From NCBI GenBank assembly GCA_018657065.1, contig JABHXU010000020.1:185100-249099 (forward strand): a stretch of DNA of 64,000 bases, in the 5' to 3' direction. A program made the position numbers and the translations under genes. The notes beneath the pieces are model-generated. The model was not told the DNA's origin. It saw only the letters and a list, made by a program, of their open reading frames with translations, and searched no databases. This DNA comes from an archaeon. Its GTDB lineage: Archaea > Nanobdellota > Nanobdellia > Woesearchaeales > GW2011-AR15. Shown in pieces: positions 1-64,000 of the stretch (position 1 is the stretch's first letter; each line of letters starts with the position of its first letter).

Positions 1-1188
1 TGCAATAAAATCACACTCATTTAATTCAATATAATCCAAAGGTTCTTCAGGTGGATCTTCTGATTCTGGATCTTGTGGCCGTTCTTCCTCTTCTTCAACA
101 CATTTTCCGTTTTTGCATACTCTTCCATATATGGTACAATCGTGTTCATCTTCAACTAAACCATCTCCTAAACAAATATATTCTATTAAAGTCTCAGAAT
201 CATCACAATAATCAGTAAATTCTTCATTTCCTTTCATAACTGAACCTTTAAGAAAAATATTAAAACTTGGATCTGATAGTACAACACAATTTTCAACAGT
301 TACAGATCTATCACAAAAATCTTCATAAATTATTTCTTTATCAAACGGATCAGTAAACCATTGAGCATTTTTATAATTTATAATAGGTCTATCGTCTACA
401 ATTCGTTCTCCACAAGGATAATCTTTAGAAATTTCATTTTTCAAAAAGTATTTGTTTATACATTCTGATTTTGTATATTTTTGTCCATCATTACTTCCAT
501 GATAAATTGATCTTTCATCATTTGAATCATCAAAAGTTCCTGCACCCAAAAAACATGTAGCTTTAGACAAATCAGATTCACATTTTCCTTGTGAACAAAA
601 CATATCAACATCTGAACAATCATATTCTTTTAAAGCTAATTTATTATTTTTGCAATAGTATTCTTTAAGATTATTTTCATTAATACATTCATCAAAGTTT
701 TTATTATCTCCAATTGTTACAGCTGATTTGTACCAATAATTTTCACCATTATCACCGTCTTCACAATCAGGGATATAACACTCTCCGTTCTTACATTTTC
801 CTCCCTTAGATGAGCAATCAAATTCAACTTCTTTAAAAAAACCTTCAAAACAATAAAATTCTGTTACTTTGTCTCCTGTACAATAATCTTCATACATTTC
901 ATTGTTAAAATTCATAACTCCTTTGTTACCGTAATCCTTCCCATCATCTGTTTCTTCACAAAGTGCTGTTATACAAGCTCCACCTTCACAAATTTGATTA
1001 TTTTCTTTACAATCAAAAAATTCTTTTTTCATTTCATTATCTAAGCAAGAATATTTTATAGCCAAATTTTCTGAACAAGAATTCATAAAAATTTCTTCTC
1101 CCCTTTGAACCTGAGTTTCAGATTCGATACATTGTTCTGTGCAAGCAACTAATAGTAATAGCAGAGATAGAAGGATTATTTTTTTCAT
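1..1188 (-). CDS. Cys-rich lipoprotein, 3' end off left edge
   Basis: Not in the ORF track. Codon-by-codon reading shows the minus frame open from ATG at 1188 (alternative in-frame ATG at 1200) to base 1. N-terminus MKKIILLSLLLLLVACTEQ is a lipobox-type signal; recurrent Cys-rich units follow (e.g. CKNGECYIPDC, CKNGKCVEEEE). Confidence 0.8.
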   Translation of the reverse strand, partial: MKKIILLSLLLLLVACTEQCIESETQVQRGEEIFMNSCSENLAIKYSCLDNEMKKEFFDCKENNQICEGGACITALCEETDDGKDYGNKGVMNFNNEMYEDYCTGDKVTEFYCFEGFFKEVEFDCSSKGGKCKNGECYIPDCEDGDNGENYWYKSAVTIGDNKNFDECINENNLKEYYCKNNKLALKEYDCSDVDMFCSQGKCESDLSKATCFLGAGTFDDSNDERSIYHGSNDGQKYTKSECINKYFLKNEISKDYPCGERIVDDRPIINYKNAQWFTDPFDKEIIYEDFCDRSVTVENCVVLSDPSFNIFLKGSVMKGNEEFTDYCDDSETLIEYICLGDGLVEDEHDCTIYGRVCKNGKCVEEEEERPQDPESEDPPEEPLDYIELNECDFIA

Positions 1189-1270
1189 TTTAATTTTCAT
1201 AATTAAAGTTTGGTATTTAAATTTTTACACAAAAACAACTATTATAAACACTTTTGAATTTCTTTAAGCT

Positions 1271-2200
1271 ATGGAGTTTTGCCCTGGTTGCGGAAAAAAG
1301 TCAAAATCTATATGTAAAGACTGTAAACCTCAAAAAGAAATTAATGCTAAAGACATTTACATTAAACTTTGTGTTGAGTGTTCTAAATATTTTTACAAAA
1401 ATAAATGGCATAAATATACTGAATTAAGTACTGTTATTAAAAAAATCACAAAAGAATCTGTAAATGAAAAAATTGATTCCATAAATCCAATTTTAAATGA
1501 TTTACCTGTTAAACCTGGTGTTCAAAGAGAACTAGGAGTAGAATTAATTATTGGAGATGATAAATTTATTATTCCTGCAAACATTGAAGTAACTTATTGT
1601 AATATTTGTTCAAAACAACAAGGAGATTATTTTGAAGGAACATTGCAACTTAGAAACGTAAATGAAAACATTATAATGTTTGTTAAAAAATATTTTAAAA
1701 AAAATTCAGTTTTTATTTCAAAAGAAAATAAAGTTAGAAATGGTTATGATCTAACTGTAACAGACAAAAAAAAATTACAAACACTCGGAAGTATGTTACA
1801 AAAAAATCACGGTGGTATTTTAAAAATTACTGCAAAACATTTTTCCCAAGATAGACAAACTAGTAAATTTGTTTATAGAGTGAATGCATTTTACGAAGCT
1901 CCTGATTATAAAATTGGAGATGTTATATCAGTTGAAAAAAAAGTAATTTTAATTCACAAAATAAGTAAAACAATTCAAGGCTTAGATTTAAGGCAAAATA
2001 AAAATACTTCAATTGATATTAAAGATAAAGAATTTGAAGTATTAAAACCTACAAAAACTAGAATTTCTAAAATTCATCCAAGCATTGAAGTGCTTGATCC
2101 AGTAACATTTCAAAGTGTTCCTACAGTAAATCAAAAACTAGTGAAAAATGGTGAAAAAGTAAGAATAGTAAATGATAATGGTTTGTATTATTTATTGTAA
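1271..2200 (+). CDS. nmd3: NMD3-family 60S/50S export-related protein
   Basis: N-terminal CPGCG...CKDC and later CNIC zinc ribbons; NMD3-like body (309 aa). Confidence 0.85.
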   Translation: MEFCPGCGKKSKSICKDCKPQKEINAKDIYIKLCVECSKYFYKNKWHKYTELSTVIKKITKESVNEKIDSINPILNDLPVKPGVQRELGVELIIGDDKFIIPANIEVTYCNICSKQQGDYFEGTLQLRNVNENIIMFVKKYFKKNSVFISKENKVRNGYDLTVTDKKKLQTLGSMLQKNHGGILKITAKHFSQDRQTSKFVYRVNAFYEAPDYKIGDVISVEKKVILIHKISKTIQGLDLRQNKNTSIDIKDKEFEVLKPTKTRISKIHPSIEVLDPVTFQSVPTVNQKLVKNGEKVRIVNDNGLYYLL

Positions 2201-2344
2201 ATATTTAATTTTTAATGTTTTTTGTCTCAACATTGTGACGAAAATTTAGAATTTTTATCGACGACAAAAGAAATCACAAGATATTTATAAATATATTTGT
2301 AAAATGAGAGGAAGCTTTATAAATTTCTTCCAATATCCTATATG

Positions 2345-2400
2345 ACAAGGGGTTGTGAGAGAGTCTCTCTCAAGCGGTGGGGTGACAGTAAGAACCTTGT
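2345..2400 (+). ncRNA. Candidate structured RNA element, copy A of the G-rich motif
   Basis: ACAAGG (2345-2350) / CCTTGT (2395-2400) can enclose a 7-bp hairpin TGAGAGA-GTC-TCTCTCA (2356-2372) and GGTGGGGTGACAGTAAGAA (2376-2394). Confidence 0.35.
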
Positions 2401-2441
2401 TTTTGTGCTTAATCTATTAAAAAATGAAGTGATAATTTTAC

Positions 2442-2950
2442 ATGAGTAACAGTGATAATAGCAAATCTGAATTATTGTATATAGTTGAACAAGGTGGTTC
2501 ACCTTGGAATATTTGTTCTTCTTTTGTGAAACAAAAATATCCCTGGGACGAATGGTGTTCTGAATATGATCAAATTTTATACTGGTCAGAAAAAATACTG
2601 TTGGTATCACAGGCATTTGCGAAAAAGGTCCAAGCACAACCAGCACTCAAAATATATGTTCCATTGCTCAATCAGAACAAGTACAAACTATTGTTGCAGA
2701 TTATTTATCAAAAACTTTACCGCCTCCTAGAATTAAAGATGCTGTTGCCTCAATTTTAGAACTTAAAACTTTGTTAACTGAACCCTTACAAGTAGAAAAG
2801 ACTGTAGAATTATCAAATCAAGCTTTAGAACATTTAAACTATCCTCCTTCTTTACCAAGCGTTATTATTGTAGGACCCTCTGTTATTAAAGAACGTGTCC
2901 AAACTCTTGCAAAAACATTAAATTATAATTTTGTAGAATATTCAAGTTAA
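2442..2950 (+). pseudogene. Hypothetical gene interrupted by a -1 frameshift at an A6 run (2590-2595)
   Basis: Frame 0 gives MSNSDNSKSELLYIVEQGGSPWN...YWSEK. The -1 frame continues NTVGITGICEKGPSTTSTQ...LPPPRIKDAVASILELKTLL...NYNFVEYSS and stops at 2948-2950. Confidence 0.6.
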
Positions 2951-4506
2951 TATTTCCCTAAACCTAACTGACCTTTTCTCTTACCCTTCTTTACTTCCTC
3001 AACTTCTTGTCCAAGTTGTTTTTTTAAATTTTTAGCTACTCTAGGACCAATTAATTGAGTTAATTTAGTTAAATCTGTTTTTTTAAGATCACCTAAATTT
3101 TTAATTCCATTTCTAAATAAAACACGAGCTCTAACTCTTCCTACATTTCTTAATCTAACCAAAGGTATTAATTCTTCTTTAACACCTTTATCTAATCTAT
3201 ATCTAGTTTTTTTAATAATCTTAATTAAATCTTTGAAATTTAAAAGATTACAAATTTCTTCAGTTGCAAAAAGTATCCAATCAATTAAATTTCTTTTTAC
3301 ATGAAGTTCACCTGGAGCAATATTAAATTCTTCTAAAATATCATCTTCATTTTTTTCATTCATCCAATTAACTAAAGCAAGTGTTGTTTTCATTGATTTT
3401 AAAAAATCATCATACTCAGGTTCAAATATACTCGGTTCATAAACAATTAACTTATCAGATAATTCCCCTAATTCAGCTTCTATAAATTCTACTTCTTTAA
3501 CTCTAACAGAATTTAATGGTCTAAGTTCTAACGTTGAACATGCCATTTGAATATAAGAAAATTCATCATGAATTTTTTGTGTTGCTCTTCGTAAACATGT
3601 AATAATAAAATGAGCTGTATAAGGGTCTAAATATAACTGAGCCACTCGTTCTCCCAGTTTAGTTGCTTCAAGTTTATCAGATCCTAGATCTGACGCTGTA
3701 ACAAAATCATTTGCTTGCCCACTGTATTTAATAAATTCCCATTCTTCTAAATATCCTAGAATTTTTTCTATTATATTTTCTATTTCTTGCATATCACCAT
3801 ATTGATGGCCATAAAATGTTTTTTCAAAAAACTCAATTAATGTTTTTTTAGATTTACAAAACTTTGTTGCTACTAAACTTAAACAATATGTTCTTAGAAC
3901 TGGTTCAACTGCTAATTTTGAATATATTTTTTCAGGAGGTGCATGAATAAATTTTTCAACAATTTCATCAGCTTCATCTTGATTTTTAGCCATACAAATT
4001 GCTTCTCCAAACTCATCATTAAAATCTGGTCTTCCTGCTCTTCCAGCCATTTGATGATATTCTAATGTTTGAATATATTTTAAACCCCATCTTCCACCAT
4101 ATCGCTTTAGATCTTTTAAAATAGCTCTAAATGCAGGTAGATTAATTCCCATAGCAAGAGTTGGTGTTGAACAAATTATTTTTATTATACCTTGTCTAAA
4201 AGAATCTTCAACTAATTTTCTTTGTTTTGAAGCTAAACCTGCATGATGAAACGCTGTTCCTTTTCTAATACAATTCGCTAATCTTCTACATTGTCTAGTT
4301 GGAGAAGAAAGAACTTTTAAAATTTTATTTCCAAGTTCATCTAAAACAACACTGTTTTCCTTAATTTGTTTACCAATTTTTTCAGCAGTAGCTTCACAAC
4401 TTCTTCTAGTATTACAAAAAACTAATGCTTGCTTTTTAATTTTAATTGTATCTAGAGCAATATCAATTGCAGGTTCATTAGTTATTTCATTAATAGAAGT
4501 TGCCAT
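2947..4506 (-). CDS. Hel308-type DNA helicase, C-terminal half only (RecA2-WH-ratchet-HhH)
   Basis: ALVFCNTRRSCEATA, TAFHHAGL, STPTLAMGINLPA, QMAGRAGRP motifs and C-terminal HhH (LIPLVRLRNVGRVRARVLFRNGI). No Walker A / DExH half in this ORF. Confidence 0.85.
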   Translation of the reverse strand: MATSINEITNEPAIDIALDTIKIKKQALVFCNTRRSCEATAEKIGKQIKENSVVLDELGNKILKVLSSPTRQCRRLANCIRKGTAFHHAGLASKQRKLVEDSFRQGIIKIICSTPTLAMGINLPAFRAILKDLKRYGGRWGLKYIQTLEYHQMAGRAGRPDFNDEFGEAICMAKNQDEADEIVEKFIHAPPEKIYSKLAVEPVLRTYCLSLVATKFCKSKKTLIEFFEKTFYGHQYGDMQEIENIIEKILGYLEEWEFIKYSGQANDFVTASDLGSDKLEATKLGERVAQLYLDPYTAHFIITCLRRATQKIHDEFSYIQMACSTLELRPLNSVRVKEVEFIEAELGELSDKLIVYEPSIFEPEYDDFLKSMKTTLALVNWMNEKNEDDILEEFNIAPGELHVKRNLIDWILFATEEICNLLNFKDLIKIIKKTRYRLDKGVKEELIPLVRLRNVGRVRARVLFRNGIKNLGDLKKTDLTKLTQLIGPRVAKNLKKQLGQEVEEVKKGKRKGQLGLGKY

Positions 4507-4531
4507 TATATTTTAGATATTATAGAATTTA

Positions 4532-4963
4532 TTAAGCTTTATGATACTTCTTCCCTTGAATAATAGAAACTGCCCTATAAATTTGTTCAATTAAAAACAA
4601 TTTAGCCATTTCATGTGTCAAAGTCATTTTTGAGAGAGAAAACAATAAATCTGCTTTATTTTTTATTAAATCATCTAAACCTTCAGGTCCTCCAATAACA
4701 AAAACAATTTCTTTTTCTAAACTTAATTTTTTAATTTTTTTTGAAAATTCAATACTTGACAATTGTTCCCCTTCTTCACTTAAAACAAATAAAAATTTAT
4801 TGTTAATTTTTTCAATTATCTCAATTAATTTTTCAGCTTCTTTTTTTTTATTTGAATCTTTTATTTCAATAAAACTAATATTAATTCGTTTAGAAAAATC
4901 ATTAATTATATTTTGAATGGATTTTTCTTTAACTTTTCCTACACTTATTAATCTAAATTTCAT
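4532..4963 (-). CDS. rlmH: RlmH-type 23S rRNA (pseudouridine1915-N3)-methyltransferase
   Basis: SPOUT fold signatures FVIGGPEGL and LSKMTLTHEMAKLFLIEQIYRA. Confidence 0.88.
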   Translation of the reverse strand: MKFRLISVGKVKEKSIQNIINDFSKRINISFIEIKDSNKKKEAEKLIEIIEKINNKFLFVLSEEGEQLSSIEFSKKIKKLSLEKEIVFVIGGPEGLDDLIKNKADLLFSLSKMTLTHEMAKLFLIEQIYRAVSIIQGKKYHKA

Positions 4964-5454
4964 TCTACATATTTAATTGCTTCATCAATAACTGTTATAT
5001 CTTTAGGTTTTACTGTTAAAACTTTTTCTTTAATACTCAAAATTTCATTAACATCTTCAACAATAAAATCACTAACACTATGAATAAAAGGATGAATCCA
5101 ATCTTCAATTAATTTTCCAAAGAATACAATATTTTTTCTTCTGTGAGGTGTTTCTTTAGGTAAAACAGTTATAACTGGTTTAGAAAAGTATTTTGCAATT
5201 AACATTTCATGAGCTGTTCCTACACCTAATTTTTTTTCAGCATTAATAATTATTATATCGGACTCTTTAATATGTTTACAATCTTTTCCAAAAACAGAAA
5301 AATAATCTGCTTCATCTACATGATCTCCATATGGGTCAATAAATTCTGCGTCAAAAACATTTTTTAAAATATCTGAATATACTTCTCTCCAATTAACAAA
5401 ACTTTTCTCATCTTTATCTCCCTTAGGTACTTTTCCAGCTAAATAAATTTTCAT
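4960..5454 (-). CDS. Nucleoside 2-deoxyribosyltransferase-like protein
   Basis: MKIYLAGKVPKGD, DIIIINAEKKLGVGTAHEMLIAKYFSKPVI. Confidence 0.7.
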   Translation of the reverse strand: MKIYLAGKVPKGDKDEKSFVNWREVYSDILKNVFDAEFIDPYGDHVDEADYFSVFGKDCKHIKESDIIIINAEKKLGVGTAHEMLIAKYFSKPVITVLPKETPHRRKNIVFFGKLIEDWIHPFIHSVSDFIVEDVNEILSIKEKVLTVKPKDITVIDEAIKYVE

Positions 5455-5501
5455 AAGAAATAATAAATTACTTTGATATAAAAAAGTTGGTTAAAAAAAG
5501 T

Positions 5502-5906
5502 CTAGGTCAATCCATTCTCTTCAAAACACTTAATATATTTTCGATCTGAATACGTTACATGATTTATTATCCAATCTTCTAAAAAATCTATTAGCTCAAA
5601 AGAAACACTAATTTCCTCTTTTTTATATTTAGTAATAAATTCATTTATTTTCTTCTTAAAACTCTCATGTTCTTTTTTATGCTCATCTGTTAACTCATAA
5701 TTATACATATCAAAATAACGTTCTTCTGTTTCAAAATGGTAAATTGAATAATCTAAAAGTTCATCCAATATTTCTTTAATAATATTTTTCAGTCCTTTTT
5801 TTTGTATTCCTTCATGAAGTTTATTAATTATTTGAAAAATCCTTTTATGTTGAGAATCAATTTCTTTAACTTTTACAGAATAACTTGATTTCCATTTCAC
5901 TAACAT
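5502..5906 (-). CDS. Bacteriohemerythrin
   Basis: Diiron ligand spacing: IDSQHKRIF, YHFETEERYF, EHKKEHESF, WIINHVTYSDRKY. Confidence 0.88.
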   Translation of the reverse strand: MLVKWKSSYSVKVKEIDSQHKRIFQIINKLHEGIQKKGLKNIIKEILDELLDYSIYHFETEERYFDMYNYELTDEHKKEHESFKKKINEFITKYKKEEISVSFELIDFLEDWIINHVTYSDRKYIKCFEENGLT

Positions 5907-5955
5907 AAAAATAAGATAGTAGTTCTAGAATAAAAATATTATCATTATTACTAAT

Positions 5956-6429
5956 TCAAATTAATTCAAAGGTATTACCAATTGTTTTAATAAATTTTTG
6001 AAAATCTTTTCCATTTAGTTCAAGTGTTTCTGTATTAATATTTGGGTGAAAACTAACAATATCAGAATCCCAAATATCTTGATCAATTAGAACTTTTGTT
6101 ATATGCTCTTTGTCATTTATTAGTCCAAAAGGTGAAACTGAACCAGGAGTTAATCCTAGAATCTCTTTTAAATTATTTTCATTAGCAAATTTAAGTTTTT
6201 CATTTAATCTACTTCCAAATTCTTTCATATCCAATTTTCTTTGAGAAGGTAAAATGAGTAAGAAAAATTTTTTGTTTTTTCTGTTTTTAATAAATAAATT
6301 TTTTGAATTAATTCCCTTAATTTCTGAATAATATTTTTCTGCTTCTTCACAAGTGAAAACAGGTGGATGTTTATGTACTTTATAAGAAATATTTTTCTTT
6401 TCCAAGTATGATTTTACATCAAAACTCAT
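5956..6429 (-). CDS. YbaK/ProX-type aminoacyl-tRNA deacylase
   Basis: MSFDVKSYLEKKNISYKVHKHPPVFTCEEA...KNLFIKNRKNKKFFLLILP...LGLTPGSVSPFGLIND. Start trimmed to 6429; the track ORF reads through a tRNA. Confidence 0.85.
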   Translation of the reverse strand: MSFDVKSYLEKKNISYKVHKHPPVFTCEEAEKYYSEIKGINSKNLFIKNRKNKKFFLLILPSQRKLDMKEFGSRLNEKLKFANENNLKEILGLTPGSVSPFGLINDKEHITKVLIDQDIWDSDIVSFHPNINTETLELNGKDFQKFIKTIGNTFELI

Positions 6430-6447
6430 TTTTCTTAATAAAAAAAA

Positions 6448-6571
6448 TGGGCCCGATCGGATTTGAACCGACGACCACTCGATCACTGACTGATAAGTTA
6501 TCAGTCGAGCGCTCCATTATCCCACTACCAGGGTACGACCCTAGCGAGTGACCAGACTAAGCCACGGGCCC
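6448..6571 (-). tRNA. tRNA-Ile(GAT) with 15-nt anticodon intron and 34-nt D-loop insertion
   Basis: Acceptor GGGCCCG/CGGGCCC; T-arm GTCGG-TTCAAAT-CCGAT; anticodon stem CTCGA/TCGAG; loop CTGATA|A. Intron 6484-6498 with BHB (CTGA/TCAG, bulges TAA and TGA). Insertion 6515-6548. Confidence 0.85.
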
Positions 6572-6703
6572 GCTTGTTTTCCATACTGTGGGCTTGACTG
6601 ACCGAAGGAATGGAAACCCACCTTGCGTGTCAACCGAGCGTAACCAGTTGCCATGACTACGATCGGGCCCGTTTGTTTTGCTTTTTGAGAGCATTAAAAA
6701 AAG

Positions 6704-6816
6704 TGGGACCTGAGGGATTTGAACCCTCGACACCACGGTTTCTAAATAACTTTGGTTACAACCAAAGGTGATGTTCTTCTTCAGCCGTGTGCTCTCCCAG
6801 GCTGAGCTAAGGTCCC
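6704..6816 (-). tRNA. tRNA-Phe(GAA) with 39-nt intron
   Basis: GGGACCT/AGGTCCC; T-arm GAGGG-TTCAAAT-CCCTC; anticodon stem CACGG/CCGTG; spliced loop CTGAAG|A. Intron 6740-6778, central helix CTGA/TTAG, bulges AGA and AAA. Confidence 0.9.
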
Positions 6817-6822
6817 GTAATA

Positions 6823-6895
6823 AGCCTCCGAAGGGAGTTGCACCCTCGACCTGCAGATTACAAGTCTGCCGCAATAGCTACTATGCTACGGAGGC
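6823..6895 (-). tRNA. tRNA-Thr(TGT), divergent D- and T-loops
   Basis: GCCTCCG/CGGAGGC; anticodon arm GCAGA-CTTGTAA-TCTGC; T-arm GAGGG-TGCAACT-CCCTT. Confidence 0.85.
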
Positions 6896-6956
6896 ATATA
6901 GGAAAAGAATTTGATTAAGATTTAAAAAAGTTACTAATAATTACTCAAAAATTAGT

Positions 6957-7628
6957 CTAAAACCATTGACCTTCTTGATCAAGAGGTTTTCTCATATCTG
7001 ATGCTCTTTGAAGACCCATATAATATTTTAAATCACTAATAAACCTTTCAGATGCACCTCTAAGTTCGTCTTCTTGTTCTCTTACCTTTTCTTTATAGAT
7101 CATTCTAATAAAAAAATCAGAAAGAACATCTCCTAGCCCAAATGAAGAACCTTTTACAAACCAATTATGAATATCTAATTCTAAGATTGCATTAAACCAC
7201 ATAATAAATTCTCCCATATAAGGTTTAATTTTTTTTCCTTTATACATAATTTCTATTTGCTTCATGTGTAAACACATAACATCAATGTACCATTTGTATC
7301 TAAAATATTGGTTTCCTCCTGCAATTCCTGCGTGTTGCTTTTCTGTTCTCCACCACCATCTAATTTCTTTTTCACCATGTTGATTTCTAGATTCTGCATA
7401 ATAATCTTCAACCCATGTTGATTTTCCATTTCCATGAACAGATTTCCAACCTTCTTCTTTAAGCCAGTGATGCATATATCTATACACATTTTCTAGATTA
7501 ATGACTCTTTCTTGTTTAATTTCAGTACTATAAACAAGCATATTTCCTTCTTCAAAAGTTGTTCCAGAAGGAGGTCCTTTCCATTGGGTTTGAATACCCA
7601 TTGGATGTTTTGGAGTCCAAACTACCAT
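6957..7628 (-). CDS. Hypothetical protein
   Basis: 223-aa ORF rich in W/Y; likely true start is an internal Met (MLVYSTEIKQERVINLENVYRYMHHWLKEEGW). Confidence 0.6.
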   Translation of the reverse strand: MVVWTPKHPMGIQTQWKGPPSGTTFEEGNMLVYSTEIKQERVINLENVYRYMHHWLKEEGWKSVHGNGKSTWVEDYYAESRNQHGEKEIRWWWRTEKQHAGIAGGNQYFRYKWYIDVMCLHMKQIEIMYKGKKIKPYMGEFIMWFNAILELDIHNWFVKGSSFGLGDVLSDFFIRMIYKEKVREQEDELRGASERFISDLKYYMGLQRASDMRKPLDQEGQWF

Positions 7629-7744
7629 ACTATTTTAATTGGAATGAGATTATTTAAAACTTTCGCATTTTTGTATACTGGTTTATAAAATCCTATTTTT
7701 AGGGTACCACAATCATTATAAAACAATTAAAACTCCTTTCAACA

Positions 7745-8758
7745 ATGGTAAAACTATTTGCCCTATGTGCAAAAGGATTAGAGGAAGTTGCAACTCAAGA
7801 AATAAAAGACTGTGGAAAATCTAATAACTTTGAAATATTCGAAGGTGTAATAGTATTTGATTATTTAGGAGATCTCAAAGATCTTACTAATTTAAAAATT
7901 GTTGATGATGTGTTAATTTTTGTAAAAAAATTTCAAGACATTAATAGATATAAAACTTCATTATTTATAATTAGAAAAGAATTATCTCAAGTAAATTTAA
8001 TGAAAGTATTATTTTTAATAAGAAAAATAAGAAAAACTAAACCACAAACTACTTTTAAAATTCAATCTAGTTATAAAAGTCGTAGAGATTATACAGCTAA
8101 AGAAATTACTACTGCTGCTAGAAGAGCAATTTTAAAAAATCAAGAGTGGAAATATAGTGATGAGTCTGAACTTTATATTCATATCTTGTTAACTCCTAAA
8201 ATTAATTTATGTGGTGTGTCATTATTAAATGAACCTCTTCATGTTAAAAATAGAATTAAAACCATTAGAGGATCATTAAAAAGTTCTGTAGCAAACGCTA
8301 TGGTTCAATTTGCAGATATTAAAAAAACAGATGTAGTATTTGACCCAATGTGTGGTTCAGGAATAATTCCAATTTCAGCTTCACCATTTTCAAAAACAAC
8401 AATAGCAAGTGATATCGATAAAGAAGTAATTAAAATTGCAAAATTAAATGCTAAATCTAAGGATAGAAAAATCAAATTCCATGTCTGGGATGCTTCAAAA
8501 ACTGATTTAAAAGATAATTCAATTGACAAAATAATATGTAATTTGCCTTTTGATAAACAAGTTGAATTTGAATTTGACCCTGAAGAATTTTTTAAGGAAA
8601 TTGAAAGAATCAGTAAAAAAAAATCAAAATTAGTTTTTTTAATTGATAGAGAAAGTGTATTAAAAAGAATAATTAAAAAAAAATATCCTAATTATAAACA
8701 CATTAATATTACAAATTCTGGGTTTGAAGCAAGGATAATGGTAATAGAAAAGATATAA
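7745..8758 (+). CDS. THUMP-domain tRNA (guanine-N2) methyltransferase (TrmG10/Trm14-like)
   Basis: THUMP-like N-terminus; DPMCGSGIIPISA SAM motif; NLPFDKQ catalytic motif. Confidence 0.85.
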   Translation: MVKLFALCAKGLEEVATQEIKDCGKSNNFEIFEGVIVFDYLGDLKDLTNLKIVDDVLIFVKKFQDINRYKTSLFIIRKELSQVNLMKVLFLIRKIRKTKPQTTFKIQSSYKSRRDYTAKEITTAARRAILKNQEWKYSDESELYIHILLTPKINLCGVSLLNEPLHVKNRIKTIRGSLKSSVANAMVQFADIKKTDVVFDPMCGSGIIPISASPFSKTTIASDIDKEVIKIAKLNAKSKDRKIKFHVWDASKTDLKDNSIDKIICNLPFDKQVEFEFDPEEFFKEIERISKKKSKLVFLIDRESVLKRIIKKKYPNYKHINITNSGFEARIMVIEKI

Positions 8759-8783
8759 AACCTAAGTAAAGTTTCTATTTAGA

Positions 8784-9527
8784 ATGGTAAACTATTGGCG
8801 TCTTGTTAACAAAGTCATTAAAGAAGCAGACATATTGTTATTAATCTTAGATGCAAGAATGCCTAAACTTACTAGAAATCGAGAAATTGAAGAAAAAATA
8901 AGGCAAAATAAAAAACAAATCATATATGTTTTGAACAAATGTGATCTTGTTGAAAAAAATCAATTAGATGATATAAAAAAAGGTTTTGATCCTTGTGTCT
9001 TTGTTTCAAGTACTCAAAAATTAGGTGGGACTCTTTTATTTAAAAAAATATTAGAATTATCTAAAGGAGAAGATTGTATTGTTGGAGTGCTTGGATATCC
9101 GAATACTGGAAAAAGTTCTGTTATTAATTTAATAAACGGAAAAAAAGCCGCATCAACTTCTTCATATTCAGGCCACACTAGGGGTGTCCAATTTGTAAAA
9201 GCTAAAGGAAAAATCAAATTAATTGATACTCCAGGAGTTTTACAGTTTAATGAAAAAGATATTGAAAAAAAAATATTAATAGGTGTAATGAATCCTCAAC
9301 ATGTAAAAGAACCTGATTTTTACGCAATGCTATTAATAGAAAAAAAACCAGAAATTTTTGAAAAATATTTTGACATAAAATATGGAGACGGAACTGATTT
9401 CTTAGAAAAACTTGCTCTTAAACAAAATGTTCTAATTAAAGGTGGATTACCTGATACTAAAAGAATTGGAAGAAAAATTCTTCAAGATTGGCAACAAGGA
9501 AAAATTCATGAATTCTTATTGAAATAA
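8784..9527 (+). CDS. Circularly permuted GTPase (YlqF/RbgA-like)
   Basis: Motif order G4 NKCD, then G1 GYPNTGKSS, G3 DTPG. Confidence 0.87.
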   Translation: MVNYWRLVNKVIKEADILLLILDARMPKLTRNREIEEKIRQNKKQIIYVLNKCDLVEKNQLDDIKKGFDPCVFVSSTQKLGGTLLFKKILELSKGEDCIVGVLGYPNTGKSSVINLINGKKAASTSSYSGHTRGVQFVKAKGKIKLIDTPGVLQFNEKDIEKKILIGVMNPQHVKEPDFYAMLLIEKKPEIFEKYFDIKYGDGTDFLEKLALKQNVLIKGGLPDTKRIGRKILQDWQQGKIHEFLLK

Positions 9528-9597
9528 ATTTATTTTTCAAAATCACAAAAAATTATTATGTAATATTTATAATTAAGATATTTATTTGTAAATCTTT

Positions 9598-10029
9598 ATG
9601 ACAGCAACTTGGTATGACAATGTCCGAGCATTTATAGGAATACCATATTTAACTTCAAATTCTAGCGCAGACATTTCGTTATTGGTTTCTACAAAACAAG
9701 CAAAAATCAATATTTTTCCACGCACGACTATTTCACCTCAAGATTTTTATAATGGTAAAATTCCACCTGAACAAGTATATTCAGTATCATATGATCCTCG
9801 TTTAACTTCAATAGAAATAGAACTTAAAGTTTCTAGAGGAGATTCAGCTATAGCTACAATTACAAATGGAATTTTTGCTTCCAATAATTTTCCTTATATT
9901 CAATATTCAGATCTAAACTGGATTTTAAAAACACTTAATCCTAGAGAATTTAACTTTTTTTTTGATAATGCATTTCATCGCTCAAATGGACAAAATTTAT
10001 TAAGCAAATTAGAAAAAGTTGTAAACTAA
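9598..10029 (+). CDS. Hypothetical protein
   Basis: 143-aa ORF in a long coding-compatible gap. Confidence 0.5.
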   Translation: MTATWYDNVRAFIGIPYLTSNSSADISLLVSTKQAKINIFPRTTISPQDFYNGKIPPEQVYSVSYDPRLTSIEIELKVSRGDSAIATITNGIFASNNFPYIQYSDLNWILKTLNPREFNFFFDNAFHRSNGQNLLSKLEKVVN

Positions 10030-13000
10030 AATTCTCCTCTCTTTAAACTATTATATCTATGAATAACTACTAAAGATAATAAAACTATAAGAGGAATAAC
10101 AATAAGTGGAACAATTGTTCTAGCTGGGTTTGGTTCTTTATTTTCATCTTCACCTGCACTTGAAGAATAAATGAAATCCTTAATTTGTCCAACACATTCG
10201 TCAGATACATCGCCTTGAACATCATATGTTAGCTCAATTCTATCTTTAACTTCTGTAAAGTGCCAAGCAATGATAGGATCTCTATTAATAATATTATAAT
10301 TCTTACCATTAAAATACATGTTATCAGATTTTTCTGCTAAACATTTAGGAATATTTTGATAGTAGACTAAATCTTCTACTGGCTTTTCAATATCAATTGA
10401 AATTCTATATTTAGTATATTTTTTACTATCTAATTCATATTCTTTTTTTTCTACAACAATGGATTTTTTTAAATCTTCAGAACTTTTTTTAATAGAATTT
10501 GTTAATGTTTCAGGAACATCTAAAAATGATTGTTTAATCATGTCTCCAACCTTTTCTTGATTTAAAGAAATAACATTATCAAAGGTTTCTTGAGTAATTG
10601 AAATTACATCACATTTTTCTTGATTTGGATTTTTTAAATATGGACAATTATCTATATCACCACAAATACTATCTTCATCAATATCATTATTTGAATCATT
10701 TGGGCATAAATCACAAACATCACCTACTGAATCTTCATCGCTATCTTTTTGTTTGGGATTAAAAATGGTTGGACAATTATCTGCTTCTCCGCAAGCTCCA
10801 TCCTGATCTATATCATTATACATATCATCAGGACATAAATCACACATATCACCAATTAAATCTCCATCTCGATCTTCTTGTTCAGGATTATAAGTTTCTG
10901 CGCAGTTATCATTAAATTCCTTAATTGAATCGTCATCTCCACCATTAACACATTCTGAATAAATATCGCATGCATCTCCTACCCCATTAAAATCACAATC
11001 TTTTTGACTAGGGTTAAACTTTGTTGGACAATTATCTAAATTCCCACAAATTTGATCATTATCTTTATCATTCTCTGGATCATTAATACACCGATCACAT
11101 AAATTTCCTAAACCATCTTTATCTGAATCAAATTGATTCTGATTAGAAATTGTCGGACAATTATCTATGTCACCACAAACACCATCTTGTTCAATATCGT
11201 TTTTTGCGTCAAAAGGACATAAATCACATAAATCTCCTATTCCATCTCCATCTCTATCTAATTGATTTGGATTAAATCTTTCTACACAATTATCAATTAA
11301 TTCTTGAATTCTATCTTCATCAACTTCTACGTAACAAGATGAAGCAATATCACAAGCGTCACCAATTCCATCATTATTACAATCGCCTTGATTTAAATTA
11401 TACTTTTTAGGACAATTATCTTCGTTTCCACATATTCCATCTTGATCAATATCATTATACATGTCTTCATTACATACATCACATGCATCTCCCATCTCAT
11501 CAAAATCTTGATCTTTTTGATTAAAGTTAATTACTGTAGGACAATTGTCAACATTACCACAAATTCCATCTTTATCTATATCATTAAATGCGTCATCAGG
11601 ACAAGAGTCACAATCATCACCAATTAAATCATAATCTAAATCTTGCTGATTAGGATTATAAATATCTGGACAATTATCTAAATAATCATTTAAGCCATCT
11701 TTATCTGAATCACTTACACATTCTGATTCAACATCACATGCATCGCCTAAGTTATCTTTATCACAATCAACTTGAGAAGGGTTATAGTCACTAGGACAAT
11801 TATCTATATTTGCACATAAATTATCTGAATCAATATCATTTAATTCATCATTAACACAAATATCACATGCGTCACCAATTCCATCATTATCTGTATCAAT
11901 TTGACTTGGATTAAAAACATCAACACAATTATCTAAATCTCCTCCAACAGCGTCTTGATCTAAATCATTAAATGGATCATTAATAAATAAATCACTAACA
12001 TCTCCAATTCCATCTCCATCTGAATCTTCTTGATTTTCGTTAGGTATTGTTGGACTATTATCTATTAAATCTATAACACCATCTCCATCTGAATCTCCTG
12101 AACATTCAGAATCAAAATCACAAACATCTCCAATTCCATCATTATCACAATCCTTTTGATCTTGATTTGGTTTACTTGGACAATTATCTAAATCTGCACA
12201 AACTGAATCAAAATCTGGTGCATTATTTTTATTATCATTTGGACATATATCACATGCATCTCCAATTCCGTCTCCATCCAAATCTGATTGATCAGAATTT
12301 CTAACTAATAAACAATTATCTACATCACCACAAACATTATCATTGTCTGCATCATTCTTTGGATCATTTGGACATACATCACAAGCATTTCCAATTCCAT
12401 CATTATCACTATCTTTTTGATTTGAATTTGAATCATCAATACAATTATCTAGTGAATTACATATTTGATCATGATCTTTATCATTAAATAAAATACATTC
12501 ACCATTATTTTTTCTTGAACATTTAATTACTCCTTCACATGAATTAATTGAACATTCAGTTTCAATTGTATAATCTCCTCGATTATATTCATCTTCATCT
12601 ATTAATCCATCACAATCATCATCTATACCATTACAGATTTCAAATTTGCCTTCAACTTGTCCTTTACATGAACTCCATACGCCTTTTGAACATGTTTGTG
12701 TTCCTTTTGAACAAGACCCAATATTTGTTCCACATTCTTTTGTTTCACCATTTATACAACTACAAGCCTCATCAATTGTTCCATCGCAATCATTATCTAA
12801 ATTATCACAATCACTATCTGTTTCAGTTTTTACATAATCTGAACCATATTCTTCATAACTACAAGTTTGCCAAGAATCAAAACAACTTTTTTTAGATCCT
12901 TGACACACACCCTTTTGATTTGTACATAATGGAGCAGTTAATCCTTCATCAATTAAATTATCTCCATCATTATCAATTCCATCACAAATTTCTGGACTTG

Positions 13001-13967
13001 TCGAAGTTACAGAAGGATTATTTGGTTCTGGATCTATTTCATCATCTTCACCATCATCATCATCATCAGGATCACAAGCTGCTGAATATTTTGCACTAAT
13101 AATTTCACAACTATGTTCAATACATATGTCATTAATACATTGACTATAACCACTTAAAGGATAATCTAAAAACTTTTCATATGGATAACTTGATTCACAA
13201 GTATCATCAGGACATTTATTATATACATTACATGTTGACAAACCACAAATTGTTTCTTCTTCTAATTTTGTAACTGCAGTGTCTTCAGTTTTTAAACCTC
13301 CAAATTTTTGATATCCAAGGTCTTCACAATTGATATAAATATTATTTTCATCAACATACGATTCCACTCCTTCTTCCTCACATGGATGTGGTTCATCAAA
13401 ATCATTTGCAGAAGGTGCAGGATTCATATCACAACATGAACCTTCTTCATTTGGAGTGGTTAACCAAACACCTTCATCAATTATACATTTTTGTTCTTGT
13501 TTTGCATCATCACATCCATTTGTTGATGGTGGATTTACTCCTCCGGCTGTTCCGTCTGCTGAATCTAAACTTCCTTCTTCTTCTATAGGTGGTGCATTTG
13601 CGCTATCAGTTTCAACTCCATTTACTGAGTTCAAAATAATACTTTCGACACTACTATATTCTGCAATAGATAATCCTAATCCTTCTCTTAATTTTTCTTT
13701 TGTTTCTGGACATAAATTCTTAACAATAACATATTCTAAACCATAGCAACAAAATGGATGAGCTGCAATAGGGTTTTCTGAGGAGTAACTAATAAAACAG
13801 TCTCCTTCTTCAAAATAATTCGGATGAATATGATATAATTCCCTTGCTTTACAAGTTCCAGGCATAACGGCAGGATCATCACAATTTTGAGCACCTATAA
13901 CAAATCCAATAGAAAAAAATAATAATAAAAATAATAAAACTACAGTAAACCCTTTTTTTTCCTTCAT
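10026..13967 (-). CDS. Giant secreted/anchored protein with thrombospondin type 3 and MopE-like Ca2+-binding repeats
   Basis: Signal peptide (MKEKKGFTVVLLFLLLFFSIGFVIGA); repeated DxDxDGxGDxCDxCPND...DNCP units; CNGIDDDCDGLIDE repeats; C-terminal TM VPLIVIPLIVLLSLVVI. Confidence 0.92.
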   Translation of the reverse strand: MKEKKGFTVVLLFLLLFFSIGFVIGAQNCDDPAVMPGTCKARELYHIHPNYFEEGDCFISYSSENPIAAHPFCCYGLEYVIVKNLCPETKEKLREGLGLSIAEYSSVESIILNSVNGVETDSANAPPIEEEGSLDSADGTAGGVNPPSTNGCDDAKQEQKCIIDEGVWLTTPNEEGSCCDMNPAPSANDFDEPHPCEEEGVESYVDENNIYINCEDLGYQKFGGLKTEDTAVTKLEEETICGLSTCNVYNKCPDDTCESSYPYEKFLDYPLSGYSQCINDICIEHSCEIISAKYSAACDPDDDDDGEDDEIDPEPNNPSVTSTSPEICDGIDNDGDNLIDEGLTAPLCTNQKGVCQGSKKSCFDSWQTCSYEEYGSDYVKTETDSDCDNLDNDCDGTIDEACSCINGETKECGTNIGSCSKGTQTCSKGVWSSCKGQVEGKFEICNGIDDDCDGLIDEDEYNRGDYTIETECSINSCEGVIKCSRKNNGECILFNDKDHDQICNSLDNCIDDSNSNQKDSDNDGIGNACDVCPNDPKNDADNDNVCGDVDNCLLVRNSDQSDLDGDGIGDACDICPNDNKNNAPDFDSVCADLDNCPSKPNQDQKDCDNDGIGDVCDFDSECSGDSDGDGVIDLIDNSPTIPNENQEDSDGDGIGDVSDLFINDPFNDLDQDAVGGDLDNCVDVFNPSQIDTDNDGIGDACDICVNDELNDIDSDNLCANIDNCPSDYNPSQVDCDKDNLGDACDVESECVSDSDKDGLNDYLDNCPDIYNPNQQDLDYDLIGDDCDSCPDDAFNDIDKDGICGNVDNCPTVINFNQKDQDFDEMGDACDVCNEDMYNDIDQDGICGNEDNCPKKYNLNQGDCNNDGIGDACDIASSCYVEVDEDRIQELIDNCVERFNPNQLDRDGDGIGDLCDLCPFDAKNDIEQDGVCGDIDNCPTISNQNQFDSDKDGLGNLCDRCINDPENDKDNDQICGNLDNCPTKFNPSQKDCDFNGVGDACDIYSECVNGGDDDSIKEFNDNCAETYNPEQEDRDGDLIGDMCDLCPDDMYNDIDQDGACGEADNCPTIFNPKQKDSDEDSVGDVCDLCPNDSNNDIDEDSICGDIDNCPYLKNPNQEKCDVISITQETFDNVISLNQEKVGDMIKQSFLDVPETLTNSIKKSSEDLKKSIVVEKKEYELDSKKYTKYRISIDIEKPVEDLVYYQNIPKCLAEKSDNMYFNGKNYNIINRDPIIAWHFTEVKDRIELTYDVQGDVSDECVGQIKDFIYSSSAGEDENKEPNPARTIVPLIVIPLIVLLSLVVIHRYNSLKRGEF

Positions 13968-14069
13968 AGTTATAATTACAATATAGAACTCTGTTTTTAA
14001 ATTTTTTCAAAAAAAAGAGTTGAAAAACCAATAAATATTTTAATTCCAAATGTAGTTAAATAAATAGAA

Positions 14070-16262
14070 ATGAAAAAGTCACAGTTATCTATGTATGCAA
14101 TTATTGGTGTTGTAATTATTGTTCTCGTTGCTTTTTTTATATTATTATTATCTGAAAAACAAAATAATTTATATTTTGATGAATCACAAAAAGTTTTTTC
14201 ACAAGCAACAATGAGAACAGATGTTACTTCATTTATTGAAACATGTATAGAGACTTCTGTAAAAGATGCAGTTTATATAACTGGTATAAGAGATTCCAAA
14301 ATTAATGAAACAAAACAAATCATAAAATTAAATATTTATTCTTGTACAATTCCAATTTTAAATCAATTAAAAAGTCAAGATTATTTGGTTATTGAAAAAG
14401 ATCTTAATATTGAAATGAGTATTTTTCCTGAAACAATTGTTGTAGATGTTGTTTATCCTTTGAACATAAAAAAAGACAATCAAGAAATTAAATTTTATGA
14501 TTTTGAATATGTTTATGATCGATATGTCAGATTAAAAATTCCAGGAGGAGTTACAAATAAAGAAACAAGACTGATTTCATCAAATGGAAAAGCGCAAATT
14601 CATCTTGATAAAGATACAGTTATTAGAGACAAAAATGGAAACTTACTAGATGAAATTGGCATTCAAGTATTGGACAGACAATTTGATGGACTTGATAACA
14701 GTTATGTTTTAGGAGAACTGGCATATGATAATTTACCTGATGGTGTAATTTTTTCTAAACCTGTAGAATTTTCTATTGAGTATAATACTGAAGATATACC
14801 GGAAGGATATACCAAGGAAAATCTTAAAATTTCTTATTGGGATGAAGAAAGTGGATTTTGGAAAGCCATTCCCTCGGTAGTTAGTGAAAATACTGTAACT
14901 GCAAATATTTCTCATTTTACGGTATATGTAATTGGACTTGGTTGGTATTATGTTATAGTTGACCATGTATTTGAATCAAGGTTTGCACCTATTAGTGCAG
15001 GTAGTCAAGGTAATGGTATTTGGGTAGTAGGTGGTGAAGAAAGATTAGACAAAGGTACTGTTTCAATATCTAAAAGTTATTATTCAACATCTTACGAAAA
15101 CCCTTTATCTTTAGAAGAAGAAGAAAACAAAAAAACATTTGCAAATGGTGCAGAAGGAATCTACGCAGTTATGAATGCAAAAGGTGATGATTTTGTTGAT
15201 TATAAAGAAGAATTTTCAAAAATTGATTATTTAACAGAACCAAAACTACAATACGGTTATGAATACGAAGGAAAATTTTATGATTGTGAAAACGCAGATA
15301 TTCAAGGTAATAATCCATATGGTATTAGATATCAATCGATTAATGATTATCCTTACTTTTATGTTGATGACCCATACTGTAGAAATGATTTAAAATGTGC
15401 TTGTGAAGATTCTTCTGAATGTGATTTGGACTGTAATACAATAACTTCTTGTCACTTGAACAATAAATTAACAGGCACTTGTTTTCCCATAATCGGCGAA
15501 GGAAATATTCCAAGTATTTCTGATAAAACTTGGCCTTGTGAATCACTAACATTCGAAGAAAAAAAAGATGCAAGAAAAACTGAAAGTAACCAGCAAAAAT
15601 CAATAAAAAGTGCATTAAAAGAAACTGCAAAAAAATCAGAACCAATTTGTGGTTGGCACAATTTTCAATGTGCTGGAGGAAAAGTTGAACCTAACGAAAA
15701 CTTTGAACAAGCATCTCATTTTGTCGCTTTTGGACCAAATGGTGATGCTATGATTCAAGATGGATCATTTCAAGTATACCCTTATCCTTCAAAAGATGAA
15801 AATAATGTTGTTGATAATATTTGGAACATAATTCCATCAAAATATGATGAAGGATCACCTTTTCATTGTGAAATCATTCCTTATGAAGATTCAACAACAG
15901 ATTATACTGCAATAACCTTACCTTTAGAAATGAGAGAAGAAATGTATCCTTGGAGAGCAAAAAATAATGTTGGACCTGCCTATGGTATTAAAGGTGTTAA
16001 AATTATTAAAGAAGTGGATCATGAAGCTGCAAAAAAAGAGATTTACACTCGATGTGAAATATATTGGATTTTTTGGGGAAATGGAGTTAAAAGAACAAAC
16101 ACTCACAATGTAATTATTTCTGATGGAGATTTTTATGCTGAAGCTGGAAAAAAAGCTTTAAATTATCTAGAAAAAACAGGAAAAAATGCTTGGTCAGTAG
16201 GATCTGATTTTGCCGAAGATCTTTTTGATAAGTTATTTGCTGCTACTGAAACTACTGAATAA
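14070..16262 (+). CDS. Large membrane-anchored secreted protein, tandem paralogue 1
   Basis: MKKSQLSMYAIIGVVIIVLVAFFILLL anchor; ZU5-like segment (NLPDGVIFSKPVEFSIEYN...YWDEESGFW...NISHFTVYVIG). Confidence 0.82.
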   Translation: MKKSQLSMYAIIGVVIIVLVAFFILLLSEKQNNLYFDESQKVFSQATMRTDVTSFIETCIETSVKDAVYITGIRDSKINETKQIIKLNIYSCTIPILNQLKSQDYLVIEKDLNIEMSIFPETIVVDVVYPLNIKKDNQEIKFYDFEYVYDRYVRLKIPGGVTNKETRLISSNGKAQIHLDKDTVIRDKNGNLLDEIGIQVLDRQFDGLDNSYVLGELAYDNLPDGVIFSKPVEFSIEYNTEDIPEGYTKENLKISYWDEESGFWKAIPSVVSENTVTANISHFTVYVIGLGWYYVIVDHVFESRFAPISAGSQGNGIWVVGGEERLDKGTVSISKSYYSTSYENPLSLEEEENKKTFANGAEGIYAVMNAKGDDFVDYKEEFSKIDYLTEPKLQYGYEYEGKFYDCENADIQGNNPYGIRYQSINDYPYFYVDDPYCRNDLKCACEDSSECDLDCNTITSCHLNNKLTGTCFPIIGEGNIPSISDKTWPCESLTFEEKKDARKTESNQQKSIKSALKETAKKSEPICGWHNFQCAGGKVEPNENFEQASHFVAFGPNGDAMIQDGSFQVYPYPSKDENNVVDNIWNIIPSKYDEGSPFHCEIIPYEDSTTDYTAITLPLEMREEMYPWRAKNNVGPAYGIKGVKIIKEVDHEAAKKEIYTRCEIYWIFWGNGVKRTNTHNVIISDGDFYAEAGKKALNYLEKTGKNAWSVGSDFAEDLFDKLFAATETTE

Positions 16263-16294
16263 ATAAGTCAAAACATTTTTTAATAGTAACTACT

Positions 16295-18274
16295 TTGAAA
16301 ATTAATGTAATGAAGAGATCACAGATATCCCTTTTTATAGTGATGGGGCTCATACTTGTTATTATTGTAGGTTTTTTTCTAGTTTCTTTATCCAGTAAAA
16401 GTAAAGCTGAAATTAGATCTACACAAGATTCTGCTTTAACTCAAACAACTATGAAAGCAGATTTTGAAACAATGATTTATTCTTGTGTTGAATATGCTGT
16501 TCAAGATTCTATTCCATTAACAGGTATTAGAGAACAAACAAAAAATGAATTAGAAGAATTAATTGTTTCCAAAATTATTACTTGCACAACTCCAATTTTA
16601 AGTGAAATGCAAAAACAAAATTATGAAATAAAAAAGGGTAGAGTTGAAGTTATCGCAACAATAAATCCTGAAACAATTATTATTAATGTTGACTATCCTT
16701 TAGATGTTCAAAAAGAATTACAAAAAATTGAACTCAAAGAATTTGAATATAGTTTTGACCGAGCTTCTAAAACAAATATTCCGAGTGGTATTACACAAAG
16801 TGAAATTAGAATAATTTCGCCAGACGGAAAAGCTGAACTTAAAATTAGTGAGAACACAATTATTACAGATAGTAATGGAAATCCAATTGAAACTATAGGA
16901 ACAAAAGTTTTAGACCATCATTTTGATGGACTTAATAATGGAATAATTATTGGAGAATTAGTATATGATAATTTTCCTGATGGCGCACAGTTTTCTAAAC
17001 CAATTGAAATGACAATTGAATTTGATAATGCAGATATTCCAGAAGGTTATACAAAAGAAAATTTAAGAATTGCATACTGGGATGAAGAAGACGGAATTTG
17101 GTACGCTCCTCCAACGAGTATTGAAAATAATATGGCAACTGCTAATATTACACACTTTTCTAAATATGCTATTTCAGTAAATAAACACATGTTAATGCAA
17201 ACTGTGATTTTTGAACAAAGATTTAAACCTACATCTGGTGGACCTCCTGCAGGTAAACGAGGTGTTTGGGCTATTGAAGGTGAAGATGGAACTCAACTAG
17301 GAACTACAACACTTCATGACCATTTTTATAAAACAGGATATGGTGACAAAACAAGAGAATTACTTGCAAAAATTGAAACTAATACTATGACTCAAGAAGA
17401 ATTAGATACTTATCCTGATGTTGTTGAATTAAATGATTTTTTTTCCTATGGTGAAGGTATTGATGCTTTAATGAATCAGTATGGTACTGATTTTGTTGAT
17501 TATAAAAAAGAATTTGAAAAAATAAATTTTATTTCAACTCCAAATCTTTATTTTGGATATTTCTTAGATCCGAGCAATGCAAAAGACAATGAATTTATTG
17601 ATGGAGAAGTTTATGATTCAAGAAATTTAGGTGGATATAATTATGGTTTAGATTCGAAGGGATATCCTTATGTTGAACTAGAAGAAGGAGCAGAATTTGG
17701 TTGGCATAATCTACTCAGTGCTGGTGGAATGTTAAGACCTGGTGAAGGTGAAGAAGCATTTGATTTTGTAGTTTTCAAAGGAAACGGAGACGCTGTATTT
17801 TCAATTCTAGGAATGGAAGTAGGAAAAAAACCATGGGCATTAACTTATGTATATCCAATGAAAGACACTGTTAGTGATGAACTTGGATTTAAACACTATA
17901 TTAAAAATTTTGATGGAACATATTCCTTTTATTGCGAATTTGCAGATGAAGATAATTCTGAAAATGAAAACAAAGATGGAAAGTATAAAAAAGTAGAATT
18001 AAGTCCAACCACTCTACAATATTTACAAGATGATGGTTTTGATACAACACAATCATTTGCCGCATATGGAAGATATGGAGTGAACGCAATTAAAAGATAT
18101 GAACATCCTCTTTCAAGAAATGAATTACATGTTCAATGCGAACGTTTCTTGTATATTTTTGGAAATGGAATAGCTTATACTAATTTTCCTAACGATAATA
18201 TGTATGAAGGCAGTGATATTAACATTCCTTTAGAAATATTTGGTGCTGCTATATTAAGGCAACCTTGGAATTGA
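16295..18274 (+). CDS. Large membrane-anchored secreted protein, tandem paralogue 2
   Basis: MKRSQISLFIVMGLILVIIVGFFLV; co-linear similarity to 14070-16262. Probable start at the second Met (MKRSQ). Confidence 0.82.
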   Translation: MKINVMKRSQISLFIVMGLILVIIVGFFLVSLSSKSKAEIRSTQDSALTQTTMKADFETMIYSCVEYAVQDSIPLTGIREQTKNELEELIVSKIITCTTPILSEMQKQNYEIKKGRVEVIATINPETIIINVDYPLDVQKELQKIELKEFEYSFDRASKTNIPSGITQSEIRIISPDGKAELKISENTIITDSNGNPIETIGTKVLDHHFDGLNNGIIIGELVYDNFPDGAQFSKPIEMTIEFDNADIPEGYTKENLRIAYWDEEDGIWYAPPTSIENNMATANITHFSKYAISVNKHMLMQTVIFEQRFKPTSGGPPAGKRGVWAIEGEDGTQLGTTTLHDHFYKTGYGDKTRELLAKIETNTMTQEELDTYPDVVELNDFFSYGEGIDALMNQYGTDFVDYKKEFEKINFISTPNLYFGYFLDPSNAKDNEFIDGEVYDSRNLGGYNYGLDSKGYPYVELEEGAEFGWHNLLSAGGMLRPGEGEEAFDFVVFKGNGDAVFSILGMEVGKKPWALTYVYPMKDTVSDELGFKHYIKNFDGTYSFYCEFADEDNSENENKDGKYKKVELSPTTLQYLQDDGFDTTQSFAAYGRYGVNAIKRYEHPLSRNELHVQCERFLYIFGNGIAYTNFPNDNMYEGSDINIPLEIFGAAILRQPWN

Positions 18275-18384
18275 TTAATTCTAATATATCTTGTATATAT
18301 TTTGTATATTTTATGATAATAAAAATTAAATATATTGATGATTTTCATTATAAATGGTAGAATACTATTCACCATATTATCGTA

Positions 18385-18645
18385 ATGTCAGAAAAAGAGT
18401 ATTGGAGAGATTACTCGTATGTAATGCGAGGTAAGCAAAGAAAAAAAGTTCTATTAATTTTAGATGGACCTGCATTAGTTAGTGAAATAAAAGGCAAAAC
18501 AAATTTAAGTCTTGCAGAAACAAGTAGAGTATTAAGAGGATTAGTTGAACAAGGATTAGCAGAATGTAAAAATCCTGAAGATCATCTGGGCAGAGTATAT
18601 GGCCTAACAGATAAAGGATATAATCTCCAAAAAAAGATAAAATAA
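18385..18645 (+). CDS. Winged-helix transcriptional regulator
   Basis: VLLILDGPALVSEIKGKTNLSLAETSRVLRGLVEQGLAECKNPEDHLGRVYGLTDKGYNL. Confidence 0.8.
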   Translation: MSEKEYWRDYSYVMRGKQRKKVLLILDGPALVSEIKGKTNLSLAETSRVLRGLVEQGLAECKNPEDHLGRVYGLTDKGYNLQKKIK

Positions 18646-18729
18646 TTGTTTGTTCTTTGATAAATATTTCTTAAAAAATTTTGACAGGTAGTTTAATTAT
18701 TTAAAAAATCTAAATCAAAAATAAAAATA

Positions 18730-18854
18730 AGCGAGGGGAGAGACTCGAACTCTCGATGGTCGGGATCAACTTAATTTAGTGATATCATCGCACAATTGTG
18801 CTCATCATCCCAATCATTTGCAGCCGACTGCCTTAGCCGCTTGGCGACCCCCGC
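18730..18854 (-). tRNA. tRNA-Cys(GCA) with ~53-nt intron
   Basis: GCGGGGG/CCCTCGC; T-arm GAGAG-TTCGAGT-CTCTC; anticodon stem GTCGG/CCGAC; loop CTGCAA|C; U73. Intron approx 18765-18817. Confidence 0.82.
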
Positions 18855-18895
18855 AGGAATCATTAATCATGTGAAAATTGACATATTTATAAAAC

Positions 18896-20821
18896 TTATT
18901 CAAATTCTGCTCTTAATTTCTTAATTCTCTCTCGTAGAAGTATTGCTCTTTCAAATTCAAGCCTATCTGCTGCTTCATTCATTTCTATTTCAAGTTGAGT
19001 TACAACTCTAGGCATATCTTTTTTAGGAATATGTTTAATATCAGAAATTTCTACTTCTTGTTCTTTAACAGGTTTAATTATTGTTTTAGGAGTAATATTA
19101 TGTTTTTGATTATATTTAACTTGAATCTCCCTTCTTCTACTTGTTTCTTTCAATGCTTGTTTTATTGATTTAGTCATATTATCAGCATATAATACTACTT
19201 TAGATTCAACATTTCTAGCAGCTCTTCCTATAATTTGAATTAAAGATCTAGCGTCTCTAAGAAAACCTTCTTTATCTGCATCTAATATTCCTATAAACCC
19301 AATTTCAGGGATATCTAGACCCTCTCTTAATAGATTAATACCAACTAAAACATCAAATTTACCTAAACGTAACTGTCTAATTATCTCAGTTCTTTCTAAA
19401 GTATCAATATCTGAATGTAAATATCTAGTTTTAATTTTATTTTCAGCAAAATAATCTGTTAATTCTTCTGCTAATTTTTTTGTAAGAGTTGTAACCAAAA
19501 CTCTATGTCCTTTTTTTACTGTTGATTTAATTTCACTAATTAAATTAGGAATTTGATCCTTGATAGGTCTAATTTCTACTAATGGATCTATTAAACCAGT
19601 TGGCCTAATTATTTGTTCAACTATTTGATTGGATTTATTTAATTCATAATCTGCTGGTGTAGCTGAAACAAAAACAACATTTTCAAAAAAAGTTTCAAAT
19701 TCATTGAATTTTAAAGGTCTATTATCAAATGCACAAGGAAGTCTAAATCCATAATCAACTAAATTTTTTTTTCTAGCGAAGTCTCCTTTGTACATCCCAT
19801 GTGATTGAGGAATTGATTGATGAGATTCATCAATAAAAAACAAAAAGTCTTTAGGAAAATAATCTAAAAGTGTATAAGGCTTCTCTCCTTTTTTTCTTCT
19901 ATCAAAATGTCTTGAATAGTTTTCTATGCCTTTACAATATCCTGTTTCTTGAAGCATTTCAATGTCATATAATGTTCTTTGTTTTAATCTATGAGCTTCA
20001 ATCATATCTAGTTTAGGAAGTGTTTCCTTAAGTTCTTTTTTTATATCATTTATTGCTAATTCAATTTGTTCTTTAGGAATAACATATTGTTTAGCAGGCA
20101 TTATTGGAAAAAATTTGTATTCTTTAATTTTTTTTCCAGATGTTTTTTCAATTTCAGTAATTTTATCTATAACATCACCAAATAATTCAATTCGAATTAT
20201 ATCATTATAATATCCTGGAACCAAATCAATAGTATTTCCCTTAACTCTAAATCTTCCTGAAAGTAGTTCAGTATCATTTCTTTCATATTGCATATCAATT
20301 AATTTTAACATTAATTCTTTTCTTGTAATTTTTTGTCCTATTTCTAAATCTGCAGCCAATTTTTCATAATTATCTGGATCTGTTAAACCATATATGCAAG
20401 AAATTGAAGCAATGACAATTGTATCAGGTCTTCGAAGTAAAGAAACAGTAGCACTGAGTCTCATTTGTTCAATCTTTGTATTAATTGAAGAATCTTTTTC
20501 AATATACTGATCTTTTTGAGGTATATACGATTCAGGTTGATAATAATCATAAAATGAAACAAAATATTCTACTCTATTGTTAGGAAAAAATTCTTTAAAC
20601 TCTGTATATAATTGAGCAGCAAGTGTTTTATTATGAGCTAAAACTAATGTAGGTTTATTTACTTTAGAAATAACATTAGCCATAGTAAATGTTTTTCCTG
20701 ATCCAGTTACACCTAGAAGTGTTTGAAACTTGTTTTTATTTTTTATACCTTCAACTAGTTTTTTAATAGCAACTGGTTGGTCACCTGTTGGTTTAAATTC
20801 TGAGTGTAAGTCGAATTTCAT
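18896..20821 (-). CDS. uvrB: Excinuclease ABC subunit B
   Basis: LLGVTGSGKTFTMANVI; FVSFYDYYQPESYIP; C-terminal UVR motif (MNEAADRLEFERAILLRERIKKLR). Confidence 0.97.
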   Translation of the reverse strand: MKFDLHSEFKPTGDQPVAIKKLVEGIKNKNKFQTLLGVTGSGKTFTMANVISKVNKPTLVLAHNKTLAAQLYTEFKEFFPNNRVEYFVSFYDYYQPESYIPQKDQYIEKDSSINTKIEQMRLSATVSLLRRPDTIVIASISCIYGLTDPDNYEKLAADLEIGQKITRKELMLKLIDMQYERNDTELLSGRFRVKGNTIDLVPGYYNDIIRIELFGDVIDKITEIEKTSGKKIKEYKFFPIMPAKQYVIPKEQIELAINDIKKELKETLPKLDMIEAHRLKQRTLYDIEMLQETGYCKGIENYSRHFDRRKKGEKPYTLLDYFPKDFLFFIDESHQSIPQSHGMYKGDFARKKNLVDYGFRLPCAFDNRPLKFNEFETFFENVVFVSATPADYELNKSNQIVEQIIRPTGLIDPLVEIRPIKDQIPNLISEIKSTVKKGHRVLVTTLTKKLAEELTDYFAENKIKTRYLHSDIDTLERTEIIRQLRLGKFDVLVGINLLREGLDIPEIGFIGILDADKEGFLRDARSLIQIIGRAARNVESKVVLYADNMTKSIKQALKETSRRREIQVKYNQKHNITPKTIIKPVKEQEVEISDIKHIPKKDMPRVVTQLEIEMNEAADRLEFERAILLRERIKKLRAEFE

Positions 20822-20884
20822 TGTTCCTAAAGAATGTTAATTAGATTATAAATTTGGTGTTAAAAAAGATTCAAAAATATTTAG

Positions 20885-21073
20885 TCAATATATTCTTGAT
20901 TTTTTTTCATTATTTTCTCTTTTTATAGTAGATCTCTTTAATGATCGTTTGAATTTTGTTCCAGCTGTTACATCTATAAGCTCAAGAACAGACACAAACA
21001 ATCCTTTCTCTTCAGTTTTAGGGCTTAAATCTCTTCTCCCACAAAATGAATTTAATTCTAGCATTTTAATCAC
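20885..21073 (-). CDS. Small hypothetical protein
   Basis: 62-aa ORF upstream of uvrB. Confidence 0.35.
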   Translation of the reverse strand: MIKMLELNSFCGRRDLSPKTEEKGLFVSVLELIDVTAGTKFKRSLKRSTIKRENNEKKSRIY

Positions 21074-21199
21074 CTCATTGATTATGCAATTTTTTCTATA
21101 AATACTTCAATTTTTAATATTCAGTTATTCAGCCTAGAATAAGAAATTCCACGATAATGGATGTTTCATATGATTTTTTAATAATTGAATAAATAAGTA

Positions 21200-21281
21200 A
21201 TCCCAACTTGAAGTACAAAAAACAAATCTGCTAGGCAAAAATAATTTAGTATACTTCTTAATTTATGTTGGGATGTTTTTT
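21200..21281 (+). ncRNA. Candidate structured RNA element with U-tract
   Basis: Outer stem ATCCCAAC (21200-21207)/GTTGGGAT (21267-21274); inner stem GAAGTA (21210-21215)/TACTTC (21252-21257); followed by T-run. Confidence 0.4.
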
Positions 21282-21318
21282 CCACTAAATAGGTGTTTTA
21301 TAATTGTATTCCTATTTT

Positions 21319-21367
21319 TTACTATAATATAATTGATACTTATAACTATATAAGTGTGTTATAGTAA
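21319..21367. ncRNA. Second nested hairpin element in the same intergenic region
   Basis: TTACTATAA (21319-21327)/TTATAGTAA (21359-21367) encloses ACTTATA (21338-21344)/TATAAGT (21349-21355). Confidence 0.35.
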
Positions 21368-21561
21368 ATTAGAATATCTAATTCAAAAAAACTTGTAGAA
21401 TACGCAAATATCCTCTAAAATGACTTATCCGTATCATTCATTGATTATTTTAATTTTATTTATGTGTAATCCATGACCATTATCTCATAAAGTATTTTAA
21501 ACATCTATGAATAATAAACAAACAAAAATAAACCTACTTAGCTATTAACCACGCTGAACTC

Positions 21562-22128
21562 TCATTCCAATTCTCTTTTTAGAATTTTATGTGCTTTATT
21601 TATTTCTTTAAATTTTTCAACATTTCCATTAGGCATATCTGGATGCAAATCTTTAGACATTCGTTTATATTTTTTATTTATAACATTTAAATCCTTTGTG
21701 TCATGTTCAACACCTAAAGTTTCTCTAGCTTGTTTTCTTTCTTCTTCAACATTTCCTTCTTCTTTAAAATCATTTATAAAATCTTCAAACTCTTTTTTCC
21801 CTTCAATTAAATCATTTATTTCAAGCTCAATTACCTTTGAAACAACAAATAAATTTTCAACATACTTTTTACAATTTCCATAACTAAAATGTAAGTGAAA
21901 TCCTTCAATATACCATGATACACTTGCTGGAAGATTTTTTATTGCAACAGATTCAAGCTCTAACTCAACATCATCTTCAGTTAATTCTAGAATTCTTAAA
22001 CTACTAAGAATATTATTTTTATATTTTAGAGCTCGCCTGCTATATGAATCTTTAATAACTGGAATATTAATGTCATGTCCTTTTATTCTAGTTTTTACCA
22101 TTTTTTGTTTTCGACTCTTATATTTCAA
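21562..22128 (-). CDS. Protein with C-terminal J-domain
   Basis: LGVEHDTKDLNVINKKYKRMSKDLHPDMPNGNVEKFKEINKAHKIL (HPD motif). Confidence 0.75.
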   Translation of the reverse strand: MKYKSRKQKMVKTRIKGHDINIPVIKDSYSRRALKYKNNILSSLRILELTEDDVELELESVAIKNLPASVSWYIEGFHLHFSYGNCKKYVENLFVVSKVIELEINDLIEGKKEFEDFINDFKEEGNVEEERKQARETLGVEHDTKDLNVINKKYKRMSKDLHPDMPNGNVEKFKEINKAHKILKRELE

Positions 22129-22230
22129 AGATTAAACAATTTGGTTTAGTTAAACATATATAAAATTATGGAGAAAATTTTCCTATAGGATTTGAAACAT
22201 TTATATATTTTAGTTACCGATATTTATTCA

Positions 22231-22401
22231 ATGAAAAATAATTATTTAATTCCTGGAGTAATATTAATTGGAGTACTTGTTCTCTTCTTTTTTCCTGAAC
22301 CAGAAAATAATTTTTTAGCTTATATTGGTACTGCTCTATGTTTTATAATATTAACAATACTATTAATAATTAAACAAAAGAAAAAAATTAACTTGACTTA
22401 A
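22231..22401 (+). CDS. Small two-TM membrane protein
   Basis: MKNNYLIPGVILIGVLVLFFFPEPENNFLAYIGTALCFIILTILLII; start trimmed from the track ORF at 22192. Confidence 0.5.
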   Translation: MKNNYLIPGVILIGVLVLFFFPEPENNFLAYIGTALCFIILTILLIIKQKKKINLT

Positions 22402-23935
22402 TCTCCTTTTTCCTTAACAATTTATTATATTTTATAGCAAACCTATGTGCTTCATCTCTTATTTGTCTAATAAATAACAACCCTTTATTTTTAGGTTTAA
22501 GTATTAGTGGGTAAGAAAGTCCAGGCGCAAATATTTCTTCTTCTCTTTTAGCAACTGAAATTATCGGAATACTTATTTCAAGTTTTTTTAATGATTTAAT
22601 TGCAGCACTTAATTGACCTTTTCCTCCATCAATGATAATTAAATCAGGAAATTGTTTATTTTCTTCTTTAAGTCTTTTATACCTTCTTACAACTACTTCA
22701 GATATTCCTGCAAAATCATCATTACCAATATATGACTTAATTTTAAATCTTCTATAATTAGATTTATCTGGTTGTCCATTTCTAAATTGAACCATTGATC
22801 CAGTTGTTTGTTTTCCACCAAGATGAGAAATATCAAAACATTCAATTACACTAGGCATGAATTTTAAATCTAAAGATTTTTTTAATTCTTCTACTTTTTT
22901 TATATCTCCAAAAAATGTTAATTCAATATTTTTCTTAACTAACTTTAACAAAGTATTTTTCTCACCAATTTTAGGAATAGTAATTTTTACTTTTGTTTTT
23001 CTTTTTTGTTCTAAGTAATTATGAATTACTGGATCTAATTTATTTCTTAAAATTAATTCTTTAGGAATTTTATGATCATCATAATATTGTGTTATAAAAC
23101 TGTCAAAGAAATTTTCATAATAATCAAAAACAAATTCTTCTTTATTTACTAATGTTCCTTTGTAAATTTTAAATAACATTAAATAGACTTTTTGATCCTT
23201 AATTATATAGTCAATTATATCTTCATTATATTTTTTAATACGCTGAACACTTTGTTTTTCTTTAAGATATTCTAGAGCAGAAATTTGATTTCTTATTTCA
23301 ATTCCTTTCTCAAAGTTTTGGTTTTTTGAATGAATTTTCATATCATGTTTTAACTGATTAATTAATTCAGAAGTTTTACCTTTTAGAACCATTCTAACTT
23401 TATTTATTTGAGAATCATATTCAACTTTTGAAATATTATTGATACAAGGAGCATCACATAAATTAATATGAAATTTTAAACATGCTTTTTTAGGTAGTTT
23501 TTTGCAAGTTCTAATTTTAAAAGTTTTAATTAATAATTCTCTTACATATTTTCTATCATAACCTGATGTAAAAGGGCCAAATAATTCTCCATTAGATTTA
23601 GTTCTTGTTAAAAGTAATCTAGGAAATTCTTCTTTAGTTATTTCTAGATATGCATAACGTTTTGAATCTTTAAGATCAATATTGTATTTAGGCTTATATT
23701 GTTTGATTAATGTGTTTTCTAAGAGTAATGCTTCAACTTCAGTATTAGTTGAAATAAAATCTATATGAACAATATTTTCTACTAAAACTTGTGTTTTAGA
23801 ATCAGAATGAGTTTTTGTAAAATAACTTGTTACTCTTTTTTTTATATTTTTAGCTTTACCAATGTAAATAACTTTTTTATTAGAATTTCTAAATATATAG
23901 CAACCTGGATTTGTTGGTAAATTTTTATTTATCAT
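22388..23935 (-). CDS. uvrC: Excinuclease ABC subunit C
   Basis: GIY-YIG N-terminus (GCYIFRNSNKKVIYIGKAKNIKKRV); ECFDISHLGG...VVRRYKRLKEE; DLIIIDGGKGQL. Confidence 0.96.
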   Translation of the reverse strand: MINKNLPTNPGCYIFRNSNKKVIYIGKAKNIKKRVTSYFTKTHSDSKTQVLVENIVHIDFISTNTEVEALLLENTLIKQYKPKYNIDLKDSKRYAYLEITKEEFPRLLLTRTKSNGELFGPFTSGYDRKYVRELLIKTFKIRTCKKLPKKACLKFHINLCDAPCINNISKVEYDSQINKVRMVLKGKTSELINQLKHDMKIHSKNQNFEKGIEIRNQISALEYLKEKQSVQRIKKYNEDIIDYIIKDQKVYLMLFKIYKGTLVNKEEFVFDYYENFFDSFITQYYDDHKIPKELILRNKLDPVIHNYLEQKRKTKVKITIPKIGEKNTLLKLVKKNIELTFFGDIKKVEELKKSLDLKFMPSVIECFDISHLGGKQTTGSMVQFRNGQPDKSNYRRFKIKSYIGNDDFAGISEVVVRRYKRLKEENKQFPDLIIIDGGKGQLSAAIKSLKKLEISIPIISVAKREEEIFAPGLSYPLILKPKNKGLLFIRQIRDEAHRFAIKYNKLLRKKEIKSS

Positions 23936-26737
23936 CTATAACATCTTTTTTAAAAACTCACCAGTATAACTATTTTTATTATTTGCTACTTCTTCAGGTG
24001 TTCCTACAGCAATAACTTCTCCACCGGCTTCTCCACCATCAGGTCCTAAATCAATAATATGATCTGCTGATTTAATTAAATCTAAATTATGTTCAATAAC
24101 AATAACTGAATTTCCTTTGTCTACTAAATTATTTAGCACTTTGATTAATTTACTTACATCATGAAAATGAAGACCTGTTGTAGGTTCATCTAGTAAATAA
24201 AGAGTTTTACCTGTTGCTTTTTTACTAAGTTCCCTAGTTAATTTTATTCTTTGAGCTTCTCCACCAGATAAAGTAACTGAAGATTGTCCGAGTTTAATAT
24301 AATCTAAACCAACTTGATTAAGTGTTTCTAATTTATTTTTTATACTCGGTACATTTGCAAATACATCGTTTGCCTCTAAAATACTTAAATCAAGAACTTC
24401 TGCGATATTTTTGCCTTTAAATTTAACTTCTAATGTTTCAGAATTATACCTTTTACCTTTACATTCTTCACATTGTACATAAACATCAGGTAAAAAATTC
24501 ATTTCAATTTTAATTAATCCGTCTCCCCTACAAGCTTCACATCTTCCACCTTTAACATTAAAACTAAATCTACCTGGTTTATATCCACGGAGTTTAGCTT
24601 CTTTAGTTTGTGCAAATAAAGTTCTAATATGATCAAATACTTTTGTGTAAGTTGCTGGATTAGACCTAGGTGTTCTTCCTATTGGACTTTGATCTATAAC
24701 TATAACTTTATCAATTTCTGAATCAAATTCAATATTATCAAATCTTCCTGGAACTAGTCTAGATTTATGCAGTTTTCTCATTAAAGCTTTATATAAAATT
24801 CCGTAAATTAATGTAGATTTACCTGATCCTGATACACCTGTTACTAATGTTAAACTTCCAATAGGAAAACTTACATTAATATTTTTTAAATTATGTTCTT
24901 TACATCCTAGTAAATGAATAAAATTATTTGATTTTCTTCTTTTTTCAGGCATTTCTATTTTTAATTTTCCTGATAAATATTTTCCTGTTAATGTGCCTTT
25001 TTGTTCAATATATTCTGGAGTTCCTGCTGCAGTAATTTCTCCGCCATGAATACCTGCTCCCGGACCCATATCAATTACATGATCTGCGTTTCTTATTGTA
25101 TCTTCATCATGTTCAACAACAATTAATGTGTTACCTAAATCTCTAAGTCTATGGAGTGTACTAATAAGTTTTTGATTATCTCTTTGGTGAAGACCAATAC
25201 TAGGTTCATCTAAAATATATACCACCCCCATTAAATTACTTCCAATTTGAGTAGCAAGTCTAATTCTTTGAGCTTCTCCACCTGAAAGTGTTCCTGCATT
25301 TCTACTTAAAGTTAAATAACTTAAACCAACTTTATCTAGGAAATTTAATCTATCATCAATTTCTTTTAAAATTATTTTTGCTATTTCTTTTTCCTTATCT
25401 GTTAATGTTAAATTTCTAAAAAATTCAATTGCATTTTTTATTGACATATTTGTTACATCAATTATTGAAACTTTGTTGATTAAAATTGATAAAACTTTTT
25501 TCTTAAGTCTTTGTCCATCACAAACAGGACATGGTGAAATTCTCATATATTTTTCAAGTTCTCTTCTTCTATAATCTGATTGTGTTTGATGATATAATCT
25601 TTCAGATTGAGGAATTAATCCTTCCCAGTTTCCTTTATGAGACCAATTAGCGTCTCCACCTTTCATAGTCATATTAAATTGTATTTTTTCAGGTGATCCA
25701 TGCATTAAAATTTCAAACTGATCCTCTGTTAATTCACTTATTGGAGTTAGTGCTGAGAATCCAAAATGTTTAGCTACGCTACCTAAATATTGTCCTCTCC
25801 ATCCATCAATTGCATTTCTATATAATCTTACTGCACCGTCAGCTATTGATAAAGATTTATCTGGAATAATTAAATCTGGATCAAATTCCATTTTTATTCC
25901 TAGACCTGAACAATTTTCACAAGCACCAAAAGGACTGTTAAAAGAAAACATTCTAGGTTGTAATTCTTCATAATTTAATCCACACTCTGGACAAGCCATA
26001 TTAGCTGAATATAATTTTTCTTTTGATTTACTTTGTACAATTATTAGTCCGTTAGATTTATTTAAAGCGTTTTCAATAGCTTCTATTAATCGAGATTTAT
26101 CATCTAAATTTAATTTATCAATAACAACTTCAATATCATGTTTTTTATATCTGTCTAGAGATATAGTTTCGTCTGTTCTATAAATAGAATTATTTACTCT
26201 TACCCTAGTATAACCTTCTTTATTTAAATCTTCAATTAATTTTTCATATGTACCTTTTTTTTGTCTAATAATTGGCGAAAGGATTGTAATTTCTTCTTTA
26301 AAATCTGACATAATATGTTTAGAAATTTTATCAGGAGTTTGTGATTCAATTTTTATTTTATGATCTGGACAATATGGTGTTCCGATTCTAGCAAATAATA
26401 AACGCAGATAATCATAAATTTCTGTAACAGTTCCGACAGTAGATCTAGGATTTTTTGATGTTGTTTTTTGTTCAATACTTATCGCTGGACTTAATCCATC
26501 AATTGAATCAACATCTGGTTTACTCATTAGTCCTAAGAATTGTCTAGCATAAGCACTCAATGATTCAACATATCTTCTTTGACCTTCAGCATAAATTGTA
26601 TCAAAAGCAAGAGTTGATTTCCCACTTCCAGAAAGTCCAGTTATAACTGTAAACTTATCTCGAGGTATTTCGACATCAATATTTTTAAGATTATGTTCAC
26701 GTGCACCCTTAATTACTATTTTATCCATATTAACCAT
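23936..26737 (-). CDS. uvrA: Excinuclease ABC subunit A
   Basis: Two ABC ATPase modules ([26 protein letters not shown]), zinc CxxC motifs, two LSGGEAQRI signatures. Confidence 0.98.
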
Positions 26738-26965
26738 TTTGAAACTATATTTTGTTTTTATGTTTGTTGTTTAAAAGGCTTACGCGAGAATGTCTAGTGA
26801 ATATTTAATTCTAGATACAACATATATTCTAATTATGATATTATAAAACTAATTGATTTTAAGCTTAAAACACTAAAAATGAACTTGTATAGTGGCCATT
26901 ATATCTAATTATTTTTTGGGCGCTCGATACTAAAAATTATTATATTTGTAAACTATCCTATAATT

Positions 26966-27661
26966 ATGGTAAAGAGAAAAAAAACAGAAAAACCTACAAA
27001 TGTAAAAATCATGAATGAATTATCAATCAAAGAATTAGGGTTTTTCCAAGATAAGAAGTTTTTATGGCCCTTAACGATCTCAGTTTTTAGTTTCTTGATA
27101 GCAATTTTATCAATAGTTATTAGTCTTAATATTCATTCTCCTTTTGATCTTGAAGTTTTTGCATCAGGAACATACATTATTCGTGTGTATCCAGAAGATC
27201 ATAACGAAACTTTTCTTCCAACTTTTATTATCCCTATGGAGTTCATTAATCATGGAAAACAGGCCGGAGTTATCACAAATATATTTTTGAACGTAACAGT
27301 AGATGAAACAAAAGCTGAATACGAACCTAAATATGTAATTGATCTTAAAGCATATCTTGAAGGTGATCCTTGGAAGATAAATGAAATATCAGAGAGACCT
27401 TTTCATCAATTTGGTGTTTCTGGAGAAACGACTTTACCTATGGACATTATTTTTTCACCTAATCTTCACAAATCTTACGTCTTACTTGAAAAGGGAGAAT
27501 ATGTTCTCGAAATATTTGTTTCCACTTCAAAAAATCCAGAACCTGTTTTATCTAGAAAACTCGAATTTAAAATTAATGATAAAAAATTGGAACCAATTCT
27601 GAATGATAATATAGTTTATGTTAGGTCACCAGAAGGGTATGATATCTTATATGAAAAATAG
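26966..27661 (+). CDS. Single-TM protein with extracytoplasmic domain
   Basis: TM LTISVFSFLIAILSIVISLNI followed by a beta-rich exterior region. Confidence 0.6.
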   Translation: MVKRKKTEKPTNVKIMNELSIKELGFFQDKKFLWPLTISVFSFLIAILSIVISLNIHSPFDLEVFASGTYIIRVYPEDHNETFLPTFIIPMEFINHGKQAGVITNIFLNVTVDETKAEYEPKYVIDLKAYLEGDPWKINEISERPFHQFGVSGETTLPMDIIFSPNLHKSYVLLEKGEYVLEIFVSTSKNPEPVLSRKLEFKINDKKLEPILNDNIVYVRSPEGYDILYEK

Positions 27662-27732
27662 GACGTTTTAAATGTCCAAAAAATCTCCTCTCCCCAAAAG
27701 ACATTTATACTCCCTCTCTTAACTTAATCACC

Positions 27733-28488
27733 ATGACAAAAAACTACACCACTCTCCTTTTAAAAAAATCATTATTCCTCTACATTCTTCGTACAGTTCC
27801 GCTCTTTATTTTTGCTTATTTAACTTATACATACAAAACGTTTTTGTTTTTTCCATTAATGATTATTATTCCATTTGCTTTTGTATATTTTCTACCTCAA
27901 ATCTATAAACCTTTTAACAAGTTTAAACCATATCATGGAAAATATAGAACTAAAATATTTGATTTAGCAAAAGAACATGATGTAAAGATAAAAGAAATTG
28001 TTAGTTCAAAAACAGGATTTTCTGGAGCTGCTCTAGGTTTATGGAACAATCAAGTAATTTTCATTAATAGTAGAATTTTAAAACAACCTTGGGAAGAAAT
28101 TAAATCATTATATTTACATGAATTTGCTCATTTTAAAAATAAAGATTTAGAATTTATGGCAGTTTATCCTGCAATTACATTTATGATTTTTTCTTATTTT
28201 TCTTATATTTCTAGAGGTGATTTTTTATATATTTTTTATATGTTATTACTCTTCTCTGTCATTTTTCATGTCCGATATTTAAGAATATTAAGACTTAAAG
28301 AAAAAAGTGCAGATAATTATACAATTAAAGATAATCCTAAAGCTTGGATTAGTTTAATAAAAAAAGGAATTAAACATTTGGAAAGTAAAGGAATATATTT
28401 TCAAAAGAAAAAACCACTTCTAAGTTTTTTACACACACATCCTTGGATCTATGATAGGATTGATTATGCTAAAAAATATAGAAAATAA
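27733..28488 (+). CDS. M48-family (HtpX-like) membrane metalloprotease
   Basis: Multiple TMs and zincin motif LYLHEFAHFKNKDLEF. Confidence 0.82.
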   Translation: MTKNYTTLLLKKSLFLYILRTVPLFIFAYLTYTYKTFLFFPLMIIIPFAFVYFLPQIYKPFNKFKPYHGKYRTKIFDLAKEHDVKIKEIVSSKTGFSGAALGLWNNQVIFINSRILKQPWEEIKSLYLHEFAHFKNKDLEFMAVYPAITFMIFSYFSYISRGDFLYIFYMLLLFSVIFHVRYLRILRLKEKSADNYTIKDNPKAWISLIKKGIKHLESKGIYFQKKKPLLSFLHTHPWIYDRIDYAKKYRK

Positions 28489-28537
28489 TAATTTCTTAAG
28501 AAATATTTATTAGTATCCACTGCAATCTCTTTATTTT

Positions 28538-29161
28538 ATGATCACAGTTATTGAAGGAATTATTCTTGGTCTATCAATAGCAGCACCGATAGGTCCAACT
28601 AATATTGAAATTATTAGAAGAGGTTTAAAGAATGGTTGGAAATCTGCAGCATCTTTTTATTTAGGTGTTTTAGTTGCATTATCCACATATCTTATTTTCG
28701 CATTAATTGGATTATCATATTTAACCAAAATTCCAATTTTTAATTTATTATTACTAGTTTTTGGTGTTTTAGTTTTGTTTTATCTTTCCTATAATTCCAT
28801 AAAAGATTTTTTTAGTAAAAAAAAGATAAATATTTCCGGAAAAGTTGATAGTAAAAAAAATTTTATTCCTGGAATTGTTTTAACAATTTCAAACCCTTAT
28901 GTTCTCTTGTTTTGGACTGGTATTATGGGCGCAGATATTGTATCAAATTCAGCTTCTATCAATAGAAGTCTATTATTAAGTTTAGGAATCCTAATTGGAG
29001 TTATTATTTTTGCTTTCATTATAATTCCAGCTGTTCAGTTTGGAAGAAAATATGTTAATCAAAAAAATTTCAGATATGTTTCATTAGCATCTGGCTTAAT
29101 TTTATTTTATTTCTTCATTAAATTTGGAATAGAACTTGTTAAACTTATTTTATCAATGTAA
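28538..29161 (+). CDS. LysE-family exporter
   Basis: IIEGIILGLSIAAPIGPTNIEIIRRGLKNGW; TM-rich. Confidence 0.82.
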   Translation: MITVIEGIILGLSIAAPIGPTNIEIIRRGLKNGWKSAASFYLGVLVALSTYLIFALIGLSYLTKIPIFNLLLLVFGVLVLFYLSYNSIKDFFSKKKINISGKVDSKKNFIPGIVLTISNPYVLLFWTGIMGADIVSNSASINRSLLLSLGILIGVIIFAFIIIPAVQFGRKYVNQKNFRYVSLASGLILFYFFIKFGIELVKLILSM

Positions 29162-29171
29162 GAAAAATATA

Positions 29172-29861
29172 CTAAAAAATATCAGGCCACTTCTTGCCTT
29201 GTTCAACTTTTAAAAATGCATATCTACCTTCAGGCAATTTCCCTAAATTTAATTTACCTACACGAATTCTTTTTAAAAAATTAACTTCATATCCTATTGC
29301 TCTAAACATTCGTCTAATAATTCGGTTTTTTCCTTCATGAATTTCAATTTGCACTAATTTTTCATGATGAATCTTAACTTTTGCTGGTGCTGTTTTTCCG
29401 TCTTCAAGTCTAACACCTGCTTCTAATTTTTTTAATTTTCTTTCATCAATATCAGTATATAATCCAACAAGATATGTTTTTTTAATTTCATTAGAAGGAT
29501 GAGTTATATGATTTGCGAAATCTCCATCATTAGTTAAAAGTAAAAGTCCACTTGTATCTTTATCAAGTCTACCAACAGGAAAAACTCTTTCTTTAATTTT
29601 AATATAATCCATAACTGTTTTTTCATATCTATCATAAACAGCAGTAACACATCCTCTAGGTTTATGAAATTTCACATATATTTTATTAGCTTTTTTTAAA
29701 ACTTTATCATTAATTTTAATAACATCATCTTCAGAAGCTTGATCTCCCAGTTTTATAACTTTATCATTAACTTTTACTTTACCATTTTTAATAAAAACTT
29801 CAGCTCTTCTTCTAGAACAAAATCCATTTGCACTCATAATTTTTTGAACTCTTTGTTTCAT
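29172..29861 (-). CDS. RsuA/RluB-family rRNA pseudouridine synthase
   Basis: S4 domain; VGRLDKDTSGLLLLTNDGDFANHITHPSNEIKKTYLV; GKNRIIRRMF. Confidence 0.93.
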   Translation of the reverse strand: MKQRVQKIMSANGFCSRRRAEVFIKNGKVKVNDKVIKLGDQASEDDVIKINDKVLKKANKIYVKFHKPRGCVTAVYDRYEKTVMDYIKIKERVFPVGRLDKDTSGLLLLTNDGDFANHITHPSNEIKKTYLVGLYTDIDERKLKKLEAGVRLEDGKTAPAKVKIHHEKLVQIEIHEGKNRIIRRMFRAIGYEVNFLKRIRVGKLNLGKLPEGRYAFLKVEQGKKWPDIF

Positions 29862-29976
29862 ATGTTTAGGGTTCTAGGTTTAGTTATAAAATTATCTGCT
29901 TTTTTAAGGAGAACAGCGCATAATAATATTTTTTCTTTCACTCAGTTTTAAATAAATTAAACAATTCTCGCTATTT

Positions 29977-30915
29977 ATGAAAATCACATTACTAGAACCT
30001 ATTGGTGCAAGCATAAATAATGTAGATGAATTTAAAGCTGAACTTGAAAATAATGGACATGAACTTGTTACATATGATTCAAGACCTACTAATGATGAAG
30101 AAATTATAAAAAGATCTTCTGACTCAGATATAATTGTTCTTACAAATTTTAAAATAAGTGCGAACGTTATTAACAATTGTCCAAATTTAAAAATGATTAG
30201 TGTTGCATTTACTGGATTTGATCATATTGATCTTAAAACATGTAATGAAAAAAACATTGTTGTATGTAATGCTGCAGGATATTCAACAGATTCAGTTGCA
30301 GAACTCTCAATTGGTTTAATGATTTCTGTTTTAAGAAAAATTGTGTGGGGAGATAAAAAAGTAAGAGAATTATCAACTCGAGAAAGATTCTTAGGAACTG
30401 AATTAAAAGGAAAAACAGTTGGAGTTATTGGTACAGGAACTATTGGTCTTGCTGCAATAAAATTATTAGAAGCATTTGGTTGTAAAGTAATTGCATTTTC
30501 AAGAACAAAAAAACCAGGGATAAATTATTTAGAACTTGATGAACTTTTATCACAAAGTGATATTGTGACTTTACATGTTCCTTTAAATGAAAAAACTAAT
30601 AAAATGATTAATGAAAATAATCTAAAATTAATGAAACCTAGTAGCATAATTATTAACACTGCAAGAGGAGCAGTTATTGATAATGATGCATTAGCTGATG
30701 CATTAATAAATAAAACAATTGCTGGAGCTGGTTTAGATACTGTTGATATGGAACCTCCATTACCAGAAAACTATAAATTATTGTCAGCACCTAACACCGT
30801 AATCATGCCTCATATTGGTTATGCAACTAAGGAAGCTATGAGAATAAGAACAAATATTGTTTTTGAAAACATAACCAAATTTCTTAATAATGATGTTCAA
30901 AACCAAGTAAATTAA
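29977..30915 (+). CDS. D-isomer-specific 2-hydroxyacid dehydrogenase
   Basis: GKTVGVIGTGTIGLAAIKLLEAFGCKVIAFSR; NTARGAVIDNDALADAL; MPHIGYAT. Confidence 0.9.
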   Translation: MKITLLEPIGASINNVDEFKAELENNGHELVTYDSRPTNDEEIIKRSSDSDIIVLTNFKISANVINNCPNLKMISVAFTGFDHIDLKTCNEKNIVVCNAAGYSTDSVAELSIGLMISVLRKIVWGDKKVRELSTRERFLGTELKGKTVGVIGTGTIGLAAIKLLEAFGCKVIAFSRTKKPGINYLELDELLSQSDIVTLHVPLNEKTNKMINENNLKLMKPSSIIINTARGAVIDNDALADALINKTIAGAGLDTVDMEPPLPENYKLLSAPNTVIMPHIGYATKEAMRIRTNIVFENITKFLNNDVQNQVN

Positions 30916-31016
30916 CTTTTTTTTATCATTATTTCTCCAGAAGCTAAAATGAGACTACTTTAAAGTAGTATTTTTCCCATATTTTTAAATATAAAATCTC
31001 ACTACTTATATATAAA

Positions 31017-33143
31017 ATGGCAAAAACTTTGGGAGAATTTGTTAATGAACATATTGAAGATATAAAAACAGGTCATACTGTTGACTGGAATTCTATAGAA
31101 AAACTTACAGGTCTTAATCAAAATGCATGGGAAACAGCAGGCATTGAAGTTTTAAGATATCATGAAACTGGAAACACTATAAAAGCTGCTGTTCCATTTG
31201 AATTAATTAAAGCATTAGAACCTGATCCAGATAAACTTGACACTCTAAGACCTGCAATTCAATCTATTGTTGCATCAAACGCAACTCAAGGTAGTTTATG
31301 GTGGGATCCTGAAAGTTTTGGAGAACCTATTTCAATTTTAGAAGCTGTTAACGGAAACCATAGATATCATTTATTTCAAGAAGAACCGTTTCAAGACCAA
31401 ATGGATAGAGCGGTGTATAAAATCCATTTAACTGAAGATGCAAAATGGAAAGAAGATTATATTCTTAAAGACACAACAGGAAGAATGAAACTTGGGCCTT
31501 ACAGAGTTGCTGAACGATTAGTTAATTATTGGGCTTCAGATGAAACAACTAATCAATTTGTTCTTGCAGATATCCTTGAAGCATTAGATTCTGCTGCATC
31601 AACTAGAGTTGAAAATCTAGCACTAAGAGCTGCTGGAAGAATTGAAGCAGTTCCAAATTTTATTGAACCAGCAAAAGAAGCAATTAAAAAAATTGATGAA
31701 TGGATTTCAGAATATGATCTAACCCATAGAACCGCAAAAATACATTTAAACGCTTATACTACTCTTAAAGAAATTGATGATGAATGGGTTAAGAATCTTA
31801 ATGTTCCACCAAATTTCTTTGTAAGAGCAAATGATAAATTATCAGGTGTTCCAGATAATGGAGAAAGTGAAAAATCAATAGGATCGTTTGAATTGTTTCA
31901 GGATAGATACCAAGATTTGTTAGTTTGGATGATTAAATGTGCAACAAATTATGCAGACAATAGATCTCTAAATAGAGTTGCAGATACAATTGCAGCACAC
32001 TATGCATTAGGGCCTGATAAACTTTCAAATCTTTTAGATGTTGAGCCTATTGGTGATACTGCAATAGAATTAGTTAGAGAATTTCAAACTGCAAGAAAAG
32101 CTAATCTTCCTATTGTTGATAGAACTGATGAACTTAATGGAGATGTTGTTTTATCAGATAAAGGTCATTATATAATTACAAAAGGAAACGCGGTTTTAAC
32201 TGATAAGAGATATGGAACAGATATGCCTCTACAGGTAATTCTAGGTAAAGGAATAGTTGAAGTTAAAAAAAATCAATATTTGAAAATCATAAGTGAAAAT
32301 GCGGATATCGCACATATTAAACCAGGTAAATTGTTTTTTGGTGTCAAACCTGGAGTTGTTAGGAAAAGAGATACAATGAGTAGGAATCAAGACCAAGTTG
32401 ACAATTTTTATTCTAGATTACTTAGAACTCCAATAGCTGAACAAAGAATTTTTCAAACAATTGAAATGTATAAATCAATGAATGGAGGAATTCATAGTAA
32501 AAAAATAAATATGACTCCAATTGAAATTGCATTAGTTTCAGGTGTTGACTTATCATCTACAACTCAAATTCTAGATTATTTAAAAGAACAAAAGATAATT
32601 TCAATTGAAGCTACAAATACAATAAAATTGACTGAAAATTATGGTGATGTATTTGAAACAGTTATGAATAGCACAGGCAATCCATTTAAATTAGGATTAA
32701 GTCCATATGAATTTGGGAATTATGTAACAACTAACGGAGAAACAACCCATTTAGCTAGACAAATGAATTCTCAAGAAACTTGTGAAAAATTAAGAATCTC
32801 AGCACCTGCTTATTCAACAGATGATTGGACAACACAAGCTTCATGTGAGTCATGTTTTGATGGAATTGAAGGAGCAATTATTTCTGCAACTGATTTATTC
32901 AATGTTCCAGATAATTATGATATTGCTTTTGATCCTACCTTACTTGATCAAATGGATAGTGAAGATCTTGTTTATTTCTCAATTGCAAATCCAAACGATC
33001 CACAAAATAGTATGATAACTGGATATTCCTCATGGGATGAAGCTGCTATAACATTAAGTCCAAATTTTTCTCAAGGAAAAACTCAACTAACTGGGAAAAA
33101 ATATCTAGGTCACATTTTGGAATTAGTTGAAGATGGACAGTAA
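31017..33143 (+). CDS. Large hypothetical protein with ParB/Srx-like (NGNHR) and wHTH-like segments
   Basis: VNGNHRYHLFQ resembles the ParB-superfamily xGNHR box; TPIEIALVSGVDLSSTTQILDYLKEQKIIS looks like a winged helix. Overlaps the next gene. Confidence 0.6.
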   Translation: MAKTLGEFVNEHIEDIKTGHTVDWNSIEKLTGLNQNAWETAGIEVLRYHETGNTIKAAVPFELIKALEPDPDKLDTLRPAIQSIVASNATQGSLWWDPESFGEPISILEAVNGNHRYHLFQEEPFQDQMDRAVYKIHLTEDAKWKEDYILKDTTGRMKLGPYRVAERLVNYWASDETTNQFVLADILEALDSAASTRVENLALRAAGRIEAVPNFIEPAKEAIKKIDEWISEYDLTHRTAKIHLNAYTTLKEIDDEWVKNLNVPPNFFVRANDKLSGVPDNGESEKSIGSFELFQDRYQDLLVWMIKCATNYADNRSLNRVADTIAAHYALGPDKLSNLLDVEPIGDTAIELVREFQTARKANLPIVDRTDELNGDVVLSDKGHYIITKGNAVLTDKRYGTDMPLQVILGKGIVEVKKNQYLKIISENADIAHIKPGKLFFGVKPGVVRKRDTMSRNQDQVDNFYSRLLRTPIAEQRIFQTIEMYKSMNGGIHSKKINMTPIEIALVSGVDLSSTTQILDYLKEQKIISIEATNTIKLTENYGDVFETVMNSTGNPFKLGLSPYEFGNYVTTNGETTHLARQMNSQETCEKLRISAPAYSTDDWTTQASCESCFDGIEGAIISATDLFNVPDNYDIAFDPTLLDQMDSEDLVYFSIANPNDPQNSMITGYSSWDEAAITLSPNFSQGKTQLTGKKYLGHILELVEDGQ

Positions 33144-34806
33144 AAGTACATTAGTTCAAAGAGTTACAGATCATTATACAAGTCACTGGGTTCCAAATAA
33201 AAAATTTAGTGGAAGTCATTTAGAACAAGAAGCACAAAGAATTGGGATTAAAGCTGATGGATTGTATGGTGCTAAAGAAGGTTCTACTTTTTTTAAAAAT
33301 GATTATTTTTCTTTTCTTGCATATCTAAGAGAAAAAACTCTTATTCCAGATTTTAATGCTCATGCAAATAAAAACAGAAAATCATTTGGTTTTAGATTCA
33401 TGTTTGTTGATCAAGATAGACCTTCTGCCAGAAGCGCATATCAAATTGCAATAACTGATTCTCAATTAGAACTACCATATGTTTTACAAAATGTTTTTCA
33501 TATACCTGTTTCTGAAAGAAAATTAATTGAAGAACTAAAAAAACAAGGACTACTAAGATCACATGAAAACGCAGGTTATGTAACTGGAAAATCAACACTT
33601 GAATTATTTAAACAAGTAATGCAAAATATAACACCCGAAGATTTAGGAATAAATTCTTTTCCAACTATTGATATTCCTTCTGAAACCTATTTACCAACAT
33701 TATTACCAAATTTTCATGAAGTAATGATTCCTAGAATTCAAGGATTTAATCAAGATGCAAAAGACTTTTTAGATCAAGAGGTAGGTTGTCAAAACGTTAA
33801 TTTAAATGAATGGTATGAAATAACATTAGCATCAAGAATTCTTAGAAGTCAAGCTAGTCATTTAACAAAAATTTTACAATCTCAAGGAATTGAAATAAAA
33901 GAAAATGAACAAGGTGATCAATTTATTCCTGGATATGCACTTCCATTATATGCTTGGAGACCTCATGTTGATCATACATATACAAAAACAGGTCCTCGTT
34001 TCTTCTTAATTGACTTAAGATATAGAATTAAAGAAAAAATTGGTGAATTATTAAATATTGAAGAAACAAAAACAAATACATTACTTGAAACAGGTCATTT
34101 AGAAGTTGATAGAAAAGGTTTGAAAATTGGTTCTCTTCAAAATGTTTATGACCAACTTATTTCAATGTCAAGTCCAATTGATTTAGGAATTGATTTAATT
34201 GATTTTAAAACTGCAGACTCAAACCAAATACATTTTCAAGAATACTCTACTCCATCTCTACCTAAAGATCAAACAATTGAATTTTTATATCCAACTTTCA
34301 AAACAAATGTACTTGGAAACCTTCCTCAACTTGCTCAAATTTATGATCTTGATTTATCTCAATCCTACAAAACAAGCGAAATAGCTAGTCGAGGAATGGC
34401 AGATGTTTCAATAAGAAATTCAGATAACAAACATAATTTTTTGCACAGAACTCCTATAACTCATCCAAAATCATTTTATGGTCCTTCTGTTGCTGTGCTT
34501 CTTGGAAAAAGAAGATTTCATACTCCTACACCTATTGAGGAATTAAGTTTTTATAAAGAATCAGACATTGAACAAGGTGTTTCACCATTTACATTTACAG
34601 AAGAACAAATTCAACAAACATTAGCATCAAGAATTCTAAAAGAAACAGAATGGAGTAGACTAAAACCTTTTTCACATAAAGTTAGAACTAAAATAGATAA
34701 ATATGATTACATATTTCATCCCACATCTGTTTATAATATGTTTGATTTATTATTTGAAAAACTCTGGCAAGATCCTGAAATCAAAACAATGTATAACATT
34801 GAATGA
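33133..34806 (+). CDS. Large hypothetical protein, coupled to the upstream gene
   Basis: ATG at 33133 overlaps the stop of 31017-33143 (ATGGACAGTAA); no family recognised. Confidence 0.7.
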   Translation: MDSKSTLVQRVTDHYTSHWVPNKKFSGSHLEQEAQRIGIKADGLYGAKEGSTFFKNDYFSFLAYLREKTLIPDFNAHANKNRKSFGFRFMFVDQDRPSARSAYQIAITDSQLELPYVLQNVFHIPVSERKLIEELKKQGLLRSHENAGYVTGKSTLELFKQVMQNITPEDLGINSFPTIDIPSETYLPTLLPNFHEVMIPRIQGFNQDAKDFLDQEVGCQNVNLNEWYEITLASRILRSQASHLTKILQSQGIEIKENEQGDQFIPGYALPLYAWRPHVDHTYTKTGPRFFLIDLRYRIKEKIGELLNIEETKTNTLLETGHLEVDRKGLKIGSLQNVYDQLISMSSPIDLGIDLIDFKTADSNQIHFQEYSTPSLPKDQTIEFLYPTFKTNVLGNLPQLAQIYDLDLSQSYKTSEIASRGMADVSIRNSDNKHNFLHRTPITHPKSFYGPSVAVLLGKRRFHTPTPIEELSFYKESDIEQGVSPFTFTEEQIQQTLASRILKETEWSRLKPFSHKVRTKIDKYDYIFHPTSVYNMFDLLFEKLWQDPEIKTMYNIE

Positions 34807-34820
34807 TCAAAAGGAAAGGT

Positions 34821-34841
34821 GCGGAAAACGTAGTTTTCTGC
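34821..34841 (+). terminator. Hairpin downstream of the two-gene operon
   Basis: GCGGAAAAC-GTA-GTTTTCTGC, 9 bp with one G-U. Confidence 0.4.
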
Positions 34842-34899
34842 TCAATTATTAAAAAAATAAAAACAAACTATATATACAAATTCGAATACCTTTCTTATT

Positions 34900-35454
34900 A
34901 TGAAATTCATAATCGAACATTTAGATCCACGACTTTGGAAATGGTCTGAACTTGAATATAAACATATAAGTGATTTTGCTGGAAAAGAAAATGTTATTTT
35001 CACAAAAATAAAAGGACTTAAAACAATTGAAAAATTAAAAAAATTAGGTACTGTTTATGAAAAATCTGTTAAAGACATGAAATTTCCTAATGCATGTATT
35101 TTAGATCCTCATGCAATTGAAACATTAAGTCCTAAAGATAATTTTGACTATTTAATTATGGGTGGAGTTTTAGGAGACAATCCACCTCAAAAAAGAACAA
35201 GTAAAGAAATAACAAGTAAAATGAATATTCCCGTTAGAAATTTAGGAGAAAAACAAATGTCTACTAATACAGCTGCATATGTTGCTCTTAAAATTAATCA
35301 AGGAGTTCCTTTAGAAAAAATTGAGTTTGAAGATCAATTAATAATAAAAGTAAGTCCATCTGAAGAAATAATTTTAGATTTTCCTTATGTAAAAGAAAAT
35401 GGAAAATTAGTTTTACCTGAAGGTTATATTGAAATGGCAAAAACTGAATATTAA
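34900..35454 (+). CDS. Sfm1-like SPOUT methyltransferase (DUF431)
   Basis: MKFIIEHLDPRLWKWSELEYKHIS; ACILDPHA...NFDYLIMGGVLGDNPPQKRTSKEI. Confidence 0.8.
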   Translation: MKFIIEHLDPRLWKWSELEYKHISDFAGKENVIFTKIKGLKTIEKLKKLGTVYEKSVKDMKFPNACILDPHAIETLSPKDNFDYLIMGGVLGDNPPQKRTSKEITSKMNIPVRNLGEKQMSTNTAAYVALKINQGVPLEKIEFEDQLIIKVSPSEEIILDFPYVKENGKLVLPEGYIEMAKTEY

Positions 35455-35462
35455 ATTAAAAA

Positions 35463-36215
35463 ATGAAATTAACACTACATAGATTTTTAACATTGACAGG
35501 ACATTTTGCTAGTAAAGAGGATATTATTTTTGCATTGATTAATAAACAAATTAAAGTTGACGATAAAATTGTTACAACACCTAAATTTCAAATTAATCCA
35601 AATTCTCGAGTTGTAAAATATAATGATAAAAAAATCGAGCATGATAAAACAAAATATTATTTAGTTTTTAATAAACCTCCAAAATTTATTTGTGAAAAAA
35701 TTTTAACAAAAGGTTCACCAAAAAAATCTATTTTTAATATTATTGAAATTGATAGAAAAATTTTAAATCAAATGTCTGCAATAGGACGACTTGATGAAGA
35801 CAGTGCTGGAATGATAATTCTAACTAATGATGGAAAAGTTAATCATAAAATTGCTTCACCAGATTCAAACATAACTAAAACCTATGAAGTAACTTTAGAT
35901 GATCAAATACCTAATAGACTTGTTCAAATTGCAGAAAAAGGAGTAACTATTGATTTAGAGGTTAACGGTGAAGTAACTAAATATAAAACTAAGCCAACTA
36001 AAATTCAAAGAGTTACTGATAAGATTCTACAAATAACTCTTACAGAAGGGAAAAAAAGAGAAGTAAAAAGAATCTTTGATGCTCTAGGCCACAAAGTTAC
36101 ATATCTTAAACGAGTTTCTATAGGAAATTTAAAATTAAAAGATCTACATATTAAAAACAGAGAATTTGTTTTTGTAAGTAGAGAAGTTATTGATGAAAAG
36201 ATTTTGAATTCTTAA
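35463..36215 (+). CDS. RsuA/RluB-family pseudouridine synthase, second copy
   Basis: IGRLDEDSAGMIILTNDGKVNHKIASPDSNITKTYEV; EGKKREVKRIFDALGHKV. Confidence 0.9.
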   Translation: MKLTLHRFLTLTGHFASKEDIIFALINKQIKVDDKIVTTPKFQINPNSRVVKYNDKKIEHDKTKYYLVFNKPPKFICEKILTKGSPKKSIFNIIEIDRKILNQMSAIGRLDEDSAGMIILTNDGKVNHKIASPDSNITKTYEVTLDDQIPNRLVQIAEKGVTIDLEVNGEVTKYKTKPTKIQRVTDKILQITLTEGKKREVKRIFDALGHKVTYLKRVSIGNLKLKDLHIKNREFVFVSREVIDEKILNS

Positions 36216-36225
36216 GAAAAATTAT

Positions 36226-36253
36226 GGTAGGATTTAAAATCCTACCAGTTTTT
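36226..36253 (+). terminator. Hairpin plus U-tract terminator
   Basis: GGTAGGATTT-A-AAATCCTACC (10-bp perfect arms) followed by AGTTTTT. Confidence 0.55.
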
Positions 36254-36254
36254 A

Positions 36255-36329
36255 TGGGCTAGGGAAGATTTGAACTCCCGATCCCCTGCTTAGAAGGCAG
36301 GTGCCCTATCCAGACTAGGCTACTAGCCC
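36255..36329 (-). tRNA. tRNA-Arg(TCT)
   Basis: GGGCTAG/CTAGCCC; anticodon arm CCTGC-CTTCTAA-GCAGG; T-arm GGGAG-TTCAAAT-CTTCC. Confidence 0.93.
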
Positions 36330-36449
36330 ATAAATAGTGAGAATTGTTGTTAGTTTTAAAAACTTTTGTGTTCTGTAAACAATAATTACTACATTTTAGT
36401 AGTTAAAAAAGAAAAATATATAAGATAAAACAAATATTTCAAATAAATT

Positions 36450-37309
36450 ATGAATTTAGAAGAATATTTTGAGCAAAAGGATGATGCAATTGAAATAATT
36501 CAAAAATCTATTGATAGAGGTCTTTCTTCTATAGGTAAGGACATACTCTTTCAGCTCAACACAGCACAATTAGACAAGAACTTTCTGATGAAAATGGATT
36601 TCATGAAGTCTTCGCAAATCATCCTCAACAAGAACAAGTTTTTAATCAACTAACTGCAATTATTGTAAACCAATTATATGGAAATTTGTCTCAAGCAACT
36701 GTTCCAAGATCCTATGGATTAAAATTAACTGAAGCTTTAGATGAAGTAAAATATTTTCAGGCAAATCCTGAAGAATTAGTTAGAACTGCATTTGCTCTTG
36801 ACGCATTATATTTAAATGGTGTAGGAAATTCACAGAATCATTTTAATTTAGCTATGGGTTTCAAAAGTGATCCCACTATATGGACAGAATTTAAACCAAA
36901 AATTAGACAAAAATTCCAAGCAGTTCTTGATCATCCATATGCACTAGGTAATCCTTTTGAAGATCCTAATTATTTAGCAATTGCTCCTGAACATGGAACA
37001 AAAGGCTATCAGTTATTAGCTCCAATAGTAAATGGAACTCATTAAGTATCTCAATTAATAGAAAAATTAATTGAATTAGATTATGATGAAGAAACTATTC
37101 AAAATCAAGTTGATCAAACCTTTGCTGAAATAGCTGAAATTGCTAAATCATATCCTGCAACAAAATATATAGGAATTCTAAAAACCTTACCAAATTGGAA
37201 AGAAGAACTAGTTAAACCCTTCCTCGAAACTCATAAAAATAATCCAATAATTCAAGAAATGTATCAAGGTGTAATAGAAAAAGAAAAATATTTCCTTTGT
37301 CTTGATTAA
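36450..37309 (+). pseudogene. Degraded hypothetical gene (one frameshift, one in-frame TAA)
   Basis: Frame 0 to ~36539, then -1 frame GHTLSAQHSTIRQELSDEN...VNGTH, TAA at 37043-37045, then the same frame continues open to 37309. Confidence 0.65.
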
Positions 37310-38394
37310 GGCAACCAAGTCTTTTGATTAGCTAATTTTTGAGGTAAATAATCACTCATTACAAAATTAAGACCGTGTTTTGCCAAAGCTTGCTGTTCTG
37401 CTCTTACTTTTAATTTTGCCATTTCAGCAAGTGCCTTTTGCCATTGTTTATGATGTTTAACAAATGGATCATTTTTAACTCCATCTTTGATTCTCTTAAT
37501 ATCAACATCTTTTAATGGATGAGTTGGTAGTTTATATTCCAAAATGTCTTGAGTAGTTATTCCTATAAACTGTGCTCTAGGTACACAAAAATATTTATTT
37601 ATGTGTGCAGCGTTCCCACTTCCTACCTTAAGTGTTCTATAAATATTTAAAAATCCATACGGATCTCCGTCTGTAAACACGTAAACTGGAATATTTTGAT
37701 CATCACTAAGTCTTCTAATAAATCGTCTAAGTGCACGGGTTGGAACTCCACCCATTGAAATTAAAATACAATTAGATTTTTTCCAGTAGTTATGTTTATT
37801 TAAACGCTCAAACATACCACTTGTTTCGATTGCTAAAATAAATTTAGCTTTAGTTTCAAATTTTAAATGTTCTACTGAAATAGGTACTGAATATGCTCCA
37901 CTACCAAATTTTGTACAATCAATTCTTAAATCTTTTCCAGTATCACTGTCTTTATCTATAACAACTAAACGACCTGCAACAGCTCCACCTTTTTCTTCAG
38001 GAATAAATCCCAGTTGTTCTCGATTAACCATAAACATTGATTCAACATCGTCCATAACTCCGTCTGATTCTGGTTGTGCTTTAAATCCTGCATCTCCCCA
38101 GTTTTTTGAAATATAATATGCTTCTCTTTTTGTTGCAATATCAGAAGATTCAACAAGTTCTTTAGATAGAGACATCATTTTAAGAGTTTGTGCAAAAGTT
38201 TTAACTGTAGCTGCTGTAAGAGTTCGTTGTTTGAATTTATTATTTAATTTAAAATAACCTTCTTTCTCATCATAAGTAACATTACTTAAAGACCTTAAAG
38301 GCATCTCTATTTCAGGTTTTTTTTCTTTTATAATATCTGTATAAATATTTGTTGAAACTCTTTTTATACTATCTGAAACTTTTTCATCTGCCAT
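37306..38394 (-). CDS. top6A: DNA topoisomerase VI subunit A
   Basis: Toprim AIETSGMF and VFTDGDPYGFLNIYRTLKVGSGNAAHINKYFCVPRAQFIGIT. Confidence 0.96.
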   Translation of the reverse strand: MADEKVSDSIKRVSTNIYTDIIKEKKPEIEMPLRSLSNVTYDEKEGYFKLNNKFKQRTLTAATVKTFAQTLKMMSLSKELVESSDIATKREAYYISKNWGDAGFKAQPESDGVMDDVESMFMVNREQLGFIPEEKGGAVAGRLVVIDKDSDTGKDLRIDCTKFGSGAYSVPISVEHLKFETKAKFILAIETSGMFERLNKHNYWKKSNCILISMGGVPTRALRRFIRRLSDDQNIPVYVFTDGDPYGFLNIYRTLKVGSGNAAHINKYFCVPRAQFIGITTQDILEYKLPTHPLKDVDIKRIKDGVKNDPFVKHHKQWQKALAEMAKLKVRAEQQALAKHGLNFVMSDYLPQKLANQKTWLP

Positions 38395-38396
38395 TT

Positions 38397-40274
38397 TTAA
38401 TTCTCCCCTCCTTTTGTACTATCTACTGCAGGAGCAGAATCATCTTCAAGATCTTCATTAATTTCTTCATTAACATCATCTAATCCTTCAATTTTATCAA
38501 GTTCACTTTCTTGTCTTGTTCTTTTAGGACCAAAATCACGTTTAAGTTCTTCAAGTTCATCTTTTTTAATTGATCTAGATTCTTCTAAAATAATTTTAAG
38601 GTGTTCTTCTAAACGTAATTTTTCATCCTTTTCAAGTTTTAAAATTTCTTGAAGTGCACCACTAACATGAGGCAAATATTTTGAAATATAATCAACTTTA
38701 GATAATTCTTTCTTTAATCTTTTTTTCTTATTTAGATATTTTCCTAGTTCTCTTCCAATTTCTTGAATTACTAATCTCACTTCTTTCATAATTTCAGGAT
38801 AATGAGCTAATGCTTCTTTTGCTTCACTAGTAAAAGGAACCCAAACAGAAGCCATATGAATAATTAAAACACATGGACCAATAGGAATACTATTGTTTGA
38901 CTGTCTAAGCCCATATGAACGCCAATTAGTTTTTGCAATAGATTTAGTTATTGCACATGAACCTTGTTGATATAATAATGGAACACGATTTGCAAATCTA
39001 CTAATTTCAATAGATTTGTCTGCTTCCATATTTCCTCCATACGCTATTGCTGCTTCAATAACAAAGGGATTACCTCGATAAACTGCTGGAGGTCTTGTTG
39101 CAGAAAAATAAAATTCAGCGTTCACTTCTTTTTTAAGTCCTTTTTCAAGTAATACATGTCCTATAGGAGAAATACAGTCAGCAGGTGGATTAATAATTTT
39201 AGTTTCTTTAATTCCTTTCATTAATTGTTCAGCAAGTTCCCTAGTCATTTTTTTTGGTTTAGTAGATGGGAGAATTGCACCATTTTCACATATTTGTTTT
39301 GCTGTTCCTGATCCAACTCTAGCAAATTCATTTGTTAAAAATGCTTGAATTGTTCGATATTCTGTATATCTAAGCATTTTCATCAATCTTCCAAGTTCAA
39401 CTCCATAAGGATGAGGTTTTATTTCCTTTGCTTGTCTAGGTACTTTTTCAGTTGCTCTAACAAACATAATTTGACTTCCTTTAGGTGGCTGGTAAATTAA
39501 AGTAACATGTGGATTAATAATTGCAGTTTGCTGAATATACTGATCAACAGATTGTCTACCTGAAATATAAGTTCCTTCTAAGTCAATTTCAATTCTTGTT
39601 CCATGAGGCTTATGCCACTGTGTTTCTTTTTGAGAAATAATTAAAGGTTTATTTTTTACAGTATCAAGCTTTAATTCTATTTCATTTGCTGGATGATTTG
39701 GACCAATTTTTGAAATTATTCTTGCTGGTCTTCCAGTTGTTAATTGTCCATACATTACTGAAGCTGAAATTCCTATACCTTGTTGTCCTCTACTTTGTTT
39801 AAGAGTATGAAACTTACTTCCATAAAGTAATTTTGCAAAAATTTTAGGAATTTGTGCTTTAACAATTCCTGGACCATTATCTTCAATTGCTACTCGATAT
39901 CTATCATCTCCCATATCAATTATTTCTACTATTAATTCAGGAAGTATATCTGCTTCTTCGCAAGCATCTAACGAATTATCAACAGCTTCTTTAATTGTTG
40001 TTAAAAGTGCTTTTTTCTTATTATCAAAACCCAAAAGATGTCGATTTTTTTCAAAAAATTCAGCAATAGAAATATCTCTTTGTTTTTTAGCTAATTCATG
40101 GGCTTTAGTATTTTTTTTTGGCTCTTTATTTGGTGTTTCTATAGTTTGAGTTGATTCCATTTTATTTTCTTGTGGTTCTAAATTATTATGATTTTCAGAT
40201 TTCTCTGGCATTGTTTCTGTTTTTTCTTCCTCTTTAAAATTATCAAGATCTAGTGTTTTTTGCATATATCTCAT
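38397..40274 (-). CDS. top6B: DNA topoisomerase VI subunit B
   Basis: GHKL ATPase: [50 protein letters not shown]. Confidence 0.97.
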
Positions 40275-40456
40275 AAAAAAATCTGTGTTTATTAATATTT
40301 CGGGGAAGAATATTTTTAAAAATTTTTTAAGATTATATTTTAGTCAACAGTCAATAGTGAAATTTAACAATGTATTTAATCACTTAAACATCATCTTTAA
40401 AAAGAAACCTTGTCTACTTAAAGACTATATTCTATTTAGGAATAGGTGATACAAAA

Positions 40457-41122
40457 ATGAAATACATAGTAATTGCTCCTCTTGGAGATATGATGGATGC
40501 ACTATATGTTGGAATTAAAGAATTTCCAACTGAAAAGATTATACTCGTAACTGCTGATAGAAAACGTCAAGAAGCTATCAAAATTAAAAATGATTTAGAG
40601 AAATTTAAAATCCCTACTCATATCATGTATGTTTTAGGAAATTCTGAAACAGAAATTTGGGAATCTACTTTTATGGCTATTGCTAGAATTAGATCTCAAG
40701 AAATCGGAAAAGAAATTTTAGTTAATGTTGCAACTGGAGACAGAACAACTAGATGTGCTGCAACTTCAGCAGCTTTTGTAAATGGCCTAAAAGCTTTTGC
40801 AGTTGATAATGATAAAGCATTAATGCTTCCTGTCATGAAATTTAATTATTACAAGATTATATCAGATAAAAAAATGAAAATCTTAAAAATACTTCATGAT
40901 AAAGATTGCTGTTCATCTTTAGAAGAATTAAGTAAAAAAGCTAAAATGAGTCTTCCTTTAATTTCATATCATATTAATGGAAACTTAAAATCTGATGGAC
41001 TTAAAGAAATGGGTCTTGTTGAAACAACAGAGAACAGAGGAAGAATTTCAGTTACATTAAGCCCACTAGGTAAAATGCTTGTTAGAGGGTATATAACACC
41101 TGAAGAAGAAGCTGAAAAATAA
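40457..41122 (+). CDS. CARF-like + wHTH regulator (Csa3/DUF6293-like)
   Basis: NVATGDRTTRCAATSAAFVNG resembles the CARF N(L/V)TGGTR motif; C-terminal wHTH. Confidence 0.7.
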   Translation: MKYIVIAPLGDMMDALYVGIKEFPTEKIILVTADRKRQEAIKIKNDLEKFKIPTHIMYVLGNSETEIWESTFMAIARIRSQEIGKEILVNVATGDRTTRCAATSAAFVNGLKAFAVDNDKALMLPVMKFNYYKIISDKKMKILKILHDKDCCSSLEELSKKAKMSLPLISYHINGNLKSDGLKEMGLVETTENRGRISVTLSPLGKMLVRGYITPEEEAEK

Positions 41123-41125
41123 AAG

Positions 41126-41470
41126 TTACCAATGGTTGATTTGGTTGATGACTTCATCATACCATTTTTCTACTATTTTTAACATTTTTTCTTTTAATTC
41201 ATCTTTATTTTTTATTCTATAAATAAACATGTATCCACCTTTTTCTAAATTAGTTTGTAATCTTAAAACAATATTTTTTTCTGCTAATTTTTTTATAGCT
41301 TTTTGAACTGTTGTTCTATCAAGTTTCATTGTTTTTCCTATCTGTGTCGCTGTGAATGCTTCATCAGATTTTAACAAAAACATCATAATGTTGTATTCTG
41401 TTTTATTCATACTAAAACTACATCTAAGTAAATCTTTAAACTCAATATCTTGGCATGCAAAACTTATCAT
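41126..41470 (-). CDS. HTH transcriptional regulator (TrmB/MarR-like wHTH)
   Basis: MNKTEYNIMMFLLKSDEAFTATQIGKTMKLDRTTVQKAIKKLAEKNIVLRLQ. Confidence 0.8.
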   Translation of the reverse strand: MISFACQDIEFKDLLRCSFSMNKTEYNIMMFLLKSDEAFTATQIGKTMKLDRTTVQKAIKKLAEKNIVLRLQTNLEKGGYMFIYRIKNKDELKEKMLKIVEKWYDEVINQINHW

Positions 41471-41522
41471 ATATTATTAGTTATACTAAACATATATAAA
41501 TTTTAATAAAATAAGAAATAAA

Positions 41523-42083
41523 ATGATAGTTGTATTTGGAGATAGCATTGCTTTTGGTGAATTTGACAACAGAGGAGGATGGGCTAATAGGTTAAAAAAA
41601 GATTTTAAAATAATTAATAGAAGCATATGTGGAGAAGATACTATAGGTCTATTAAAACGAATTAAAATAGAACTAGAACAATTAAACCCAAATAAAATTA
41701 TAATTGCACTCGGTATTAATGATTCTGCTAAATTTTTAAAAAAAAACCGTGTTTCACTTACTGATTTTAAAAAAAATTATGACCTCATAATTCAACTTTC
41801 AAAATTTTATTCTAAAGAAATATATTGTATTGGTTTAACAAGAGTTGATGAAAAAAAAGTTTGTCCGATTCCTTGGGATAATTTAATTTATTATCACAAT
41901 AGTGAAGCAGATAAATATGATAACGCTATTGAAAAAATTGCTAAGAAACATAATTTAAGATACATATCTATGAAAAAAATTCTTTTATTATCTGAAATGG
42001 AGGATGGACTTCATCCTAATTCAGAGGGACACATAAAAATGTATAAAAAAATGAAAAAAATATTAAAACAAAATAAAAAATAA
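41523..42083 (+). CDS. SGNH/GDSL-family hydrolase
   Basis: VVFGDSIAFGEF; IIALGINDSA; DGLHPNSEGH. Confidence 0.87.
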   Translation: MIVVFGDSIAFGEFDNRGGWANRLKKDFKIINRSICGEDTIGLLKRIKIELEQLNPNKIIIALGINDSAKFLKKNRVSLTDFKKNYDLIIQLSKFYSKEIYCIGLTRVDEKKVCPIPWDNLIYYHNSEADKYDNAIEKIAKKHNLRYISMKKILLLSEMEDGLHPNSEGHIKMYKKMKKILKQNKK

Positions 42084-42084
42084 T

Positions 42085-42321
42085 CTAAGCTATTCCTAGC
42101 ATTTTGCTTATTCTAGGTTCATCAAAACCTACAATTACTTGACCATTTATGTCAGCTACAGGAACTCCTCTTTGTCCACTAATTTGAATCATTTCCATTG
42201 CAGCATTATAATCTTGCCCAACATCAATATCTTCGAAATTAATCTTTTTTTGTGTTAAAAAATCTTTTAGCATAACACAATATGGACATGTTTTTGTTGA
42301 AAATACTCTAACTTTACTCAT
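42085..42321 (-). CDS. Glutaredoxin-like protein
   Basis: VFSTKTCPYCVMLKDFL; GVPVADINGQVIVGFD. Confidence 0.9.
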   Translation of the reverse strand: MSKVRVFSTKTCPYCVMLKDFLTQKKINFEDIDVGQDYNAAMEMIQISGQRGVPVADINGQVIVGFDEPRISKMLGIA

Positions 42322-42339
42322 AGTTCATCACCTATTAAT

Positions 42340-42753
42340 TTATATTTTAATTTTTATCTTTAGCTTTTTAGCTAATTTTTCAAATAATCCTTCTTCTTTA
42401 GGCCAATTATCTTCTCCCTTTGCAATTCCAACCATTTTTTTAAGTTGGTTTTGAGAAGGACTTCCGACAAATCCTATTCTATCTGCTGACCCAGGCCCTG
42501 AAATAAATAATGTTGGAACACTTCTAACATCTAATTGTTGAGACTTTTTTCTTCCTTCATGTGTAGCTGTACTATATTCAACGACCTTAATATATTCATT
42601 ATCTTTTGCAAATTTATTTACTGCATTTTTTGCATGTGGACAATGAGGACATGTTGGACTTGTAATAACTTCAATCTTTATTTTTGAGGATTGTGGAACT
42701 GATAATCTTTGATTATCTTGTGCTTCAATTTTAATTTTATTCATAATTATCAC
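42340..42753 (-). CDS. Thioredoxin-fold protein (CPHC)
   Basis: VITSPTCPHCPHAKNAVNKF; VRSVPTLFI. Confidence 0.85.
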   Translation of the reverse strand: MIIMNKIKIEAQDNQRLSVPQSSKIKIEVITSPTCPHCPHAKNAVNKFAKDNEYIKVVEYSTATHEGRKKSQQLDVRSVPTLFISGPGSADRIGFVGSPSQNQLKKMVGIAKGEDNWPKEEGLFEKLAKKLKIKIKI

Positions 42754-42887
42754 CTAATGTGATTAAGTAACGCACTACTTATTTATAAATAAGTCGAAGA
42801 AGTGAATTTTATTCATAAGAATTAGAACTAGCTTGTAACTACGAAACAATAGTAAAATATAAAAATACTTGTCTACTCTATAACATT

Positions 42888-44075
42888 ATGACTTACTGTT
42901 TTCCTTCAACAAGAAGAATCAGAGAAATGGAGGATTTTCCGCGCGCATTAGAAACTATCCCTGAATTAACTGTAGATGATGTTCTAAAAATAATTGGAGC
43001 TGTTGGAAATAGTCCTAGAAAATCTGCTATATATTTGTCTGTAACAGAAGATCCTAGTAAAGATTCTGAAATTCGACATGCCTTTAATGCAGCTTTTAAT
43101 TTAAAAAATGCAGACAATATTGGACTTAAAAAAGCAGGAGATGTTAGAAATAATTTAAATGGTGATTTTTTTGAAGATTTAGGATTACTAAGAAAAACTT
43201 CAATTGATATTACACCTTTGTATGAAAAAACTACTTTAGGTTTTGTATTAGGAGATCCTATTGCTCTTATGAGTTTAGAAACTTCAATATTAGAATATAC
43301 TGGAACATCTCACAAAATTTGGGGAAGATTTAAAGAACAAAATGGATTTTACCCACAACAAACTTCTTTTCTTCTACTAAATTGGTTAAGACAAAAAGGA
43401 AATGGAAGAAATATTGAATTTCTTAGAGAGGTAAATGGTATTGAATATGTTTTAAAAGATGGTGAAGTAAATCAAGAATACAAAAATGCCAATGATAGAT
43501 TAGTAGGAAACATTCATAGATTAGTTGAAGCAGGTTTAATTCATTATGAATCTAGAGATCCTGAAATTCCAATATCTTATAAAGCATTAGCTAGTGTTGA
43601 AGCAATTGATTTTGATAGAGGCACATTTCCTTCAAAGAGATATGGAATTAATTTAGACAAAATTGAAAAATTAATTACATTGGTACAAAAAGAAGAATTA
43701 TCAGCTCAACAAATTGCAAAAGAACTAGGTGTTAGTTATGTAATTGCATCAAAAACTTCTAAAGCTCTTGTTGAAGATGGAATTCTTGTTGCTACAAAAG
43801 GAAGATCTTTAGATGAATTTTCTTATATTAAAATGAAAGATGAAGGTTATGCTTTTATGGATGCAATGGATCCTATGATGGAAATGTTAGGATTAACACA
43901 AGCTATTTCGAAATCAGGTCTTACAACTGCAGTACTAAATGAAAAGGTTAATCTAGATATGGATAAACTTCTTGAATATAGAACTCAAAAATTAAGTTTA
44001 GATTATAGACCAAATCTTCAAAATATTACGCATAGTGCTTTATCAAATTATAAAGAAGAAATTTCTAGAAATTAA
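42888..44075 (+). CDS. HTH-containing hypothetical protein
   Basis: LSAQQIAKELGVSYVIASKTSKALVEDGILV. Confidence 0.65.
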   Translation: MTYCFPSTRRIREMEDFPRALETIPELTVDDVLKIIGAVGNSPRKSAIYLSVTEDPSKDSEIRHAFNAAFNLKNADNIGLKKAGDVRNNLNGDFFEDLGLLRKTSIDITPLYEKTTLGFVLGDPIALMSLETSILEYTGTSHKIWGRFKEQNGFYPQQTSFLLLNWLRQKGNGRNIEFLREVNGIEYVLKDGEVNQEYKNANDRLVGNIHRLVEAGLIHYESRDPEIPISYKALASVEAIDFDRGTFPSKRYGINLDKIEKLITLVQKEELSAQQIAKELGVSYVIASKTSKALVEDGILVATKGRSLDEFSYIKMKDEGYAFMDAMDPMMEMLGLTQAISKSGLTTAVLNEKVNLDMDKLLEYRTQKLSLDYRPNLQNITHSALSNYKEEISRN

Positions 44076-44123
44076 TTTTAATATAATAAAAAAAGTAATA
44101 AAAAAAAGAAATAATTATTTTAG

Positions 44124-45512
44124 CTATACTCCACATCCTGCTGCTGCATTATTTGCAAGTGCTGTTTCATCAAATCCAAAACCTGGTGTTGGATTTCCAC
44201 TTTCAAATACTGTGCTACATGCTTCTGGTTGATCATTGAACCTTTCACAGACTGCTTTAAGCAATGATGCTGAATCTCTATTTGAACTAACTGATTGTCC
44301 ATTAATAACTAAAGACGGTGAACCTCTAACTCCGTATTTTTCATTATCTTCTTTGTGAGTGTTAAATAATGGAAATCTTCCTGATAGCCATGATGACTTA
44401 TCTTCAAGATTTGCTGTTAATTCAAATTCTTCATCTGTTGCTGTTTTACAAGTTTCAAGTGCATCCATATCAATTTCTAGATCTGCTAAACACTTTTCAC
44501 CATCTCCATCTTCTAAGAAACAAAGTAGATAATCAATTAATTTTTCTTCTTCATTTTCTTGGATACAGTATTGATTTAATTGTTCAACAACTTCAATTTC
44601 ACCATGCATTGCATAGTATACAAATTTTAAATCAAAGTCAATATCATCTTTAAGCAAATTAACTACAGGCAACATTCCTTTTTCCATTTGAGTTCCATAT
44701 GGACAGTGACTCATAACAAATAACTCAACTTCTGGTTTATCAGATTTAACTACTGGCTCTGGTTCAGGTGCTGGTTCAGGTGCTGGAACTTCTAATTTTT
44801 CTCCTGCTAAAGCTTTATCTATAACTTCTTTTAAATTAGCAAATGGTTGAGCTCCTACAACTGGGAAATCATTAATAAAAAATGTTGGTGTTCCTCTAAC
44901 TCCTTTTTGCTGTCCTTCTAAGAAATCTGCTTTAACTATATCTGCTTTATCTCCATCATCTAAGCATGAATTAAATTTACCTGTGTTTAATCCTAGATCA
45001 ACAGCGTGTTTCTTTAAATTATCAACTGTTAATAGTTTAGTTTCAAATAAAACATCATGATATTCTTTAAACTTGTCTTGATCTCTTGCACATTCACTAG
45101 CTTCTGCAGCTTTTTGTGCTTGAGGATGATTACTTAATGGAAAATGTCTATAATCAAATGCTACATTATCTCCGTATTCTTCTAATATTTGATTTACTGT
45201 TTCATATGCTCTTGCACAATATGGACATTGAAAATCTGAATATTCGATAATTGTAACTTTTGCGTCTGATACTGTCTCCTTAGGACCAAATAGTGTTTTC
45301 CAAACACTTCCAAAAGTGTTAACATCATTGTCATCATCCGAACCTATTCCAAATCCTCCTGTGAAGACTGAAATTACAAGTAGTACACCAAGAACAATTG
45401 TTGATGTTTTCCACATATTTGTAGAACAACATGCTGCTGGTTTTTCGGATTCACTTGTTCTTCTACTTTTACTAGTTTTAGAAGAAGTTTTCTTTTTAAT
45501 TCTCTTACTCAT
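44124..45512 (-). CDS. Membrane-anchored DsbA-like protein with a second thioredoxin-like domain
   Basis: TM then IIEYSDFQCPYCARAYETV...VRGTPTFFIN; Pro-rich linker PAPEPAPEPEP; second domain LFVMSHCPYGTQMEKG...VRGSPSLVING. Confidence 0.9.
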   Translation of the reverse strand: MSKRIKKKTSSKTSKSRRTSESEKPAACCSTNMWKTSTIVLGVLLVISVFTGGFGIGSDDDNDVNTFGSVWKTLFGPKETVSDAKVTIIEYSDFQCPYCARAYETVNQILEEYGDNVAFDYRHFPLSNHPQAQKAAEASECARDQDKFKEYHDVLFETKLLTVDNLKKHAVDLGLNTGKFNSCLDDGDKADIVKADFLEGQQKGVRGTPTFFINDFPVVGAQPFANLKEVIDKALAGEKLEVPAPEPAPEPEPVVKSDKPEVELFVMSHCPYGTQMEKGMLPVVNLLKDDIDFDLKFVYYAMHGEIEVVEQLNQYCIQENEEEKLIDYLLCFLEDGDGEKCLADLEIDMDALETCKTATDEEFELTANLEDKSSWLSGRFPLFNTHKEDNEKYGVRGSPSLVINGQSVSSNRDSASLLKAVCERFNDQPEACSTVFESGNPTPGFGFDETALANNAAAGCGV

Positions 45513-45617
45513 TTAAAATTACCTCCCGAATATAGTATCGTGAAAATATTATGGTATATAAAATTTCCCTTTAAGAACTTTATTTAAAAAAGTTTGATTA
45601 ATAAAATTTATGCAAGA

Positions 45618-45956
45618 TTACTTCTTAATTTTGCTTTTTGTAACTTTTTTCTTTGTTACAGATTTTTTAACTGGTTTTTTAGAATTTAATTTTTTTGTTG
45701 GTTTTTTTGTAACAGATTTCTTTGCTACTTTTTTAACAACTTTTTTTGTTATTTTTTTTACTGGTTTAGAAACTTTTTTTGTTGTTTTAGGTTTAGCTTT
45801 TGGCTTAATCTTAGGTTTTGCAGCTGCTTTTTTCTTATCTGCTTCTCTCTTTTTTTTATTTTTGCAATCTTCACAATACAATGAACCTGCATATTTTGGA
45901 TAAAATACATTACTACAAATCATGCATTTTTTTCTTACCTTGTATAATTTTGCCAT
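45618..45956 (-). CDS. Zinc-ribbon protein with histone H1-like Lys-rich tail
   Basis: CMICSNVFYPKYAGSLYCEDC followed by ~80 residues dominated by K/A/P/T/V. Confidence 0.8.
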   Translation of the reverse strand: MAKLYKVRKKCMICSNVFYPKYAGSLYCEDCKNKKKREADKKKAAAKPKIKPKAKPKTTKKVSKPVKKITKKVVKKVAKKSVTKKPTKKLNSKKPVKKSVTKKKVTKSKIKK

Positions 45957-46132
45957 CTTCTATTAGCTTGTGGAAAAACAGCTTACTTTAAAAGGTTACG
46001 GAACTCTTTTTTTAAATGTTTCTTATTGCTCTACAATAGTAAAGATAATTTCAACATCTTTTTCTTGTTAATTTTATTAGATTTTTAGTCGATATTATCA
46101 TACTTTACAATCTTTTAAAATAATTATAAATA

Positions 46133-46516
46133 TTAAGGTAAAGAACATCCAGTTTTTTGAGATAAATATTCATAACTTAATTTTCCTGATTGTTCAGTTC
46201 CATCTGCAAATCTCCAAGTTGGATAACTTTTGATACCTGCATCTTTACATGGTTGAGTTTGCTTTCTTGTTTGAGTTGAACATTCTATATATCCACCATT
46301 AGCTTCAAAAGATTTCCATGATGATCCAAATTCACTTTTTTGATCATTACAATGTCCACACCACCAGGCTCCATACATTACTGCACCTTCTTCATTAAGA
46401 CATTGAGCAAATTCCGTATAATCAACACCTTTAGCGGGTTTAACTGATAAGAACATTAATGTAATAAGTCCAATAAATGCCACGACTACACCTATAACTA
46501 AATATTTTGTTTCCAT
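46133..46516 (-). CDS. TM-anchored thioredoxin-like protein
   Basis: METKYLVIGVVVAFIGLITLMFL; EEGAVMYGAWWCGHCNDQK; IKSYPTWRF. Start placed at the second Met. Confidence 0.85.
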   Translation of the reverse strand: METKYLVIGVVVAFIGLITLMFLSVKPAKGVDYTEFAQCLNEEGAVMYGAWWCGHCNDQKSEFGSSWKSFEANGGYIECSTQTRKQTQPCKDAGIKSYPTWRFADGTEQSGKLSYEYLSQKTGCSLP

Positions 46517-46595
46517 TTTAAATAAGGTACTTAAATACAATATTTAAAGTTAGTGTTTAAATCGTTTTGAGAAAAATTTTTAAAGGAAATGTCTT

Positions 46596-47060
46596 ATGAA
46601 TATTTTAATGAACTCATTAATTGAATTACTATCAAATAAAATTGTTATTTGTTGTGCAATCACATTTTTAATAGTTAATCTTCTAAAAATTTTTTTTAAT
46701 TATTTACAAACAAAAAAAATTGAATGGAAACTTTTTCTAATGACTGGAGGAATGCCAAGTTCACATACTTCTTTTGTTACTTGTGTAACAACATCATTAT
46801 TTTTTTTGGAAGGTATTTCTAATGTATTTATTTTAAGTTTAGCATTAACTATTATTGTAATGGTTGACGCTATTGGACTCAGACGAGCTGTTGGAAAACA
46901 AGCCATGCTAATTAATCAATTAATTGATGAAGTAATGAAAAAGAAATTTAAGCCTCAAAGATTATACGAACTTTTAGGTCATACTCCTTCACAAACATTT
47001 GTTGGATTTATTTTTGGAATAGTTATTCCTAATATTATGTTCTTATTAGTATTCCAATAA
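46596..47060 (+). CDS. DUF212/YuiD-like PAP2-related membrane protein
   Basis: FLMTGGMPSSHTSFVTCVTTSLF; DAIGLRRAVGKQA. Confidence 0.87.
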   Translation: MNILMNSLIELLSNKIVICCAITFLIVNLLKIFFNYLQTKKIEWKLFLMTGGMPSSHTSFVTCVTTSLFFLEGISNVFILSLALTIIVMVDAIGLRRAVGKQAMLINQLIDEVMKKKFKPQRLYELLGHTPSQTFVGFIFGIVIPNIMFLLVFQ

Positions 47061-47469
47061 TTAAAAACAAGATTCTCGAAATAAAAACATAATGAATTTT
47101 TTTTGAAAAATCTAACGTTGCACTAACTAAAAAAAATCCAAATATAAGTGTTGAAATAATAAGTGAAAAAGATTCTGCAAATAAAATTGCAAACAAACAT
47201 GAAAAAAAGATTTCTGTGTAAATTATTTCTAATTTATTTAACCAGTATATTACACCAATAAATATCAATGTTGAAACAATTAATGATAAGTAAAATACAA
47301 TTCCGATATGTATAAAAAAAAACAACAGAATTAAACCAATCAAAATTGCTTTTAAAAAAACAAAATATTTTTTTCCTGGATTTAATTCTTCTTTTGTAAA
47401 ATAAGATATAATTAAACCAACTCCTATTCCTAAATAAACAATAAATAAAGTTAGTAAATAATTATTCAT
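47035..47469 (-). CDS. Hypothetical membrane protein
   Basis: TM-rich 144-aa ORF. Confidence 0.55.
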   Translation of the reverse strand: MNNYLLTLFIVYLGIGVGLIISYFTKEELNPGKKYFVFLKAILIGLILLFFFIHIGIVFYLSLIVSTLIFIGVIYWLNKLEIIYTEIFFSCLFAILFAESFSLIISTLIFGFFLVSATLDFSKKIHYVFISRILFLIIGILIRT

Positions 47470-47494
47470 AAGAAAAAAACTCTTGTTTTCCTAT

Positions 47495-48856
47495 TTATAA
47501 TTTTAGGTATTTGAAGATATAATCCATTATTTCTTCTTTAGCAGCTTCAACAAACTTAATTGCACCAGCAAAGTCATGCCCTCCTCCACTAACAAGTGCA
47601 TAAGGAAATTTTTGTTTTAATTCTTCCATTAAACTAACTCCTGAAAATTCAACTTGATCTGCTCTAAAACTTATCGCATCCTTAGTCATGATAAATGTAA
47701 TTCTAGGGCCTTTTTCTAAATCATGAGCAATTCTAGATAATTTTGAAGATGTATAATTTCTATGTGTAATCTTTGTTTTATCTACCATTAAAAATTTAAA
47801 ACCATTTCCTTGCTTTATTTGAACATATTTTCTAGCCGCAAGTTCTAATTTTTTAAACTCTTTTTCCATATTATCATATATTTCTTCAACTTGTTCTTGT
47901 TTAAGTGAAAACAAATTGTTAATAAAATCAAATCTTGCTGGAAATCTTAAAAAATAAGTTTCATGATCAATTACTGAAGACCATTTAATCAAATAATCTT
48001 TACTTAACTTTGATAATTTCAAATATTCTTCATATTCTTTACCTTCAGATTTATCTGCGGTTCCTGCAATTGCTGGAAAAGCATGTAAATCGAGTCTAGG
48101 TGCCAAATAATTAGCTAATTCGCAGCAAAGCATTCCTGCACAAATTTCTGAACCAAGTCCATATATTTGTGGATTTAAAAAAACATCAACCGTATCTTTA
48201 TTTTCTTTATCAAATCTATGATGATCAATTATTGCTATTTTCATATCATATGCTTTTAGTCTTTTAATTGAATTTATACTTTGATCATTTGATCCTAAAT
48301 CTGTTAAAATTACTAATGGAGGTTTTTCTCCATATTTTTTTGCTGACAAAAAGTAACTTAAATCTTTTAAAGCATCAATGTAATCATAAAAAGGTGTTCT
48401 ACAAACATTTCTTGTGTAAAACATATGAGGTTTATCACTTTTAATTAAATTTAAAAGTGCTTTTTCTATTGCAAACCCAGCTGTATAACCATCTGTGTCA
48501 TCATGATGTCTAATTATAACATGACGTTTCTCTGAAATCGCTTCTTTAATTAATCTTGCAACTACTTTAAACTCATTTTGCATTAATTTAAGATTAGAAG
48601 ACTCAATTAAGAAATTCACTGATTTATGAATTCTAATAATTTCAAGTTCTATTTCATTATTATTTTGAACTACTTTTGCAGTAATGTTCAATTTTTGTCC
48701 TGGAATTGCACTAATTTGTTTAATACTATATGCTTTAATTTTTCCAGTATTGTCACTAAGTTCAAGAAAAGTTTTTCCTGAAATATTCTTTATTGTAGAA
48801 ACCTTTGTTTCTAATTCTACTATACTATTTATTTTATTTTTCAAATTTATTAACAT
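47495..48856 (-). CDS. RecJ-like DHH-family phosphoesterase with N-terminal OB-like domain
   Basis: IIRHHDDTDGYTAG; VILTDLGSN; MKIAIIDHHRFD; SGGGHDFAGAIKF. Confidence 0.87.
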   Translation of the reverse strand: MLINLKNKINSIVELETKVSTIKNISGKTFLELSDNTGKIKAYSIKQISAIPGQKLNITAKVVQNNNEIELEIIRIHKSVNFLIESSNLKLMQNEFKVVARLIKEAISEKRHVIIRHHDDTDGYTAGFAIEKALLNLIKSDKPHMFYTRNVCRTPFYDYIDALKDLSYFLSAKKYGEKPPLVILTDLGSNDQSINSIKRLKAYDMKIAIIDHHRFDKENKDTVDVFLNPQIYGLGSEICAGMLCCELANYLAPRLDLHAFPAIAGTADKSEGKEYEEYLKLSKLSKDYLIKWSSVIDHETYFLRFPARFDFINNLFSLKQEQVEEIYDNMEKEFKKLELAARKYVQIKQGNGFKFLMVDKTKITHRNYTSSKLSRIAHDLEKGPRITFIMTKDAISFRADQVEFSGVSLMEELKQKFPYALVSGGGHDFAGAIKFVEAAKEEIMDYIFKYLKL

Positions 48857-48932
48857 TTTTCAACCACCATTAAAAAGCCTAAACAATGAAAAATGTTAAG
48901 ACTCAAAAAATTTTCAATTTTTTTCTGTTTTA

Positions 48933-49217
48933 TCATTTTAAATCTATTATATATTCTCTTTTTCCACCATCTTGCCATCCTGCATGTCCAAAATGTATAA
49001 GTAAATCAACTCCTAACCTTTTTACTTCTAAAGGTAGATCACAACTTCCATAACAAGATCCTCCCCAAAGAATAACATTTGCATTCGTTTCTTTTAAAAT
49101 TTCTTTTTGCAATTCTTCAGCTTTAGGTTTTAACCCATCAGGAAGATTTAAACAAACTAATTTAGAATTAGTTTTTTTAATTTCACATATTATTTTTTTT
49201 GTTTCTAAGTTATACAT
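48933..49217 (-). CDS. Dph2-like diphthamide synthase, N-terminal domain only
   Basis: LVCLNLPDGLKPKAEELQKEI...VILWGGSCYGSCDLPLEVKRLGVDLLIHFGHAGW; stops at 94 aa. Confidence 0.72.
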   Translation of the reverse strand: MYNLETKKIICEIKKTNSKLVCLNLPDGLKPKAEELQKEILKETNANVILWGGSCYGSCDLPLEVKRLGVDLLIHFGHAGWQDGGKREYIIDLK

Positions 49218-49304
49218 ATTTATAAGAAAAAGGTTTATTGTATTTATAGGTAACGTTGTAACGTTCTCTAATAAGCAAACGCGTGTTTATTATAATATTA
49301 ATTA

Positions 49305-49430
49305 TTACTCTTTTGCTACATCCATGGCTTCGTCATCTTCAGATTTTTTCCATCTTTTTCCATTTACATCGCACTTAGGTATATCCATAAAAAAAGTTGT
49401 ATTTGTTTTAGATTTTCTTATTCTTGCCAT
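49305..49430 (-). CDS. Small ORF, 41 aa (not in track)
   Basis: MARIRKSKTNTTFFMDIPKCDVNGKRWKKSEDDEAMDVAKE. Confidence 0.4.
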   Translation of the reverse strand: MARIRKSKTNTTFFMDIPKCDVNGKRWKKSEDDEAMDVAKE

Positions 49431-49435
49431 AGACA

Positions 49436-49564
49436 TCAACTAGATAAAAACAAGTCATCCATCTCTTCTTCTGTAAGATCTTTACTATTAATTGCAGCAG
49501 AAAAACTTTTTTTTTTCCTAGTTCTTACTTTTTTTAAGATTTCAGCATCGTTGTCTTCATACAT
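49436..49564 (-). CDS. Small ORF, 42 aa (not in track)
   Basis: MYEDNDAEILKKVRTRKKKSFSAAINSKDLTEEEMDDLFLSS. Confidence 0.4.
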   Translation of the reverse strand: MYEDNDAEILKKVRTRKKKSFSAAINSKDLTEEEMDDLFLSS

Positions 49565-49579
49565 TTTTTCATCACTTAA

Positions 49580-49656
49580 GGTAACTCCAAGCGTAAGAGG
49601 TTTCTTGTGGGTGGGGTGATAGTAAGAAATGAGCTCTTACGCCCGAAGTAATTACC
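49580..49656 (+). ncRNA. Candidate structured RNA element, copy B of the G-rich motif
   Basis: GGTAA/TTACC (49580-49584/49652-49656), GCGTAAGAG/CTCTTACGC (49591-49599/49634-49642), apical TTTCTT/AAGAAA presenting GTGGGTGGGGTGATAGT. Confidence 0.45.
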
Positions 49657-49743
49657 AAAGGGTAGTAGTATACCTATATAAATCTTTCGTTTTTGTAAGT
49701 ACTTGAGAGTAGCAACTTAATTATACTAATAGAAAAAAAATAC

Positions 49744-50055
49744 TTATTTAAGAGGAAATCTCATAAATTTTTTACAATTAAAACAAGAATAAACTATCTT
49801 TGAATCATTATTTCTAACTCGACAATTAACTCCAGGAACTAAAAATTTATAGCAATGCTTGCAAAATCTTCTCTTTAGTTCTTTAGGAATTCTCACTTTA
49901 TATTTCATAGATATTTTTCTAGCCAACTCAACATATCTATCTGATAAATTAGAATCTTCCTTAAATTTCAAATCTGCTTGCTCAAAAAGGATTTCAATTC
50001 TTTCCCTAGCTATTTTTTGAAATTGTCCAGATTTTTTTTTGTAACGAGCTTTCAT
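49744..50055 (-). CDS. rnp4: Ribonuclease P protein component 4 (Rpp21/Rpr2)
   Basis: Basic N-terminus, FCKHCYKFLVPGVNCRVR...SCFNCKKFMRFP. Confidence 0.9.
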   Translation of the reverse strand: MKARYKKKSGQFQKIARERIEILFEQADLKFKEDSNLSDRYVELARKISMKYKVRIPKELKRRFCKHCYKFLVPGVNCRVRNNDSKIVYSCFNCKKFMRFPLK

Positions 50056-50148
50056 TAAATGTAAGAAATATTAGACACTTAAAATAGGTTTTCAAAATAG
50101 AATTACTTTTTCACAACATTTTAATATAAAGAACGAAATTATAATTAT

Positions 50149-51372
50149 ATGAAATTCTTTACTCAATTCTTTAAAAAAAACAAAGAAATAACTGTATCTG
50201 CTATTGAACTTGATGACTGGATTATTGAAAATATGAAGGAATATTTTAGTGAAGAGTATAAAAGTATCAAAGAAACTGTAAAACAAGTTAATAAAACTAA
50301 AAAAGAAATTGTAGCAAAACTTGAAAAACTTGAAAATGCTAAACTTGTTAATCCAAATCTTCCTGAAAGAGAAGTTCAAATGATGGAAGGAAATAAGGAC
50401 AATTATAGACTTAAAACATTACAGTTTCTTGATAAAATTGAAATTCCTAAAGATTATCTTGCGTTAGATGAATTTTGCAATGAATTTGAAGAAATTTTAA
50501 CTGATTTTAATGAAAAAACTATGCGTGCTTATAGTATACTTCGAAATTATTTTAGAAATGAAATGCAAGAAATTTCCATGTCTTTAAAAAAAATGGAAAC
50601 ATTACAGCTCAATTTATTTAATTTTATGAAAGAAGATTCAATTGTTAATCTTAAAACAATATTAATCAAAATAAAAGAACTTAATGATAATATAGTTATG
50701 TCAAACAAAATTCATAAAGAGATAAAAGATTTAGAGACTAATTTTGAAAAAGAAAAAGAAAAACAAGATAAAATTGATAAAAAAATAAAAGACTTAATGA
50801 AAAGTCCTAATTATAATAAATTAAAAAATTACAATAACAAAAAAAAAGAAATTCAAGAAGACATTCTAAATTTAACTAAAAAATTTGTTAGAAAAATAAA
50901 ACCATTTGAAAAACCATTTAAAAAATATGTTCATGATACAAAAAAGCATGCGGGTTATATTGAAAATCCTATGCAAGCACTTGAAAAAGATTATCAATTC
51001 TCAATTTTAGTTTCATTAGAAAAAATTCAAAAAAATCTTGAATCTTATAATCTTAAAGATAATGTAATAAAAAAAATTAAAGAAAGTTCAATTAATAAAG
51101 AATTCTTAAAAGATCTCAGAAAAGATTATTTAGCGCTAAAAGAGGAAAAAAATAAGATTATAGAGAAAGAAAATCAAATAAATGTTATGCAAGATTTTAA
51201 AGAGTTAGAATATCAAAAAGAACATAATGAAAAAAAAATATTATCTTTAAAAAACTCTATTTCTGACAAAAAACATCTCATAAACATAATTCAAATAGAT
51301 AACAAAAAGAAAAAACTTGAAGAAAAACTTTCAAATATTATAGAAAACCAGTTCTTTATTAATTTAGAGTAG
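50149..51372 (+). CDS. Coiled-coil hypothetical protein
   Basis: 407 aa, K/E/N-rich heptad-like throughout. Confidence 0.6.
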   Translation: MKFFTQFFKKNKEITVSAIELDDWIIENMKEYFSEEYKSIKETVKQVNKTKKEIVAKLEKLENAKLVNPNLPEREVQMMEGNKDNYRLKTLQFLDKIEIPKDYLALDEFCNEFEEILTDFNEKTMRAYSILRNYFRNEMQEISMSLKKMETLQLNLFNFMKEDSIVNLKTILIKIKELNDNIVMSNKIHKEIKDLETNFEKEKEKQDKIDKKIKDLMKSPNYNKLKNYNNKKKEIQEDILNLTKKFVRKIKPFEKPFKKYVHDTKKHAGYIENPMQALEKDYQFSILVSLEKIQKNLESYNLKDNVIKKIKESSINKEFLKDLRKDYLALKEEKNKIIEKENQINVMQDFKELEYQKEHNEKKILSLKNSISDKKHLINIIQIDNKKKKLEEKLSNIIENQFFINLE

Positions 51373-51418
51373 AACATCAAAAATAATATAGAAATAATAT
51401 TTAAAAAAATAAAAAAAT

Positions 51419-52351
51419 TTATTCTTCTTTTTTAGAAGCTTTTTTAGGTTTTGCAACAGACTTATCTGAAACTTTTTTAGGTTCTGCTTTTTTTGCTGCT
51501 ACTTTTTTAGGTTTTTCAGCTTTAACTTCAGGTTTAGTTTCTGTTGGTTTAACTTCCTTTTTTTCTTTCAATTTAGCTTCAACTTTAGTTTCTACTTTTG
51601 CTTCTGTTGGTTTAACTTCCTTTTTTTCTTCCAATTTAGCTTCAACTTTAGTTTCTACTTTAGTTTCTCCTTTTGCTTCTATTTTAGCTTCTACTTTAAC
51701 TTCTTTTTTCTCTGAGATTTTTACTGTTGCTTTTTTAGAAACTTTAATTTTTCCAACAACTGATTCTTTTGCTGCGTGATGATTTTCTTCTCCAAGTTCT
51801 CTAATAATAACTGTTCTAACTGGATGAATTGGATTTAATTTATTTTTTAAATCCATTTGAACTCTATTTTTAATGACTGCTGAAAATAATTCTTCACAAT
51901 TAGTTTTATTGACAACTTTAATTAATTCTTGTTTTAAATTTGCTCTAAGTGAATACTCAACAGCTTTGCTTGTTTTTCCATGTGTTAAAAGCATTGGCTT
52001 AATTCTAATTAAAACATTATCTTTTGTTCTAACAACTAAAGAATCATCAACTCTATTCATTCTTCTTCTAACAAGTCTTTTAATTGATGCTGGAAGAAAT
52101 GAATATCTCATTATTCTTGTTCTTAAAATATCATCTTTCACTTCAACAATTCCAAATTTAACTGCACAATTTTGAGTTTTAATGTCTCCTGTTACCTTCA
52201 TTAAATTTGAAGTGATAGTTTTTCCAATAGAATTATTAGGATCTTCAACATATGATTCTCCTAATTCTTTTTCTCCTAGAAACTTAGGTGAAGTAATTTT
52301 TACCCATTTTTTTTTCTTAACAACTTGTTTTGTAACTCGTTTTTTTGCCAT
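51419..52351 (-). CDS. rps3ae: Ribosomal protein S3Ae with repetitive Lys/Glu C-terminal tail
   Basis: KKKKWVKITSPKFLGEKELGESYVEDPNNSIGKTI...HGKTSKAVEYSLRANLKQEL; ~110-aa KVEAK/EKKEVKP tail. Confidence 0.93.
   Translation of the reverse strand: MAKKRVTKQVVKKKKWVKITSPKFLGEKELGESYVEDPNNSIGKTITSNLMKVTGDIKTQNCAVKFGIVEVKDDILRTRIMRYSFLPASIKRLVRRRMNRVDDSLVVRTKDNVLIRIKPMLLTHGKTSKAVEYSLRANLKQELIKVVNKTNCEELFSAVIKNRVQMDLKNKLNPIHPVRTVIIRELGEENHHAAKESVVGKIKVSKKATVKISEKKEVKVEAKIEAKGETKVETKVEAKLEEKKEVKPTEAKVETKVEAKLKEKKEVKPTETKPEVKAEKPKKVAAKKAEPKKVSDKSVAKPKKASKKEE
51543..51668 (-). repeat. 63-bp tandem repeat in the S3Ae tail
   Basis: GTTGGTTTAACTTCC recurs at 51543 and 51606; each unit encodes 21 aa (TEAKVETKVEAKLxEKKEVKP). 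Confidence 0.75.
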
Positions 52352-52481
52352 TTATTATCATCTCCAAATTTTTGATTATATAATTAATTTATATCTTTGA
52401 ATTAATGAAGTATTTAAAAATATATCTTTAGTAACCCTATTTTTGATAGTATTTATTAATTAAATTCAATTTCTCTCAAAT

Positions 52482-53108
52482 ATGTTAAATAAAGCAATAT
52501 TTAGAAAACATACTCAATTATTTTTATACATGATATTTAGACATTATTTTTCACAAAAAGAAATAATTTTATGGAGCCTTAAAAATAAAGAATTTAAAGA
52601 TAAAGACTCCTGGGAAAATAAAGGACAGTTTAGAGATAAAATGATTAAACTAGGAGTATTAAAAAAATATTCATATAAAGAATTTAAAAAAATTTATCCA
52701 ACTAAAGTTAAAGATGCATCTATAGCTTACAAAAAAAGTCATGAAAGAAAAAGAGTTATTCTTAAAATTAATTCACTAAGACTTATTGAATTGTTAATTC
52801 CTAATTTGTTAAATAAATTTGATTCTAAAATATTAGAATTTATACCTATTCAAGAGTATGCCAAATTTTGTTTAGAAAACAAAAAATCATACACAATACA
52901 AGAATACATTCAAGCTTTTATTTATGGTTGTGCTACGCAAAAAATAATTACATTTAATCATCCAAAAATTACTAAGCTTTGTGAAACATTTGCTGAATAC
53001 ATTATGGTGAGATATGATGAAAAAATGTCAATTCTCAATAATGAAATAACTTTTTCAAGAGATTTATTTGAAAAAAATATTAAGATATATGTTGAATCAA
53101 ATTATTAA
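52482..53108 (+). CDS. Hypothetical protein
   Basis: 208-aa ORF, basic, no family recognised. Confidence 0.55.
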   Translation: MLNKAIFRKHTQLFLYMIFRHYFSQKEIILWSLKNKEFKDKDSWENKGQFRDKMIKLGVLKKYSYKEFKKIYPTKVKDASIAYKKSHERKRVILKINSLRLIELLIPNLLNKFDSKILEFIPIQEYAKFCLENKKSYTIQEYIQAFIYGCATQKIITFNHPKITKLCETFAEYIMVRYDEKMSILNNEITFSRDLFEKNIKIYVESNY

Positions 53109-53112
53109 ACAT

Positions 53113-55123
<2,011 letters not shown>

Positions 55124-55287
55124 TTATGAATTATTGAGAATACCCCATATTTCTCGTCTATAATTACTGAAAATTTGACGATTTATAAACGTTATGGTTT
55201 TTGATGAAAAAAAAGTGAAATTTAAACAAATTTTTTATTAAAATACTAACAAAAAATATTTATATTCTTATACCAAAAATAAGAAAT

Positions 55288-55719
55288 ATGAACACTAAAC
55301 ACATTATCATAAATATTATTGTATCAATAATTTTATTGGCAATTGTTGGATTTAATACTCTATTTGTTCATACAAATTATTTTTTATTTTCACTCCAATT
55401 AATTTTCGTTTCAAGTATTTGTATGATACCTTATTTGTTTATTTCTGAGAAGAAAAAAGATAAAAAATTTTTATTAATTAATAGTTTAATTCAATCTACA
55501 ATTATTATTCTAGTTATGATTAGTATAATGAGTTACATGGACTATCAAATTAATCAATTTGAAGTTCCAAACATGGAACTTCAAGAAGGTGTTCAAATCC
55601 AAAAAATGTTTGCTTCACCAACAATTTCACATTATATTATAATATTTATTTTCCTAAATCTACCATATTTTGTTTACTTTCTAATCAATAAAAATAAATC
55701 GGAAACTAAATCTATATAA
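55288..55719 (+). CDS. Hypothetical membrane protein
   Basis: Four hydrophobic segments. Confidence 0.55.
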   Translation: MNTKHIIINIIVSIILLAIVGFNTLFVHTNYFLFSLQLIFVSSICMIPYLFISEKKKDKKFLLINSLIQSTIIILVMISIMSYMDYQINQFEVPNMELQEGVQIQKMFASPTISHYIIIFIFLNLPYFVYFLINKNKSETKSI

Positions 55720-55742
55720 ACAAACATTCATCTCTTTTTTTT

Positions 55743-57002
55743 ATGCAAATACTTCAAAAAATCAAAGCTGATTTGAAACCTGATACAACAGTATTAGTTG
55801 ATATTGAACTATTTGTCAAAGAAATTAATAAAGAAATTAAAGAAAATAAAATCAAAGCTACTTGTGTCACTGGTGGAAGTGTTGCTAAAGGCACTTTTCT
55901 AAAAGGAGATTTTGATATTGATTTATTTGTAAAATTTAATTATTTGTATAAAGACCAAGATATCTCAAATTTACTTAAGAAAATTCTAAAAAAATTCAAT
56001 CCTGAATTACTTCACGGCTCAAGAGATTATTTTCAAATTAAAGATAATAATTTAACATATGAAATTGTTCCTGTATTAGATGTTACAGATCCTTCTAAAT
56101 CATTAAATGTTACTGACATGAGTCCACTTCATGTTTATTGGGTTAAAAAAAACCTTAAAAAAAATGGAGAAGAAGAAATAAGACTTGCAAAAAAATTTTG
56201 TAAATCAATAGGAGTATATGGAGCTGAATCCTACATCAATGGATTCTCTGGACATGTTATGGATATATTAATTATTAAATATGGTTCATTTATTGATTTA
56301 CTTAAAGCTAGTCAAAAATGGGACTCAAAAACTATTATTGATTTTGAAAAACATTATAAAAATAGTCAAGATGTTTTGTTTAATTTAAACCAATCAAAAA
56401 TAGAAGGACCTTTAATTGTCATTGATCCAATATTAAAAACAAGGAATGCTTCATCAGCATTATCATATGAAAAATTTTCTTTATTTAAAAAAAAAGCAAA
56501 AGAGTTCTTAAACAGACCAAGTGTAAGTTTTTTCAAAGAAAAACAAATTGGAAAAACATATTTAAAATTAAAATATAAAAACAAAAATTTGAGTATTTTA
56601 TCTATAACTGCCAAAAAAGGTAAACGAGATGTTGTTGGTTCAAAAATACTTAAAGCATTCAAACATATAAAATTAGAACTTAAAAAAAGAGGTTTTTCTA
56701 TTAAAGAAAGTGGTTGGTATTGGAATAAAAAACAAAGAGTTTTATTTTGGTTTGTTGTAGAAAACCCGATACTTCCAATATCTAGTGTTGTTCAAGGACC
56801 TCCTATTGATATGAAAGACGCATGTAAAAATTTTAAATTAAAATATAAAACAACATTTATTGAAGACAAAAAATTATGCTCAAAAGTTAATATAAAAATT
56901 AGAGATCTAAAAAAAAATATAATTGATATAAGCAAAGAAAAAAATTTCACAGATAAAGTTAAGTTTAATGGTGTGGAATCATTTGTGAATAGAAAAATAT
57001 AA
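55743..57002 (+). CDS. cca: Archaeal (class I) CCA-adding enzyme
   Basis: VTGGSVAKGTFLKGDFDIDLFVKF; GYGAESYINGFSGHVMDILIIKYGSF-type body. Confidence 0.95.
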   Translation: MQILQKIKADLKPDTTVLVDIELFVKEINKEIKENKIKATCVTGGSVAKGTFLKGDFDIDLFVKFNYLYKDQDISNLLKKILKKFNPELLHGSRDYFQIKDNNLTYEIVPVLDVTDPSKSLNVTDMSPLHVYWVKKNLKKNGEEEIRLAKKFCKSIGVYGAESYINGFSGHVMDILIIKYGSFIDLLKASQKWDSKTIIDFEKHYKNSQDVLFNLNQSKIEGPLIVIDPILKTRNASSALSYEKFSLFKKKAKEFLNRPSVSFFKEKQIGKTYLKLKYKNKNLSILSITAKKGKRDVVGSKILKAFKHIKLELKKRGFSIKESGWYWNKKQRVLFWFVVENPILPISSVVQGPPIDMKDACKNFKLKYKTTFIEDKKLCSKVNIKIRDLKKNIIDISKEKNFTDKVKFNGVESFVNRKI

Positions 57003-57025
57003 ATAACAAGTTGATTAAATTTGTC

Positions 57026-57751
57026 TTAATGAATAAAAAATCTCAGGTTTCTATTTTTGTGATCATTGGACTTATCTTAGTTATTATTTTAGGAATTGTC
57101 CTTGTGAAAGTAAATTATGAACCTGATGTTACTAGAGAAAATAAAAATTTTGAAGAAATTGAAAAGCATGTAACTAAATGCATTGAAGAATCTGCTTTAG
57201 AAGCTATCCAAACTCTAGGAAGACAAGGCTCTTTAGATCCGCAAGCTTATACACAATCTGATGATTCTGTTATAAGTTTTTATTATTTTAAAGGCAGAGG
57301 CTATATTCCAGATCAAGAAACAATTGAAACCCAAATTTCAAACTTTGTTACTGACAAATTATATCTTTGTATAAATGAATTCAGTGATAAAGAATATGTT
57401 ATAGACGCTGAAGATGTTGTTGTAGGAACAAAAATAAACAAAAACTCTGTTGATGTTACATTAGACACACCAATCAAAGTATATCACCACGGTCAAAAAG
57501 ATGAACATATAATTCCTACTGTAAAAATAAATGCTAATTTAAAGAAAATTTACGAAACATCTAAAGAAATAATTAGTGATACAATTAATGATCCTGACTG
57601 GATACAATTTGATAAATTATATGAAAATGATTTAGATATAAAAATAGTAAAAGTTAATAGTTCAACTATTGTTTATGTTATAACTGATAATAAAATTGGA
57701 CTTGATAAAAAACCATATACTTATAGATTTGCGGTGAAATATGACTTATAA
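57026..57751 (+). CDS. Membrane-anchored protein with class III-like N-terminal segment
   Basis: MNKKSQVSIFVIIGLILVIILGIVLV then EEIEKHVTKCIEESALEAIQTLGRQGSL. Start trimmed to the second Met (approximate). Confidence 0.7.
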   Translation, partial: LMNKKSQVSIFVIIGLILVIILGIVLVKVNYEPDVTRENKNFEEIEKHVTKCIEESALEAIQTLGRQGSLDPQAYTQSDDSVISFYYFKGRGYIPDQETIETQISNFVTDKLYLCINEFSDKEYVIDAEDVVVGTKINKNSVDVTLDTPIKVYHHGQKDEHIIPTVKINANLKKIYETSKEIISDTINDPDWIQFDKLYENDLDIKIVKVNSSTIVYVITDNKIGLDKKPYTYRFAVKYDL

Positions 57752-59249
57752 AAAAATAATAATTGGACTTGTATTTATTTTGCTAATTAGTAATGTTACA
57801 GCAAATTTAGAATTTATTGGATTTAAAGAAGGACAAGTTGAAGAGTTTGATACTTTCTCAGTTATATTTATTGAAAATAAAAATATAACAATCTCCCAAT
57901 TAGTTGAAGAAAATGTTAAAGTTTACAATGGAAAACCAAGTCCAGAAGTTTTAGAAAATAATGAAAAATTAATTTATATTTTACAACATTATTCACCAGA
58001 TAAAGAATTAACTGATGAAACTAGAAAGAACGGACAAAAAAGATTAACCGCTGTTGTAAAAGACACAAACGTAGAAATTCAAAACGGATTTATTATAAGA
58101 ACTGAAGAGAAAAAAATTAATACAAAAAGTCTTCTTCAAGCAGAAAAATTCGGTAATAGAGAAATAGACATTTTATCTTCTAGAGTAGCTCAAATATTTA
58201 GTACAATTAGAGAAATTGTTTTTAGAATTAGTGATTTTAAATTATCTGAAGATTATGATAGAGGTTTTTACACTGGAATGGCTACTGAATTTATTCCAGA
58301 ATTTTCAGAAGAGAGTTTTGTTGAAGTTGTTCCCAATGTAGAATGTAATAAATTTGGTTTTGTTTATTATCCTGATTCAAATTATAATTATATTGATCAA
58401 ACTTTAGAACTAACAAAAAATAATGGATATGCTTTAGGAATTGCATATTCAAAATACGATCAATTTCAAGACTCATTAAATAATATGAAAATTTTTGTCA
58501 ATGAAGCAAATAAACATAATATCACACCAATTGTTAGAATTCTTGGAATAAATTGGTTTACTGAAATTGCGAGTGCTGATGAAGTTGTTAATTTTATTAA
58601 AAATTTAAAACAAGAGACTAATGGAAAACTTGAATATGTTCAAATTTGGGATAAACCTAATATTGTTTATGGAGATAATGATTATTTCTTATATCCTCAA
58701 GCATATGCAGATTATGTTATTGAAATTAAACAAAAATTAAATGATCCAGACATTAAATTTATTTCAGCATCTCTATCAATAGGACCTACAGAACTAGTTG
58801 AAGGAAGACAAAGAAATAGTTCCATGGAATATCTAAACACATTACTAAAAGTCTCGGAATTCTGGGACAACATTGATTACTGGGCAAGTTCAGCATATAA
58901 TAAAGACATAACTCAAAATAATAACTGTAGATTTGATGATGGAACTTCAATGATTGAAGCAGAAAATTTATGTTTATCTAGTATATATGCCTATGAAAAA
59001 GAAATTGATAGAATTTATGAAGAAACAGGTAGTCAGGTTGAAGTATTTTTAACAGATGTTGGATTTAGTTTAGAACAAGATGTTTCTAAATTTGACTTTT
59101 TATTAAACCATATAAAAGAAGATCCGAGTATTAAAGGAGCAACAGTTTTCTTAGCAAATGGTTGGTCTCTATTTGAAGAAACTAGCTGGATTAATCCTGA
59201 AACTAAAAAAATCATTGAATTAAATAGTCAACTAGATGTCTGCAGTTAG
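57741..59249 (+). CDS. Secreted TIM-barrel glycoside-hydrolase-like protein
   Basis: Signal peptide; ITPIVRILGINW...YVQIWDKPNI...DYWASSAYN...VEVFLTDVGFS. Confidence 0.6.
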   Translation: MTYKKIIIGLVFILLISNVTANLEFIGFKEGQVEEFDTFSVIFIENKNITISQLVEENVKVYNGKPSPEVLENNEKLIYILQHYSPDKELTDETRKNGQKRLTAVVKDTNVEIQNGFIIRTEEKKINTKSLLQAEKFGNREIDILSSRVAQIFSTIREIVFRISDFKLSEDYDRGFYTGMATEFIPEFSEESFVEVVPNVECNKFGFVYYPDSNYNYIDQTLELTKNNGYALGIAYSKYDQFQDSLNNMKIFVNEANKHNITPIVRILGINWFTEIASADEVVNFIKNLKQETNGKLEYVQIWDKPNIVYGDNDYFLYPQAYADYVIEIKQKLNDPDIKFISASLSIGPTELVEGRQRNSSMEYLNTLLKVSEFWDNIDYWASSAYNKDITQNNNCRFDDGTSMIEAENLCLSSIYAYEKEIDRIYEETGSQVEVFLTDVGFSLEQDVSKFDFLLNHIKEDPSIKGATVFLANGWSLFEETSWINPETKKIIELNSQLDVCS

Positions 59250-59280
59250 TTTTATATACCTCTTATTCTTACCTTAATCT

Positions 59281-59526
59281 ATGAAAAAAATAATTTTAAT
59301 TTTATGTTTAATTTTAATTGTTTCTTGTTCTAAAAATGTGCCAGAAGGAGTCCAACCAGAAGTTGTTGCAGATCATAAACAAAATAATCCTGAAGAATGT
59401 ACACCAGGACAAAACATGTGTACAATGCAATATGATCCTGTTTGTTGTAATGGCAAAACTTACTCAAATGATTGTGTGGCAAACAATAATTGTGCATTTG
59501 ATTGTGTTCAAGGAGAATGTGAATAA
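59281..59526 (+). CDS. Kazal-type inhibitor-domain lipoprotein
   Basis: Lipobox LILIVSC; CTMQYDPVCCNGKTYSNDCVANNNC. Confidence 0.8.
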   Translation: MKKIILILCLILIVSCSKNVPEGVQPEVVADHKQNNPEECTPGQNMCTMQYDPVCCNGKTYSNDCVANNNCAFDCVQGECE

Positions 59527-59529
59527 ATT

Positions 59530-61149
59530 CTAACCTTTCTGCATATTTTCTATATGTTTAATTGTATCTGTATGAGGACCTATAACTCCAAAATGATTAT
59601 CGTGACCTTCTTTTTCTCTAATAGACATTCCTTCTAAAAGAGAAAGCACATCTTCATTTCCATAAGTTAACGGATCAACAAAAGCATATTCTATTCCTGT
59701 TTCTTTATCAACAAAATAAGGAAAATTATCCCCATATTTAGCGTCTCTTGCTAAAGGTAATTCGGTACAACATAAGCCAATTTTTATTGGTGAAATTTTA
59801 TCTCCTTCATCTTCATGAATACATTTTAAATAAAATTCAAAATTGTCTCCTGCTGTTTCATCATCCCCTTCTTTTACTTTTCCAATAACATCATCATTAA
59901 TTTTTTGATAAAATTTATCTTTAGAAAAATTAATTCCTTCAGAATTTCTAAACACAGGTTCTTTTTTATCTATTTCATAAACATATATTCCTTTATTTTT
60001 TGCTATTGTTTGATAAGTCCCAGTTTTATATAATGCCAATGTTGACAAAAAGCAAACTCTTTCTCCTGCTGACAATCTTTTAATTAATCCTCCTGGTAAA
60101 TCATAAATAAATACAAATGAATGAGTTAAATGAGATAATCTTAACAATTCCTTAGGAGCAGAAGCTAAATTACATAAAATATAAACTAGACTTGCATTAT
60201 ATTTTGAAATAACTTTTTTTAATCCATATACATAGTCTTTATCAGTATAGTGATGATGACCTCCATCAATAAATTTCAAAAACCAATCTTGTCGATTTGC
60301 AATTATTTTGCTTCTTTCATCATTTGTAAAAATTCCTAAATAATTTTTTCCTTCAATTATAACTTCAAATTCATGATTATAAATTCCTTTAGCATCAAAC
60401 TCTCGAATTTTCCTTTCAATTTCTTCAAAATCGCTTTCTTGAGGTCTACTTTCTGCTTCAAGATTTCCTAGAATTTTTCCATCTGTAAAAAAAACTATGT
60501 GTGCTTTACCTGAAGAATTCACAGATTTAACAAATTCTTTAAATCCTTCTCTCCCAGCATGTTTACCCATTCCTCCTGCAATATGTAAAAGATAATTTCT
60601 TCCATTTTCATGAAGAGGATCATGATGTTCAGCAGCATGATGCAAATGATAAATTGTATATTCTTTTTTTCTAATAACATTTAAACGAGTTATTATCAAA
60701 TTCATAGATCTAATTAATCTTGTAGCTGATACCTTGACTTTTTCTTTATCAATTGATTCTTCCTTTCCAGTTTTTTCATATCCCAATATTAGATCTCGAA
60801 ATGATTCTAATCTCCTAACCATCATTGCAAATTTCCTTTGAAATAATTGCTTTTGAAAAAAATTAGATGATGTTTTAAGAAGATTTGAATTTTTATGAAT
60901 CCCTTTTTTATCAAGAACACTTAGATCTATGTTTTCTAATTGATGACCGAGTCCAACTAAATGAAAAATTCTTTGTAAGAATGTTGTATCAATTGATCGA
61001 AATTCCTGAAGATTAATAAGTCGATCATGTAAAATAAAATGTTCACTTAAAAAAGATCTAAAAGATCTAAGATCTAAAAAAAAAGACACTAAAAAATCAT
61101 CCAGTTCTTTTAATGTTTGGAAAGTTATATCTGTATTTTTATCCGACAT
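59530..61149 (-). CDS. Asp/Glu racemase-superfamily-like protein with N-terminal helical extension
   Basis: Ordered motifs LLHIAGGMGKHAGREGF, VYILCNLASAPKELL, IKIGLCCTELPLA...AFVDPL. Confidence 0.55.
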   Translation of the reverse strand: MSDKNTDITFQTLKELDDFLVSFFLDLRSFRSFLSEHFILHDRLINLQEFRSIDTTFLQRIFHLVGLGHQLENIDLSVLDKKGIHKNSNLLKTSSNFFQKQLFQRKFAMMVRRLESFRDLILGYEKTGKEESIDKEKVKVSATRLIRSMNLIITRLNVIRKKEYTIYHLHHAAEHHDPLHENGRNYLLHIAGGMGKHAGREGFKEFVKSVNSSGKAHIVFFTDGKILGNLEAESRPQESDFEEIERKIREFDAKGIYNHEFEVIIEGKNYLGIFTNDERSKIIANRQDWFLKFIDGGHHHYTDKDYVYGLKKVISKYNASLVYILCNLASAPKELLRLSHLTHSFVFIYDLPGGLIKRLSAGERVCFLSTLALYKTGTYQTIAKNKGIYVYEIDKKEPVFRNSEGINFSKDKFYQKINDDVIGKVKEGDDETAGDNFEFYLKCIHEDEGDKISPIKIGLCCTELPLARDAKYGDNFPYFVDKETGIEYAFVDPLTYGNEDVLSLLEGMSIREKEGHDNHFGVIGPHTDTIKHIENMQKG

Positions 61150-61189
61150 TTAGAATATTTAATATTCTTTTTCTTAATAAAAGTTTCAC

Positions 61190-61771
61190 TTAAATTAATA
61201 GAGGCGTAACTAATTTTATTATTAAATTAAAAAGCGGTGAATAAATAAACAAATTAAGAAAAAATTGAGATGTCTGAATTCCTAAAACTCTAGGTAAATT
61301 TCCATTGAGAATATAATAAGTAAAACCTGAAACAATTGCAAAAGATATTGTTAAAGCTAAAAATAATAATGACCATGACCAACCTAAATAGGGTTGCATT
61401 AGTCCACTAAACACTCCAAAAGCTGTGCTAATTGTTATAGTTACAATAGCATTTAAAGACATTTTATGTACTCCAAAAGAAATAAAACCAACTAAAAAAG
61501 CATAAATAAATCCAATAACTGGACCAAATAAAAACCCAAAAAAGCAAGATGATGCAAAAAAACAATTTAATGCAATATATTCAAGCCTAACGTCAATTTT
61601 AACAATAAAAAAAGTTATAATTGCAAAAACTATTGCTAAGATTATTCCTACAAGATATTTTATTAATGAAATAATAAGTAGAAGAAGCAAAGCAAAAATG
61701 ATAAAATAATTAACTGCTGCTTTAGTTTTTTGAAGTTTTTTTTTCTTTTTCACCTTTCCAGGTTTCATCAA
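61190..61771 (-). CDS. Hypothetical membrane protein
   Basis: Basic N-terminus, five or six TM segments. Confidence 0.65.
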   Translation of the reverse strand: MMKPGKVKKKKKLQKTKAAVNYFIIFALLLLLIISLIKYLVGIILAIVFAIITFFIVKIDVRLEYIALNCFFASSCFFGFLFGPVIGFIYAFLVGFISFGVHKMSLNAIVTITISTAFGVFSGLMQPYLGWSWSLLFLALTISFAIVSGFTYYILNGNLPRVLGIQTSQFFLNLFIYSPLFNLIIKLVTPLLI

Positions 61772-61828
61772 TATAATTTATGCATTTGTTAATTATATAT
61801 TTTTCCTAATTAAGAAAACTATTTATAC

Positions 61829-62506
61829 ATGATTTTGTTTGAAAGTTTTATGTTTGGAGAAATTACAACTTGGCTTTTAGAATTAATTAAAAGTCATGGA
61901 ATTTTAGCTGTTATTTTAGGAGTTATAATTGAAACAATAATTGTTCCTCTTCCTTCTCCCTTAATTTTAATGACTGCAGGATATGTTTTAATCCCACATG
62001 GATCTTTATTATCTGTTTTATGGGCTGCATTATGGATATCATTAATTGCTGGTCTTGCCCAAACTATTGGAAGTTATTTACTTTATTTTATAGGTTACTA
62101 CGGAGGAAAACCTGTTATTGTTAATTTTGAAAAATGGCACGGTGTTAGTTGGAAAGACATAAAAAGATTTGAAAAAAAATTCAGTAAAAAAAGAAAAGAA
62201 GAAATTACATTATTTTTTTTAAGAGCTCTACCAATTATGCCTTTATCTGTAATTTCTGGTGTTGTAGGCATTATGAAAATGGATTTTAAAAAATTCACAT
62301 TATATACTTTTTTAGGTGTTATACCTAGGAATTTTGTATTAGCATTAATTGGATATTTTTTTAGTGGTTTTTATGTTACAATTGCTAATTACATTGATCA
62401 TGCTGAAACTATTATGACACTAATAATTGTTGGAATAATTGGTGCATATATTATTGGACACAAATTTGGAATATTTGATAAAATTAGGAAAAATATATTA
62501 AAGTAA
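61829..62506 (+). CDS. DedA-family membrane protein
   Basis: GVIIETIIVPLPSPLILMTAGYVL; FFLRALPIMPLSVISGVVGIMKMDFKKF. Confidence 0.9.
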   Translation: MILFESFMFGEITTWLLELIKSHGILAVILGVIIETIIVPLPSPLILMTAGYVLIPHGSLLSVLWAALWISLIAGLAQTIGSYLLYFIGYYGGKPVIVNFEKWHGVSWKDIKRFEKKFSKKRKEEITLFFLRALPIMPLSVISGVVGIMKMDFKKFTLYTFLGVIPRNFVLALIGYFFSGFYVTIANYIDHAETIMTLIIVGIIGAYIIGHKFGIFDKIRKNILK

Positions 62507-62526
62507 ACAACTAAATTAAAATCAAA

Positions 62527-63129
62527 ATGAGAACTTTTTTTCAAGAATATCACTTTAAAAGAAAATTTGCACATTTTTCTTTTGGAATCTTTCTTGTGGT
62601 TCTAATGAATAGTGGTCTTAATCAAATTTTCATGCTACATTTTTTAGTTTTAACAATAATAATTGGTTTAATTTTAAGCATTTTTATAAAATATAAAAAA
62701 CCTAAATTATTAGTCTACCTATTAGAACAATTTGAAAAACCTCAAGACGTTAAAAATTTTCCAGGAAGAGGTTCAATTTATTTTACCATTGGTGCTTTAG
62801 TTAGTATTGCTTTATTCTCAAAAGAAATTGCATCTGCATCAATTTTAATCTTAACATTTGGAGATCCTGCAGCATTTATTGTTGGAAAATATTATGGGAA
62901 AAAAAAATTAATTGTGAATAAAAATAAACTTCTTGAAGGAACAATTGCAGGAACATTTATAGGAACTGCTTTAGCTACATTATTTGTTCCTTTTCCTATA
63001 GCATTTTTTGGCGCAGCATTTGGTATGATGGCTGAAGCAATTGAATTAAAATACCTTCATTTTGATGATAATTTCTTTATTCCATTTGTTTCTGGCTTAG
63101 TTATGACGCTATTAACATCTCTTCTATAA
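62527..63129 (+). CDS. SEC59/DGK1/VTE5-family (dolichol or diacylglycerol) kinase-like
   Basis: RKFAHFSFGIFL; LTFGDPAAFIVGKYYGKKKL...KLLEGTIAGTFIGTALA. Confidence 0.8.
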   Translation: MRTFFQEYHFKRKFAHFSFGIFLVVLMNSGLNQIFMLHFLVLTIIIGLILSIFIKYKKPKLLVYLLEQFEKPQDVKNFPGRGSIYFTIGALVSIALFSKEIASASILILTFGDPAAFIVGKYYGKKKLIVNKNKLLEGTIAGTFIGTALATLFVPFPIAFFGAAFGMMAEAIELKYLHFDDNFFIPFVSGLVMTLLTSLL

Positions 63130-63180
63130 ATTTACCGCAATATTTAAAACAGAGTTGTGTTTTCTTTTTTAAATCCAAAT

Positions 63181-63254
63181 GGGGCTATGGTGTAGCTTGG
63201 CTATCACTCAACGTTTGGGGCGTTGCAACCCGTGTTCGAATCACGGTAGCCCCA
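63181..63254 (+). tRNA. tRNA-Pro(TGG)
   Basis: GGGGCTA/TAGCCCC; anticodon arm CAACG-TTTGGGG-CGTTG; T-arm CCGTG-TTCGAAT-CACGG; CCA not encoded. Confidence 0.95.
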
Positions 63255-63337
63255 CTTTCTTAATTTTTTTGAATTATTTATTTATATGTAAAGCTCCCAG
63301 AGCCCCCGATATTTTTAAAATTCTAAGAAATGATAAT

Positions 63338-64000
63338 TTAATTGAATGCAGGTTCAAGATGTCTTGAATGTTCTAAATAATTAAATTTATTCCAATGATC
63401 CATATTTACTCCTGAATCATAAGTTTCTTTTAATTTTCTTTCAAATCTTTCTTGCTGATCTCCTCTTGTAAATCTAGCTGTCATAACTGCATATCTTTCT
63501 CCATCTAATACCAGATCATTTACAGCAACTGAAGGACTCTCTGATCTAGGAACAATTGAAGTAAAAGGAATAATTCCACTTGTATCCCTAGCTAAAAACA
63601 TATCTGAATATAAAACACCAACTTCATCTGCCATAAATGGAAGATAAGGATCTAATTCTTTTTTTAAATCACTAAGATTTCTTCCTAATAAATCAGCAAG
63701 TTTAGGTAATCTTGAAATTTCTCTTTTTGTAATATTAACTAATTTCCCATTTTCAGGTCTATAAAGTTCTAATTCCCCATCAGATGTTATTTCCCCATTT
63801 TCCTTAGTTAAATAATTTGGATCCATAATTCCTGCAATATTTCCAAATTCATTTCCAAGTGCAGTCATAAAATGGTTCCATGGTCTTTTTATTTGTTTTC
63901 TCAAATCTCTATTTGAAGATTTTCTATAATCTGCAGCTCTAACTAAATAAATTGCAGTTGTCACTTCTAATGAATTGTTTTCATTAGATTTTTCATCGTA
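63338..64000 (-). CDS. Hypothetical protein, 5' end off right edge
   Basis: The track starts at GTG 63964, but the frame stays open to the edge (...YDEKSNENNSLEVTTAIYLVRAADYRKS). Confidence 0.65.
   Translation of the reverse strand, partial: YDEKSNENNSLEVTTAIYLVRAADYRKSSNRDLRKQIKRPWNHFMTALGNEFGNIAGIMDPNYLTKENGEITSDGELELYRPENGKLVNITKREISRLPKLADLLGRNLSDLKKELDPYLPFMADEVGVLYSDMFLARDTSGIIPFTSIVPRSESPSVAVNDLVLDGERYAVMTARFTRGDQQERFERKLKETYDSGVNMDHWNKFNYLEHSRHLEPAFN

Follow-up and report, generated by a model that had tools for sequence, protein, structure and literature searches.

A duplicated tRNA-Ile 5' end and a probable member of a family of small, tRNA-preferring mobile elements in DPANN archaea

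The open question touched on here is by what means introns spread among archaeal tRNA genes and how these genes come to be disrupted. The closest precedent is the transposition of tRNA introns in Thermoproteales, described in a 2010 study that is cited in passages of PMC4033280 and PMC4090602; the passage in PMC4090602 calls the mechanism of archaeal tRNA-intron transposition still unknown. At the tRNA-Thr locus of Caldiarchaeum subterraneum, a tRNA fragment, an insertion and an intron-gained tRNA-Thr stand side by side, and a mobile element has been invoked (Sugahara et al. 2012, PMC3293823). In Nanoarchaeum and Caldivirga, the 5' part of a split tRNA stands apart from the rest, with a structured stretch that is not tRNA after it (PMC4033280). 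Among the open-licence papers searched, we found no description of the element family reported below and no paper linking tRNA introns with Woesearchaeota.

The tRNA-Ile locus in this report lies on the minus strand of a 64,000-nucleotide window (the whole stretch of DNA analysed) from a Woesearchaeales archaeon, whose source assembly (G000) is AT-rich, with 1.49 Mb and 28% GC. Other genomes are numbered G, contigs C and fetched sites with a copy of the element core L. Reading along the minus strand, the intact tRNA comes after a duplicated tRNA 5' end and a short structured element (Table 1). The order of parts resembles that of Caldiarchaeum tRNA-Thr, a tRNA 5' fragment and an insertion followed by a complete tRNA with an extra intron, but the Caldiarchaeum insertion is 1.9 kb long, holds a putative recombinase gene and is known from one population, whereas the DPANN element is about 0.1 kb, non-coding and present in dozens of genomes. 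The locus is also like a split tRNA in its detached 5' part and adjoining structured stretch; unlike a split tRNA, it continues into a complete gene, its fragment is redundant and degenerate, and the attached sequence is the core of the mobile family. As in Thermoproteales, related introns of this family occur in different tRNAs and at several positions; the window copy itself is no intron and lies between direct repeats, ahead of an intact tRNA. On sequence comparison, and with a probability of about 0.8, we read minus-strand positions 6670-6572 as a copy of a DPANN-specific, non-coding, tRNA-preferring family of mobile elements of about 55-140 bp.

Table 1. Features of the tRNA-Ile locus, in window coordinates
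Feature	Positions	Strand	Basis
TATA-like box CTTTTTTTAATG, preceding the first (partial) copy by about 22-33 nt	6692..6703	-	inferred from upstream regions of G000, G002, G005 and G007
Left direct-repeat copy, AAAACAAAC + GGGCCCGATCGTAGTCATGG: partial, diverged tRNA-Ile 5' end	6651..6679	-	score 17; shuffle 95% = 10
Element hairpin 1, CAACTGG-TTACGC-TCGGTTG, conserved hexaloop TTACGC	6631..6650	-	R1 match 6650-6621, E 4.9e-11
Conserved linker ACACGCAA	6623..6630	-	
Element hairpin 2, GGTGGGTTT...CAAGCCCACA, stem GTGGG/CCCAC; type common to other copies	6587..6622	-	
Spacer; AAAACAAGC at its end opens the right direct-repeat copy	6572..6586	-	
tRNA-Ile(GAT) exon 1 (tRNA positions 1-20), also right direct-repeat copy	6552..6571	-	sequence comparison
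D-loop BHB intron, 35 nt	6517..6551	-	orthologue comparison
tRNA-Ile exon 2	6499..6516	-	
Canonical 37/38 BHB intron, 15 nt, ACTTATCAGTCAGTG	6484..6498	-	
tRNA-Ile exon 3 with discriminator A	6448..6483	-	

The minus strand of the window carries tRNA-Thr(TGT), an intron-bearing tRNA-Phe(GAA) and the tRNA-Ile locus; ARAGORN made no call for the tRNA-Phe or the tRNA-Ile, and an Rfam scan of 6440-6700 (E<=10) returned a weak tRNA match and chance matches only. A sequence-only reading of this DNA had drawn a bulge-helix-bulge (BHB) around a 15-nt anticodon-loop intron, and that intron is present with the BHB as drawn. The same reading had noticed a second insertion in the D-loop region, given as 34 nt and without a drawable canonical BHB. 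The insertion is real; it measures 35 nt, and a BHB can be drawn for it. Its borders were placed by comparison with intron-less tRNA-Ile orthologues, in which TAGTCTGG^TGGAG is continuous (^ marks a junction); the window reads TAGTCTGG^TCAC...ATAA^TGGAG, and removal of the intron restores the joint of the intron-less orthologues and a normal tRNA. The outer helix is the D-stem, GCTT/GAGC, and two 3-nt bulges (GG^T and AA^T) flank a 4-bp central helix, GTCT/GGAT. We conclude that the 35-nt insertion is an ordinary non-canonical BHB intron.

The D-loop intron is common to G000 and to the tRNA-Ile of G001, G002 and G005, and is absent from that of G004, G006, G007, G008, G009 and G015, where the sequence runs uninterrupted as TAGCCTGGTGGAG (G007) or TAGTCTGGTGGAG (the other five). 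The central helix takes the form GTCT/AGAC in G005 and GCC/GGC with one mismatch in G001. Across the four sequences, 96% of cells in the intron helices pair, compared with 36-47% for slid partners, and a shuffle control was not significant. Since the intron is present in relatives that lack the upstream insertion, it is older than that insertion, in which respect the locus differs from Caldiarchaeum tRNA-Thr. The worry that the locus might be a pseudogene finds no support: relatives retain both the D-loop intron and the tRNA body, and the joined exons form a normal tRNA-Ile(GAT). The spliced sequence has a z-score of -2.95, although its minimum-energy fold shifts the D-arm.

The segment upstream of the gene had been noticed for its likeness to the tRNA's own 5' half, and a partial tRNA duplication was among the explanations offered; this is the one that the comparison bears out. 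Minus-strand positions 6670-6651 (GGGCCCGATCGTAGTCATGG) align with the tRNA 5' end with a local score of 17, above the 95% shuffle limit of 10 (p=0.01). The direct repeat as a whole pairs AAAACAAACGGGCCCGATCGTAGTCATGG with AAAACAAGCGGGCCCGTGGCTTAGTCTGG, and the alignment continues for about 9 nt beyond the tRNA start on its 5' side (AAAACAAAC and AAAACAAGC). The reported complementarity of 11 nt to the tRNA 3' end is likewise real, GGGCCCGATCG being the reverse complement of CGATCGGGCCC; seven of the 11 follow from duplication of the acceptor, and the other four are extra. The segment may, as had been suggested, be a regulatory decoy, but comparable extended complementarity was not seen at two other duplicated sites compared by eye (L032 and L041).

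The same complementarity, together with a possible 5-bp anticodon stem with TCGAG, had been taken to suggest a split-tRNA-like 5' half for Val(GAC) that would use the tRNA-Ile 3' half through cis or trans splicing, as in Caldivirga. We regard this as extremely improbable. The GAC string CTCGGTTGACA exists; it is part, however, of a hairpin core that recurs across many unrelated loci, and its TTGACA lies within a conserved sequence that adjoins varied tRNAs and also protein genes. At the place where the D-stem requires GCTT, the first copy has CGTA, which is unable to pair with GAGC. Nor is the tRNA missing: a complete tRNA-Val(GAC) is found at G000:C3:3400-3474, on a 6.3-kb contig of an assembly with 2.5% estimated contamination, and tRNA-Val(TAC) lies on C11, a 160-kb contig. 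Fragments of tRNAs beside tRNA genes are not necessarily split-tRNA halves.

When relatives were searched by BLAST with the whole locus, only 30-odd bases of the upstream segment matched in many genomes. These bases belong to the core of the family, CAACTGGTTACGCTCGGTTGACACGCAAGG, which a pattern search picked up in 33 of 353 genomes from this Woesearchaeales-like DPANN order, with no matches to a reversed control pattern in the same search; a covariance model found it in 85 of 345. Named records matching the core were nearly all DPANN; Nanohaloarchaeota and others were among the matches, although in a sample of the phylum all of the matches listed were in one order. The core folds as a 7-bp hairpin with the hexaloop TTACGC; in the element, the linker RCRCGCAA and a second hairpin come next. 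The first hairpin covaries: 96% of positions are paired, with a score of 0.254 compared to 0.120 in shuffles (0 of 500 as high) and at most 0.058 for slid partners, and the outer 5' strand changes together with the 3' strand even though it lies outside the search pattern. The linker letters at positions 21-23 of the 28-nt core also track the 5' strand of the hairpin (CAACT-ACA, CAAAT-ATA, CAGCT-GCA, CAGCC-GCG).

About 76 of some 89 short copies (about 85%), as classified by eye from the fetched sites, are in or against tRNA genes; we estimate that about 1% of the sequence of such a genome falls within a tRNA gene or its 100-nt flanks. The copies take two forms. Copies that are introns begin exactly at the hairpin and are found in the T-, anticodon- and D-loops of many tRNAs. 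Those in T-loops follow the pattern TTCRAA^hairpin...GAAAG^T, and 25 of 30 combine the 3' end GAAAG^T with five following nucleotides that rebuild the complete 5-bp T-stem; three of the remaining five stop at a contig end. Anticodon-loop introns are found at L067, L074, L075 and L237, and D-loop introns at L213, L220, L227 and L238. Copies in tRNA loops probably persist because their 3' end and the loop sequence together complete a BHB.

Non-intron copies lie between direct repeats, the truncated left one standing directly against the hairpin. Repeats beside the core were significant against shuffles (p<=0.01) at 27 of 34 tested sites, vary in length from about 16 to 45 nt, and are perfect at L043 (20/20), L063 (32/32), L099 (45/45), L102 (17/17) and L068 (22/22). 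They span the tRNA from its 5' end to the D-loop or, in antisense copies such as L068 and the C8 copy of the source genome, from its 3' end to the T-loop; at gene starts they include the start codon (L099, L113, L184 and the C11 copy L181 of the source genome). At least four copies are present in the source genome, among them one upstream of another tRNA on C4, the one at a gene start on C11, and the antisense one at tRNA-Ser on C8. Repeats of such varied length are more variable than is usual for transposases. Intron-type copies have no clear target duplication, so the two types may differ in origin.

Archaeal attachment sites likewise have repeats that extend between a tRNA end and the D- or T-loop (PMC3293823), and tyrosine recombinases are encoded in 20 of 20 genomes tested, a ubiquity that makes them uninformative. 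Both points would suit a relic of an integrative plasmid or virus, with the repeats as attL and attR of an SSV- or pNOB8-type tyrosine integrase and the cargo lost. We consider such an origin quite unlikely, as 85 genomes carry the core, some copies lie away from tRNA genes, others are introns inside tRNA loops, and fresh non-tRNA copies have unrelated repeats (L063, L099, L102). Less than 100 bp separates the window repeats, which is too small for an integrase gene, and two patterns gave no core match in viral contigs.

Evidence for relocation comes from several sources. The orthologous tRNA-Ile genes of G001, G002 and G005 are empty sites without the insertion; G005 and G007 are syntenic at tRNA-Ile, with tRNA-Phe upstream, and G001 and G002 have related or similar insertions on the 3' side of tRNA-Ile, and there the tRNA 3' end is duplicated. 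Across nine genomes, one orthologous tRNA-Pro shows differing core types and nested copies; in G117 its T-loop intron has no core. Tandem units are seen at L234 and L240, and copies lie in unrelated loci in both orientations. G044 and G297 hold fresh copies that are identical. At the level of sequence, these comparisons establish the family as a repeated, structured DNA segment that relocates with target duplication.

This evidence also bears on the possibility that the hairpin pair is a fixed regulatory leader RNA, immobile and selected in tRNA leaders and introns for processing or regulation. The loop and linker are strongly conserved, and TGGTTACGC is more complementary to the 5' sides of tRNA D-arms in its own genome than shuffles are (mean 6.0 versus 4.6, with 4 of 300 shuffles as high; a few tRNAs were misoriented). 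Patchy distribution, empty orthologous sites, nested and antisense copies, and target duplications nevertheless make an immobile leader very unlikely.

As to the route of movement, we infer insertion at the DNA level because copies are found in either orientation and a reverse transcriptase is absent from 12 of 14 tested carriers, including the complete genome G019; at the level of the family, a putative recombinase would recognise the hairpin end. Y1 transposase is absent from G000 and G019 and present in 4 of 12 carriers, and no element-moving enzyme was found among the reverse transcriptases, Y1 transposases and tyrosine recombinases examined. Under an RNA-borne alternative, introns released as circles, their 5' end a free hairpin, would join 5' fragments of other transcripts and be copied back into DNA, the duplicated stretch being the transcript 5' end. 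Such a route would account for one precise and one variable end and for duplicated stretches that often begin near transcript starts and include start codons, and archaeal tRNA introns are known to circularise (PMC12558985). It is nonetheless unlikely, given the carriers without reverse transcriptase, the antisense copies at tRNA 3' ends (L068 and, in the source genome, those on C8 and C4), and repeats that run past tRNA ends (L205).

For the window, DNA-level insertion suggests the following history, which is drawn by analogy with fresher copies because this copy is old and its repeat diverged. An ancestral tRNA-Ile gene would have received the element in its D-loop region, with about 29 bp, including the tRNA 5' end, duplicated on insertion. 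The distal repeat copy would then have completed the intact gene, while the promoter-proximal one decayed into the apparent decoy. Ahead of the first copy stands the promoter-like TTTTTTTAA, which fits the arrangement in relatives, where CGCAATTTTTTTAAAT occupies the matching place upstream of an intact tRNA-Ile. Transcription would therefore still start upstream of the first copy, and the element is probably part of a transcribed leader that is cut away to leave a normal tRNA: RNase P would remove the leader together with the element, and the splicing endonuclease would take out the older D-loop and anticodon introns to give tRNA-Ile(GAT).

Compared with Thermoproteales, the DPANN family differs in that its introns have a covarying hairpin core at their 5' end, and this core is found in non-intron positions too, flanked by long direct repeats at tRNA ends and gene starts; the family unites the Thermoproteales-type and Caldiarchaeum-type patterns in one small, recognisable element. 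Like miniature inverted-repeat transposable elements, it is tiny, non-coding and repeated, and it has target-site duplications, but these are long and variable (16-45 bp), and no terminal inverted repeats were seen in reading the short copies. Tentatively, and at somewhat less than even odds, a class of miniature element defined by the terminal, covarying TTACGC-loop hairpin and long target duplications could be the vehicle of tRNA intron gain in DPANN, existing either as an insertion with duplicated flanks or as a BHB intron. With a recognisable core, fresh and nested copies, empty sites, and intron and non-intron states in a quarter of the sampled genomes of the order, insertion models are now testable by comparison and RNA sequencing.

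Some further ideas were set aside. Special pairing of first repeat copies with TGGTTACG failed, since second copies pair equally (mean 6.35 in both); a circularly permuted or overlapping tRNA built from the GGGCCC palindrome gave, by hand, no consistent cloverleaf; and group I or II intron, snoRNA and TnpB/IscB guide-RNA ideas were considered and provisionally dropped.

Some individual sites merit description. The copy at L232, near 480-620 (G122:C5), lies in a tRNA T-arm, is flanked on each side by a short duplication, AGTCCGG, and has the BHB-type sequence TGAAAG at its 3' end; it is possibly an intermediate between the repeat and intron types. One tRNA-Glu gene at L089 has two copies on the reverse strand, one with 5'-end repeats and one as an anticodon-loop intron (near 5980 and 6120). 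Downstream of the tRNA at L032 (G000:C4) and of tRNA-Ile at L038 and L040, tRNA 3' ends are duplicated with an insertion between them (AATCC...GGGCCCA repeats), and the inserts, joined by CTCAC or GCCAC, resemble antisense relatives of the element that have diverged. At L041 (G003, 1424-1560), a further insertion of about 56 nt splits the core between hairpin 1 and the linker. Elsewhere in the source genome, a tRNA-Cys(GCA)-like gene with a long intron lies at 18730-18854 of the window (minus strand; no ARAGORN call), two tRNA-His(GTG) genes are found on C11 and C18, and identical intron-bearing tRNA-Leu genes lie at two contig ends (G000:C8:90652-90773 and C16:43398-43519), probably a single locus that the assembly has divided or repeated.

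Two relatives of the core were also observed. A second core type, CAGCT-TCTTGCTA-AGCTG-GCACGCA, occurs in T-loop introns of the same lineage (L116, L179, L200, L284, L285, L287) and is sometimes nested with the first. A longer form of about 250-300 bp, with several hairpins around the core and many copies, is found in G049 (L070, L072, L077, L097, L109) and at further loci (L101, L129, L138-L140, L088, L098); an Rfam scan of long-form loci returned tRNAs only. The long form in G049 is the only one with terminal inverted repeats, and it is flanked by 8-bp target duplications (TATAAAGC, AAAAAATA, GTTTGATA).
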